IMG/VR virus record: IMGVR_UViG_3300042292_000665
Coordinates: 1-46,652 of that record
DNA: 46,652 nucleotides
Direction: 5' to 3' (one strand)
From: a virus
Shown here: positions 1-46,652 of the stretch, piece after piece
Layout: each line of letters starts with the position of its first letter
Numbering within the stretch: the stretch's first letter is position 1
Notes under the pieces: model-generated
Told to the model about the DNA's origin: nothing
Databases searched by the model: none
Seen by the model: the letters and a program-made list of their open reading frames with translations, nothing else
Program-made: the position numbers and the translations under genes

Positions 1-1410
1 AACAATGTTGAATGTCCTATGAAACCAGCAGAGATACCAGATGATTTAATTAGGTATTATAAAGATGAGTGGACTGATTATAAAGATTTCTTCCTTGGTG
101 AAGAACTTTTAAACTCAAAATTAATTTGCTATTGGTCCCCTGAAGCTTATGTTAAAGGTAAAATATACTACAAATACGAAGAAGCATGCAAATATGTTCA
201 ACAATTGGAGTTTAAAACAATTGAAGAATATACATACTGGGAAACAAAATCAAAAAAACCAAGATATGAAAGAAATAATATTAAAGTAACTCTACCCAGT
301 GGTCGAGTCGTACCAGCTAGACCTGCTTTTTTACCTATTGTACCAGATCATGTGTACCACGATTATTGGATATGCATTCAAGAATATATCGGTCTACCGT
401 ATACCAGCCAAACAATGTATCGACGTAAAGCTGGGTCAGGTCAATTAAAAAATAAAAATTGTTTTAAATTTCAAAATTATGCTTCATATAGTGAAGCGCG
501 TGAGTTTGTGAGAGCTTGTAAATTACTCAATGTACGTGAGTATGATAGGTATCGAGATCATTATAAAGTTTCTACTGAACCTTTCGTAACTTTATCAGGT
601 ATGACGCTACCTAAATTTCCTAATTTTTTACCATCACGTCCGTTAGAATATTATAAAAAATATTGTAAAACTAAACACACTTGGGTATCATGGCATGATT
701 TTCTTGGAATTACATATAATCAACACCATGATCAAGAACTTGAAGAAATGATGCAAAAAGCGTCACATGTCTATTATCGTAGTGTCAATAGCTGGAAAAT
801 TGAAAACGATTTAAAAGGTAGAGGGTATAGGTTAGAATCATTTATTAATACCAAAATTCGTAATAATGAATGGTTGGGTTGGACTGAAACTCTTAATCGT
901 CGTAATAGCAATGATAAATGTACTTTTCAAGAAGCAAAGACTTTATTGAGTTTTAAAGGTTTATCATCAATAGATGATTACAATAAATGGAGACGTAAAG
1001 TTGGTAGTCCTTTCTTTTTACCTGTACTTGCAGGCGATGAACACCTAACTATAATGTACCCAAATGAACCGAACACTTCTGTGTCCAATTTTTTAAGCAT
1101 TGATTTAGGTGATAAAATTGAAACACAAGCAAAAGCTGTACCTGTTTTAGCTATAACAGTAGTAAAAGACCAACATATTCAGGTATCTGTTGTTAAACCT
1201 GGAAAATTTGAAGCTTTTATTCAATACCACAATAATCCAAGTAGCTATATATTTGATTTCTATGATAAAAATGTATTAACACATATATTGGATAGGCATT
1301 GTGAACACGCATACGGTGGTAATATATACTATGTAAAACATATGGGTTACCTATACCAAGATTTAACAAACAATTTTAGACTCATGAATCTCGCACGAAT
1401 CTATGACTAA
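1..1410 (+). CDS. Repeat-containing protein with INT_rpt-like units, 5' end cut by window edge
   Basis: The reading frame is open back to base 1. The first ATG is at 19, but no Shine-Dalgarno precedes it, so the gene very probably starts upstream. The protein is built from units of about 75-80 residues: an EEA/SEAREFV-type helix, a 'YxxW' stretch, a 'P-x-x-P' segment, then an aromatic 'W-x-S-W-x-D-F-L-G' end. Numbering from the ATG, units lie near residues 50-128 and 150-228, with degenerate ones near 235-292 and 300-345. Residues 5-27 look like the tail of another unit, which also argues for a missing 5' part. The pattern resembles the 'phage-integrase repeat unit' family (INT_rpt) of unknown function. 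The C-terminal 110 residues show no family I recognise. The next gene follows after 43 bases. Function unknown; family resemblance moderate. Confidence 0.7.
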   Translation, partial: NNVECPMKPAEIPDDLIRYYKDEWTDYKDFFLGEELLNSKLICYWSPEAYVKGKIYYKYEEACKYVQQLEFKTIEEYTYWETKSKKPRYERNNIKVTLPSGRVVPARPAFLPIVPDHVYHDYWICIQEYIGLPYTSQTMYRRKAGSGQLKNKNCFKFQNYASYSEAREFVRACKLLNVREYDRYRDHYKVSTEPFVTLSGMTLPKFPNFLPSRPLEYYKKYCKTKHTWVSWHDFLGITYNQHHDQELEEMMQKASHVYYRSVNSWKIENDLKGRGYRLESFINTKIRNNEWLGWTETLNRRNSNDKCTFQEAKTLLSFKGLSSIDDYNKWRRKVGSPFFLPVLAGDEHLTIMYPNEPNTSVSNFLSIDLGDKIETQAKAVPVLAITVVKDQHIQVSVVKPGKFEAFIQYHNNPSSYIFDFYDKNVLTHILDRHCEHAYGGNIYYVKHMGYLYQDLTNNFRLMNLARIYD

Positions 1411-1453
1411 ATAATAAGATGTTCCAGTTTAACACATTAATTAAAGGTGCTTA

Positions 1454-4400
1454 ATGAGCGACAATTTCGATTATCGCAAAGATTCCATTCGTTTTGCAGA
1501 ATTATTACCAGAATATTTTCAAAATGATATTAACGTTTCGGCGTTCAGTAACGGAATTGATAGATTACTAACTGCTGACGATTACGTATATGTACAAGGT
1601 AAAGTAGGTAAACAAACCACCACTGAACCTAATATACCTGAAGATTCATTATCCAGAGCGACTTGGCAGTTACAGCCATTAATATATTCAAAATTAGGCA
1701 CACAAGAATATATTACATCTTTTCAAGATGTACTGAATAAACTAGAAAGGTTAGGTGTTGATCTATCTCGTCAAGATAAATGGATGGAGTGTGATCAATT
1801 TAACTTTGCACCACCTATCGATATTGATAAATTTGTTAATTACCGTGATTATTATTGGGTAGAAAATTCACCACCTGATTATATTTCAATGAATAATAAT
1901 GTTACACGTGCAAAATCATTATTATTAGAAATTGAAAATGGTACTGAAACAACAACTAAACAAGCATCAAAAGATGCTGCTATTGCTGACCGTGATAATT
2001 ACCAATCTAAGATAGATTATGCACTCAATAAAGCTCGTGATATTGAACGTGTTATAACACCAAAATTTCAATGGATTAATTCTAATAAATGGGTTCATAG
2101 ATCTGACTTAGTTGGATATAATTTTGCGTTTCAAGCTAAATTACCAATTCTAGAATATTATAGTAACCTTGAAGTTAATACTTGGACATATACTAAACAT
2201 AACTGGAAATATAGAGCTGATCAATACAGTGAATGGAAATCTGTAAATTCAGGTCCAACAGAGGAAGAATTGCATCAACGGTTCCCTATTACCGGGTTAA
2301 CAAAAAATACATTTGTTATCGACGGAGATGTAGTTTATCACTTTGGTGCAGCGTTTACTGTAGTTGATTCAAGTTCTAACGACGGTATTCATGAAATTGA
2401 TACTATAGCGTATAATAGTGCCACTAAAAAAACAACTATTACTACAAAAAAATACCACAGTATGGTACCAAGTGTTTTTGTTGATAGTTTTAGTACAACT
2501 GAATATTATGGTAGTACTGGGTCATTTTTTGGTGTAATTACCCCATTTTTAAAATCGAAACACGGTGATAATTGGAAAGGGTTATTCATTCATTGGTTGC
2601 TTGATTCTGTTGAGCCATCAGTACCTATTAATACCCAAAATGCTAATTACTTACAGAAAACATTCACATATACTGTACCTGATTACGGCTTTGATGTACC
2701 GTATTATGATGGTTATAACGCAGATAAACAAATAGGTTATGACGGTCAGTCAAGATTTACGTTCCCTATTAGCTATATGATTGATACGGACGATATCCAG
2801 GTGTACTTAAATGGTGTTCGTCAGTACGGTACATATTCAGAAGCTGTTGATGTCGATAATAATGGTCGTTTTGACGCTGAACCATACAATTCATCAAGAT
2901 TTGATAGTCCTCGTCACCCAAATCAAGTATTAGCTAATAGCATTAATTTTAATCAACCTTTAAACATAGGTGATCATGTTTTAATTAAAGTAGGTGCTGC
3001 TTGCGTTGATGATTATGTGAATTATGGCGCTGTTGTTAAGTATAATGATATTTTTGGTTTAACTCATATTGGTGTAAAAAACCTTACTCAATATAGAATG
3101 CATGAGCAGGTTAAAACTAAACCAAATCAATATATCTTATTTGACACTTACAACGTAGATGGAACAACTAACTATTCTGCTAATGCGTTGTTTAGATATC
3201 ATGAAGATCTTTCTGTCCCCGTCAACGAAAATATTGGGTTGAGAATTAGTACTAAACGTAATGATTTTCAGTTTAATAACTTACTTGTCAATGGTACTAA
3301 ACTAGTATGCTATAAGGAATACGATAACGGTGAAGTTTTAAACACTGTATGGCGTAAAAGTAATACCAAATATACACCTAAAAAAGTTAACAAATATCGT
3401 CAAGTTAGTTCAACTAACTCTGATTGGGAATTACCAGACCCACTTAGATGTAATATTATACATGAATGTAGAGCTGATTTATCTTTTAGAGAATTGTTTA
3501 CACATTTCAAAAATATAACTAAATCACAAACGTTTACTAAAGATTATGTAGCTCCTGACCGTGTTTGTAAGTTATTACCGAAATTAAATTATACCGGTGG
3601 TAATATTAAAGAACATAACGGTAATTTTGATTATTTGATATCAGCTATGCATCAAGATGTGTATTCATACCCATCTATAATTACCTTTGCAAAAAACAAA
3701 TATGCAGAAAACTTATATGATTTAAAACAGTTATGTATTAACAAAACTGCGTATTTCGCTGATATCAATAAAGATCTACCTAATGAATTAGTAATACAAG
3801 CTATCGCTAATAATATCGTAGCAAAATTTACCGATAATTTATTGTTAAATTTAACATATTTTGATTCAACTTCATTCAAAGATAATATTGGTGTTCGTAA
3901 TTGGATTGCAACATTACCTATATTAGGTTTGTACCCAAGCTATGAACCAATATTAATAAATGATCCAAAATTATCGTTGAATACTTTGCGTCATCATGAT
4001 GGGCACTTATCATCGTCTACAATTTCAGCATCTGAATTTGCATCGTTTATTGGAACGTTTAACTCTACTAATGATATTAAAAACGGTAATTTTAAATTTG
4101 ATAGCGCTACTAATACACTAAAACGTTGTTTTGTTAATTTTATTCAACAATCTCAACCAACAACAGCTATCACCGGTAACTTGTGGTACGACACTACAAA
4201 TATTGCTTTACTGCAATATTCTGGTACAAGTTGGAGTCAAGTAGATAATTCATTAGCTTGGACAACATTTAACGTTATTGACGTTATCAATGCTAGTACA
4301 CTAATAATTGAACGCAAATTGTATGAACGTGCAAGATTATCATCTGTAAAAATTGACTATGCCGCGATTATTAATAATGAATCTTCTAAATTCATAGATT

Positions 4401-7400
4401 ATATGAATGATAGGTATTTAACCTATTTAAAATCCATTGGAGAATTAGTTCTCCCGATGGAATTTATCGATAGTAATACCTTTACATGGAATTACATGGG
4501 CATTGATTCTCCCTTATTCTCCAATGGTTCTCCACAGATAACAATTTTGTATCAACGCTCACAAACTTGGGCTGCATATTGGTGGCAAATATACGAGTTG
4601 CAATACGGTACACCATATCCGCATCTAGAACCATGGAAATTGCAAGGATACCCAGATAAGCCTGTACAATGGGATAATGTATATTCAGCTCTACCGAATT
4701 CTGGTATGAGATGGAAACCAGCAATGTGGGCAAATATTAGAGCTGGTGTTATTGATACGTCATTACCTTATCCACCTAGCGCACCACCAACATATTCGAT
4801 AATTAGTGTTAATACAACTGGAACAACTCAAGGTTCATACGCTCCTGATGATTTGTTACCGCCACGTATTTCAAATGCTAACCTAGTAGCGATATGCTCA
4901 TTGGTACAGTTTAACGACCCGTCTGTTGTAAGACCTAATTCTGTAATGAACCCTCAACAATTTGGGTTACAAGGTACGCAAGAACGTCAATGGAGAACAT
5001 CTATTGATTATTCTTATGATGTATTATTGGCATTGTTTAGATTACAACCAATCAAAACAATACAAGCTACATTTGGTAATGATTTTTATAATGTTAATGG
5101 TTTGACCATTGATACTGTTACTCAAAATGTACCATCGTATAAAACAACTGTATTCCATGGTACAACATATAATAACAATACCTATTTGGTTAATGGTGTT
5201 AACCAATGGTATATCAATGCGTTACGCTCTAGCAATAATAAAACCGGTATTGATTACTTTAAAACTTTATGGTCATCCTGGACACCTAAATTATCTTATC
5301 AAACAAATACGGTTATCAAAGAAGATTCATTATTAGTTGATAATAAATTATTTGAATTAAATCATAATGATTATCAGTTACATATGAAACGCACACCAGG
5401 TGCGCGTAGCCAATGGTTGCATTCGATACGAGTATCATTATACAAGTATGGTAGCTATTCAATATCTAATACAGGTGAAAAAATACCTACAGCTGATGAT
5501 TGGCAATTCCGTATCGATACATTGATACCGCAAGGTCCAGTGTTAAACTACTATGGTGTACGAACATACGATATCAAATCAGTAGATGTCGATAAAAATG
5601 TTTTTACATTAGATAGCTCATTAAACATACCTTGGGATGTAGATAATAATGTACGTATTAACTACACTGGTATTCAATTTAGTCCAAATAATTTGTATAA
5701 AGCTACAGTACAACAGACTGGTGTAAAAAATACTTTTTCATTATTAGTATATGATCGGTTACGTAGTGATTTTGTTCCAGTAGATTTATACGATACGATT
5801 AAATGTTACAGTTATTCAAATACTATTCCAACAGTTGGGTACTCGTTTGATAGTACTACAGGTAAAATTACAGAGTATACTGCAACAACATCTAGTGATG
5901 TGTTACTTAGAGATTATGATTTAAAATATGATCTAACAACTAACACCTTAATGCAATATCGCTTTCAAACAGGTAAATGGTTATCAGTGTCAGCTAATAC
6001 ATTCGTATTACCTGTAATACACGATAACGTATATTTGTATGATCAGTTTGGTAAATTAGTTAAAGGTGTTGATTATACTGTTGATGTCGCATTTAAAACT
6101 ATAACACTGATTAAATCGGTGAAAACACTATCAGTGTTAATTGCTATACCTAATAATACTATTATTGAAGAACGCGCTGAAACATTTAAGGTATCAACAA
6201 CAAAAGGTAATGTTTCTTGGAGTCATATTCACATCGATAAAGGTAATCCTGTTAAATCGTTAACAGCTCCTGCTGTTGTTACAGGTATTCAAGGTGTTAT
6301 TAATTTTATTGATGGGTATTCAAATTATCTACTTGATAATGGGTTCTCATTTAATGATTATGCAAGACCATTAACTAATTCTTCAGGTAAACTATTTAAC
6401 TGGCAAAATGAGATTGAAAAATTTGTCGCTAAAGTGTACTTAGGTTTTAACACTCGTTATGATCGTGAGTATAGTCTTACAACTAATTCAGTTGCTGTGT
6501 ACGATTATATTGATCTCAATCCATTTAAGTATGAATTCTGGATGAATACCAAATATGGTATTATTTCTAACATTTTAACAGGTCCATATAAAGATATATC
6601 TACTTACCCGGTTGTGTACGATAAATCAGGTAAATCAATTGATACTATGGATGATTTGAAATTATATCGTACAGATAAAGAAACACATGTTACATATACT
6701 ATGTCTTCATCAAATTATATTGGCGGTATTAATATGTTTGTTGATTATTATGAGCATGTTGTCACGTTTAACGATTATACAACAAATAATAATTTAGTAT
6801 TTGATTCTTTCTTAGGGCTAAATAACGAACAATTATATTTGGCATTTAATAAACACTATGAAACAACTAAACGACCTAATATTGGCGGTGGGTTCTTAAC
6901 GAACGGTGCAATTGTAGATAATATTGAATCTACAGCAAAAACATTCTCGGAATTGTATGATATTCGAGCAAATGAGTCTAGTAAACATATAACTGAATCA
7001 CGTAATTTACTAGGCTATAATAATGAACCTTTCTTAAACAGTCTATCTTCAAAATCTAAGTTCTTATTTTGGAATGGGATGATTCGCCATAAAGGTGCAA
7101 ATAGTAGTGTACTGCGGTATTCTAATATTTCTTCTGGTGATGCAATTGAATTAGATGAAATGTGGATGTATAAAATTGACGCATATGGACATAATGAGAA
7201 ATTGCGTGAATTATATATTAACATATTCCCAACCGATGTTAGTAACGATAAAATTATGTATCAACTATCATCGAACCCTGAAACTAATTTTACGGCGATT
7301 ACAGATGGTGACGTTGCCAGATGGAAGTATTTACCAGACGTTGATACTAATAACATATTTGATTATAATGACATTGGCACTGTTCGATATGTTATAGATG

Positions 7401-9493
7401 GGTATGCAAAATTATCAACTCCACCTGTTAATGTAACTTACAAAACATTAACAGGTTTCTATGCATCATTACCTATGCTGTGTGATGATGTTGAGGTGTA
7501 TGTTGAAAAATCATATGATCAAATTTTCAATAGAAAATCACCTTATTCTTCTACTGCTGGGTTAAGTAGTAACCATGTTGAAATACCTGAATATGTAATG
7601 GGTGTTAACATGCTAACCGTTTCTATAAACGGTATAATCTTACCACCAGCAAAATATACAGAAGTTAACACAACTACTATATTAATACCAACACTAAACC
7701 GATTCCGTAATAATGCTACAGTTAATATTATCTACGGTAGAGGTAAATTAATACAACATACTCACTACACTGTATTATCTAATGATTTAGTCTTGTTAAA
7801 AGATACAATCGATTTAAATGCTGTATCAGTTATAGATGTAGTTATGAAACGTATTGATATGACAAACACTACATTAAAACTAGTTGATACAGCTAATAAT
7901 ATTGTTGTATCGTCTAGTGAAATGTTTAATCCAGCGTACGGTGTACATCACAAATCAATAGATAGTGTTAATTATGTTCGCGTGGATGATCCAGCTAATT
8001 ATTTGGATACATTCTGGGGAGATGAACACTTATTTGAAAAATGGGTTGATACATCAAACCTGAATTATCTTCCATATTATGATGTTGATTTATATTCATC
8101 TATGGACCAAATTGATTCATGGGGTAAAACATCTCTTTGGAGTAAATTAACATGCTATGAATGGATTGCATCAGATGTACCTCCATCAGAATGGGAAGAT
8201 AACTTGGGTGGGTTCAACACAGCTGGTAACCGTACTTATGTCGGTGCACCACTAACAATATTGCAAAAAAGTGTACGTCCAACAATATACGATACCTTTT
8301 TTGATTGGTATGATGAAATTCCAACTTATCAGTATGTAAATGCATTTGAATATACATTAACTGATAATAGCTTAACATTTAACGTAACTTTAACTATTGA
8401 TTCAAGTGTAGATAGTTTTGGTGTGTATGTTAACGGTGTTAAAAATCGTGATTATTTATTTACAACAGTTGTAAATGAATCATTAAACGTGTTAGTTATT
8501 GAAACGATGACTATACCAAATATTGCACCAAGAGATAAAATTGTATTAATACGTTTTGCTGATACGCCTGATTTAACTAGAACTCCAACCGATGAAGATT
8601 TAGTAAGATACCAACAAGTGTACAAATATAATGTTATTAGTAAATATGATATTACTGGTACATCTGTATCAAATACGTATTATTTTTGGGCTACCAATCA
8701 AATAACACGTTCAAATCCAACAATGCCATTAGCTATCAACTATATTCGTAGCGGTGATGGTTTTGCACCAAAATTTGGGTTTGCAAATGATAGTATTCAT
8801 ACCGGTTATGAATTGTCAACTGTCGATATTGAACGTAATTTTGTTGATAATACTAATATGTATACCATAGTGTTACCTAACAATAAAATCATTATTAAAA
8901 ACATTAATAAAACTATAACTAATAATGATTACGCAATTCAAATCATTAAAAATAGTGCATTAACGTCTGAAACAAAAGTTATAGATATTAATTCACATGA
9001 TAGGTATACAGAATGGAAAATATTACGTAAAAATAGCGTTGAACGTATTCCTGTTGAGTTGTGGAGTAAAATAACTGAAACTATTACAGGTCGTACAGCA
9101 TCTGGAGACGTTATACCTTCTTATAGTCGTATTTTATTTGATACTGCTAATGGTACGTATACTAGATACGGTATTAACGAAGGACAGGCAATGGGTCCAA
9201 AGGAAGATGTGCTAAATAATATTATTGACCTTATCAATACAGATGATTATGATTTGACTCCTATCGATAAAGATGAGTTTGTTAATACGTATAATTTTAA
9301 TGATTATGATAACACAGTAAAAACAATGAATTATATTTACGAGACATTTAATGTTCGTAATATTAACGAAATATTCTTTACAGTATTGCAAATATTATTT
9401 ACGAGTAACGATAGAGTTGAAGGTATTACAAAAACATCAATGGTATCTTTAGATTGCTCATTAACATTCAACACTGAGAGAAACAATGTTTAG
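1454..9493 (+). CDS. Giant virion structural (baseplate/tail) protein, 2,679 aa
   Basis: This is by far the largest gene in the window. The start ATG is preceded by AAAGGTG at good spacing. The N-terminus (LLPEYFQND, then an NGIDRLLT-like stretch and 'GKVG') matches the opening of very large structural proteins of marine T4-type phages. The body is beta-rich and repeats short modules of the form 'V-x-V-x-V/L-N-G-V/I' (for example 'IQVYLNGVRQYG', 'VSINGIILPPAKYTE', 'FGVYVNGVKNRDY'). A 'GNLWYDTTN' motif followed by 'YSGTSW' near residue 908 resembles a motif frequent in tail fibres. There is no signal peptide and no enzyme motif. It overlaps the next gene by 8 bases, so the two are probably translated together. 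A baseplate or tail location is inferred from the neighbours; the exact role is unknown. Confidence 0.8.
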   Translation: MSDNFDYRKDSIRFAELLPEYFQNDINVSAFSNGIDRLLTADDYVYVQGKVGKQTTTEPNIPEDSLSRATWQLQPLIYSKLGTQEYITSFQDVLNKLERLGVDLSRQDKWMECDQFNFAPPIDIDKFVNYRDYYWVENSPPDYISMNNNVTRAKSLLLEIENGTETTTKQASKDAAIADRDNYQSKIDYALNKARDIERVITPKFQWINSNKWVHRSDLVGYNFAFQAKLPILEYYSNLEVNTWTYTKHNWKYRADQYSEWKSVNSGPTEEELHQRFPITGLTKNTFVIDGDVVYHFGAAFTVVDSSSNDGIHEIDTIAYNSATKKTTITTKKYHSMVPSVFVDSFSTTEYYGSTGSFFGVITPFLKSKHGDNWKGLFIHWLLDSVEPSVPINTQNANYLQKTFTYTVPDYGFDVPYYDGYNADKQIGYDGQSRFTFPISYMIDTDDIQVYLNGVRQYGTYSEAVDVDNNGRFDAEPYNSSRFDSPRHPNQVLANSINFNQPLNIGDHVLIKVGAACVDDYVNYGAVVKYNDIFGLTHIGVKNLTQYRMHEQVKTKPNQYILFDTYNVDGTTNYSANALFRYHEDLSVPVNENIGLRISTKRNDFQFNNLLVNGTKLVCYKEYDNGEVLNTVWRKSNTKYTPKKVNKYRQVSSTNSDWELPDPLRCNIIHECRADLSFRELFTHFKNITKSQTFTKDYVAPDRVCKLLPKLNYTGGNIKEHNGNFDYLISAMHQDVYSYPSIITFAKNKYAENLYDLKQLCINKTAYFADINKDLPNELVIQAIANNIVAKFTDNLLLNLTYFDSTSFKDNIGVRNWIATLPILGLYPSYEPILINDPKLSLNTLRHHDGHLSSSTISASEFASFIGTFNSTNDIKNGNFKFDSATNTLKRCFVNFIQQSQPTTAITGNLWYDTTNIALLQYSGTSWSQVDNSLAWTTFNVIDVINASTLIIERKLYERARLSSVKIDYAAIINNESSKFIDYMNDRYLTYLKSIGELVLPMEFIDSNTFTWNYMGIDSPLFSNGSPQITILYQRSQTWAAYWWQIYELQYGTPYPHLEPWKLQGYPDKPVQWDNVYSALPNSGMRWKPAMWANIRAGVIDTSLPYPPSAPPTYSIISVNTTGTTQGSYAPDDLLPPRISNANLVAICSLVQFNDPSVVRPNSVMNPQQFGLQGTQERQWRTSIDYSYDVLLALFRLQPIKTIQATFGNDFYNVNGLTIDTVTQNVPSYKTTVFHGTTYNNNTYLVNGVNQWYINALRSSNNKTGIDYFKTLWSSWTPKLSYQTNTVIKEDSLLVDNKLFELNHNDYQLHMKRTPGARSQWLHSIRVSLYKYGSYSISNTGEKIPTADDWQFRIDTLIPQGPVLNYYGVRTYDIKSVDVDKNVFTLDSSLNIPWDVDNNVRINYTGIQFSPNNLYKATVQQTGVKNTFSLLVYDRLRSDFVPVDLYDTIKCYSYSNTIPTVGYSFDSTTGKITEYTATTSSDVLLRDYDLKYDLTTNTLMQYRFQTGKWLSVSANTFVLPVIHDNVYLYDQFGKLVKGVDYTVDVAFKTITLIKSVKTLSVLIAIPNNTIIEERAETFKVSTTKGNVSWSHIHIDKGNPVKSLTAPAVVTGIQGVINFIDGYSNYLLDNGFSFNDYARPLTNSSGKLFNWQNEIEKFVAKVYLGFNTRYDREYSLTTNSVAVYDYIDLNPFKYEFWMNTKYGIISNILTGPYKDISTYPVVYDKSGKSIDTMDDLKLYRTDKETHVTYTMSSSNYIGGINMFVDYYEHVVTFNDYTTNNNLVFDSFLGLNNEQLYLAFNKHYETTKRPNIGGGFLTNGAIVDNIESTAKTFSELYDIRANESSKHITESRNLLGYNNEPFLNSLSSKSKFLFWNGMIRHKGANSSVLRYSNISSGDAIELDEMWMYKIDAYGHNEKLRELYINIFPTDVSNDKIMYQLSSNPETNFTAITDGDVARWKYLPDVDTNNIFDYNDIGTVRYVIDGYAKLSTPPVNVTYKTLTGFYASLPMLCDDVEVYVEKSYDQIFNRKSPYSSTAGLSSNHVEIPEYVMGVNMLTVSINGIILPPAKYTEVNTTTILIPTLNRFRNNATVNIIYGRGKLIQHTHYTVLSNDLVLLKDTIDLNAVSVIDVVMKRIDMTNTTLKLVDTANNIVVSSSEMFNPAYGVHHKSIDSVNYVRVDDPANYLDTFWGDEHLFEKWVDTSNLNYLPYYDVDLYSSMDQIDSWGKTSLWSKLTCYEWIASDVPPSEWEDNLGGFNTAGNRTYVGAPLTILQKSVRPTIYDTFFDWYDEIPTYQYVNAFEYTLTDNSLTFNVTLTIDSSVDSFGVYVNGVKNRDYLFTTVVNESLNVLVIETMTIPNIAPRDKIVLIRFADTPDLTRTPTDEDLVRYQQVYKYNVISKYDITGTSVSNTYYFWATNQITRSNPTMPLAINYIRSGDGFAPKFGFANDSIHTGYELSTVDIERNFVDNTNMYTIVLPNNKIIIKNINKTITNNDYAIQIIKNSALTSETKVIDINSHDRYTEWKILRKNSVERIPVELWSKITETITGRTASGDVIPSYSRILFDTANGTYTRYGINEGQAMGPKEDVLNNIIDLINTDDYDLTPIDKDEFVNTYNFNDYDNTVKTMNYIYETFNVRNINEIFFTVLQILFTSNDRVEGITKTSMVSLDCSLTFNTERNNV

Positions 9494-10313
9494 GCCTCAA
9501 GCTATATTAAAAACCCAAATAGATAAAGTTGATAATATTATCGACTTTATCAATACAGTTAAGCCGTTTCATACAAAGATTGTTGATACTGTTATAACGT
9601 TTGTTGTTAACGAATCAATAAATGTTAGAGTAGATGAAGATATCACTACTACACTTGATCTATGGTTTGACGAGCGTTCATACGATAAAAACGGCTTTGA
9701 GCGTCAAGGTTTAGGTAAAGCAGGACTTGATCAATACCCAAGTGAAGTAACACCACCTAAATTACGCTACGAACTTGCAAATATCTATGATAGATTACTC
9801 GCATGTATGGAACCTGAAAGTAATGTTTATTTTTGTGGTTTTGATGATATCGCGTTAGATATTTCACCATTAGATATGCGTATCAGTGATGGTAGAGATT
9901 TAAAAGAAGGTCTTGATTTAGAAGCATTCGATATTAACTCGTTCGATTTTGTCTTTATTGATACAGCTGCAATAGAAAGATTTAAAAATTGTGATATTAG
10001 TAAATTACGCGATTTTCATATGCAATCACAATACTTACAAGATGATATTGAAGATGTAACACCGACAACTATTAAAACAACAATTAAAGAAACAGTTATT
10101 ATCGATATTTCAAGACAAATACCGCAAGGGTTTGATTATATGAGTTATAGTACGGATAATTTTGATTCGATACCACGTGAGCATGTTGCGTTTAACATTA
10201 CTCAACCTGGGCAAGGTAGTGGAGGAGGAAGCCCTTCATCAATTACACTAGTTCCGATTACCCCTCCACTAATAGATTTAACGAATGATACGGTTAATGA
10301 TAGCGAGAAATAA
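9486..10313 (+). CDS. Virion structural protein, probable partner of the giant baseplate protein
   Basis: The start codon lies inside the last codons of the giant gene (ATGTTTAG junction), indicating translational coupling. The protein has 275 residues. Residues 15-32 contain 'IIDFINTVKPFHTKI'; the 'KPFHTKI' signature recurs in T4-type marine phage structural proteins. The C-terminal giant protein contains a related 'NNIIDLINT' segment, so the two may share a short common element. The middle is acidic, and the last 50 residues form a Gly/Ser/Pro-rich, probably disordered tail. No catalytic motif is visible. Its stop codon abuts the stop codon of the opposing gene with no bases between. Baseplate/tail structural role inferred from context and signature. 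Confidence 0.7.
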   Translation: MFRPQAILKTQIDKVDNIIDFINTVKPFHTKIVDTVITFVVNESINVRVDEDITTTLDLWFDERSYDKNGFERQGLGKAGLDQYPSEVTPPKLRYELANIYDRLLACMEPESNVYFCGFDDIALDISPLDMRISDGRDLKEGLDLEAFDINSFDFVFIDTAAIERFKNCDISKLRDFHMQSQYLQDDIEDVTPTTIKTTIKETVIIDISRQIPQGFDYMSYSTDNFDSIPREHVAFNITQPGQGSGGGSPSSITLVPITPPLIDLTNDTVNDSEK

Positions 10314-10328
10314 TTATTTCTTTCTATC
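10299..10328. terminator. Bidirectional hairpin across two converging stop codons
   Basis: The sequence contains the perfect palindrome AGAAATAATTATTTCT (10306-10321), extended by GATAG/CTATC arms with a two-base mismatch. It spans the abutting stop codons of the + and - genes, so it lies within both coding ends. It is AT-rich, and T-rich tracts follow in both directions. This is consistent with a shared intrinsic terminator, but no activity can be shown from sequence alone. Confidence 0.55.
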
Positions 10329-10739
10329 GTTAGTCATGTGAATCTGAAGTTGATTTATCAATTCTGTTGATATTGTCACTTGAGATTCAAGTTTATTAAA
10401 ATTAGTACCTAACTCTTTTATACTTTTTTCTGTTTGTTCTATTTTAGAGTTAGTTGCTTGTATTTTTTCTGCATTATCGTCAATTTTAGTAATTAAAATT
10501 GCGTATTGCATTGCTAAAGCTGCTACAAATCCTACGATCTTTACTACAGTAGATGCATCAAATTTAAGATCAGCTACATTATCATCTACATGATGTTGTG
10601 GAACTGAAGGATGAACTGGGTTTGTAGTTACATTAGCAACTGATCCATCCGGCGTTAAATATATTTTTCTTACCGGGTCATACCATAGCTGTAATTGTGG
10701 AATAAATTGCGCTTGCAAGTTATCTGTTGTTTCTCTCAT
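10314..10739 (-). CDS. Small membrane-anchored coiled-coil protein
   Basis: It has 141 residues with one clear membrane segment at about 65-85 (VVKIVGFVAALAMQYAILI), followed by an amphipathic coiled coil at 86-133 rich in K/E/Q/N. The N-terminal 60 residues are soluble, with 'LWYDPVRKIYLTPDG'. The start has a strong GGAGG seven bases upstream. It is the last gene of a three-gene minus-strand cassette (PstS-like protein, outer-membrane barrel, this protein), with 8 bases between it and the barrel gene. No signal peptide is visible. Membrane anchor plus coiled coil fits a scaffold or envelope tether; a holin- or spanin-related role is possible but unsupported. Function unknown. Confidence 0.75.
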   Translation of the reverse strand: MRETTDNLQAQFIPQLQLWYDPVRKIYLTPDGSVANVTTNPVHPSVPQHHVDDNVADLKFDASTVVKIVGFVAALAMQYAILITKIDDNAEKIQATNSKIEQTEKSIKELGTNFNKLESQVTISTELINQLQIHMTNDRKK

Positions 10740-10747
10740 ATTGCCTC

Positions 10748-11788
10748 CTAAAACGAATATGTTATTGAGAATAGCACCATTGGTATTGTCTTATGTTCAG
10801 GTTGATTAAATTCAAAAAACCAATTGTGTAAGTCGACTCTATGCGCTTCCAACGTTAATGTAACATCCTGTATTGAGTCAGAAATACCCATATAAACATC
10901 TGTCATTTCTGAATATTCGCTAGTTCTTGTCCCATATGAACCACCGACATATAAATCCCATTTACCTGTAAAGTTGTAAGATGCACTAACATTACCACCA
11001 ATTTCATCTGATACCGTGTTCAATTTACGATAGGTAGCTTCACCTTGAAGCTTAATATCATCAATGTAGTGTTGTATACCAATAAAATGAATTTGTTGTG
11101 TTAGAGTCTTCTCTATCATATTTATAATGTTTTTAGGATCAGTCGATACAGCGTATCCTGTGTTATCCGTAAAAGCATAATGGAAAGTTGTATTGTTGTC
11201 GTATACAGCTTTAAGGTCAAACCCATACATTATATCACTATTACCATACAATGAAAAATTTGAACCATATACATCAATTTTGGGGTTATCTAATACTTGT
11301 TTACCAATGTAACTTCTTAATTTTATATTAAAATGTGATAAATCAGCTGTATATGTTATTTGACCACCATCTGTTATATCTGGTAAGTTTGTGTATCGTC
11401 TCGGGTCATATGTACTTAATGGAAGTAGCACACTACCGTTAACTTGAGAATTTTGTAAATTAGTATTAATAAATCCAATTGAATTTGTTAACCTACCAAA
11501 TGCTACATCTAACTGGTTACAACCTTCTACATATAATGGAACATCAATTAATAGACGTCGTACTGGGTTAAATTTATTTGTAGAAAATTGACCTGATAGG
11601 TACCCATGTTGATTAGATACTGTTGTATTTACAACCGCTTCATATTCATTATGCTGTACAATATTCGGGTTTGACGAATAAGTGTATGTTAAAAAACCTG
11701 ATATATTAGCAATGTATTCGTTATACTCAAAGGTTTTTGCGTTTGCACTCGAATAAAATACAAACATTATAATAGCCCATTTTCTCAT
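10748..11788 (-). CDS. Phage-encoded outer-membrane beta-barrel (porin-like) protein
   Basis: It has 346 residues. The N-terminus is a signal peptide (MRKWAIIMFVFYSSANA, cleavage likely before KTFEY). The mature part has many alternating polar/apolar beta strands ('GGNVSASYNFTGKWDLYVGG', 'DVTLTLEAHRVDL'). The last residue is Phe in 'VLFSITYSF', the C-terminal beta-signal recognised by the Bam machinery. This combination indicates export to the outer membrane of the infected cell. The start is 2 bases after the stop of the upstream PstS-like gene, so they are coupled. In gammaproteobacterial genomes I recall small PstS-like genes next to a porin-like gene, so the pair may have been acquired together (inference). 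Roles could include blocking superinfection or altering uptake; none is shown. Confidence 0.8.
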   Translation of the reverse strand: MRKWAIIMFVFYSSANAKTFEYNEYIANISGFLTYTYSSNPNIVQHNEYEAVVNTTVSNQHGYLSGQFSTNKFNPVRRLLIDVPLYVEGCNQLDVAFGRLTNSIGFINTNLQNSQVNGSVLLPLSTYDPRRYTNLPDITDGGQITYTADLSHFNIKLRSYIGKQVLDNPKIDVYGSNFSLYGNSDIMYGFDLKAVYDNNTTFHYAFTDNTGYAVSTDPKNIINMIEKTLTQQIHFIGIQHYIDDIKLQGEATYRKLNTVSDEIGGNVSASYNFTGKWDLYVGGSYGTRTSEYSEMTDVYMGISDSIQDVTLTLEAHRVDLHNWFFEFNQPEHKTIPMVLFSITYSF

Positions 11789-11790
11789 AT

Positions 11791-12216
11791 CTAATCCACA
11801 ACGTCAATAGCACGTACATCATTAGTGAATAACCCCCTCATCGCGCAGGGTACATATGCAATAGCGCCCGATATTTTAGTTACAGAATCTATTGCCTCTT
11901 CAATACTATGTACAACAATGTAATGTTTAGCATCACCTTGCTGTATTTTACTACCTATCAAATTGTTGAAGTGGTAGGTAGATAACATCAATACTTGTGA
12001 AACAAATATCGAATGTATCGGGTCGTCAAACGATATAAAAACTGGTGTAATAGGTATACCATTATTCCAGTAGGTAGTCCGCAACGTAAATATTGATTGC
12101 ACTTCGTACCGGTATAGTTTTGATTGATTCAATACTTTGTTGTTTATTAAAATAACGTCAGCATTAGATACAGTTAAAAATAGGTACATGATTACTGCTA
12201 CAAATGCTTTCTTCAC
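11791..12216 (-). CDS. Secreted PstS-like (periplasmic phosphate-binding-protein-like) small protein
   Basis: I choose the GTG at 12216 because AAGG sits six bases upstream and the product then begins with a classic signal peptide (MKKAFVAVIMYLFLTVSNA); the frame itself extends to a TTG at 12231. The mature protein of about 120 residues contains 'YEVQSIFTLRTTYWNNGIPI' and near the end 'AIDSVTKISGAIAYVP'. These match the half-length PstS-like family ('...IFtmr...W.dG.pItpV', '...GAIGYv') found in marine gammaproteobacteria. Full PstS has about 320 residues, so this is a single-lobe relative and may not bind phosphate. It is the first gene of the minus-strand envelope cassette and is probably driven by the AATAAATA box at 12252-12259. 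Confidence 0.7.
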   Translation of the reverse strand: MKKAFVAVIMYLFLTVSNADVILINNKVLNQSKLYRYEVQSIFTLRTTYWNNGIPITPVFISFDDPIHSIFVSQVLMLSTYHFNNLIGSKIQQGDAKHYIVVHSIEEAIDSVTKISGAIAYVPCAMRGLFTNDVRAIDVVD

Positions 12217-12251
12217 AATAAACCTTATCAAAGTAATTGGGTATATGGCAA

Positions 12252-12259
12252 TATTTATT
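12252..12259 (-). promoter_or_regulatory. T4-type late promoter box for the envelope cassette
   Basis: On the minus strand this reads AATAAATA (preceded by TT), one base from the T4 late consensus TATAAATA. It lies 36 bases upstream of the GTG of the PstS-like gene. The same variant occurs divergently at 12299-12306. T4 late promoters consist of only this -10 box read by gp55, and a gp55-like gene is present in the window. The site is a single short match in AT-rich DNA, so confidence is moderate. Confidence 0.45.
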
Positions 12260-12298
12260 AATTATTTCATACCTGGACTATTGGCAAACATGAAGTAT

Positions 12299-12306
12299 AA
12301 TAAATA
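12299..12306 (+). promoter_or_regulatory. T4-type late promoter box for the tail-fibre genes
   Basis: AATAAATA lies 33 bases upstream of the tail-fibre ATG at 12339, in the 120-base divergent gap shared with the minus-strand envelope cassette. It mirrors the box at 12252-12259 in sequence and spacing. Together they would give divergent late transcription from one short region. Confidence 0.45.
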
Positions 12307-12338
12307 ATCGATAGTAACCTAATAAATCCTTGAACACC

Positions 12339-14492
12339 ATGAGATTACCATTTAGACACGGGATTGTAAAATACGATGTTGACAATAATAAAGTTCCTAC
12401 GTTCCTTGAAGCGGACCCACGTGAACGTTATGTCACATTAAGAGCTGATATCAGTGCAGTATTAATCAATTTAGCGTTTTATGACGCTAATTATTTGTTT
12501 GAAGAGAACCGTGCAGTTAATAATGCGTGGGGACCATTTCAATCTGATATAAAATACTGGCTATATTGGGATATCGATAAATTAACCGGAGCTCGTACAT
12601 TTGGTAGTACAAGTTATGAGCCATTAGTATCAAATAGAAAACCAACAGTAGCTAGCGTTGGTCAACATTGGTTTGATACCAATGAAATGTGTATGAAAGT
12701 GTGGTCAGGTAAAAACTGGACACCATATATACGGTTGTTTGCTTGTACTTATTTAAATGGTTTTGTAAATGTTTACCCACTTTCAACTCAAGTATCTGTA
12801 TATGAAAGTTGTGATGCTGGTAATATTTTATTTGATGACCTAAATTCACCAACACAACAAACAACAGTAGATGATACATATAAATTTCTTACTGATATTG
12901 TTCCGTTCAGTGATAGCAAATCCGTAACAACAACTGTTAGTTTAAATCAAAATATACGTTACGGTATAGCTGGCGAAAATATAACAAAATATTCGTTAGT
13001 GTCTTTTAAATATGATGGTACTATTCAAACAGCGTCATATTCGGACCCAAATAAAAGTGCTGTAGTAGGTATAGTTGATAGAGATGTAGCTAAAGGTGAA
13101 AAATGCTATTATAAATCGACAATGTATTTGTCTGATTATATAAAGTCTTGGGATGCAGACCCATCATCACCTTTATATCTTGGGTTATTTGGATATATTA
13201 ATCAACGACCTCCAATAACAGGATACATACAAAAAGTCGGTACTGTTATATCACCGTCACTTGCGTACATTGATATATCATTTCATAATATTCATTACGA
13301 AAGCTTTCAAAAGCAACCAAAACAGTTAACTGTTGATATATTATCTGGTAAATTTTATATTAAACGTGATGGTGTTTTACCTGCATCTACTGATATTTTT
13401 ATCGATGAAACGATAATAATAGAAGGGGGTACATCTCCTACGTCGCCAACATCACCGACAAACCCTACAACCCCTACAATACCAACAACGCCTACACCTG
13501 ACCCTGATTTACCAGATCCGTACGCAGTTAATAACATATTGCTGTTAAAATTTGAAGAACCTCAAGGTGGTCAAGCGTTTACAGACTCAAGCAATCGTAA
13601 CCAAATTGTTACTATTGTTGGTAACCCATATGTATCTACAGCAAAATCAAAAATAGGAACAGGTAGCTTATATCTCGACGGTACCTCGTCGTACTTATAC
13701 TACCCGAATGTTTTTAGTAGTATCACTTCTACTACAACACCATTCTCTATCGATTTTTGGTATTACCCAACATCTTTATCAGTTAATACCGGTGCATACG
13801 TATTAGGTATAAATTCAGCTAGTCAAGGTAGAAATGTTCTGATTGTAGGTAAAGGTTATTGGATTGATCATAATACAGTCGACCCTGCTTTACCGATACA
13901 ACAAAATGCGTGGAACCATGTCGCTTTAGTATCTGATGGTACAAACATAGTACTATATATTAATGGTATATCCACTAACACCTCACCTTCACCTACCACT
14001 CCATTATCTGATTGTGTGTTAGGTATTGGTGCAGAATTTGATACAGCAAATGGTGGTACACCTGGTAACTGGGCTCCAGGGTTTGTTGATAAATTTAGAA
14101 TAACAGCAGGTGTTGTTAGATATACTGGAGATTTTGACCCAAACACAGAACAAGCTATTCCTTCTGGTGGTACTGGTGGGTCTGGCGGTTCTACAGGTGG
14201 TCTTAGCGGTGGAGGTGGTACAGTTGGTACCCCATCAAATCCGGTTGTACCTATCCCAGATTATACTGGTAGCGCATATCAAAACGTTCAAGCGTTTGTA
14301 TATTCTTTTACAGCTAAGAGTTTTTATTGGAATATTACACATGATCACCGGTTACCAAATTTTGTTGTACAAGCGTATGATAACAACAATGAATTGTTGC
14401 GTCCGGTTAAGCTTAAAGCTACATCTAAATCAAACATTCAAATTTCCTTTGATAGACCTGTAGCTGGTACTGCTACACTATTCATTTATTAA
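12339..14492 (+). CDS. Tail fibre protein with LamG-like domain and C-terminal 'HNLG'-type module
   Basis: I choose the ATG at 12339 (MRLPFRHGIVKYDVD) over the TTG at 12330 because the downstream paralogue begins the same way (MKLAFRQGIVKGSVD). The product has 717 residues. Residues 1-330 form an N-terminal virion-attachment-like region shared with the next gene ('WLYWDIDK...GARTFG', 'QHWFDTN', 'VWSGKNW'). A Pro/Thr linker lies at about 362-395. A LamG/concanavalin-like jelly roll follows at about 400-600 ('GSLYLDGTSSYLYYP', 'WNHVALVSDGTNIVLYINGI'). Then come a Gly/Ser linker and a C-terminal module of about 65 residues with 'FYWNITHDHRLPNFVVQAYD'. The LamG-like fold suggests binding to host surface carbohydrate (inference). 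Confidence 0.85.
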   Translation: MRLPFRHGIVKYDVDNNKVPTFLEADPRERYVTLRADISAVLINLAFYDANYLFEENRAVNNAWGPFQSDIKYWLYWDIDKLTGARTFGSTSYEPLVSNRKPTVASVGQHWFDTNEMCMKVWSGKNWTPYIRLFACTYLNGFVNVYPLSTQVSVYESCDAGNILFDDLNSPTQQTTVDDTYKFLTDIVPFSDSKSVTTTVSLNQNIRYGIAGENITKYSLVSFKYDGTIQTASYSDPNKSAVVGIVDRDVAKGEKCYYKSTMYLSDYIKSWDADPSSPLYLGLFGYINQRPPITGYIQKVGTVISPSLAYIDISFHNIHYESFQKQPKQLTVDILSGKFYIKRDGVLPASTDIFIDETIIIEGGTSPTSPTSPTNPTTPTIPTTPTPDPDLPDPYAVNNILLLKFEEPQGGQAFTDSSNRNQIVTIVGNPYVSTAKSKIGTGSLYLDGTSSYLYYPNVFSSITSTTTPFSIDFWYYPTSLSVNTGAYVLGINSASQGRNVLIVGKGYWIDHNTVDPALPIQQNAWNHVALVSDGTNIVLYINGISTNTSPSPTTPLSDCVLGIGAEFDTANGGTPGNWAPGFVDKFRITAGVVRYTGDFDPNTEQAIPSGGTGGSGGSTGGLSGGGGTVGTPSNPVVPIPDYTGSAYQNVQAFVYSFTAKSFYWNITHDHRLPNFVVQAYDNNNELLRPVKLKATSKSNIQISFDRPVAGTATLFIY

Positions 14493-14505
14493 GAGTTAAT
14501 ACAAT

Positions 14506-16416
14506 ATGAAATTAGCATTTAGACAAGGTATTGTAAAAGGTTCGGTTGACCCATCAGGTAAACTAAACTGTTTTAAAAATGATATCAAACCAAACTATGT
14601 TTCAATACAACCGAACCACGTTCCTATTATTGTAACCTTTGCTCACGGTGATTCAAATTACCTATATGAAGAAGCGAACGCAATAGATGATGCTTGGGGT
14701 CCATTTACACCACCGTTTGCAAAATATTGGTTATATTGGGATATTAACACTCATTCTGGTGTACGTACATTTGGAATTACTGCATTAGAGCCTAAAGTAA
14801 GTGCTAGTGCTCCAAGAGTACCTGATTTAGACCAACATTGGTATAATACACGAACGAATACAATGAATGTGTATGAAACAACAGGTTGGGTTGAAAAAAT
14901 TCGTGTTTTTGCTTGTACATATAACGGTTCTGTTATTATACCGTATAATATGACATCTCAGGTAAACGATAATACCGGTAACCTATCTGGGTATATCTTA
15001 TTTGATGTAGATAATATGCCGTTAATGCGGCAAAATGCACAACAATTCATAACAACAGAATCACATCTATATACAACAAAATCTGTTATTGATCCTGCTA
15101 ATTTTAGTTCGTCGATTTTCTATGCAGCTGCTAAAGGTCATATACCTGAATACAGAGTAGTTTCTTTTTATAAAGATAACACCGTATCTTTAGCGTCTTG
15201 TTACGACACCTCAAATCGCGCAGCAGTAGGTATTGTTCGCGTGGAGGTATTTGATACAGAAGTCGCTCCTGTTGTTACCAATGGTTACGTTACGTTTATT
15301 GGTTGGAATTTTACATCACCGCCATCTACATCACTATACCTCGGTAATTACGGTGAATTACAGACTACTATACCATCTTCTGGGTTTATTCAGAAAATTG
15401 GAACTATCGTTTCTAGCGATACTATTTTTATTGATATAGACCCTCAAATAATTTATTACACCGGTAACGAAAAAAATATTTTAACGTTACCAGTAACAGT
15501 TGATGTATCTTCTGGTAAATTATATACAACATCATCGACTATATCTCGAATCAGTACACTTATTACCACTACAACAACTAATACAGGTACAGGAACCGGT
15601 ACAGGAACAGGTAGTGGTACAGGGACCGGTACAGGAACTGGTACAGGAACAGGTACAGGAACTGGTACAGGAACTGGTACAGGAACTGGTACAGGAACTG
15701 GTACAGGAACAGGTACAGGAACAGGTACAGGAACAGGTAGTGGTACAGGAACTGGTACGGGTACCGGATCTGGAACAGGTAGTGGGACAGGAACTGGTAC
15801 TGGCACAGGTAGTGGAACAGGGACCACCACAACAGAACCACCAGACACCACAAATGCATGGTTACTTATAGGTGGTGTTGACGGTGATGGTTTTGACAAT
15901 ACATTATTTGATGAAATTGTTAATTTACCACCTGGAACACCAAGTAGTTTAAGTGGTGCAGCTACAGGTAATGATGCAAACGTAGCAGGTTACACATATA
16001 ATCAAAATACACCTGCAGCAGCATGGTTAATACAACATGATCAAAACACGTTAAATGCTATTGTACAAGTTACTGATTTAGATGGTGTGGTGTTAGTGCC
16101 AACATCAATTAAATTGCAAGATGTAAATTCAATTTTAATAACTTTTTCAGCACCAACCTCGGGTATTGCTCAAATAGCGTTAATTAAACCATCAACTGTT
16201 ATAGCTGTTGCAACTGTTCCAGCAGTCGTTAAAACGTTTGTACAAACGAATGCGAGTAAAACATGGACTATTCAACATAACCTTGGATATATGCCTATCA
16301 TTACTGTTTATGTTAATGGAATTTTATCCATACCAGCACTTACAGTTCACGATAATTCTAACTCAGTTACGTTGACATTTGGTACCGCTGTAGCTGGTCG
16401 TGCCCAATTACTGTAA
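14506..16416 (+). CDS. Tail fibre protein with long Gly-Thr repeat and two C-terminal 'HNLG'-type modules
   Basis: It has 636 residues. The N-terminal 350 residues are homologous to the previous fibre ('KYWLYWDIN', 'GVRTFGITALEP', 'IRVFACTY'). Residues about 360-440 are an almost pure Gly-Thr/Gly-Ser dipeptide repeat. After a short acidic linker, two tandem modules follow: 'AAWLIQHDQNTLNAIVQVTD' and 'KTWTIQHNLGYMPIITVYVN', each ending in a '...F...P/V.GxAQ' strand. W-x-I-x-H-N-L-G modules are common distal units of phage tail proteins. The LamG-like domain of the neighbour is replaced here by the repeat. The gene begins 14 bases after the upstream stop, so they are likely one transcript. Confidence 0.85.
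   Translation: MKLAFRQGIVKGSVDPSGKLNCFKNDIKPNYVSIQPNHVPIIVTFAHGDSNYLYEEANAIDDAWGPFTPPFAKYWLYWDINTHSGVRTFGITALEPKVSASAPRVPDLDQHWYNTRTNTMNVYETTGWVEKIRVFACTYNGSVIIPYNMTSQVNDNTGNLSGYILFDVDNMPLMRQNAQQFITTESHLYTTKSVIDPANFSSSIFYAAAKGHIPEYRVVSFYKDNTVSLASCYDTSNRAAVGIVRVEVFDTEVAPVVTNGYVTFIGWNFTSPPSTSLYLGNYGELQTTIPSSGFIQKIGTIVSSDTIFIDIDPQIIYYTGNEKNILTLPVTVDVSSGKLYTTSSTISRISTLITTTTTNTGTGTGTGTGSGTGTGTGTGTGTGTGTGTGTGTGTGTGTGTGTGTGTGTGTGSGTGTGTGTGSGTGSGTGTGTGTGSGTGTTTTEPPDTTNAWLLIGGVDGDGFDNTLFDEIVNLPPGTPSSLSGAATGNDANVAGYTYNQNTPAAAWLIQHDQNTLNAIVQVTDLDGVVLVPTSIKLQDVNSILITFSAPTSGIAQIALIKPSTVIAVATVPAVVKTFVQTNASKTWTIQHNLGYMPIITVYVNGILSIPALTVHDNSNSVTLTFGTAVAGRAQLL
15583..15825 (+). repeat. Coding tandem repeat encoding (Gly-Thr)n
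   Basis: About 40 consecutive GGT/GGA/GGG-ACA/ACT/ACC/AGT codon pairs, with a dominant 12-base period GGTACAGGAACA or GGTACAGGAACT. The encoded peptide is about 81 residues of Gly-Thr with a few Gly-Ser units. It sits between the N-terminal attachment region and the C-terminal modules of a tail fibre, so it probably acts as an extended flexible spacer. Such near-perfect short-period DNA is prone to length change by slippage in multiples of 6 bases, which keeps the frame. Confidence 0.95.
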
Positions 16417-16460
16417 TAATAATTCTAAATATATGATTATCTTATTTTTATAGCATTGAT

Positions 16461-16664
16461 ATGATACACGAACAGTCTGACCCAGCAAATATTTGGTTAA
16501 TAACCCATTCATTGAATTCTATTTCACCGGTAGTAACAACATGGTTAAATTTACCGTCCGGTATTACATTAGTGATTCCAAGAGAGGTGTCAGTGATAGA
16601 TGAAGATAATATTCGAATCATATTCACCGCACCTCAATCCGGCGCAGCAGTGATTAACATTTAA
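16461..16664 (+). CDS. Single-module small tail protein ('HNLG'-type)
   Basis: It has 67 residues, almost exactly one copy of the module at the ends of the neighbouring fibres: 'ANIWLITHSLNSISPVVTTW' followed by 'VSVIDEDNIRIIFTAPQSGA'. The Trp, His and the final 'I-x-F-x-x-P-x-x-G-x-A' strand are conserved. There is no convincing Shine-Dalgarno. A CTAAATAT box about 30 bases upstream could be a late promoter variant. It may be an independently made tip or decoration subunit, or a module split from the upstream fibre, whose stop lies 44 bases before. Real gene likely because of the conserved pattern. Confidence 0.65.
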   Translation: MIHEQSDPANIWLITHSLNSISPVVTTWLNLPSGITLVIPREVSVIDEDNIRIIFTAPQSGAAVINI

Positions 16665-16679
16665 CAGGTTCTAAAAATA

Positions 16680-16898
16680 ATGAGCGCTTTTACGTATACG
16701 CACACTCAATCGTTATCATCCAACCTATGGCAAGTAAACCATGGGTTAAACACTAGGTACGTTAACCTTGACGTTATTGTATTAGTTGATGGAAAATATC
16801 AAACTATTTGGCCTAAACAGGTAACTCTACCAGATGAAAATTCAGCTGTTATCTCATTCACAACACCTCAAACAGGTTTTGTACGGATAGGTGGGTAA
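16680..16898 (+). CDS. Second single-module small tail protein ('HNLG'-type)
   Basis: It has 72 residues and again one module: 'SSNLWQVNHGLNTRYVNLDV', then 'VTLPDENSAVISFTTPQTGF'. It starts 15 bases after the previous small gene, and its stop TAA touches the ATG of the next gene, so the three are translated in a row. The sequence differs strongly from the neighbouring copy, so the duplication is not recent. It is probably a small virion component or a subunit that assembles on the fibre. Confidence 0.65.
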   Translation: MSAFTYTHTQSLSSNLWQVNHGLNTRYVNLDVIVLVDGKYQTIWPKQVTLPDENSAVISFTTPQTGFVRIGG

Positions 16899-18041
16899 AT
16901 GCATAATACAGCAAACGTAAATGTAACAGGTAGATGTATAATATCTGATGACCTCGGTAATATAGTATTAGATAAAACCAATGCTATACACCCGATGAAT
17001 GTATCTCGTGCATTTGCAAGAGGTTTATCAAATGAATCAAATCAATTTATTAAACGCATAGCTTTTGGTAACGGTGGTACTTTTGTAGATATCGCTCAAA
17101 ACATTACGTATAATTTTGTGAATGATGGTATATACCCTGATGTATCTGGTTATAAATCAAAATTATATAATGAAACTTATTCAGAAATTGTTGATGAACT
17201 TGATATCAATATCGGCGAAGGTGTAAGCGCATCTAAAAAAGATGACCCTACAAGTTCACCAAATAGTTTATATGGACCAGGTGTAGTAAGTGTTGAACAA
17301 CAAAACTTAACTACAAAACTATGGAATTCAAAAGTAATAACAACATGCGTTCTTAACCGTAATGAACCAAAAAGTCAATACGTAACAGATTTAAACGGTA
17401 CAGTAGATCCAGCAAATTCGGTTTTTGAGTTTGATGAAATTGGCTTGTTCCTCGGTGGGGTTACATCAGATGTACCTACGAGTGGTGTACAAACAGTATC
17501 GTTTATGACTCCTAATTTGTATGTTAATACAGGTCTTAAAATTGATACAAATTATACATTAACTATTACAGTTGATAGTAAAACGCTAACTTATCAAATT
17601 TATACAGATCAAGCAAGTGCTTTTATGACAACTGTTAATAATGTTGACATATACACATATCGATTTGTTGATCTTGTTGCTTTATTAAACGATTCAATCC
17701 CTCAATTAACAGTTGCAATGTCTGAAGGTAATGTTATTAATGGTTCATACTTTGGCTATATGACATTTACTAGCAAAACTACAGGTACGAACTCAGAAGT
17801 TCTCATTAAAAATGAACCAAGTAATGAAGATTGGTTGTTTGGTAATATTGAATTATTTGCAGGTACTAATGAACCGATTTCTGGTGTTAACGTTGGTGTT
17901 CAAAATAACGCAAATGAACCTGCTTCTGAATCAGCTAGATTGCTAACACATTTAATCTTTGAACCTATTCGTAAACCTATGAATAGAACCTACGTCGTTA
18001 AGTATATTTTAGATATTGTTGTTGCACGGACGGTTAAATGA
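16899..18041 (+). CDS. Tail-associated structural protein, paralogue 1 of 3
   Basis: It has 380 residues. The N-terminus 'VTGRCIISDDLGNIVLDKTN', then 'AIHPMNVSRAFARGLSNES' and 'KRIAFGNGGT', is shared with the two following genes. A central 'FEFDEIGLF' and a C-terminal 'ARLLTHLIFEPIRKPMNR' are also common to all three. Between 'EIGLF' and 'RLLTH' this copy carries an inserted beta-rich domain of about 110 residues ('NYTLTITVDSKTLTYQIYTD'). The start follows GGTGGGTAA. It overlaps the next gene by four bases (ATGA). No enzymatic motif. Its position directly after the fibre genes suggests baseplate- or fibre-associated structural protein. Confidence 0.75.
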   Translation: MHNTANVNVTGRCIISDDLGNIVLDKTNAIHPMNVSRAFARGLSNESNQFIKRIAFGNGGTFVDIAQNITYNFVNDGIYPDVSGYKSKLYNETYSEIVDELDINIGEGVSASKKDDPTSSPNSLYGPGVVSVEQQNLTTKLWNSKVITTCVLNRNEPKSQYVTDLNGTVDPANSVFEFDEIGLFLGGVTSDVPTSGVQTVSFMTPNLYVNTGLKIDTNYTLTITVDSKTLTYQIYTDQASAFMTTVNNVDIYTYRFVDLVALLNDSIPQLTVAMSEGNVINGSYFGYMTFTSKTTGTNSEVLIKNEPSNEDWLFGNIELFAGTNEPISGVNVGVQNNANEPASESARLLTHLIFEPIRKPMNRTYVVKYILDIVVARTVK

Positions 18042-18763
18042 ATTCTTTACCTGTTTATGTCGAAGGTCATTGTTTAATAACAGATGATTTAGAATATGTT
18101 CATTTAAATCAATTGAATTCTATTCATTCTGAAAATATGTCTCGTGCTATTGCACGAGGATTAGCACATGAATTTAATAATGGAATTTTTAGAATTGCAT
18201 TTGGTACAGGTGGAACAACATATACAAATCAATTAATTACGTATAATCCAGTTCATGATACCGGTTGGGATGCTACACTGTATAATGAAGTTTATTCTAA
18301 ATCAGCTCAATTTGGATCTGTACATGATCTGATTACCAATACAAAAACAACATCTGGTGTTGGTACGTCAAGTTTAGATAAAGATCGTATATCTCAAACT
18401 GTTATTTCATGTACTATTGGTAAATCAGAACCAGCAACATTAAACACAGTTGATCAATTACAATATGATTATAAACCTAACAAATTCAATGATTTAGCTA
18501 AAAAATATTATGTTGAAGGTCAAAATCCATTCATATTTGATGAGATTGGTTTATTTACAGATGGTGTACCATTAAATGATATTAATGGACATAAAAACAA
18601 CCCAATTGATAGTTCATTAGAATTTAGAAGATTGTTAACGCACTTAACATTTTCACCTGTTATGAAAACAGGTAATCGTATTTTTAATATCAAGTACACA
18701 TTAACAGTTTACGTTAATCGTACTGTTGATGCTCCTTCATTAACTATTATCCAACCATCGTAA
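18038..18763 (+). CDS. Tail-associated structural protein, paralogue 2 of 3 (short form)
   Basis: It has 241 residues and the same N-terminal pattern: 'EGHCLITDDLEYVHLNQLNS', 'MSRAIARGLAHEFN', 'FRIAFGTGGT', then 'FIFDEIGLFTDG' and 'RRLLTHLTFSPVMKTGNR'. It lacks the inserted domain present in both neighbours, so it shows the minimal core of this family. Its ATG overlaps the previous stop, and the next gene starts 3 bases after its own stop. This indicates a translationally coupled trio that arose by tandem duplication. Confidence 0.75.
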   Translation: MNSLPVYVEGHCLITDDLEYVHLNQLNSIHSENMSRAIARGLAHEFNNGIFRIAFGTGGTTYTNQLITYNPVHDTGWDATLYNEVYSKSAQFGSVHDLITNTKTTSGVGTSSLDKDRISQTVISCTIGKSEPATLNTVDQLQYDYKPNKFNDLAKKYYVEGQNPFIFDEIGLFTDGVPLNDINGHKNNPIDSSLEFRRLLTHLTFSPVMKTGNRIFNIKYTLTVYVNRTVDAPSLTIIQPS

Positions 18764-18765
18764 TT

Positions 18766-20034
18766 ATGTATAAAATAACAGGGCATTGTTTAATAACCGA
18801 TGAATCAAATAATGTTATTTTAGATAAATCTAATGACATACATCCTGGCAATTTTGCGCGTGCAATATCCCGTTCATTAGCTAACGAAAGTAGTTATTGG
18901 ATCAATAGCATGGCATTTGGGTGGGGATCTACTGTAAAAAATTATGATGGTACGTATAGACAATATACACCTAACGATGGTATAGCTCCTGACTATTCAG
19001 GTTGGAAGTCGTCTCTATATAATGAAACGTTTCGTAAATACCTTGATCCAATTTCATTAGGTAGCAACACTACTATAGAAGATGCTGTTTCACCTCCAAT
19101 TGTACCAAATACAGCTATACCAACTTATACAGAAACACACCGCAATGCTACAGGTGTTGTTAGTTATGTTGGAGATGATATTACTACAGTTGAGATAGCT
19201 TGTATTCTAGGTGTAGATGAACCTAATGATAGTAAAGTTTTTACTTTTGATGAAATAGCTTTATACACAGGTCCTAAATATAGTCCTATTAGTAGCTATC
19301 AAGATGTAATGGTAAATACAACTGGTAATACTATTTACACTTCAGGTAATGTTTTAACGCTAACTATTAGTGTTGATGATTCTATATTTACGATAAATTT
19401 TTCAATAACAGGTTCAACTTATGAGAATATAGTTGAAAATCTTAATAAAAAATTAAGAAACTATTATTGTTATGCTGAAGTACTACCAGATAGAATACGT
19501 TTTCGTAATGACTACAAAGTAGTAAGAATCATTACATCATCATTTTTAACAGGTTTAACTATCAATGACCCTGTTATTATTGATAACCCTGTATCGTTAG
19601 CTAGTGTGTTGGAAAATGGTACGTATAGAAACAATCCAATGAATCCTGTTTTAGAAAAACCGAGATTGTTAACGCATCTAATTTTTGACCCTATTGATAA
19701 GCCAAGATTAAGTACTTTTTATATTAATTACAAGCTTACTATTGAAGTCGCACCAACACCTAAAAAAGATAATAATTTAGATTTTGTTTTACCGAACGAT
19801 TATCGATTAGTGAACACATATGAGTATAATGCTGTATTACCATCTACAACTTGGGTAATATATCATCAACTTGGGTATACACCAAAAGTAGAAGTCTTTA
19901 ATGAAGGTATTATATTAGTTAAAGATAACGATTATTCGTTAACATATGGTGATGCTGGAACAGCAAATGCAGCTGATAATCAAGTAACTATCAGATTTAA
20001 AACACCTCAGGTGGGTACAGCGAGATTTTATTGA
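18766..20034 (+). CDS. Tail-associated structural protein, paralogue 3 of 3, with fused 'HNLG'-type module
   Basis: It has 422 residues. The N-terminal core is 'ITGHCLITDESNNVILDKSN', 'FARAISRSLANESSYW', 'NSMAFGWGST'. It has 'FTFDEIALY' followed by an inserted beta domain ('VLTLTISVDDSIFTINFSIT') related in layout to that of paralogue 1, then 'PRLLTHLIFDPIDKP'. Unlike the other two it ends in a W-x-I-x-H-x-L-G module ('TTWVIYHQLGYTPKVEVFNE' through 'TIRFKTPQVGTARFY'). The fusion links this paralogue family physically with the module used by the fibres. A hairpin overlaps its stop codon. Confidence 0.75.
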   Translation: MYKITGHCLITDESNNVILDKSNDIHPGNFARAISRSLANESSYWINSMAFGWGSTVKNYDGTYRQYTPNDGIAPDYSGWKSSLYNETFRKYLDPISLGSNTTIEDAVSPPIVPNTAIPTYTETHRNATGVVSYVGDDITTVEIACILGVDEPNDSKVFTFDEIALYTGPKYSPISSYQDVMVNTTGNTIYTSGNVLTLTISVDDSIFTINFSITGSTYENIVENLNKKLRNYYCYAEVLPDRIRFRNDYKVVRIITSSFLTGLTINDPVIIDNPVSLASVLENGTYRNNPMNPVLEKPRLLTHLIFDPIDKPRLSTFYINYKLTIEVAPTPKKDNNLDFVLPNDYRLVNTYEYNAVLPSTTWVIYHQLGYTPKVEVFNEGIILVKDNDYSLTYGDAGTANAADNQVTIRFKTPQVGTARFY

Positions 20035-20041
20035 TCTCGCT
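20019..20041 (+). terminator. Terminator-like hairpin after the tail operon
   Basis: Inverted repeat AGCGAGA / TCTCGCT with a 9-base loop spans the stop codon of the third tail paralogue. It is followed after five bases by ATTTTTAAAA on the plus strand. The gene on the other side is convergent, so termination is expected here. Confidence 0.5.
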
Positions 20042-20053
20042 GATGTATTTTTA

Positions 20054-20075
20054 AAACCTGGTATTATGCAGGTTT
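20054..20075 (-). terminator. Terminator-like hairpin for the converging minus-strand gene
   Basis: AAACCTG / CAGGTTT with an 8-base loop overlaps the last codons and stop of the minus-strand gene. Read on the minus strand, the right arm runs into TTTTAAAAATA. The pairing with the plus-strand hairpin at 20019-20041 gives one terminator for each direction within 60 bases. Confidence 0.5.
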
Positions 20076-20513
20076 ACCTTTTGTTGTTTTTGCAACTTGT
20101 TCAAATGAAGGTGGATTAGCTGTAGCAACTGGTTCAGGTGTTGGTATGTTTTCTGCAGCAACTGGGGTATAATTATAATTAGCTGCACTATGACGATTAG
20201 TACCAAATGGTAAAATTGTACCACTAGGTGTAATTTGACGTACTAATTGATTGAAATAAATTAATGCGTTAACACCATTACCTAACGTGTTTTGTTCTAA
20301 TACTTTCCATAACTCATCATATAATGTTGCGTTACGGTTAACTAAAATTGTTTTTAAGCGTTGTTTGTCAATAGCATCTAATGAATCTAATGTGAAATAA
20401 TAAATGTCACCGTTGGGGAAACGTTTTACAATTGCACACTCTGATAATACTCCTGTACCATCTAAATCTAACCATTCAACGAATCTATAACGCGATTGTA
20501 CTGATTGAACCAT
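20064..20513 (-). CDS. Conserved phage protein of unknown function, late promoter-controlled
   Basis: It has 149 residues. The N-terminal 110 residues form a compact predicted domain ('SRYRFVEWLDLDGTGVL', 'KRFPNGDIYYFTLDSLDAID', 'NGVNALIYFNQLVRQITPSG'). The last 35 are Pro/Ala-rich and probably disordered ('PTPEPVATANPPSFEQVAKT'). I recall similar 'NG-x-NAL-x-YF-x-QLV' proteins in other large myoviruses but cannot assign a role. It stands alone on the minus strand between plus-strand genes. An exact TATAAATA box lies 51 bases upstream of its ATG, which suggests late expression and a virion or assembly role (inference). Confidence 0.7.
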   Translation of the reverse strand: MVQSVQSRYRFVEWLDLDGTGVLSECAIVKRFPNGDIYYFTLDSLDAIDKQRLKTILVNRNATLYDELWKVLEQNTLGNGVNALIYFNQLVRQITPSGTILPFGTNRHSAANYNYTPVAAENIPTPEPVATANPPSFEQVAKTTKGKPA

Positions 20514-20563
20514 GATTGAAAATCTCCAATAAATATAATTTTAAAATTTGTTATCAAAAATTT

Positions 20564-20571
20564 TATTTATA
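20564..20571 (-). promoter_or_regulatory. Exact T4 late promoter box TATAAATA
   Basis: The minus strand reads GTGTATAAATAAAA. This is an exact match to the T4 late -10 consensus, 51 bases upstream of the minus-strand gene starting at 20513. The same GTGTATAAATA context recurs at 23921-23928. Two exact matches, both in intergenic DNA at similar distances from starts, make the call stronger than a single AT-rich hit. Confidence 0.65.
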
Positions 20572-20624
20572 CACGTATTTTTTGAGGTTGTTAGAAATAC
20601 GTCATTGATTTATAAGGTAATACA

Positions 20625-20927
20625 ATGGAAGACTTTTTACACACTCATTACTATTTGTTATTCGTTCTAAGTGTTGCGTCTGGTATGATTTCACACTACG
20701 TCAAAAAACGAGCTAAAGCAGAAACGGAAGTTTCTCTTAAAGATTGGTTTGGTAGTGTTAATGTATTCGGTACGTTATGTTCATTTGGAACATCATTGAT
20801 GGCTACGTTAAGCGCTATTTCAGCGGATATCGTAACCCCTGAAATGAGTCTAACTACAATCATTTATATTGGACTCACAACAGGGTACGCTGCAGATTCT
20901 GCTACTAATAGTGATAAACAACCGTAG
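20625..20927 (+). CDS. Small holin-like membrane protein
   Basis: It has 100 residues with hydrophobic segments at about 9-24 (YYLLFVLSVASGMISHY), 47-70 (FGTLCSFGTSLMATLSAISA) and 77-92, ending 'GLTTGYAADSATNSD'. The 'TGY-x-x-DSA-x-N' end is, as I recall, shared with small phage membrane proteins often annotated as holins or unknown membrane proteins. The start is preceded by TAAGG at good spacing. The loop after the first segment is basic (KKRAK). A holin role is a reasonable guess, but no endolysin gene is adjacent; the only peptidoglycan hydrolase seen is the baseplate one at 30025-32481. Confidence 0.55.
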   Translation: MEDFLHTHYYLLFVLSVASGMISHYVKKRAKAETEVSLKDWFGSVNVFGTLCSFGTSLMATLSAISADIVTPEMSLTTIIYIGLTTGYAADSATNSDKQP

Positions 20928-21941
20928 TTATTTTAAACTTAACATCGGTATAATGTAATCAATATTTTTACTCAAATACTTTAACTGGTTTCTGTTAAGC
21001 ATTTTTGTAAATCTGAATCTATCAAAAAGTTGTTTAGAACTAAACTCATTTTGAATAGTTTCAAACATAATATCTTGTACATGACGTGGTTGGTGAGTTA
21101 AATTTGTTAAGATTTTATTCTCTTCAAATATCTTACCAACCACCATTACTCTACCTTCATGGTCTGTCCATTCACAGTTCATTAGATTAGTGTGCTGATA
21201 TGGATCTTCAAACGCTTCTCTAATTTTCTTTGATCTGTATCTTGGGTACGCTGATAATACATTATCACCGGAATCCCCACGCATATACTTATGATACAAA
21301 TAATAATCAACACTATCATACCCATTGTTCTCTAAAGTACGATATTTCATTGTAGCAGGGTCTACTAATTTAACACGTTCATAACGCATTAATTGAATCA
21401 TGTCTTTATCAGAACTTACAATTGTAACATCATGATCATCGACAGAATCAACTTGTATACAACCGTTATCAGACGCTTGATCATCACCACCATATATTCT
21501 ACAAACACCAGCAATTAGATCATCAGCTTCTAATAAATTAGCTGATAAACATATCATTGAAGTAGTATCTCGTAATATTTTTTCAAAATCAACCGTAAAC
21601 TGTTTGAACATTTGATACTGCTTCAGTTCACTTGGCGTCATTGATTGACGACGATTACCTTTATAAGCACGTTTACTATAACATTCATCTGATTTTGAGT
21701 AATCATCTCTCCAATTAAACCTATCAAAGACACATACCATTTTAGTAGGTTTTAATTCTTTGTAGAATTTATTCAATGATAAAATTGAAGTATGCAGTGC
21801 ATGACGAACTTGAATATCATCTTGCTCTTCTTCAGTCATCGTCTTTTTAATAAAAAACGGTGTACCATGTCCCGCGTCTTTCTTAGCAAAAAACGATTTG
21901 TACAGGACATTAGACATATCTAATACGAGTAAATGATTCAT
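20928..21941 (-). CDS. rnh: T4 RNase H-like 5'-3' exonuclease / flap nuclease
   Basis: It has 337 residues (T4 RNase H has 305). FEN-family acidic residues are all present in order: D8 (LVLDMSN), D73 (VFDRFNWR), E138-D140-D141 (LEADDLIAG), D178/D180 (SSDKDMIQL), and D223/D226 in the helix-hairpin region (RGDSGDNVLS). The enzyme would bind two metal ions and remove RNA primers and 5' flaps from lagging-strand fragments, working with the polymerase and clamp encoded upstream in the same minus-strand operon. Its ATG shares a base with the TAA of the preceding gene (TAATG), so translation is coupled. Confidence 0.88.
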   Translation of the reverse strand: MNHLLVLDMSNVLYKSFFAKKDAGHGTPFFIKKTMTEEEQDDIQVRHALHTSILSLNKFYKELKPTKMVCVFDRFNWRDDYSKSDECYSKRAYKGNRRQSMTPSELKQYQMFKQFTVDFEKILRDTTSMICLSANLLEADDLIAGVCRIYGGDDQASDNGCIQVDSVDDHDVTIVSSDKDMIQLMRYERVKLVDPATMKYRTLENNGYDSVDYYLYHKYMRGDSGDNVLSAYPRYRSKKIREAFEDPYQHTNLMNCEWTDHEGRVMVVGKIFEENKILTNLTHQPRHVQDIMFETIQNEFSSKQLFDRFRFTKMLNRNQLKYLSKNIDYIIPMLSLK

Positions 21942-22642
21942 TATAGTAAGAACGCCATGTCGTTAGTTAATGTTTTAATTTTGTCAGTATGAATTTTTTC
22001 CAACAATTGCTGACATTCTTCATATGTAGCAAATGTCATCATAAACGAAGACATTGAATCGTTAAACACGTTAACTGCGTATGGTCGTTCAATACTTGTT
22101 TCCATTCTGAATAATTTTTCAATGTTTTGGTCAACAACATCTCTAGTAAACGTAAGTATCTCTTTAATTTCTTCGCTAGTTAGAGGATCCCACATTTTTT
22201 CGAGAGATGTGGTAGAATGTACAGTATAATTAGTGGTCTTATCTTCATACTCAATACACTCAGCTTTATCTTCATCACTCAAAAGCTCATAATCAAATAA
22301 TGAAATCAATTTACCTAAACCGTTATTGATGTATTGGACTTGTTCACCATAATGAGACTTTAATTTTTCTCTAATATGTTCAGGGTAAAATAATGAAGAA
22401 TTTATACCTTTATCATAATAAGATCTTTTTAAAGTCTCATCTGACTGCGGAGCTGTGTCTTTAATGATATACACTGCAACATACTTACCACCAAATAAAT
22501 TAGATACATCTTGATCGGTAAAATCTACAATATCAATATCTAAATAATCGACCCCGCATGTATCAGGTAATAATGCAGAACTACCTTCTTCTGTATCAAA
22601 AAAATCTTGAGCAGCTTTTGTTATGTTAACCATATATGACAC
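21941..22642 (-). CDS. Unknown protein, tandem paralogue A
   Basis: It has 233 residues and about 45-50% identity by eye to the next gene upstream. Conserved blocks are 'AAQDFFDTEEGSSALLPDT', 'YLDIDIVDFTDQDVSNLFGG', 'YVAVYIIKD', 'FYPEHIREKLKSHYGEQVQY', 'MWDPLTSEEIKE', 'ERPYAVNVFNDS' and 'TFATYEECQQLLEKIH'. It is acidic and soluble, with no signal peptide and no membrane segment. I do not recognise the family. It lies between the flap nuclease and the clamp/polymerase genes, so a DNA-metabolism or early takeover role is possible, but nothing in the sequence proves it. Confidence 0.75.
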   Translation of the reverse strand: MSYMVNITKAAQDFFDTEEGSSALLPDTCGVDYLDIDIVDFTDQDVSNLFGGKYVAVYIIKDTAPQSDETLKRSYYDKGINSSLFYPEHIREKLKSHYGEQVQYINNGLGKLISLFDYELLSDEDKAECIEYEDKTTNYTVHSTTSLEKMWDPLTSEEIKEILTFTRDVVDQNIEKLFRMETSIERPYAVNVFNDSMSSFMMTFATYEECQQLLEKIHTDKIKTLTNDMAFLL

Positions 22643-22676
22643 CTTTTAATATGTTAATTAGTTTAAAACTGGTATT

Positions 22677-23375
22677 CTACATGAATGCCATTTCTGCGCT
22701 TACAACAGCCATTTTATCAATATGAATACGGTTAACTAAATCTACACATTCTTCATATGTTGCAAATGTTCGTGCAAATGAAGAAATTGTGTTATTAAAT
22801 ACGTTAACAGAATATGGTCGATCTGTACTCGTTTCCATCATTTGAATAAGTTTGAGGTTCGGTGTTACAGCTGTTTTAGCATGTTCAATCGCTTTTTCAA
22901 TCTCTTCTGGTGTTAAAGGTTCCCACATCACTTTACGTGCTTGTGGAGTGCTTGCAGCATAGTCAGTTGTTTTCTCTTCATATAAATCAAATTTTGCTCT
23001 TTCAGCATCATCATCTTCATCGATTGCATCATAATCAAAAGCTGAAATAAACATACCCGTATCTTTATGGATATACAATGGTTGTTCACCATAATGATCA
23101 AATAATTTATCTTTTATATGATCAGGGTAAAAAATAGATGTACCAATGCTTCTTTCGTAATATGATTCAGTTAATTCATCATCGGTTTTTGGATCAAGAT
23201 CTTTAATAATATACACAATTACGTATCGATCACCGAATAGGTTTGATACGTGTTGATCTGTAAACTCAATTACGTCTATATCCAAATATTCGATACCATC
23301 TGTTTCAGGCATTACCGCCACTGTACCTTCAATTGTTTCAAAAAATTCTTTCGCCGCTATTGATATATTTGCCAT
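22677..23375 (-). CDS. Unknown protein, tandem paralogue B
   Basis: It has 232 residues and is the partner duplicate of the gene at 21941-22642, with the same order of blocks ('AAKEFFETIEGTVAVMPET', 'YLDIDVIEFTDQHVSNLFGD', 'YVIVYIIKD', 'FYPDHIKDKLFDHYGEQPLY', 'MWEPLTPEEIEK', 'DRPYSVNVFNNT', 'TFATYEECVDLVNRIHIDKM'). The central acidic stretch is longer here ('DEDDDAERAKFDLYEEK'). The two genes are separated by 34 bases. Conservation of all blocks in both copies suggests both are functional. Family not recognised. Confidence 0.75.
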   Translation of the reverse strand: MANISIAAKEFFETIEGTVAVMPETDGIEYLDIDVIEFTDQHVSNLFGDRYVIVYIIKDLDPKTDDELTESYYERSIGTSIFYPDHIKDKLFDHYGEQPLYIHKDTGMFISAFDYDAIDEDDDAERAKFDLYEEKTTDYAASTPQARKVMWEPLTPEEIEKAIEHAKTAVTPNLKLIQMMETSTDRPYSVNVFNNTISSFARTFATYEECVDLVNRIHIDKMAVVSAEMAFM

Positions 23376-23384
23376 TATGTTTCC

Positions 23385-23648
23385 TTATTCGTATTCACTC
23401 GTTACTTTAGATTTATCAAATAGTTTTTCACCTAATTTGACCACTAACGTTTGTAACCATTTCTTAACTACGAGTTCATCAGATGTACCTGAAAACCCAT
23501 TTTTACGCAAATATTCTACAAATTGTTCATCCCATTCGTATTCAACTTCTTCCATTTTGCGTTCTGGGTGTATTTTAACATTAATTGTAAAAATACACGA
23601 ATCTTTTTCTACTTCTTTTATTTCTTTTTTCTTTTTAAACCATAACAT
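23385..23648 (-). CDS. Small unknown protein, paralogue of the next upstream gene
   Basis: It has 87 residues. 'YEWDEQFVEYLRKNGFSGTS' then 'DELVVKKWLQTLV' is closely similar to the upstream neighbour. The N-terminus is short and basic (MLWFKKKKEIKEVEK). The start at 23648 has AGGT seven bases upstream. A plus-strand frame across the same bases is discarded as a shadow because the minus-strand protein has a conserved paralogue. Predicted small alpha/beta fold; function unknown. It follows the upstream stop by one base. Confidence 0.7.
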   Translation of the reverse strand: MLWFKKKKEIKEVEKDSCIFTINVKIHPERKMEEVEYEWDEQFVEYLRKNGFSGTSDELVVKKWLQTLVVKLGEKLFDKSKVTSEYE

Positions 23649-23649
23649 G

Positions 23650-23877
23650 TTATGTACCTAATCTTGGATCGTTACTGTCGCAGATGTTTTGCATCCATTT
23701 CTCAACTATCAACTCGTCTGTATCTCCACTGTAACCGTTTTCTTTCAAATATTCAACAAATTCATCATTCCAATCTAATTTGAATTTAAAACCATGCTCA
23801 GGGTCATGCGTTGTTTCAATAATCTCAACGTATGGTTCCGTTACCGGTTGCGTTTTCTTGAATAGGTTTTTAAACAT
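23650..23877 (-). CDS. Small unknown protein, paralogue of the next downstream gene
   Basis: I start it at the ATG at 23877 (MFKNLFKKTQPV), which has AAGGGA about eight bases upstream; an earlier in-frame ATG at 23946 lacks a ribosome site and would overlap a promoter. The product has 76 residues with 'LDWNDEFVEYLKENGYSGDT' and 'DELIVEKWMQNI', matching the downstream paralogue. Basic N-termini with FKNLFKK / LWFKKKK are also shared. A TATAAATA box lies 44 bases upstream. Function unknown. Confidence 0.7.
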   Translation of the reverse strand: MFKNLFKKTQPVTEPYVEIIETTHDPEHGFKFKLDWNDEFVEYLKENGYSGDTDELIVEKWMQNICDSNDPRLGT

Positions 23878-23920
23878 ATGTTTCCCTTTGTTCTCTTTGT
23901 GTCTCCTGAATGGTAAATGA

Positions 23921-23928
23921 TATTTATA
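23921..23928 (-). promoter_or_regulatory. Exact T4 late promoter box TATAAATA
   Basis: The minus strand reads GTGTATAAATATC, 44 bases upstream of the start at 23877. It has the same GTG-TATAAATA context as the box at 20564-20571. It would drive the small paralogue pair and possibly the genes downstream to the flap nuclease at late times. Confidence 0.65.
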
Positions 23929-23950
23929 CACCTGTATTAAGTACAAATAA

Positions 23951-23973
23951 CATTAGGGACACCTAAGGAGAAA
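23951..23973 (-). repeat. Copy 1 of a 23-base intergenic element
   Basis: Read on the minus strand, this begins TTTCTCCTTAGGT and ends TCCCTAATG. It matches the plus-strand element at 43874-43896 at 22 of 23 positions. Each copy is intergenic and oriented with local transcription. This copy lies between the clamp stop and the late box at 23921. Function unknown. Confidence 0.75.
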
Positions 23974-23976
23974 TGA

Positions 23977-24675
23977 TTATTTTTTCTTTGGAATATATAC
24001 ACCAACACCATTAATGACACAATGAAATAAATCTTTTTCCATGATAAAGAAATTACCGGTGTCACTACCTTGCAACGCTTTCAAAATATATGCAATTGGG
24101 TATCGAATTATGAAATTTACAGCTTGAAATTCATCTTCAATATTTACTGCAGTTCCTTCTGAGTATAGTAATTCGTCGTTATCACCATCTAAGATCTTGT
24201 ACGTTACTTCACTATCTTCTGACAATATTACAATTTCATCAGATTTCATTGCACGTTTCGATTTATTCAATACATCATATAGTTTTTCTGTTATCTCAAT
24301 TCGATATAACGGCTTTACGGCTAATGACGAAGGAGGTTTGATCTTTTTAGTGTTAGCACATCTATAACTAACTTTCATCTTTTTTGATTTAAATTTCAAT
24401 GATTTAGCTTCGCCATCAGAGAAATCATAAATGCAATCAACTTCAAGATCTTCTGGCTCAATTAATGTTATACGGCTACCTAACACATCTAATCTGTTAA
24501 TACCAACAGCTGCACAACCGATATCGTTTTCACATATTGTAAATATCGCTGCTGTTGTATTATCACTTATACCTGATATTTTGTCAGGGTACATTATGAA
24601 TGATTCAATCCCAAATTGCTTTGCTACTGCAACAGATGATATTAAGTTATCAACCGTTTGTGTGTCTAATATCAT
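23977..24675 (-). CDS. Probable sliding clamp (T4 gp45-like)
   Basis: It has 232 residues (T4 gp45: 228). It starts 10 bases after the stop of the DNA polymerase gene. The layout fits two PCNA-like halves: 'SFIMYPDKISGISDNTTAAI' strands in the first, and 'IVILSEDSEVTYKILDGD' with a C-terminal 'RYPIAYILKALQ...FFIMEKDLFHCVING' pattern in the second. The basic stretch 'SLKFKSKKMKVSYRCANTKK' fits a DNA-facing or linker region. As the clamp it would tether the polymerase, and in T4-type phages it also activates late transcription with gp55. Identity is too low to be certain by eye, so the assignment leans on size, pattern and position. Confidence 0.6.
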   Translation of the reverse strand: MILDTQTVDNLISSVAVAKQFGIESFIMYPDKISGISDNTTAAIFTICENDIGCAAVGINRLDVLGSRITLIEPEDLEVDCIYDFSDGEAKSLKFKSKKMKVSYRCANTKKIKPPSSLAVKPLYRIEITEKLYDVLNKSKRAMKSDEIVILSEDSEVTYKILDGDNDELLYSEGTAVNIEDEFQAVNFIIRYPIAYILKALQGSDTGNFFIMEKDLFHCVINGVGVYIPKKK

Positions 24676-24685
24676 TTTTACCTAC

Positions 24686-27600
24686 CTAAAAATTAAATAA
24701 TTCATCAGCGTGAACTGTTTGAGCTGTTGGTACTGCTACATCAATAGCTTTTAATATATTTTGCAATGGGTTATCAACTAATCTTGATAGTTGCTTTGTT
24801 TTGTCAATTTGAGGTACAAAATTCTCCATAAACCAATCTGGAATATGTTCAATATCAGATGGCAATGCAATAGATGTAAATTTACCTAACATCTTGGTTT
24901 TTAAATAATAAACTCGTATTTTCATACCTGATGTTATCATTTCCGTATCATGGTCATCATATTCTTTTAATCTTTCATTGAAATGTATAGCTGCAGCTAC
25001 GTTACCAGGTAACCTCGCTTTAACACCATCGACTCTATACACCATATCGTATTTTTCAAGATTGTTAACGTTTTTTGGTAAACCTACATCTACAAGATTA
25101 TCAAAACTCATTAACGCTTCTTTATAGTTGACGATATCAATTGCTATATCTTTCCATTCTTCACCTTGCAATAACCGTTTGATGAAGTCAGTTAGTTTAG
25201 ATGAAATGATTTTAGGTAATGTAGTCTTTTTAATATCAAGACCCATAATTTTCATTTTATCTACTGTTTCACCTTCGTTATCAACCACATGCAAAATATA
25301 TCGTTTTTTCTCAACGAACAACCCATGATCACTAACAACCTCACGTCCACATTTCACTTGTAAATCATATTCAGGTTGACAATGAAACGCTTTTCTCATA
25401 AAAGCTGGGTATGATTGATTTACAGCTTCAGCTACAGCATCAGCGAATGCGATAGCTTCTTCTTTATTGTTAGCTGGTACTGTAAAATATGTCGAATCAG
25501 TATTGTGAACTAATATATTGTTAGCATAAAAAACATGTGTATCATCAACTTCAATATCGTAAACATACCCATTGTAAGCTATTTTTTCAATTTTGTATAC
25601 ATCAGTAACACAGAAACTTTTTTGTTCTGATGTTTTTTCATATTCAAGGTTTACCGCTACTACAACATATTTTTCATCTTCTAACTTAACAGCTGCGTGT
25701 TGCCCACTTAGCATCATGTAGTGAACTTGACGTAAAGCTGATTCTTTATCGTTAAAACTCAGACACCCTGTATAATCGTTACCTCCGGTAAAGCATACTA
25801 ACTTTCCAATCAACCCATACGGTTTTACTTCTGTAATGTTACCTTCAATATAATGCATTAAACTATGATCTTCTGTTACATCTATGTAGCTGTACTCAGA
25901 CGTCCAAACACGATACATCTGTTTTTTACATTTATGTCGCATTACGTATTTTATATTACTAAAACATTCTATATCTAACGTTTTATCATATGTTAACGCT
26001 TTAACACCACTGAGGTTGCAATATTCTTTACCATCTTTAGTTATTATATCAGATGTCATTAAATCTTCAATGAATAAACACCTATCTGTCAAATACACCA
26101 CCGTATCACCAGCTACACTATCACCATATACAACTACTTGAGATGTAAATTCACCTTTGAATTTTGGACCATCTAATGCCATCTCATGAGTTACAAACCC
26201 AGGATGATAATATTCTTTATGCTCTAAATCTACTAAATCAGCTAAGGATGATTCACCCACCGCGCTACTTTCATCTTCATCGTCTTCTTCAAAATCAAAT
26301 TCACTGTTCTCTTCTGCTAAACGCTTTCCGGTTTCTTTATTGATGTTGTCAATAATAGCCATACTTTCATAGATAGGAAAATCAATATAGTACTCACCGT
26401 CAATAATGTAGTTCGTTTGTCTACATTGATGTCTTAAGATTTGACGACTAGTACCTGTTGTAGATTCACCTAATTCTAATCTGAAGAATCTGAAATTGTA
26501 GTTACTTAAACAACCATACGTTGAGTTTAATTTAATTTTGAAAATATACTGTAACCGATTGTAATACTTAGATTTTTCTGTTATTTCAAAGTATAAATCT
26601 TTATCATAATCAGTTCGTTCTACTGCATAACCTGATGAGAAATCATATTTTAAAGCTTCTGCTTCTTTAACATACTTTCTCATTTCAGCTTGATACACTT
26701 TACGTTGAGAATACCATTTAGCTAATAATGATGGAATAATACCTAATTCTTTCTGAGTGAATACAGTACCATAACCACTTACAGCCCAACATTGCTCAGC
26801 AAAATAATCAACCCACTCTTGTGTCTTTTTAGTTTCATATGTTCCGTCATCATACTTAATTGTAATGTCGTCTTCAATACCTTCATAGATTTTAGTCCAA
26901 TCTTTAATATTGTTTTCAAATTGACCTATAACGGTTTCTGGACTAATATTGATAGCTCTAATAGCTGAAGGGTAAAGTGAGTTAATATCAATAGAACAAA
27001 TCCATTTATGTAGACCTCTTTGAGGAAATAATACATAAGCTCCTTGAATTTTACCATCTCTTGTATCCCATCTATCAGGTACAATACGATTAATCTCATA
27101 ATGACAATAATTAACAATAGCATTGTCAACCATTCGTACAGTACCAAAAATATGATTAAACTGATTAGTACTAGAATGAATCATATCATTCGCTAACTGA
27201 ATATAAGTAAGCTTTGTTTCAAAACCTTTTAGAATTTCCGTATCACGAATATTATATCGCAAAAAATGATTAAAATCGTTTGTATATAACTGTTCTAATG
27301 AACCTGGATATGTTAACTTTTTAAGATGAGGTAAATGATCTTCAGCAACTGATTCTAATTTGAAGCTAGCTCGTTCACCACCTTCAAACTTCTTAAATAA
27401 TTCAAGATAATCTAGTTGTATACGACCGCTATAATCAACTCGTAACTGCTTAGCACCTTTAACGAATAGCTCTCGAAACATTGGTATATTAGCACCTTCA
27501 AAACTTAATCGTTTGAAATGGTCAGCTCCGAGTACTATTTCAACTCGTCTTGCTACATACGGGTCATCAAAGCCGCCACTATTCCACCCACTTAATACAC

Positions 27601-27988
27601 TAGCTTCTTCTAATTCATTTAGGTACGCTAATAGTAATTCTTTTTCGTTTTTATAAAATCGAATTTCAGTTAATTCATGTAATGATTGATCTACAGTTTT
27701 AAGGTCAAACCCTGGAGGTGGAACAGCCATAACGATAGACTTATCAAGCCATTGTTTATACATCGATATAGCATTAATTGGAGCATATGGATTTTGTGGA
27801 CTACTGAAACCGATAGGTCCCTCATATGTGTAATCGGAGTGTTCATATACGATCCATTTTCTATACTTACTATCATAAACTTCGACATCTTTTTTTAGTT
27901 TGTTTGGTAAGCTTCTAACTTCTTTTAATGAACATTCAATATACACATATTCATCATCTTCATCATAAACGTTATACGTTTCGTCCAT
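24686..27988 (-). CDS. Family B DNA polymerase, C-terminal part of a split gene, with in-frame intein
   Basis: It has 1,100 residues, of which 206 are intein. Exo II is at 136-141 (NSGGFD), Exo III at 245-249 (YNIRD), motif A at 334-341 (DINSLYPS) and motif B at 486-492 (KLNSTYG). Motif C is interrupted: YGD at 621-623, intein 624-829, TDS at 830-832, so splicing restores YGDTDS. An acidic insert lies at 563-578. Exo I ('YDIEV') is missing here and is found in the separate ORF at 28993-29421. The ATG at 27988 has a strong AGAGG, located inside the end of the HNH gene, so this part can be translated on its own. The probable clamp follows. Processive replication enzyme; whether the exonuclease works depends on assembly or splicing with the N-terminal piece. 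Confidence 0.93.
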   Translation of the reverse strand: MDETYNVYDEDDEYVYIECSLKEVRSLPNKLKKDVEVYDSKYRKWIVYEHSDYTYEGPIGFSSPQNPYAPINAISMYKQWLDKSIVMAVPPPGFDLKTVDQSLHELTEIRFYKNEKELLLAYLNELEEASVLSGWNSGGFDDPYVARRVEIVLGADHFKRLSFEGANIPMFRELFVKGAKQLRVDYSGRIQLDYLELFKKFEGGERASFKLESVAEDHLPHLKKLTYPGSLEQLYTNDFNHFLRYNIRDTEILKGFETKLTYIQLANDMIHSSTNQFNHIFGTVRMVDNAIVNYCHYEINRIVPDRWDTRDGKIQGAYVLFPQRGLHKWICSIDINSLYPSAIRAINISPETVIGQFENNIKDWTKIYEGIEDDITIKYDDGTYETKKTQEWVDYFAEQCWAVSGYGTVFTQKELGIIPSLLAKWYSQRKVYQAEMRKYVKEAEALKYDFSSGYAVERTDYDKDLYFEITEKSKYYNRLQYIFKIKLNSTYGCLSNYNFRFFRLELGESTTGTSRQILRHQCRQTNYIIDGEYYIDFPIYESMAIIDNINKETGKRLAEENSEFDFEEDDEDESSAVGESSLADLVDLEHKEYYHPGFVTHEMALDGPKFKGEFTSQVVVYGDSVAGDTVVYLTDRCLFIEDLMTSDIITKDGKEYCNLSGVKALTYDKTLDIECFSNIKYVMRHKCKKQMYRVWTSEYSYIDVTEDHSLMHYIEGNITEVKPYGLIGKLVCFTGGNDYTGCLSFNDKESALRQVHYMMLSGQHAAVKLEDEKYVVVAVNLEYEKTSEQKSFCVTDVYKIEKIAYNGYVYDIEVDDTHVFYANNILVHNTDSTYFTVPANNKEEAIAFADAVAEAVNQSYPAFMRKAFHCQPEYDLQVKCGREVVSDHGLFVEKKRYILHVVDNEGETVDKMKIMGLDIKKTTLPKIISSKLTDFIKRLLQGEEWKDIAIDIVNYKEALMSFDNLVDVGLPKNVNNLEKYDMVYRVDGVKARLPGNVAAAIHFNERLKEYDDHDTEMITSGMKIRVYYLKTKMLGKFTSIALPSDIEHIPDWFMENFVPQIDKTKQLSRLVDNPLQNILKAIDVAVPTAQTVHADELFNF
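25502..26119 (-). other. Intein in polymerase motif C (206 aa, endonuclease-less)
   Basis: The insertion begins with Ser (SVAGDTVVYLTD, block A). Block B is 'YIDVTEDHSLMHY' (T-x-x-H). The C-terminal part has 'GYVYDIEVDDTHVFYANN' (block F) and ends in 'ILVHN' (block G, His-Asn), followed by Thr as +1 residue. All splicing residues are therefore present: Ser1, block-B His, penultimate His, terminal Asn and Thr+1. The roughly 90 residues between B and F lack LAGLIDADG or HNH motifs, so the homing nuclease domain seems lost or replaced. The insertion point between YGD and TDS is a known polymerase intein site. Confidence 0.9.
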
Positions 27989-28970
27989 TAATACCTCTAT
28001 CGATGATTATAAATTTATTCCCGGTACTACGTTGTAACCCACCATGTTTGCTTATGTAATATCGAACACTACTAATACACGTATTGTATTTTTCTCGCAA
28101 CTCATTTGATTTAACAGTTTGTTGTGTGCCATCTGGATGTATTACCAAAATAGTACTGGATTTTGTATCACTTATTTTTGATCCCTTTTTCACTTGATCA
28201 CAACTCAACATGGGTTTGATCCGATTTTCTATCTCTTGAGAGGTTAAACAATCCAAGTGTTTTTTGATAGCTGCTGATGTACGTTGTCTTTTCATTTGTT
28301 CGGTGTTATTATGTCCATGAATATACAGACGCTCATTTGTTAGATTTTGTGTTACTTTTTTAACACTACCGCAACCACATGCACATTCGGTTAAATGTCC
28401 TTTAATCCACCGATGATGTTTACTATATGTACTATAACCACAACCACACAAACACTCATTATGTCGGTATAATGGACCATCCTCGGATACCTGACATACT
28501 CTACACACCGTGCTACTATCATTTAATTTCAATAATGTTTTACGTCCACATGATGAGCATATTTTATGTGTGTATCTGGTTTGTTCAGTACCACCATATC
28601 TACTGATTATAGCATACTCAACACGTAGAGCAAAAATAATTTCATTTTTCTCTATGCTGTAATTGACGCTAGAATTTAACCTAGGGTTTAACAATTGTAC
28701 CGCTCCAAATAATTGTTTCTTTACAGTCACATCAGGTATATCTTTATGAATTTGCACTAATAACCGATGACATATATAATGTTCTTTACTAGTTAACATC
28801 GTCAAATTATCGTCACTATCACTTCCACCTAAACATCTAGGTATTATATGGTGCATATGATAGCCTTTATTTTTCACCTTATTTGCAGCTTGTCTTTGTT
28901 TACCACGTTCAACTAAAATATTATATGCTTTTATGTAATTCATATGATTTTGAGATTGATTAAAACACAT
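27972..28970 (-). CDS. HNH homing endonuclease with zinc fingers, inserted in the polymerase gene
   Basis: It has 332 residues. The HNH core lies at about 37-70 ('GYHMHHIIPRCLGGSDSDD', then 'NLTMLTSKEHYICHRLL'), with H40-H41 and the Asn/His of the second half. Zinc-finger-like Cys clusters follow at 138-159 (CSSCGRK...CRVC), 173-178 (CLCGCG) and 196-201 (CACGCG). The C-terminus (about 270-315) resembles a NUMOD-type DNA-binding repeat ('VIHPDGTQQTVKSNELREKY'). It begins 22 bases after the stop of the N-terminal polymerase ORF and overlaps the start of the C-terminal polymerase ORF by 17 bases. A late-like GATAAATA sits just before its ATG. Its expected activity is DNA cleavage at the uninterrupted polymerase allele, spreading itself. 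Confidence 0.88.
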   Translation of the reverse strand: MCFNQSQNHMNYIKAYNILVERGKQRQAANKVKNKGYHMHHIIPRCLGGSDSDDNLTMLTSKEHYICHRLLVQIHKDIPDVTVKKQLFGAVQLLNPRLNSSVNYSIEKNEIIFALRVEYAIISRYGGTEQTRYTHKICSSCGRKTLLKLNDSSTVCRVCQVSEDGPLYRHNECLCGCGYSTYSKHHRWIKGHLTECACGCGSVKKVTQNLTNERLYIHGHNNTEQMKRQRTSAAIKKHLDCLTSQEIENRIKPMLSCDQVKKGSKISDTKSSTILVIHPDGTQQTVKSNELREKYNTCISSVRYYISKHGGLQRSTGNKFIIIDRGINGRNV

Positions 28971-28992
28971 ATTTATCTATCTCAATATCATA

Positions 28993-29421
28993 TTACATTT
29001 TTACATCTTTTTTAGGTATGCGTATTTTAACAATTGTATCATCGCTAAACGATCGCGTTCGATAAAACACTTCGATATCGTATAGCAGTACGTTTAGTGT
29101 TGGAGCTGGCTTTTCGTAATAATGCTTTGATAATACCTTCGTATCAGGTGATATGTCAGACTCGTATAGTTTAATATTCTTTTCTGTTAAAAGATATTTT
29201 CTAGCTTGTCTAAATTCTGTATAGGTATCAAATTCATATTTTTCAAGAGGTTCACCGAATACACTTGTATATGAACCACCTTCTTTCTTAACATAAAATT
29301 CAAAAACACCTGGGTATCTTTTGAGAACATTTTTACCATCTATACATTCCCAGACAAGGACATCATCATTATTGATAAAGCCCCTGTCATCTCTTTTCAT
29401 TATAGCACTAATATAAGCCAT
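28993..29421 (-). CDS. DNA polymerase N-terminal fragment carrying Exo I
   Basis: It has 142 residues. The layout matches the N-terminal domain of T4-type family B polymerases: 'KRYPGVFEFYVKKEG', 'FGEPLEKYEFDTYTEFRQAR' and 'IKLYESDISPDTKVLSKHYY' lead into 'PTLNVLLYDIEVFY', the Exo I motif with D and E of the 3'-5' exonuclease site. The ORF then ends after 'IRIPKKDVKM'. The remaining exonuclease residues and the polymerase domain are in the ORF at 24686-27988, beyond the HNH gene. The start has GAGG four bases upstream of ATG. This is a split gene. It may work as a separate chain, or be joined by RNA splicing; I see too little non-coding sequence for an ordinary group I intron. Confidence 0.8.
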   Translation of the reverse strand: MAYISAIMKRDDRGFINNDDVLVWECIDGKNVLKRYPGVFEFYVKKEGGSYTSVFGEPLEKYEFDTYTEFRQARKYLLTEKNIKLYESDISPDTKVLSKHYYEKPAPTLNVLLYDIEVFYRTRSFSDDTIVKIRIPKKDVKM

Positions 29422-29430
29422 ACAACCTCA

Positions 29431-29619
29431 TTAATAATCATACTCTAACGATTTAGGTTTATCCACTACCTTATAACAACCTGATTGCCTTGTAAAAACA
29501 AATCGCGTACCTGTTGAATCTTCTAGAACCATCTGAACTTTACGGTTAGCTAAAGTTGTCTGTTCGATTAGTTTATAAACTTGCTCTGATCCTGTTATTT
29601 TAATATATTTTTCGTTCAT
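29431..29619 (-). CDS. Small unknown protein upstream of the polymerase
   Basis: I choose the ATG at 29619 (MNEKYIKITGSEQVYKLIE) because AAGGA lies eight bases upstream. A longer frame to 29754 would run through the terminator hairpin and into the preceding gene. The product has 62 residues with 'RKVQMVLEDSTGTRFVFTRQ', a predicted small beta fold. It is the first gene after the terminator at 29644-29673, and the polymerase fragment follows after 9 bases. Function unknown. Confidence 0.6.
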   Translation of the reverse strand: MNEKYIKITGSEQVYKLIEQTTLANRKVQMVLEDSTGTRFVFTRQSGCYKVVDKPKSLEYDY

Positions 29620-29643
29620 TTTAATAATCCTTGATGTAAGGAG

Positions 29644-29673
29644 AATAGAAAAAGGGTGAATTAATTCACCCTT
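29644..29673 (-). terminator. Intrinsic terminator after the DsbA-like gene
   Basis: The perfect palindrome AAGGGTGAATTAATTCACCC plus TT (29652-29673) forms a stem GGGTGAA/TTCACCC. On the minus strand it is followed directly by TTTTTCTATT. It begins 8 bases beyond the stop codon of the DsbA-like gene, the classic position. It separates that gene from the polymerase operon. Confidence 0.85.
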
Positions 29674-29680
29674 GTTATTT

Positions 29681-29959
29681 TTACTCGTGGTCGTTAATTT
29701 CAAAGATACTTTCGTATAAAATTTCAAACGTATGCTGTTCGCTTTGTTTATCACGATAATTTTGTTTGTAGTATGTATCTACAAGTTGTTTGAAATGTTT
29801 GCTTGAGATATTAGCTTCATCTTTAGCGCGGGCAAAAATATCTTTATAATGACTACGTTGATCCTCGATATTTTGCATACATAAAGCGGCTTCTTCAACC
29901 ATACCTCTGATTTTTTTACGATCAGCTGGTGATGATGGGACAATTGTTTCTTCTGACAT
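29681..29959 (-). CDS. dsbA: DsbA-like dsDNA-binding protein, late-transcription accessory
   Basis: It has 92 residues (T4 DsbA about 89). Residues 35-87 follow the T4 DsbA pattern as I recall it: 'YKDIFARAKDEANISSKHFK' corresponds to a Y-x-x-I-x-x-x-AKDE-x-x-I/V-x-x-K-x-F stretch, then 'LVDTYYKQNYRDK' and the ending 'FEILYESIF'. DsbA in T4 binds double-stranded DNA and helps the gp55 polymerase at late promoters. Presence of a gp55-like gene and late boxes fits. The gene is single, with its own terminator. A 16-bp hairpin covers its ribosome-binding site and start codon, which suggests translational control. Similarity is by eye, so the name is tentative. Confidence 0.55.
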   Translation of the reverse strand: MSEETIVPSSPADRKKIRGMVEEAALCMQNIEDQRSHYKDIFARAKDEANISSKHFKQLVDTYYKQNYRDKQSEQHTFEILYESIFEINDHE

Positions 29960-30000
29960 AATATACCTCGTTAAAAATAATTAATAACGAGATATATTAT
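29958..30000 (-). promoter_or_regulatory. Hairpin sequestering the RBS and start of the DsbA-like gene
   Basis: Arms 29958-29973 and 29985-30000 pair over 16 bases; in the minus-strand transcript the one mismatch is a G-U wobble. The loop is 11 bases and AT-rich. The 3' arm in the RNA contains ACGAGG (the Shine-Dalgarno) and reaches into the AUG (A and U of the codon are in the stem). A folded transcript would hide the translation start. It could respond to temperature, ribosomes or a bound protein; the trigger is unknown. Confidence 0.7.
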
Positions 30001-30024
30001 ATTGAAATCAAATATATAAATCAA

Positions 30025-32481
30025 CTACCTTGATTTGTAGAATGGATCTACAGCATATTTTGGACTATTTTTACGTTTACTTAACCATGTATCAGCATCT
30101 TGTACGCGTATTCCACCTGCGCTACCCGCTGACTCAGATATTTGTAATTTGCCAGTAGTAGGGTTTTGTATTACTTGTACAATATGATCGATACCTTTGT
30201 ACCTACCTGCGCCAGTACTTCCTGCACCGTAATCAACACCAATAACCATACCTGGTTTTAAGTTACTGGTATTAACTTCAGAACCTGTTAATTCTTTACC
30301 TGATGCTTGACCAACTGTTTGAACTATACCGGCAGCTGTACCACCTTTCTTCATTAGGTTGTAACCTTCGGTAATACCAGGGTCATTTGAATTTGCAGCA
30401 GCATCTTTTGTGTTTGATAAAACCCATCCTGAGCAATCTACTTTACCTGATTTTGGATCTCTTGCACCAAGTTCATATTTAACACCACTATCTATAGCAT
30501 TTTGTGACCCTGATGCTAACCCGTTATTTAACTTATTAACCGCTTCAGGGTTTCTTGCACCGGTTGGTACTTGTGTTGTACTAGATGAAGGTAAATCATT
30601 GGATGTTTGAGGTTGGTATGTACCACCGTGCTGCTCGTACCATTTTAATAATGTAGCTTCACTAAAACTTTGTAATCCGGTCCAAGTAGTTGGTTTTAAT
30701 TTACTTATAGCTGATTTTGGATCACCTTTAACAACATCACTATATGAATTTCTAACAGATTTCATAATAGCTACTGCAATACGGTCTTGCGAACTCGGTG
30801 AAAAATCACCACCACAACTAGCTTTATTTGCATCAAATGTACCAACAATGATCTGATATCTACCTGCAGGTGTATGTGGTTTACCACCGTTGGACCACGG
30901 TTTTACATGCCATGGATGAGTAGCATACCCTTCAAATAATGCCCCACCAAATCGAACATTATACCCGTTATCCCCTTTACCATATGTACCTTCAGCATGT
31001 GAAATCATATCTAAGAACGCTTTAACGTTAGCGCCTTTTGTTTCGTTAATAGCGCTTTCTGCTGGTTTACTTACGGTTGTACGAGATTTAGGTGGGTTTT
31101 TAGCTGATGATGTTCCAGATTCCGTAACCGACTGATCAGACATAGACGTTAAGTCTAACACCTGAACAAACTCACCTTTTGTAAATTTACTCGTTATTTT
31201 TTTAATTTGAAAATGCAGTTTATCCATCCAGAATGGCGTACTGTAATAATTATCATTTTCACCTAGTGGTGCACCTTGCATATACGACGGTTTAGGTGTT
31301 CTTATATTAACTTTTACTTTTAACAAACCACCAGAATTTGCACCGGTTTTATTAGCGTGTTCATCTTTTTTACTTTGTATTGATTCAGCTGTAGCATCAT
31401 CATACATATCAGATGGTAGTACATAACCTGCTAATAATAACGGGTTACCAACTATTTTTAATTGACTTACGTTAGCGGTAAGCATTCTAGATATTTGATC
31501 AGATAAATTTTTTCTAGCAGCAAATAATGTTTGCGGACTTAGTGAACCACTACCTACTCTGTATGGGTCAACTACTGCTGGACTAACCTTAGCTTCTTTA
31601 GGATCATCTTCTGCGTTACCGGGTCTTACTCTAGAAACCGGTGCATCTTTTGCTTCACCAGCATTCTCATTTGGTTTTTTATTTGTTGCTGTTTCATTCT
31701 CAGGTGTTATCTCTTGATTTGTGTTTGATGCGGTTGGGTGAACAACTTGAATTGAATTTAATGAATTAAATGCAAGTTTTACATTCATATCAAACTGTAA
31801 TACATCTACATTAACACCGGTATAAATGTAATCAAATTCCAGTATATCTGGTAACTTTGTTGCATCATTAGCTTGCTTATTTGTTTGAGCTGGTTGACCT
31901 GGGTTTGAACCAGGTACCGTAGTGTTAGTATCTGCTCCAGGTGTACCGTCAGCTGTTGAACTTGGTTTTGTAGGTCTAGCAAATTTTTCTATGTAGTATG
32001 TAACAATCTGCTCTTTTGTATTAGGATCTACTGATACACTACTACTTAACCGTGGTACATATGTTCTAGGGTTACTTGGATCTGAGTTGTCAACATTCAT
32101 TGTATCTTCATGAACCGCTTTACTCATTAACATCATATTAGTTAATGCATCTGGAATTTTATCTCCAATAGCAGTTTGAAAGATAATAGGATCAGCTGGT
32201 TTACTTTTATCTTCTTTTTGACCTGTGATATTTTTATTAGCTTTTTGCTCTTTTAACAGATCTGATGGCTGTTTACCACCTAAGTTTAATTCACTTGTAT
32301 TCGATAATTTATCTCTGTTATTCAGATTGTTAAGATCAGCTGTAGATCCAATAATTTTTAGATCTGTAGATGGTTTTGCATCTCTTTCAGCTGGTGTAAG
32401 TGTAGGGTTTCCTAGTTTTTTATCAGCTTCAGCAGCTGCTTTTTCAGCTGGTGTTGGATCTAGTTTGAAATCAGGATTCAT
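30025..32481 (-). CDS. Baseplate hub-like protein with two peptidoglycan hydrolase domains
   Basis: It has 818 residues. Residues 1-470 are a structural part with disordered Pro/Ala/Asn-rich stretches and beta segments ('LEFDYIYTGVNVDVLQFDMN', 'VKVNIRTPKPSYM'). Residues about 484-625 match the lambda R-type lytic transglycosylase fold: 'AFLDMISHAEGTYGKG' with catalytic Glu497, 'YNVRFGGALFEGYATHPWH', 'AGRYQI' and 'FSPSSQDRIAVAIMK'. Residues about 660-805 match NlpC/P60: Cys683 in 'VDCSGWVLS' and His766 in 'GIDHIVQVI'. It would cut both glycan strands and peptide stems during DNA entry. It is the last gene of the baseplate operon starting at 34597, the usual place for a tail-associated lysin. 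Confidence 0.88.
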   Translation of the reverse strand: MNPDFKLDPTPAEKAAAEADKKLGNPTLTPAERDAKPSTDLKIIGSTADLNNLNNRDKLSNTSELNLGGKQPSDLLKEQKANKNITGQKEDKSKPADPIIFQTAIGDKIPDALTNMMLMSKAVHEDTMNVDNSDPSNPRTYVPRLSSSVSVDPNTKEQIVTYYIEKFARPTKPSSTADGTPGADTNTTVPGSNPGQPAQTNKQANDATKLPDILEFDYIYTGVNVDVLQFDMNVKLAFNSLNSIQVVHPTASNTNQEITPENETATNKKPNENAGEAKDAPVSRVRPGNAEDDPKEAKVSPAVVDPYRVGSGSLSPQTLFAARKNLSDQISRMLTANVSQLKIVGNPLLLAGYVLPSDMYDDATAESIQSKKDEHANKTGANSGGLLKVKVNIRTPKPSYMQGAPLGENDNYYSTPFWMDKLHFQIKKITSKFTKGEFVQVLDLTSMSDQSVTESGTSSAKNPPKSRTTVSKPAESAINETKGANVKAFLDMISHAEGTYGKGDNGYNVRFGGALFEGYATHPWHVKPWSNGGKPHTPAGRYQIIVGTFDANKASCGGDFSPSSQDRIAVAIMKSVRNSYSDVVKGDPKSAISKLKPTTWTGLQSFSEATLLKWYEQHGGTYQPQTSNDLPSSSTTQVPTGARNPEAVNKLNNGLASGSQNAIDSGVKYELGARDPKSGKVDCSGWVLSNTKDAAANSNDPGITEGYNLMKKGGTAAGIVQTVGQASGKELTGSEVNTSNLKPGMVIGVDYGAGSTGAGRYKGIDHIVQVIQNPTTGKLQISESAGSAGGIRVQDADTWLSKRKNSPKYAVDPFYKSR

Positions 32482-32509
32482 TATAATTATCGCTTATTTG
32501 TTAGTGATA

Positions 32510-33718
32510 TTAAATTTTCTTAGCTTTTGGTATTTCTGAACTTTTTGCGATTGCAGCATCAACTTCATTTGTGTATTTCGTTGTTGCGTTAATTTTAGCA
32601 CTCCGTAACGCGGTATCAGGATCTTGACCTTGAGTTAGGTATTGATTAAACAAACCATCGCGGTAATCTTTGTATTTCTGATAAGTTGTTTGATCCATAG
32701 TACGTAATTTATCTTCACCAAAATCAATCTTACTCATATCATAAGGTGATTGATTTAACGCTCCTGTTGAGTTTTTAAGATCCTGTGTACCTTGAGTTGT
32801 TTTATTGCTAGTAGCATTAGTACTTTGAGCTGTTTGATCTACAAAGTTTTGCGGTTTATCACCAGGTGTGTTATTCTTTGTTAATGGTTGAGACTCATTA
32901 AACGCGTTACGTTGATCATCAGCTACAACATCTAATTTGTATTTTGGATCATTATATGCGGAATCTAAAACTATTTTATATTTGTACGGTTTGTACCCGG
33001 GGAATGCATCTTGTGTTGCTTTTGTCTGGTCATTAATGACATTTTCAAATTTTGTAACAGCTTCTGGTAACGATTCTGGTACCGTAGTTGACATACCACC
33101 AATTTTACTTACACCGTGGTGGTTAGCAGCAGCATTAAACAAAGGTGTACATTCAATATCGTAATGACAACCTCGACTTGTCATTGACATTTGTATTTCT
33201 GTTACCATGAAGGTGATTAAATTAACATCACTTATGATATGTGGTCTTGATGTATCGTTATCATCAGGGTATCCGACGAACAAAATCTTAAGTCCATAGT
33301 ACAAATTAGGTAATGCTCCTGCACCGAGGTTACTTGCAGCAGCTTCTAGAACACCTATGAAATCAGCAGTGTACGGTTCAATAATTTCCATTTTTAATGA
33401 TGAGCCAGCTTCATTTGTAGCGTTGTACATATGAGATGATCCATTCAACGATAATCCGTACTCTAATGTGAGTGAATCAATTGAAAACTCTACATCTTTC
33501 ATTGAATTGTATAACACGACATACGTACTACCTGACACATCTTTTGTATCATACTTATATTGTGGTCCACCCTCTGGGTGTAAATATCGACTTAAATCGT
33601 TTATGTTTTCATCTTTATCGATATTTTTAAGAGCGCTATCATCACCTCCGCAACACATTAACACAAAATGATATTGTGAACTTCGATAATTATGAAGCGG
33701 GTTTGGTACTTTTGCCAT
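32510..33718 (-). CDS. Baseplate structural protein
   Basis: It has 402 residues. The N-terminal 230 residues are folded and beta-rich ('YRSSQYHFVLMCCGGDD', 'MKDVEFSIDSLTLEYGLSLN', 'ITFMVTEIQMSMTSRG'). The region from about 240 to the end is polar, Asn/Gln/Thr-rich and probably extended. The start is one base after the stop of the gp53-like gene, so they are coupled. Position between a gp53-like wedge protein and the tail lysin argues for a baseplate hub or wedge component. I cannot match it to a specific T4 gene product. Confidence 0.7.
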   Translation of the reverse strand: MAKVPNPLHNYRSSQYHFVLMCCGGDDSALKNIDKDENINDLSRYLHPEGGPQYKYDTKDVSGSTYVVLYNSMKDVEFSIDSLTLEYGLSLNGSSHMYNATNEAGSSLKMEIIEPYTADFIGVLEAAASNLGAGALPNLYYGLKILFVGYPDDNDTSRPHIISDVNLITFMVTEIQMSMTSRGCHYDIECTPLFNAAANHHGVSKIGGMSTTVPESLPEAVTKFENVINDQTKATQDAFPGYKPYKYKIVLDSAYNDPKYKLDVVADDQRNAFNESQPLTKNNTPGDKPQNFVDQTAQSTNATSNKTTQGTQDLKNSTGALNQSPYDMSKIDFGEDKLRTMDQTTYQKYKDYRDGLFNQYLTQGQDPDTALRSAKINATTKYTNEVDAAIAKSSEIPKAKKI

Positions 33719-33719
33719 A

Positions 33720-34001
33720 CTATACCATACCTGCTACAAATCGAATTGGTGTTGGTAACGTTAGGACTTTACCTTCAGTAAATTCCGAATAAACATCAAC
33801 CATGTCGTTATACTGTAATATAAACCACATTACTTCAGCTGTACCATAAATATCATTTGCTAATAAATCAGGACGTCTGTGATATTTTTTTGTTATAGTT
33901 ACACTTAAATCGTCGTATGATTTTGCGAAGGGTTTACGAGTCCAGTAACCTGCACTGTCGGTTGAACCACCTTTTGTAGATCTACTATATTTCTGTACCA
34001 T
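33720..34001 (-). CDS. Baseplate wedge protein, T4 gp53-like
   Basis: It has 93 residues, shorter than T4 gp53 (196). The core 'RRPDLLANDIYGTAEVMWFI', then 'LQYNDMVDVYSEFTEGKVLT' and 'LPTP', is the LysM-like gp53 signature (P-D-L-L-A, Y-G-x-x-x-x-W-x-I, N-x-x-D, F-x-x-G-x-x-L-x-x-P). In T4, gp53 joins adjacent baseplate wedges. The N-terminus is basic. It is flanked by other baseplate genes with 1-2 base spacing. Confidence 0.72.
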   Translation of the reverse strand: MVQKYSRSTKGGSTDSAGYWTRKPFAKSYDDLSVTITKKYHRRPDLLANDIYGTAEVMWFILQYNDMVDVYSEFTEGKVLTLPTPIRFVAGMV

Positions 34002-34003
34002 AT

Positions 34004-34597
34004 TTAAAATGAAGGTAATATTCCACTACGATAGGACGCCAAATTAAACTGCTCATATTCAGCTGCTGAATGTTGCTCTAATAATTTAAATGATAATGTT
34101 GTTACTAATGGAAATGGAATCCCACCTAAATCATCGTTATCATTGTTCGATGCCGTTGGTATATAGTCGCAGTCGTTTGGAAATGTAAAACTAACTGACT
34201 CTACTACCACTGGTATCTTTTTAAAATATCCATAACATGAAAATTTTAGTACTTCTGGTGGAGCACCTAACCAGTTCATTAGCTCTTTTGATAACGGACC
34301 TGAGGTATCACCAAAATATGCTTTAGTCCATGATTTCATTATTAGTATTCGTTCTAAATTAGCTCTTGCTTCTTGTTGATTGCGAGACACTATTTTTAAA
34401 TCATTGACTTCAAATGAACGACTGGGAGATTTTGAATAAACATGAAAATCACCAACCATGTGAGCGGGCGATAACGTTTCATATGCAGCTGTATTGCTTT
34501 CATATATGGTAGGCATTGTATTAAACACGACTATTTGCTGTGAAATTGGCCCTTCTAGTCGCAATTTATACTTATTTTGTTGATCGTCAGGTAACAT
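34004..34597 (-). CDS. Tail/baseplate structural protein, first gene of the baseplate operon
   Basis: It has 197 residues. 'LERILIMKSWTKAYFGDTSG', 'LGAPPEVLKFSCYGYFKKIP', 'VVVESVSFTFPNDCDYIPT' and 'EQFNLASYRSGIL' follow a pattern I recall from T4-type marine phage structural proteins (R-x-W-x-x-x-Y-F, G-x-P-P-x-V-L-x-F-S, V-P-V-V-V, P-x-D-x-D-Y-I-P-T). It heads the minus-strand operon of four tail genes and has an AATAAATA box 30 bases upstream. Likely a tail-tube-proximal or baseplate protein; exact role unknown. Confidence 0.72.
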   Translation of the reverse strand: MLPDDQQNKYKLRLEGPISQQIVVFNTMPTIYESNTAAYETLSPAHMVGDFHVYSKSPSRSFEVNDLKIVSRNQQEARANLERILIMKSWTKAYFGDTSGPLSKELMNWLGAPPEVLKFSCYGYFKKIPVVVESVSFTFPNDCDYIPTASNNDNDDLGGIPFPLVTTLSFKLLEQHSAAEYEQFNLASYRSGILPSF

Positions 34598-34626
34598 AAC
34601 ATACTCGATAAAGACTATTCATTTAG

Positions 34627-34634
34627 TATTTATT
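34627..34634 (-). promoter_or_regulatory. T4-type late promoter box for the baseplate operon
   Basis: The minus strand reads AAATAAATACT, the same AATAAATA variant as at 12252 and 12299, 30 bases upstream of the ATG at 34597. The operon encodes baseplate proteins, which are late products in T4-type phages. Confidence 0.5.
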
Positions 34635-34663
34635 TTTAACTTTGAATTGTTCAAAAATATACC

Positions 34664-34693
34664 TTGAAAAATCTATTGGGTACATATTATATT
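34664..34693 (+). promoter_or_regulatory. Sigma-70-type promoter for the late sigma/recombination operon
   Basis: TTGAAA, then a 17-base spacer, then TTATAT (or 18 bases and TATATT), ending 21 bases upstream of the gp55-like ATG at 34714. This would let the host polymerase transcribe the late sigma gene before late promoters work. It lies back to back with the late box at 34627, which drives the divergent baseplate operon. Confidence 0.6.
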
Positions 34694-34713
34694 CTTATAT
34701 TTGTGAGATAAAA

Positions 34714-35247
34714 ATGACAAAACGCGCACCAAGAAATTATTTAAGTAATTACAATCTGTTAGAACAGATAGCTATCAGCAAAGAGAATAAAAAAATGAGC
34801 GATGAATTATTGAAAATGCTCACTTTATTATGTGATAGATTTGCTACACGTGGTAACTTTTCATCTTATACTTACCTTGAAGATATGAAGATGAATGCTT
34901 TAGTTAATTTATGTAATACATGGGGTACATTCAATGCAGAACGTTCAAGTAACCCATTTGCTTATTATACCCAATCTATTAAAAACTCGTTTATTCAATA
35001 CCTTAAAGTTGAGAAGAAACAGAGAAATATTAGAGATAGATTATTAGTTGATTGTGGAGCGAGTCCATCTCATACTTATGCTATAGAATCTGCTATGGAA
35101 GATAATCATATTGTAGACCCAGCATTATTGTATATTAGACGTGATAATTATGAGTTTATGAATAAACCAGCAGAAGAACCAAATGAATTAGATGACCTTG
35201 ATGATAAAGATGATAAAGATGATTTATCGATTGATGAAGATTTCTAA
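34714..35247 (+). CDS. 55: Late-transcription sigma factor, T4 gp55-like
   Basis: I start at 34714 (MTKRAPRNYLSNYNLLEQI) with GAG seven bases upstream; the frame extends to 34642, but that part overlaps the promoter. The product has 177 residues (T4 gp55: 185). It shares 'Y-N-L-L-E-Q-I', 'RFATRGNFSSYTYLEDM', 'WGTFNAERSSNPFAYYTQSI' and 'KNSFIQYLKVEKKQRNIRDR' with gp55, corresponding to the sigma region 2-like -10 recognition helices. The C-terminus is strongly acidic (DDLDDKDDKDDLSIDEDF), as expected for contact with core polymerase or clamp. It would read the TATAAATA-type boxes seen in this window. Confidence 0.85.
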   Translation: MTKRAPRNYLSNYNLLEQIAISKENKKMSDELLKMLTLLCDRFATRGNFSSYTYLEDMKMNALVNLCNTWGTFNAERSSNPFAYYTQSIKNSFIQYLKVEKKQRNIRDRLLVDCGASPSHTYAIESAMEDNHIVDPALLYIRRDNYEFMNKPAEEPNELDDLDDKDDKDDLSIDEDF

Positions 35248-35277
35248 TTTGTTATTTTAACCAATCTGAGATATTAT

Positions 35278-36300
35278 ATGAAATTGAAAAAGGGTTTATT
35301 GTTTACGGATATTCATTGGGGTAAAAAGCAAAATTCTGATGAACATAATGAAGATTGTATGAAATTTATTGAGTTTTTTTGTAGCAATGTAAAAAAACAT
35401 AATATTGATCATGTAATGTTCTTGGGTGATTGGTTTGAACATAGAAACGCTATTAATATCTCAACACTAAATTATGCATACCATGGTGCTAAAAAATTAA
35501 ATGAATTAGGTATACCCATTTATTTTATTATTGGTAACCATGATATGTATACCAAAGTACATAGAAATATCTACGCAACGATCGAATATAATGAATTTAA
35601 AAATTTTCATGTAATCGATCAACCTGTTGTAGAACCTAAAATAGGTAAAGGTGTTTTATTATGTCCTTACCTAATACATGAAGAGTATAATTTGTTAAAC
35701 ACGTATAATGTTCAGCATGCTTATGGGCATTTTGAGTTTAACGGATTTGTTTTAACTGGTGCAACTAATACATTCTCAGGTGGCTATGATCACACAGATT
35801 TTCGAAAATTTAAACGTATTTTTTCTGGACATTTCCATAAACGTCAAATATCAGGTAACGTCATTTATATCGGGAATACATTCCCTATGGACTTTTCTGA
35901 TGCAAATGATGTCGATAGAGGTTGTGCTATTCACGACCATACTGATGATACTGTTACTTTTATAAATTGGGAAGAATGTCCAAAATATATAAGAACAAGC
36001 TTGTCAGAAATCGTTAATGGTACTGTTGATATTCCAGAAAACGCTACTGTATCTTGCTTAGCTGATATCAATATGGATTATAGCAAAATGATGACACTGA
36101 AAAGTGAAATATCAAAAACCTATAACCTTAATGCATTAACAATTACAGAACCACCTGTTAGTGTCGCGGATGGTGAGGAAGAGGAAATTGAAGATTTATC
36201 TACAACTAATACTCATGAATCTATCATTAATATGCTTGGTTCAATTTCTAATAATGCTATCGATAATATACAATTAGTAAAGTTGTATAAAAAGTTATAA
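35278..36300 (+). CDS. 47: Recombination endonuclease subunit, T4 gp47 / SbcD-like
   Basis: It has 340 residues (T4 gp47: 339). Calcineurin-like phosphoesterase metal motifs are present: D11-x-H13 (LFTDIHWG), GD at 50-51 (MFLGDWFEHRN), GNHD at 86-89, YGHFEFNG and SGHFHKRQ (G-H-x-H). These bind two metal ions for nuclease action. With the gp46-like ATPase encoded next, it resects DNA ends for recombination-dependent replication. The C-terminal 60 residues are acidic, followed by a helical segment likely to bind gp46. Confidence 0.93.
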   Translation: MKLKKGLLFTDIHWGKKQNSDEHNEDCMKFIEFFCSNVKKHNIDHVMFLGDWFEHRNAINISTLNYAYHGAKKLNELGIPIYFIIGNHDMYTKVHRNIYATIEYNEFKNFHVIDQPVVEPKIGKGVLLCPYLIHEEYNLLNTYNVQHAYGHFEFNGFVLTGATNTFSGGYDHTDFRKFKRIFSGHFHKRQISGNVIYIGNTFPMDFSDANDVDRGCAIHDHTDDTVTFINWEECPKYIRTSLSEIVNGTVDIPENATVSCLADINMDYSKMMTLKSEISKTYNLNALTITEPPVSVADGEEEEIEDLSTTNTHESIINMLGSISNNAIDNIQLVKLYKKL

Positions 36301-36347
36301 TAAGTCATTATAATACTTATATTTCTTATATTATATGATGGTGAAAC

Positions 36348-38090
36348 ATGCTTACGTTTATTGATATCGAACTTAGAAATTTTCTAAGCTATGGGAATGT
36401 ACCTACCAAAGTTCATTTAGATCGCGGTAGTGTAATTTTAATCTCAGGTCAAAATGGGGTTGGTAAAACAACCCTTATTAACGGTGTTTATTACACTTGC
36501 TACGATGATTCATTAACAGAATGCAACTCTGATGAATTAATCAATAATATCAATAACCAAGATATGGTTTGCTCTGTCACTTTTCATAAATCAGGCTCTG
36601 GGTATTATAAAGTAACTCGTGCAAGAAAAACTAAATCTGGCGCATACGTTAAGTTTTTTCATAATCCTAATGAGAATGAGTTTCTTGATGAACATGAAAA
36701 AACTTTAGATAGTTCTCGCAATACTAATGCATTGATTATCGACACCATCGGTATACCAGCTGATATGTTTAAACGTATGGTAATCATATCAGCTATCAAT
36801 ACTTCATTCTTAAATATTTCTGTAGCACAACAATCTAACTTCATGGAGAGATTGTTTGATTTGCATATACTTGCCGATAAAGCTACTATTTTAAAAACTC
36901 ATATTAAAGCTACTGAAGAGCAGATTAGAGAACAAGTTACTAAAATAGATCGCATTAAACAAGAACAAAGTCGGTTAGATACACAGATACTAAATGCTAA
37001 AACAAAAGCATCATCGTTCGATGAAGGTAAATTAAAACAAATTGATATGTATAAATCACAATTATCAATGATAGAATCTATTGATCTTGATAAAGAGCGT
37101 GAATTATATGATAAATCTGTTAGTGTTAGAACAGAGGTTTCTGATATTAAACAACAACAATCTACAATTAGTAATCAGTATCTTAAATTTACTCAATTAA
37201 AAGATAAACACGAAAAAGAGTTATTGTTACTAAAATCTAATAAATGTCCTTATTGTGAACAACAATATACCAATGAGGAGAAAATAGCACAAAATGAACA
37301 AGCAATCGATAAATGTGAAAACGATATCAATGAAATGCTTGAGTATTTGTCTGAATTAGATGCAGAATTGTCAGAAAAATCTGAACAACATAAAAAACTT
37401 ATTGGTGAATTATCTGTTACAAACTTAGAAGAATTGTTAAGTATTCGAAATAAAGCTGATATCATTCAAGAAAAAATTAACGATTTGCATGAAAGCAATA
37501 ATGTTTATTTGGAACAATTAGCTGAATTAGAACAGATTCAACTTGAACCTTGCGACTATGAAAGTTTAGATAAATTAAAATCAATTGTTGAACATCAACA
37601 GTTCTTATTAAAGCTTTTAACTAAAAAAGATAGCTTTATTCGTAAAAATTTATTGTCTTCTAATTTGAAATTTTTAAATCAAAGATTAGAACATTATCTA
37701 GGTGAATTAGAATTACCGTACCGTGTATCATTTAATTCTAACATGACAGCTGATATCAAATATTTGGGTAGAGCTATAACCTTTTCAAATTTATCTCATG
37801 GTCAACGTTCTCGTGTTAATATTGGTTTAACGATGGCGTTTAGAGATGTAAGACAAAAAATGTGTAGTCCTGTTAATATCTGTTGCTTAGATGAAGTACT
37901 CGATATTGGTTTAGATTCAAGTGTTATGTCATTAGCTATTAAAATGTTAAAGCGTAAAGCTAAAGAAGATAAAATAACAATGTATATTGTAACTCATAAA
38001 GATGAAATATCGTCATTATTTGATAATGTTATGAACATCTATATGGAAAATGATTTTAGTAAAATTTCATTTAACAATGAAGAGTTATGA
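36348..38090 (+). CDS. 46: Recombination endonuclease ATPase subunit, T4 gp46 / SbcC (Rad50)-like
   Basis: It has 580 residues (T4 gp46: 560). Walker A GQNGVGKT is at 34-41. Two coiled-coil arms (about 190-290 and 310-420) flank a zinc hook C-P-Y-C at 300-303. The ABC signature LSHGQRS is at 482-488, and Walker B is 'NICCLDEVLD' with D515/E516. GGTGAAAC precedes the ATG. It dimerises through the zinc hook and powers the gp47 nuclease. It overlaps the next gene by four bases, linking the recombination genes to the downstream cassette. Confidence 0.95.
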   Translation: MLTFIDIELRNFLSYGNVPTKVHLDRGSVILISGQNGVGKTTLINGVYYTCYDDSLTECNSDELINNINNQDMVCSVTFHKSGSGYYKVTRARKTKSGAYVKFFHNPNENEFLDEHEKTLDSSRNTNALIIDTIGIPADMFKRMVIISAINTSFLNISVAQQSNFMERLFDLHILADKATILKTHIKATEEQIREQVTKIDRIKQEQSRLDTQILNAKTKASSFDEGKLKQIDMYKSQLSMIESIDLDKERELYDKSVSVRTEVSDIKQQQSTISNQYLKFTQLKDKHEKELLLLKSNKCPYCEQQYTNEEKIAQNEQAIDKCENDINEMLEYLSELDAELSEKSEQHKKLIGELSVTNLEELLSIRNKADIIQEKINDLHESNNVYLEQLAELEQIQLEPCDYESLDKLKSIVEHQQFLLKLLTKKDSFIRKNLLSSNLKFLNQRLEHYLGELELPYRVSFNSNMTADIKYLGRAITFSNLSHGQRSRVNIGLTMAFRDVRQKMCSPVNICCLDEVLDIGLDSSVMSLAIKMLKRKAKEDKITMYIVTHKDEISSLFDNVMNIYMENDFSKISFNNEEL

Positions 38091-38674
38091 TATCTAATAT
38101 TCAAAAATCAATAATAGAAAAACATTGCAAACCTTTTATTGAGGTTTTAAATAGTTATGAGCATCAATTACTTTATAGTGTTTTACCTATACCTAACGAT
38201 AATAACATTATAAAAATTAAAAACTATGTATATGATAGTCCAAATATACCTGGTTATCTTAAAGATGCTTTTAATGTTACGTTTGAAAAATATTACAAAC
38301 GTCCTTATTGTAAAGGTATGCATTGTTCTTTTGTGCCTCAGAATATTACTGATGGGTACCATCAATATGCTATATTCCCGGTAGGTGAATTTACATATTG
38401 TTGGTCTCCGCAGATCACCGGTATATTTGAGTATTATGTTTCACATACTAGTCCTAATCGTATTGATCATGAATACGATTATAATGAAGTAATGGATTAT
38501 GTTGATCATGAAGTGCGATATAAATATGTTAACAACAATATTATAGACGCTGTCGACAAACCTAATGAAATCATGATTTATTGTGATGAATATCTTGCAG
38601 TTCCTGTCGATAGTCAGCACATAAGAGTGATTAATGAAACTATTACAAGAACTCCATCTAGTATCAGAGGGTAA
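38087..38674 (+). CDS. Degenerate ART-like paralogue, first gene of the effector-like cassette
   Basis: It has 195 residues. It shares the frame of the following four paralogues: 'IEKHCKPFIEVL', 'YAIFPVGEFTYCWSPQITG' and 'NEIMIYCDEYL'. The position of the R-G motif (L-Y-R-G-V in paralogues) reads 'LLYSVLP', so the Arg is lost, and the 'FATGS' block is replaced by 'CSFVPQNITDG'. It also lacks the short hydrophobic N-terminal leader. The C-terminal Glu motif survives. If the family is an ADP-ribosyltransferase, this member is probably inactive. Start overlaps the gp46 stop (ATGA). The last 41 bases overlap the next gene. Confidence 0.65.
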   Translation: MISNIQKSIIEKHCKPFIEVLNSYEHQLLYSVLPIPNDNNIIKIKNYVYDSPNIPGYLKDAFNVTFEKYYKRPYCKGMHCSFVPQNITDGYHQYAIFPVGEFTYCWSPQITGIFEYYVSHTSPNRIDHEYDYNEVMDYVDHEVRYKYVNNNIIDAVDKPNEIMIYCDEYLAVPVDSQHIRVINETITRTPSSIRG

Positions 38675-39386
38675 GTTTGATACAGGTATATTAAAAGCAG
38701 TTTTTATAATTGGTGGACCAAACGTTGGTAAAACCAGTTATGCTAAATATTTTAGCGCAAATATACCTATGCATCCAAAAGTATACGATGCTGATAAGCT
38801 TTTTGAATTTTTATCTCAAAAACACAATATTGATATTAGTAGCGATGAAACCACGGGCTCTAAAAAATTATACGGTGAGGTTCGTCCTAAAAACGTAAAG
38901 CAATTAGAGTTATGGGTTAACGAGTTACTACCTCTAATTGTATTATTAGCACCAGATAATATTGAAAGAACATTACATCGTATTAAACTAATCGAAGCGT
39001 ATGGCTACGATATTAAAATATTAGTAGTTCAAGCTAAAGATCACGATAAAATCGTTAATACTCTATCGCAACGTACCAGAGGTGTTGACCCTGAATACGC
39101 TAGAGCTGCATTACAATTAACAGATTCATTAATCAATTCATTAGTACCTTTATACCCCACTTCTGTTATTCCTAACGTTCAAGACACCACAAAAAAAGAT
39201 GCTGCTCATTTAGCAAAACAATTAAACACGTTTTATAGATACCCTGTAACAAACGAAAAAGGTAAAGCATTAATTAATGCAATTCATAGTACCCCTTCAT
39301 ATAAGCGTATAACAGATGTCGACCCTGATGCGTTAACACATGTAAGACGCTGGTATGAAAAACCAACAAAACCGGACCAACAATGA
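38634..39386 (+). CDS. P-loop kinase-like (zeta-toxin/AAA_33-type) protein
   Basis: It has 250 residues. Walker A is GGPNVGKTS at 27-35 after a hydrophobic strand ('AVFIIG'). 'VYDADKLFEFL' and 'IKILVVQAKDHDKIVNTLSQ', then 'RTRGVDPEYARAAL', fit the substrate-binding and lid parts of zeta-toxin-like or polynucleotide-kinase-like P-loop proteins. The N-terminus MKLLQELHLVSEG resembles the leaders of the neighbouring ART-like genes. AAGAG six bases upstream supports the start despite the 41-base overlap with the previous gene, and its stop overlaps the next ATG. The substrate (nucleotide, nucleic acid or sugar) is not deducible. Virion-injected effector is a hypothesis. Confidence 0.7.
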   Translation: MKLLQELHLVSEGKFDTGILKAVFIIGGPNVGKTSYAKYFSANIPMHPKVYDADKLFEFLSQKHNIDISSDETTGSKKLYGEVRPKNVKQLELWVNELLPLIVLLAPDNIERTLHRIKLIEAYGYDIKILVVQAKDHDKIVNTLSQRTRGVDPEYARAALQLTDSLINSLVPLYPTSVIPNVQDTTKKDAAHLAKQLNTFYRYPVTNEKGKALINAIHSTPSYKRITDVDPDALTHVRRWYEKPTKPDQQ

Positions 39387-39949
39387 TCATATCTGATATT
39401 ACAACATCAAAAATTAAAGCTGATTGGCTGTCACCAAAAGAAAAGCTTATTCTTGAACAAAAATGTAAACCTTTTCTTGAAGCAATTGATTACGACGTAG
39501 ATGCTCATAAAGTGTTTCGTGGATCAAAACCTCGTAACCCAGATACGCAAATACTAGGTACAAACCTATTTGTAGGTACAGGATTTATTAAAGATCGATC
39601 ACCAAAAGCTATACCGATATCTATACATAAACGGTTAAATGAGTTTTTTGTAAAAAAGTTTGGTACCCCTTTTAGAGATAGTGTTTTTGCTACAGGTGAC
39701 TATGATCAATCAACTGATTATGGTTCTGTATATCATTTCTTTCCAGTTGGTAATTTTAAGTATTGTTGGGCTCCATACCAACGAGATTTATTTCATTATA
39801 TCGATGAAAGAGATGGTAAATTTACAGATGAACAACTTAAAGAACTAGTCGATACATATAGAACTACTGATTTGAAAGAGGCAATTTACGAAGAAGTAGA
39901 AATTATGTTTTATTGTGAAAGTAGCATATTAGTACCGGTGCAAGAATGA
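39383..39949 (+). CDS. Putative ADP-ribosyltransferase-like protein, paralogue 2
   Basis: It has 188 residues. It has 'KVFRGSKP' (Arg46-Gly), 'FGTPFRDSVFATGDYDQSTD' (the 'F-x-T-G' block standing where ARTs have S-T-S), 'FFPVGNFKYCWAPYQRDLF', and 'EEVEIMFYCESSILV' (Glu preceding a beta strand, as the ART catalytic Glu). This R - (S/T)G - E order is the H/R-S-E class pattern of ADP-ribosyltransferases. Overall similarity to known ARTs is low, so this is a motif-based inference. It starts within the stop of the kinase-like gene and ends within the start of the next gene (ATGA overlaps both sides). Confidence 0.6.
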   Translation: MIISDITTSKIKADWLSPKEKLILEQKCKPFLEAIDYDVDAHKVFRGSKPRNPDTQILGTNLFVGTGFIKDRSPKAIPISIHKRLNEFFVKKFGTPFRDSVFATGDYDQSTDYGSVYHFFPVGNFKYCWAPYQRDLFHYIDERDGKFTDEQLKELVDTYRTTDLKEAIYEEVEIMFYCESSILVPVQE

Positions 39950-40887
39950 TATTAACAGAAATAACAAAACCAATTAAAAGTAATTTCTTATCAGACGAAG
40001 CTAAACAATTTGTATCTCGCCATTGTCAACCATATTTGAACGCTGTTGATTATGACCTAGACAAATACGCTATGTTTAGAGGTGTGTCAAGACAAGCATT
40101 AGGTAGAATGGAAGAGACTCATATTGAAAGTTTATACATGTCACCTGGTTGCTACGCGTACCGCAAACCTAAAGATACACCTGAAAGCTTTCATAACACT
40201 GTTAATAAAATGTTTGTTAAGAAATTTGGTATACCATTTAGAAACGGGGTATTTGCAACTGGCGCTACACGAAATGCAAAATATTATGGCCATGTTACTC
40301 AGATCATTCCAGTCGGTGATTTTAGATTTTGTTGGTCACCACAAGTACAAGATTTCTATAGTCTTACAGAAGATAATGCAACCGAACAAGAAGCTGTAGG
40401 TGAAGCTCGTAGGTTAATAACTACTGACTATAGTGATAAAAATTTAAAACAAGCTATATTGTCACACCATGAAATAATGCTGTATTGTGAAAAAGTACTA
40501 ATCAATTTCACTAGCGGTATTGGTTCACATTTTGTTGTGCGTGAGGGTGGGTACCATATTGGTAACGGCGATGTTAGTATATCAGTAGCTGGCGATGATA
40601 CATATAAAATTATGTCACCTGAAGAAGCTGACATTTATTGTAATAAATTAGTACATGCTAGATATTCAGATTGGATTCTACCAACATTACAAGATATGAA
40701 AATGATAACTACCGCTATGCGTAATATACCTGGGTATACCATTGATACTTCTAGTAATTTTATTTGTAAAGGTAGAAATGCAGAATCTCATGATACAAAA
40801 TATTATAGTTTAATTCGCGGTGGGAGTGATATAGCTAATTCAACTGAAAAATATGTTGTAATACCTATTAGACGAACTATGGTGTAA
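39946..40887 (+). CDS. Putative ADP-ribosyltransferase-like protein with C-terminal DUF1566-like domain, paralogue 3
   Basis: It has 313 residues. Residues 1-190 are the family domain: 'HCQPYLNAVDYDL', 'AMFRGVSRQ' (Arg45), 'PFRNGVFATGATRNAKYYG', 'IIPVGDFRFCWSPQVQDF' and 'HHEIMLYCEKVL'. Residues about 195-313 are an extra domain with 'GYHIGNGDVSISVAGDDTYK', 'SPEEADIYCNKLVHARYSDW', 'ILPTLQDMKMI' and a final 'YYSLIRGGSD...VIPIRR', the layout of DUF1566-type domains (A-x-x-Y-C, S-D-W-x-L-P-T, Y-W/Y-S, V-R-R). Only this member has it. The N-terminus MILTEITKPIK is leader-like. Coupled by ATGA to the previous gene; the next gene starts 1 base after its stop. Confidence 0.65.
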   Translation: MILTEITKPIKSNFLSDEAKQFVSRHCQPYLNAVDYDLDKYAMFRGVSRQALGRMEETHIESLYMSPGCYAYRKPKDTPESFHNTVNKMFVKKFGIPFRNGVFATGATRNAKYYGHVTQIIPVGDFRFCWSPQVQDFYSLTEDNATEQEAVGEARRLITTDYSDKNLKQAILSHHEIMLYCEKVLINFTSGIGSHFVVREGGYHIGNGDVSISVAGDDTYKIMSPEEADIYCNKLVHARYSDWILPTLQDMKMITTAMRNIPGYTIDTSSNFICKGRNAESHDTKYYSLIRGGSDIANSTEKYVVIPIRRTMV

Positions 40888-40888
40888 A

Positions 40889-41479
40889 ATGCTACTAAAA
40901 GACCTGAACATATTAAACGAAAATATTGAGTTTCCAGAATCTGTACTCAATTATATAAATGAGCATTGTCAACCGTATCTTGATGCAATTGGTCATAATA
41001 TGACCGGACGATTGTTGTACCGTGGTGTATCAAGAAGTCTCATAGGTCGTTTACCAGCTATGCCTGAACTACCAAACTGTTCTATAGTTCCAGGGCATTA
41101 TGATAATCGAAAACCAAGAGATACACACCCAGATGTACATAATGAAATGAACCGTATGTTTAATGAATACCATGGAGCTCCATTTAGAAACGGGTTATTT
41201 GTAACAGGTTCTCTTAAAGAAGCTAAATCGTACGGTGAAGCAATCGTTATTTTTCCTATAGGTAAGTTTAAGTATTGTTGGAGTCCAACAATAACAGATT
41301 TATCTGATCATGTACCAGGAGGAGCAAACAGTGTATTTGACCAGGAAAAATTAACAGAAAAATTAGATAAAATGTTTAGCTTATATTACAAAACAACAGA
41401 CCTAAAAAATGCTATTTTTTCAGAGAATGAAATAATGTTGTATTGTGATAAATGTTTAATGTATATACCCGGAGGTTAA
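40889..41479 (+). CDS. Putative ADP-ribosyltransferase-like protein, paralogue 4
   Basis: It has 196 residues. The N-terminus MLLKDLNILNEN resembles a T4 capsid-targeting sequence with a possible protease site after 'LNE'. Then come 'NEHCQPYLDAIGHNM', 'LLYRGVSRS' (Arg45), 'NRKPRDTHPDVHNEMNRMF', 'APFRNGLFVTGSLKEAKSYG' (T-G-S at 106-108), 'VIFPIGKFKYCWSPTITDLS' and 'ENEIMLYCDKCL' (Glu181). It is the closest relative of the next gene, implying recent duplication. R-TGS-E order suggests an ART fold; the protein or nucleic-acid target is unknown. Confidence 0.65.
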   Translation: MLLKDLNILNENIEFPESVLNYINEHCQPYLDAIGHNMTGRLLYRGVSRSLIGRLPAMPELPNCSIVPGHYDNRKPRDTHPDVHNEMNRMFNEYHGAPFRNGLFVTGSLKEAKSYGEAIVIFPIGKFKYCWSPTITDLSDHVPGGANSVFDQEKLTEKLDKMFSLYYKTTDLKNAIFSENEIMLYCDKCLMYIPGG

Positions 41480-41481
41480 AA

Positions 41482-42072
41482 ATGCTATTAAATGAGATTA
41501 AATTATTAAATGAAAACGTTCAGTTACCTGAACATATCGTTGCATATATTCAGGAACATTGTCAGCCATATTTACAAGCTGTTGGTAACGATTTATCAAC
41601 ATTTTTATACCGTGGGGTATCAAAGAACCGATTAAGTAGGTTACAAGAGGTGCCTGGTCTATCTAATTGTGCTATCATTTCTGGTCATCACGAAAGTCGT
41701 GACCCATTAGATACACCTACAGTGTACCACGATATGGCTAACGAAATATTCACTGAATTATATGGAGCTCCTTTTAGAAATGGTATTTTTGCAACCGGTT
41801 CTTTACCTACAGCAAAAGGTTATGGATCACCGGTAGCGATTTTTCCAATAGGTGATTTTAAGTTTTGTTGGAGCAGTACAGTAGTTGATATGAGCAACTT
41901 AGTAGCAGGTAATGTCGACTATTATGAAGGTGATCATAACAAAGAAGAAGAAACAAATTTTATACATACTCTGAGAACACAGTACTCTAATAAAAATTTA
42001 AAAGCAGCAATAGAATCAAAAAAAGAAGTCATGCTGTACTGTGATAGCTGTTTAGTGTATGTAGCGGTTTAA
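41482..42072 (+). CDS. Putative ADP-ribosyltransferase-like protein, paralogue 5
   Basis: I start at 41482 (MLLNEIKLLNENVQLPE) because GGAGG lies seven bases upstream and the N-terminus then aligns with paralogue 4; the frame reaches back to 41452. The product has 196 residues: 'QEHCQPYLQAVGNDL', 'FLYRGVSKN' (Arg44), 'APFRNGIFATGSLPTAKGYG', 'AIFPIGDFKFCWSSTVVDMS' and 'SKKEVMLYCDSCL'. The leader 'KLLNE-N' again fits an (L/I)-x-E cleavage site. All family motifs are intact. It ends the cassette; a 55-base gap with a separate ribosome site precedes the resolvase gene. Confidence 0.65.
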   Translation: MLLNEIKLLNENVQLPEHIVAYIQEHCQPYLQAVGNDLSTFLYRGVSKNRLSRLQEVPGLSNCAIISGHHESRDPLDTPTVYHDMANEIFTELYGAPFRNGIFATGSLPTAKGYGSPVAIFPIGDFKFCWSSTVVDMSNLVAGNVDYYEGDHNKEEETNFIHTLRTQYSNKNLKAAIESKKEVMLYCDSCLVYVAV

Positions 42073-42127
42073 GTTAGTAAAACCATTATTATGTACTAAT
42101 ATATACTATTTTGTTTAGGAAACAATA

Positions 42128-42616
42128 ATGGTTTACATTGGAATTGATCAGTCGTATACATCTACAGGATATTGTGTTGTAGATCAAGATGTTATAGATT
42201 TTGGCACTATAAAAACAGATCCAACTGATTCAATATACCGTAGAGCTGGTCATGCTGCTGATGAAATTATTGATCTTATTAACAAATACCCTGAAGCAAA
42301 CGTATCAATTGAAGGATTAGCATTTGGTATTAGAGGTAGTGCAACCCGTGATTTAGCGGGTTTGCAGTTTGTTATTCTTGATAGAATTTACAACCATACT
42401 CATATCGATGATGTTCAAATTATAACACCAAAAACAATAAAAAAGTTTGCTACTGGCTCAGGTGGTGGAACAAAAAAGAAAGTAACAAAAAAAGATATGT
42501 TTGATTCTTTACCTGAAGATATTCAAGAATTATTCAAAACAAAATATAAAACAACAAATGGACTTTACGACATCACTGATGCGTATTATTTAGCGAGGGT
42601 GCACCAATCATTATGA
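42128..42616 (+). CDS. RuvC-like Holliday junction resolvase
   Basis: It has 162 residues. RuvC catalytic acidic residues appear in order: D7 (YIGIDQSYTSTGY), E in 'VSIEGLAFGIRG' near 62, and the D pair in 'GLYDITDAYYLA' near 149-152. The family fold is RNase H-like with two metals. It would resolve branched recombination intermediates before packaging, the job done by gp49 (endonuclease VII) in T4. TTTAGGAAAC precedes the ATG. It overlaps the next gene by four bases. Length matches bacterial RuvC (about 170). Confidence 0.85.
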   Translation: MVYIGIDQSYTSTGYCVVDQDVIDFGTIKTDPTDSIYRRAGHAADEIIDLINKYPEANVSIEGLAFGIRGSATRDLAGLQFVILDRIYNHTHIDDVQIITPKTIKKFATGSGGGTKKKVTKKDMFDSLPEDIQELFKTKYKTTNGLYDITDAYYLARVHQSL

Positions 42617-42876
42617 AAGCAAACAAAATAAATACTAGATCTATCCAAGATATTCTAAATGTTTATAACCAATATACAGGTACAACTGTGAAGCTTAATG
42701 AAATCATGAATCCACCAGATATTATTTCAATGGACGTTCCATTGTTTATTCGTATGCTTGAGTGGGCAAAAGAAGATGCGCAAACAGATATGCAATTACA
42801 TGCAGCTGTTGAAAAAATCTTACATCTCAACAAAACATTAACAATGTCTGAATATAGTGAAATAACAAACGTATGA
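42613..42876 (+). CDS. Small unknown protein downstream of the resolvase
   Basis: It has 87 residues, mostly helical: 'RSIQDILNVYNQYTGTTVKL', 'DVPLFIRMLEWAKEDAQTDM', 'LHAAVEKILHLNKTLTMSEY'. It has ATGA overlaps with both the resolvase and the following gene, so it is co-translated with them. I recall similar short proteins with 'LFIRMLEWAKEDA' in other large myoviruses, without a known function. No motif or membrane segment. Confidence 0.7.
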   Translation: MKANKINTRSIQDILNVYNQYTGTTVKLNEIMNPPDIISMDVPLFIRMLEWAKEDAQTDMQLHAAVEKILHLNKTLTMSEYSEITNV

Positions 42877-43814
42877 CCGTTCAATATAAATGCAATGTTT
42901 GTAACCGAACCATAGATGTACCTGAAAATAAGCGCGGGTTGGATGTGTTTGGCAATTGCATTATTACCAAACAATGTAAAGGTGCACTATTTTTTGTAAA
43001 AAATAAACCTAATATTTTACGTAACCTTGACCCTGAACCATCTGAATATGATGATTGGGTATATGACCCTCAAATCGTTACATTTACTCAAAATCATGCA
43101 AGGTCAATTTGGAAATTTAAACATACATTAACAGCTGTACCATCGTTATCTGTTTATATTTGGACGGTTGATAGTAATAACAAACCAATTGCTGTTCAAT
43201 ATACTGATAACCTTTATACCTATACTTTTGATAATCAATATCTTGAATTGAAATTCACATCAAAAGTTAGCGGTATGGTACAATGTGTTGTTCGTAATAC
43301 AACAGCTGTTTTACAACAACCAAAAATTGATGATACGTTTGTGAAAGTAACAACTAGCGGGTTAGTTACGGTAGCTGTTCATACCCATAATAAATTATTC
43401 GTTGCTGGTGATACAGATCCTATTACAGGTATTACACAATTACATAGCAATGCATTGTCAATATTGTTAAATGAAGTCCAAGTTGATTATGATTTAGGTT
43501 CAAATGATCCAAGTCAAGCTTGGGGCAATATTAGTCAAATCTTTATGTATGGTAATACATATAATATTAGTACATTTAATGTTATTGCTGATATGTCGTC
43601 TAGTATTCATAACTATTCAGCTTATCGTTATGTTGGTGAAGATCCAACGATGTATATCTTAACTTCGAAAAGTAATAATTTCGTTGATAAAGTGTACGAT
43701 AAAGCTATTAACATGTTTGAACTCACAGTTACTAATAACTATATTAAAAACAATGAATTATATGTAAGTCCTTCTATTATTCGTGATTGTTACCCACATA
43801 TTAAACTTTTATAG
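42873..43814 (+). CDS. Virion structural protein with N-terminal zinc ribbon and 'HNLG'-type module
   Basis: It has 313 residues. The N-terminus has Cys7-x-x-Cys10 and Cys29-x5-Cys35 (YKCNVCNRT...NCIITKQCKG), a zinc-ribbon-like site. 'LDPEPSEYDDWVYDPQ' leads to a module 'ARSIWKFKHTLTAVPSLSVY' that matches the W-x-x-x-H-x-L modules of the tail fibres, with 'LELKFTSKVSGMVQCV' as its final strand. A further beta-rich region follows. I recall the same architecture in structural proteins of T4-type marine phages. It lies unusually far from the other tail genes, between replication and recombination genes. Confidence 0.7.
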   Translation: MTVQYKCNVCNRTIDVPENKRGLDVFGNCIITKQCKGALFFVKNKPNILRNLDPEPSEYDDWVYDPQIVTFTQNHARSIWKFKHTLTAVPSLSVYIWTVDSNNKPIAVQYTDNLYTYTFDNQYLELKFTSKVSGMVQCVVRNTTAVLQQPKIDDTFVKVTTSGLVTVAVHTHNKLFVAGDTDPITGITQLHSNALSILLNEVQVDYDLGSNDPSQAWGNISQIFMYGNTYNISTFNVIADMSSSIHNYSAYRYVGEDPTMYILTSKSNNFVDKVYDKAINMFELTVTNNYIKNNELYVSPSIIRDCYPHIKLL

Positions 43815-43818
43815 TTCG

Positions 43819-43847
43819 TTGAAAAAAACTCAATAGTGATCTATAAT
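43819..43847 (+). promoter_or_regulatory. Near-consensus sigma-70 promoter upstream of the helicase operon
   Basis: TTGAAA at 43819-43824, a 17-base spacer, and a perfect TATAAT at 43842-43847. Expected transcription starts around 43853-43855, inside the hairpin that follows. It is the best host-type promoter in the window and would give early expression of the small coiled-coil gene and the helicase. Confidence 0.75.
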
Positions 43848-43849
43848 GT

Positions 43850-43876
43850 AAGGAGAGATTAGTAATCTCTCCTTTT
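43850..43876 (+). terminator. Strong hairpin with short T tract directly after the promoter
   Basis: AAGGAGAGATTA-G-TAATCTCTCCTT is a perfect inverted repeat with 12-base arms, followed by TT and C. It could terminate upstream transcription from the 42128-43814 operon. Because the promoter at 43819 starts transcription at its first bases, it could also be a 5' mRNA stem-loop or attenuator for the helicase operon. Confidence 0.65.
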
Positions 43877-43896
43877 CTCCTTAGGTCTCCCTAATG
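43874..43896 (+). repeat. Copy 2 of a 23-base intergenic element
   Basis: It begins TTTCTCCTTAGGT and ends TCCCTAATG, matching 23951-23973 (opposite strand) at 22 of 23 positions. It follows the hairpin directly and lies 20 bases before the small coiled-coil gene. Orientation agrees with local transcription at both places. Confidence 0.75.
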
Positions 43897-43915
43897 ACAA
43901 TCTTTTTTAAAGTAA

Positions 43916-44119
43916 ATGTATATGATAAGTAATAAAATTAAATCTCCTCAATTCTCCAATGGAGAAACCGATGTTAAAGCACATATCGATAAATTACAAA
44001 AATATATTATTCATTTAGAAAGAAAGCTAATAGAATCCGACCGTAAATTGAAAAAAGAGAAAGCTAAATCTCAAGATCTAGAAAATAAAATTAGACATTT
44101 ACAAAGGAATCGTTCATGA
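43916..44119 (+). CDS. Small coiled-coil protein upstream of the helicase
   Basis: It has 67 residues. Residues 20-65 form a continuous charged coiled coil ('HIDKLQKYIIHLERKLIESD', 'RKLKKEKAKSQDLENKIRHL'). No clear ribosome site precedes the ATG at 43916, and an in-frame ATG follows two codons later. Its stop overlaps the helicase start (ATGA), so it is coupled to helicase translation. It could be a helicase-associated dimerising factor or only a leader ORF; function unknown. Confidence 0.6.
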   Translation: MYMISNKIKSPQFSNGETDVKAHIDKLQKYIIHLERKLIESDRKLKKEKAKSQDLENKIRHLQRNRS

Positions 44120-45471
44120 CCCCAGAAAAACAAAAACTGTTAATTGAATATCTAATATCAAGCCCTGATGTTTTTACAATCACGTCTAATATTATACAAC
44201 CGAAGTATTTTGATGCAGAATATAGAAATACGATTCAGTTTATTGTAACGTATTATAATAATTTTAGATCTTTACCAGATGTTCAGCAAATTCAAGCAGA
44301 AACTGACCTTAAATTATCTACTCATCAGTTAACAAGAGATAAAGTTGATTATTGTATTATTGAGGTTGAAACGTTTTGTAAAAATAAAGCTATAGAATGT
44401 GCTATTTTAGATTCACCTGAACTATTACGTAAAGGGGATTTCGGTGGCATCGAAAAAGCTATTAAAGATGCTGTTACGACATCTATTCATAGATCATTAG
44501 GTTTAAGTTTATTTGATGACTATGAAGTTGTTTTTAGTGATCAAGATTTCCAACCAGCGATGAGCACAGGGTATGATAATCTTGATAATCATTTACATAG
44601 TATAGCTGGTAAAGGTTTTTGTAAAGGTGAGTTAATTATTGTAGCTGGTGCACCAGGTACAGGTAAATCATTATTCTTAAGCAATTTTGCTATCAATTAT
44701 ATGGCACAAGGTTTGAATGTACTGTATGTCTCGTTAGAATTATCGGTTGAAATGGTATTGAGTCGTATCACAGGTATTGTTACTGATATTCCTCAAACTG
44801 AATTGAGAGCTAGACATAATGAAGCACGTATTAAGTTAAAACAACAACGTGAAAAAATGGGTGATTTGCAAATATCGCAATTACCAGCTGGTAGCGATGT
44901 TAACTCAATTAGAGCATTATTGGTAGAGCTTGAAACTAAACAGAAGTTTATACCAGATGCTATTGTCGTAGATTATATGGATTTGATGGGTTCAACTGAA
45001 AAAATATCAGCTGATAATGTATTTCAGAAAGACAAGAGTGTTTCAGAAGCATTACGCAATTTAGGTAGTAAAAATAGCACTGATTTAATATCAGGTGTTA
45101 GCGGGGGTGTTAATTGCTTAATGTTAACAGCTAGTCAGTTAAATAGATCTAGTGTTGATAAAGAAGTAATGAACTTTGCCAATGTTGCTGGTGGTATGTC
45201 AAAAGCTAATACAGCTGATTATATGTTCGCTATTATTACATCAGATGTTATGAAACAACAAGGTGAAATTGCATTGCAGTTATTGAAAACTCGTTCTAGT
45301 GATGGTGTTGGATCGATTGTACCGTTGAGAGTTAATCGTAAAACATTGAGAATAACCTCAGGTGGTGATAAACAACCTGCTGCACCTGTATTTGCTGTTA
45401 CTAATGATGAATTGAAAGCAGCTCAGAACGAAAAACGTTCTAAACTACTTGACCAATTCAAAGATCTTTAA
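44116..45471 (+). CDS. 41: Replicative DNA helicase, T4 gp41 / DnaB-like
   Basis: It has 451 residues (T4 gp41: 475). The N-terminal domain (1-125) is helical, as in DnaB. The RecA-like domain has Walker A GAPGTGKS at 178-185, 'VLYVSLELSVEMVLSRI' (H1a, catalytic Glu), Walker B 'AIVVDYMDLMG' at 282-292, 'CLMLTASQLNRSSVDKE' (H3, Gln sensor) and 'LLKTRSSDGVGSIVPLRVNR' (H4, Arg finger region). It unwinds the fork 5'-3' as a hexamer on the lagging strand. It ends before a hairpin terminator facing a convergent gene. Confidence 0.93.
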   Translation: MTPEKQKLLIEYLISSPDVFTITSNIIQPKYFDAEYRNTIQFIVTYYNNFRSLPDVQQIQAETDLKLSTHQLTRDKVDYCIIEVETFCKNKAIECAILDSPELLRKGDFGGIEKAIKDAVTTSIHRSLGLSLFDDYEVVFSDQDFQPAMSTGYDNLDNHLHSIAGKGFCKGELIIVAGAPGTGKSLFLSNFAINYMAQGLNVLYVSLELSVEMVLSRITGIVTDIPQTELRARHNEARIKLKQQREKMGDLQISQLPAGSDVNSIRALLVELETKQKFIPDAIVVDYMDLMGSTEKISADNVFQKDKSVSEALRNLGSKNSTDLISGVSGGVNCLMLTASQLNRSSVDKEVMNFANVAGGMSKANTADYMFAIITSDVMKQQGEIALQLLKTRSSDGVGSIVPLRVNRKTLRITSGGDKQPAAPVFAVTNDELKAAQNEKRSKLLDQFKDL

Positions 45472-45480
45472 TTAGATACT

Positions 45481-45507
45481 GAAGCGTTATACTAATTATA
45501 ACGCTTC
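45481..45507. terminator. Convergent hairpin between the helicase and the TerD-like gene
   Basis: GAAGCGTTATA / TATAACGCTTC, 11-base perfect arms and a 5-base loop. The right arm contains the stop codon of the minus-strand gene, and the helicase stop lies 10 bases before the left arm. There is no strong T tract, so it may act as a bidirectional terminator or RNA end-protecting stem. Confidence 0.6.
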
Positions 45508-46652
45508 AAATGTCCAACCACCGGTAACACGTTTAATTTTAGCAACAATTTTATTTGATACACCTACAGCTGTTGTGACTAAATCAATAGACGTCAATGG
45601 TGTAGACCCTGTTGTTGTATCGTAAACAGCAATTTGACATTTACTATAAGTATCAAAGTTAACTCTACCGTTTAATGATACCGTAAAGTATTCAATTGAC
45701 GCATCAACTTGTGTTAAGTCAATATCACATGCTTCGTTTTCAATACAAGCTTCAAATGTTGTAAACTGTTTTGCGGTGTTTGTTGGATCGTTTAATTTGT
45801 AGTATTTTGTACCATCGTACCCATAACCTAGTAAATCCTCGTACATAAATGCTGAATGAACCTGCGTTGATGATGAACCTGGAACTAACGTTGGTGCAGA
45901 TACCCCTGCATAATTAAACCTAACTAGCATAACATTTTCTTTACTATACCCGATAGCAGCATAATCAGCGTCTACGCCGACATTAGCTGGACCTAAGTAC
46001 CATTTAACACCAACATGAATCTTACTAATACCTACCAACGATGCTGAGCCTTGCTGTACAATAGCAGCAGTACCGGTGATCGTACAACCACCTAGTGTTA
46101 GTACCGTTGGTGTTGGTGTACCAGGTCTCGGTCTTGCAGCTACCAACCGCTTAACTTCATCCGCGATTGCAATAGCACCTGAACGAGCTAAATCATTAGC
46201 GTTAAATGGATCGTAAGCCATATGCTTTATTTTTTCAGCAGTGCTTACAATATTAGCTGCTAAATTTGAAACGGTTGCTATGGATTCTGCAAATTTATCA
46301 TCACATTTTATCTTGGTAATCAATTGAAAATCTTGTGTCATTTCAATTGAGTTGTCATAATATAATTTTTTATCGTTTGTTATATTAAACGAGGTAGCTA
46401 AGTTAGTTTTACCAAACAAATAATATGTATCTACAAATTTCTTTTGTATTAATGTCCGTGAATCTTTTGTAGCAAAAGGTAAACCAAATATCAATTCTTT
46501 TGTATATGTTACAGGTCTATTACCGCGAATAAAAAATTCTGTGTTATCTGTTGAATAATACCCAGATAGATAATTGCTATCACAATGCGCTTTTGTCGTT
46601 AAAAACCTATAATAATCAGGATCGTCTGGGAACTCGTTAGTATTCACAGGTA
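45496..46652 (-). CDS. Protein with C-terminal TerD-like domain, 5' end cut by window edge
   Basis: The first possible start inside the window is a GTG at 46647, but the frame is open to the edge, so the gene probably begins outside. About 383 residues are visible. Residues 1-190 show no known family. From about 205 to the end the order resembles TerD: 'SKIHVGVKWYLGPANVGVDA' (I-x-V-G-L-x-W, then D-x-D-A), 'HSAFMYEDLLGYGYDG' where TerD has its Ca-binding H-S-G-D-x-L-T-G-x-G-D-G, 'CDIDLTQVDASIEYFTVSLN' and the end 'VTGGWTFEAL'. The calcium residues are poorly kept. A linker with 'ARPRPGTPTPT' precedes it. TerD-type domains occur in tellurite/stress proteins and some phage proteins. Role unknown. 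Confidence 0.65.
   Translation of the reverse strand, partial: PVNTNEFPDDPDYYRFLTTKAHCDSNYLSGYYSTDNTEFFIRGNRPVTYTKELIFGLPFATKDSRTLIQKKFVDTYYLFGKTNLATSFNITNDKKLYYDNSIEMTQDFQLITKIKCDDKFAESIATVSNLAANIVSTAEKIKHMAYDPFNANDLARSGAIAIADEVKRLVAARPRPGTPTPTVLTLGGCTITGTAAIVQQGSASLVGISKIHVGVKWYLGPANVGVDADYAAIGYSKENVMLVRFNYAGVSAPTLVPGSSSTQVHSAFMYEDLLGYGYDGTKYYKLNDPTNTAKQFTTFEACIENEACDIDLTQVDASIEYFTVSLNGRVNFDTYSKCQIAVYDTTTGSTPLTSIDLVTTAVGVSNKIVAKIKRVTGGWTFEAL

Follow-up and report, generated by a model that had tools for sequence, protein, structure and literature searches.

A homing-type HNH gene of the family phrog_655 seems to have split the DNA polymerase gene (polB) of a phage inside the exonuclease domain, and the two resulting chains probably assemble without a covalent bond and share one exonuclease site. 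The gene lies on the minus strand of IMG/VR record IMGVR_UViG_3300042292_000665, which we analyzed over its 46,652 nt and which we call the window. We consider this to be the best explanation for what we observed at the locus: its anatomy, its homology to unsplit polymerases, the recurrence of the same split in four lineages, the intact catalytic residues, the purifying selection, and the lack of intron or intein blocks at the site. That two polypeptides are present in vivo, that they assemble, that proofreading is active, and that the HNH protein is a working homing enzyme are inferences. The main features are as follows.

28993..29421, minus strand: ORF1, 142 aa, phrog_262, the N-terminal domain of a T4/RB69-like family B DNA polymerase together with Exo I
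29068..29082, minus strand: Exo I, YDIEV, ORF1 residues 114-118
27972..28970, minus strand: HNH homing endonuclease gene between ORF1 and ORF2, 332 aa, phrog_655 (E 9e-24)
27993..27997, minus strand: Shine-Dalgarno sequence of ORF2, GAGGT, within the HNH gene and 4 nt 5' of the ATG of ORF2
24686..27988, minus strand: ORF2, the remaining DNA polymerase (Exo II, Exo III, and motifs A, B, and C), 1,100 aa including an intein
27557..27583, minus strand: Exo II, NSGGFDDPY, in ORF2
27236..27259, minus strand: Exo III, RYNIRDTE, in ORF2 (RYNIRD at 27242-27259)
25502..26119, minus strand: in-frame mini-intein of 206 aa at motif C, between YGD and TDS (Pfam Intein_splicing, 3e-12)

The three ORFs are where the original prediction, which was made from the sequence alone, had placed them. 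It had also put Exo I near the C terminus of ORF1, the other exonuclease and polymerase motifs in ORF2, and the ribosome site of ORF2 within the HNH gene, and we found all of these as described. ORF2 also contains motif A (DINSLYPS) and motif B (KLNSTYG). Both ORFs match the DNA polymerase family phrog_262, and ORF2 matches the Pfam families DNA_pol_B (6e-28) and DNA_pol_B_exo1 (4e-10). A T4/RB69-type family B polymerase should have Exo I to Exo III, the polymerase motifs, and the fold of RB69 gp43; the split polymerase meets this criterion, with the fold taken from an unsplit relative (L002). The HNH gene and ORF2 overlap by 17 nt, and the first ~16 residues of ORF2, which overlap the end of the HNH gene, are new. 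Separately, the mini-intein at motif C had been overlooked in the original prediction; L003, another unsplit relative, has no counterpart at the same site.

The reading frame runs on without interruption across the break site in both L003 (up to 94% identical) and L002 (73%). ORF1 and ORF2 jointly align to the whole of the unsplit polymerase, and therefore they represent one polymerase in two genes. Relative to L002 and L003, ORF1 aligns to residue ~139 (KKD/VK) and ORF2 picks up at ~142 (IEC = IDT), so hardly any coding sequence is missing. As judged from these alignments, polB in the window is a single ancestral polymerase gene that is now two ORFs around an endonuclease ORF. A gene in pieces is expected to have two ORFs, an endonuclease ORF between them, and unsplit relatives, and all three are present.

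We then gathered PolB loci from IMG/VR and counted the 151 distinct loci that have both Exo I and Exo II. The interval between these motifs is open in 147 loci and interrupted in 4. The four interrupted lineages (the window together with L004; L016, with the same layout in 3 contigs; L113; and L336) are all broken at the same turn, and the residues of Exo I, Exo II, Exo III, and motif A are intact in all of them. In L113 and L336, the same position is occupied by genes homologous to the HNH gene of the window; the one in L113 is frameshifted, which could be due to decay or to a sequencing error. The fourth lineage, L016, has lost the HNH gene yet remains split: its insert contains two ORFs, of 93 and 198 aa, which are not endonucleases according to Pfam and PHROGs. 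Thus, the two-gene state outlives the endonuclease. There is no Shine-Dalgarno sequence before ORF2 of L016. We do not claim TTGATT-17-TATAAT upstream of this ORF as a promoter, as such sites are no more common in the window or in L016 than in shuffled sequences. Since the same split recurs in at least three phage lineages besides that of the window, the halves presumably meet and rebuild the exonuclease site.

ORF1 is under strong purifying selection. Across codons 1-118, comparison to L003 gives a dN of 0.08 and a dS of 2.9 (saturated), or a dN/dS of about 0.03. In the body of ORF2, on the other side of the insert, the dS is much lower (about 0.4-0.9). The L003-L002 pair has the same excess of dS on the ORF1 side, so the excess cannot be attributed to the window alone. 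That the two chains form one exonuclease site is inferred from the intact residues and the purifying selection, without biochemical data. More broadly, the evidence for a two-chain polymerase consists of sequences and of models of unsplit relatives; there are no transcript, protein, or biochemical data.

The break lies in an optional module. The distance from the DIE of Exo I to a downstream GFSSP is 30 nt in most relatives and ~200 nt in a minority, which corresponds to a module of ~60 aa. All four interrupted loci carry the module, and none of the loci with the short loop are broken. The module is also present, unbroken, in seven distinct lineages (L002, L003, L019, L024, L061, L096/L097, and L099). 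In the window, it is in two halves.

28996..29067, minus strand: 5' half of the module (FYRTRSFSDDTIVKIRIPKKDVKM), which stops at the ORF1 stop codon and was aligned to the unsplit L002 and L003; it includes the predicted strand at 130-135 in L002
27812..27940, minus strand: 3' half of the module (IECSLKEVR...YEGPI), in ORF2, with a predicted strand-helix-strand-strand

The modules are homologous: when we built HMMs with one clade left out, the models recovered the omitted clade at 30-70 bits, and shuffled sequences reached 11 bits at most. On a tree of the polymerase bodies, modules are found in 6 separate clades, and a single ancestral gain would cost 18 losses. The split state needs 4 changes on this tree, but some of the supports are low (for example, 0.34 for the placement of L336, whose polymerase body is near the distant PA5oct-like group). 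In AlphaFold2 models of two unsplit relatives as single chains, L002 (pLDDT 84.8) and L061 (pLDDT 87.2), the module is predicted to be strand-strand-helix-strand-strand, and the break corresponds to the first hairpin turn (between strands 130-135 and 141-145 in L002, and between strands 122-127 and 130-135 in L061). The L002 model superposes on RB69 gp43 with a Z score of 41 and an rmsd of 3.0 over 552 residues. From an alignment to RB69, we infer that the module follows the Exo I strand, precedes the next GF, and hence probably adjoins the exonuclease site; a literature search on an RB69 exonuclease-site residue gave nothing.

Searches of Pfam and PHROGs gave no convincing match for the module as a known domain, and we did not find it in GenBank phages. 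The weak matches that we inspected were set aside: the one in LR756508 is a different protein beside an intein-bearing polymerase gene, and the one in phiWec188 is a small protein near nrdA. Relatives of ORF1 were not found in contigs from bacterial and archaeal genomes. By eye, the module resembles the N terminus of an intein (a hairpin and then I..EL), but Pfam and the profile comparison described below do not support an intein relic.

We propose that a free-standing, MobE-like phrog_655 HNH gene homed into a T4/RB69-type polB and left two chains. ORF1 would encode the N-terminal domain and the Exo I strand, and ORF2, whose ribosome site lies within the HNH gene, would encode everything else. 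The break would fall at the turn of a beta-hairpin in the optional module that separates Exo I from Exo II, which would leave one strand of the hairpin with each chain. The two chains would then re-associate, with no covalent joining, and restore the exonuclease fold together with its active site, with the Asp and Glu of Exo I coming from the first chain and the aspartates of Exo II and Exo III from the second. The optional module would be a place that tolerates a break, and it may also be a docking surface. The HNH gene would be retained because the start signals for ORF2, which encodes the essential large chain, lie inside it; retention by embedding signals that an essential gene needs has been described before (PMC2988022).

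Could the pieces instead be joined before they act, either as RNA or as protein? The insert might be a self-splicing group I or group II intron that carries the HNH ORF, so that splicing would restore a continuous polymerase, as the original prediction had noted. HNH endonucleases are indeed known from group I introns that interrupt phage polymerase genes, as in the SPO1 type. However, such an intron should have a ribozyme core and leave a continuous frame upon excision, and this criterion is not met. The inserts of the window, L113, and L016 have no Rfam intron match up to E 5, and the scans gave hits at chance level only; polymerase homology ends only a few codons short of the HNH ORF on either side, which leaves almost no room for a ribozyme; ORF2 has its own Shine-Dalgarno sequence and a start codon that overlaps the HNH stop; and L016 has stayed split around unrelated cargo ORFs. 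We therefore regard an intron as very unlikely. Joining by protein splicing, with a split intein at the break as in a fractured gene, is also very unlikely, even though these polymerases often carry inteins, whole or split, at motif C and Exo II. A split intein would put N- and C-terminal blocks on the chain ends at the break, but the tail of ORF1 and the head of ORF2 align to the host polymerase instead, and the junction lacks a Cys/Ser block A or an HN block G. Pfam found no intein in the loops of four unsplit relatives, and a profile comparison of the loop with inteins gave a probability of 0.5%. ORF2 does carry an intein, but it is at motif C.

We also considered whether the split is recent damage, with proofreading lost and ORF1 decaying as a fragment. 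The loop halves that flank the insert are strongly diverged in the window, and the residue after DIEV is F instead of the D of relatives. On the other hand, Exo I is intact, the low dN/dS of ORF1 is not that of a decaying fragment, and the same split persists in four lineages, in one of them after loss of the HNH gene, so we think that damage is unlikely. The divergence of the halves still needs an explanation: their nucleotide identity is 0.48-0.53 between the window and L003 and 0.50-0.60 between the window and L002, as compared to 0.68-0.80 between L003 and L002. This fits either import of the halves with the endonuclease by gene conversion or rapid change after the split. Weakened constraint could also contribute. 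Finally, all of the copies derive from metagenome contigs, and an assembly error would have refuted the original prediction. But the three-gene layout is also found in L004 (IMGVR 3300042384_000936), which differs from the window by at least one amino acid, and the layout of L016 is present in three contigs, so an assembly or sequencing artifact can practically be dismissed.

With a polymerase of two unjoined chains as our preferred explanation, we compared it to known split genes. It is already known that homing endonucleases split phage enzymes, including gp43. The closest case is gp43A/gp43B of Aeromonas phage 25, in which a T4-type polB is in two genes with a homing endonuclease gene between them (the seg43 insertion). 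As described in a secondary source, the two chains copurify and polymerize (Petrov, Ratnayaka, and Karam 2010, cited in PMC2988022). In contrast to the window, the endonuclease in phage 25 is of the GIY-YIG type, not HNH, and both Exo I and Exo II lie within 43A, which is 498 codons long; the window's break separates Exo I from Exo II and Exo III, so it does not match a phage 25-type break after both motifs. Pseudomonas phages MIJ3, PA5oct, and Cassandra and Klebsiella phage KP13-7 also have polB as two ORFs with an endonuclease ORF between them. However, they are broken at motif C and carry the N- and C-terminal halves of an intein on the fragments, which could be rejoined by protein splicing. 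The original prediction had noted that the known breaks in gene 43 are elsewhere, which agrees with both of these comparisons. Free-standing HNH genes have put other essential enzymes in pieces, namely nrdA of Aeh1 (mobE) and a topoisomerase gene of T4 (mobA), which differ from the window in the host gene. In Aeh1, the NrdA that is made in pieces has full function (PMC2988022). What is new here is the break site within one active site, its recurrence, and the attached module; the known polB breaks that we examined lie elsewhere.

If the chains do assemble, then the window encodes a naturally occurring replicative polymerase with a proofreading active site that is split over two polypeptides. 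Four lineages that are broken at one precise point would be natural replicates for studying how an essential enzyme can be broken by a selfish gene while the host survives, and the repeated break at a hairpin turn of an optional module points to a position at which a polymerase might tolerate cutting and still reassemble on its own. The locus would also be a concrete case of an endonuclease that secures its own position because the start signals for an essential chain lie within its gene.

The HNH gene itself meets the criterion for a free-standing HNH endonuclease, which is an HNH core together with the MobE-like phrog_655 profile. The H, N, and H residues are aligned in the proteins from the window, L336, and L113, and the Pfam HNH model gives 0.0012 on the window's ORF, which is below Pfam's cutoff. 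The annotated ORF begins at 28970, and the homologues begin at the MNY codon at 28943. The HNH gene overlaps ORF2 in L336 as well as in the window, and probably in L113. In the window, it has no clear Shine-Dalgarno sequence. Two short elements lie upstream of the conserved start.

28975..28989, minus strand: second Exo-I-like stub GATATTGAGATAGAT (reads DIEID), between the ORF1 stop and the HNH gene, assessed by shuffle tests
28970..28977, minus strand: GATAAATA, the T4-type late promoter TATAAATA with one mismatch, adjoining the stub; its function as a promoter is inferred

Copies of the Exo I coding motif are found at the corresponding place in the window (GATATTGAGATA), L113 (GATATAGAGGTT), and L336 (GATATCGAAGTA), directly after the ORF1 stop and 22-34 nt 5' of the conserved HNH start codon. 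When each spacer was shuffled 20,000 times, a stub arose by chance in 105 (window), 43 (L113), and 28 (L336) shuffles. The stub is absent from L016, which has no HNH gene. An exact TATAAATA is just downstream of the stub in L113 and L336. Across the window, TATAAATA is rarer than expected, so we do not claim it as a general promoter there. We also rejected read-through or bypass into the second DIE copy (a translated fusion), because the frame of the stub relative to ORF1 differs among the three loci. If the stub is an operator, Exo I would be the target for homing; alternatively, the stub may be what remains of a former insertion point. Neither possibility has been demonstrated. The stub is reminiscent of I-TevI, in which a copy of the homing site at the promoter upstream of the endonuclease gene serves as an operator, along with a late promoter (PMC2988022). 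I-TevI, however, is a GIY-YIG intron endonuclease whose binding was tested, and for the stub we have only a resemblance.

A more speculative possibility, which we doubt but cannot set aside, is that the endonuclease, a docking module, and a self-repressing Exo-I-like operator and late promoter form one mobile unit. The module would be a beta-beta-alpha-beta-beta mini-domain that is cut at its first turn and through which the broken host enzyme could come together again. In this view, an unbroken module in a polymerase would be the scar of a precise loss of the endonuclease, and it would now make that polymerase resistant to the endonuclease by interrupting the target that spans Exo I to GFSSP. 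Relatives of the window's HNH gene are also found between nrdA and nrdB, in L178 and, by sequence, in L179.

An imperfect direct repeat, GAT(A/G)AATATGTGT(T/A)T, is present at both ends of the HNH insert, with one copy at 28963-28977 and the other at 27941-27955. The reading frame of the copies is identical relative to the stub (the second Exo-I-like copy) and to ORF2, the ORF with the polymerase motifs. This repeat may be a trace of insertion.

Other features in and around the window's polymerase genes are:

25502-26119, minus strand: in-frame mini-intein (206 aa; S...HN) that splits polymerase motif C of ORF2 (YGD / TDS)
23977-24675, minus strand: candidate sliding clamp gene, immediately downstream of the polymerase (weak match to phrog_223, processivity factor; E = 0.0016)
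29652-29673: perfect, terminator-like hairpin upstream of ORF1, AAGGGTGAATTAATTCACCCTT

This polymerase and its close relatives show three different intein states between them: L003 lacks the mini-intein in motif C and has a large intein in Exo II, while motif C of L002 contains split-intein halves. Inteins also accompany relatives of the HNH gene in two IMG/VR contigs (L183 and L192, around 3000), where the relative is flanked on one side by what appears to be an intein N-half ORF and on the other by an intein C-half ORF (N...HNC), both from an enzyme other than the polymerase. This layout is a fractured-gene arrangement.

L113 and L016 are two of the other lineages with broken polymerase loci. 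The L113 polymerase (5329-7885) appears to be in three pieces, with a second break before motif C in addition to the Exo-loop break. In L016, the fourth split locus, two ORFs occupy the endonuclease's position, as cargo within the split polymerase gene. The inserts are:

L113, 7052-7708: LAGLIDADG gene (PF03161) at the second break
L016, 4433-5344: one ORF of 93 aa (HEAT-like) and another of 198 aa whose family is unknown

Finally, the late-promoter-like word TATAAATA occurs 4 times in the window (both strands), versus about 14 occurrences expected from dinucleotide composition; this word may be avoided.
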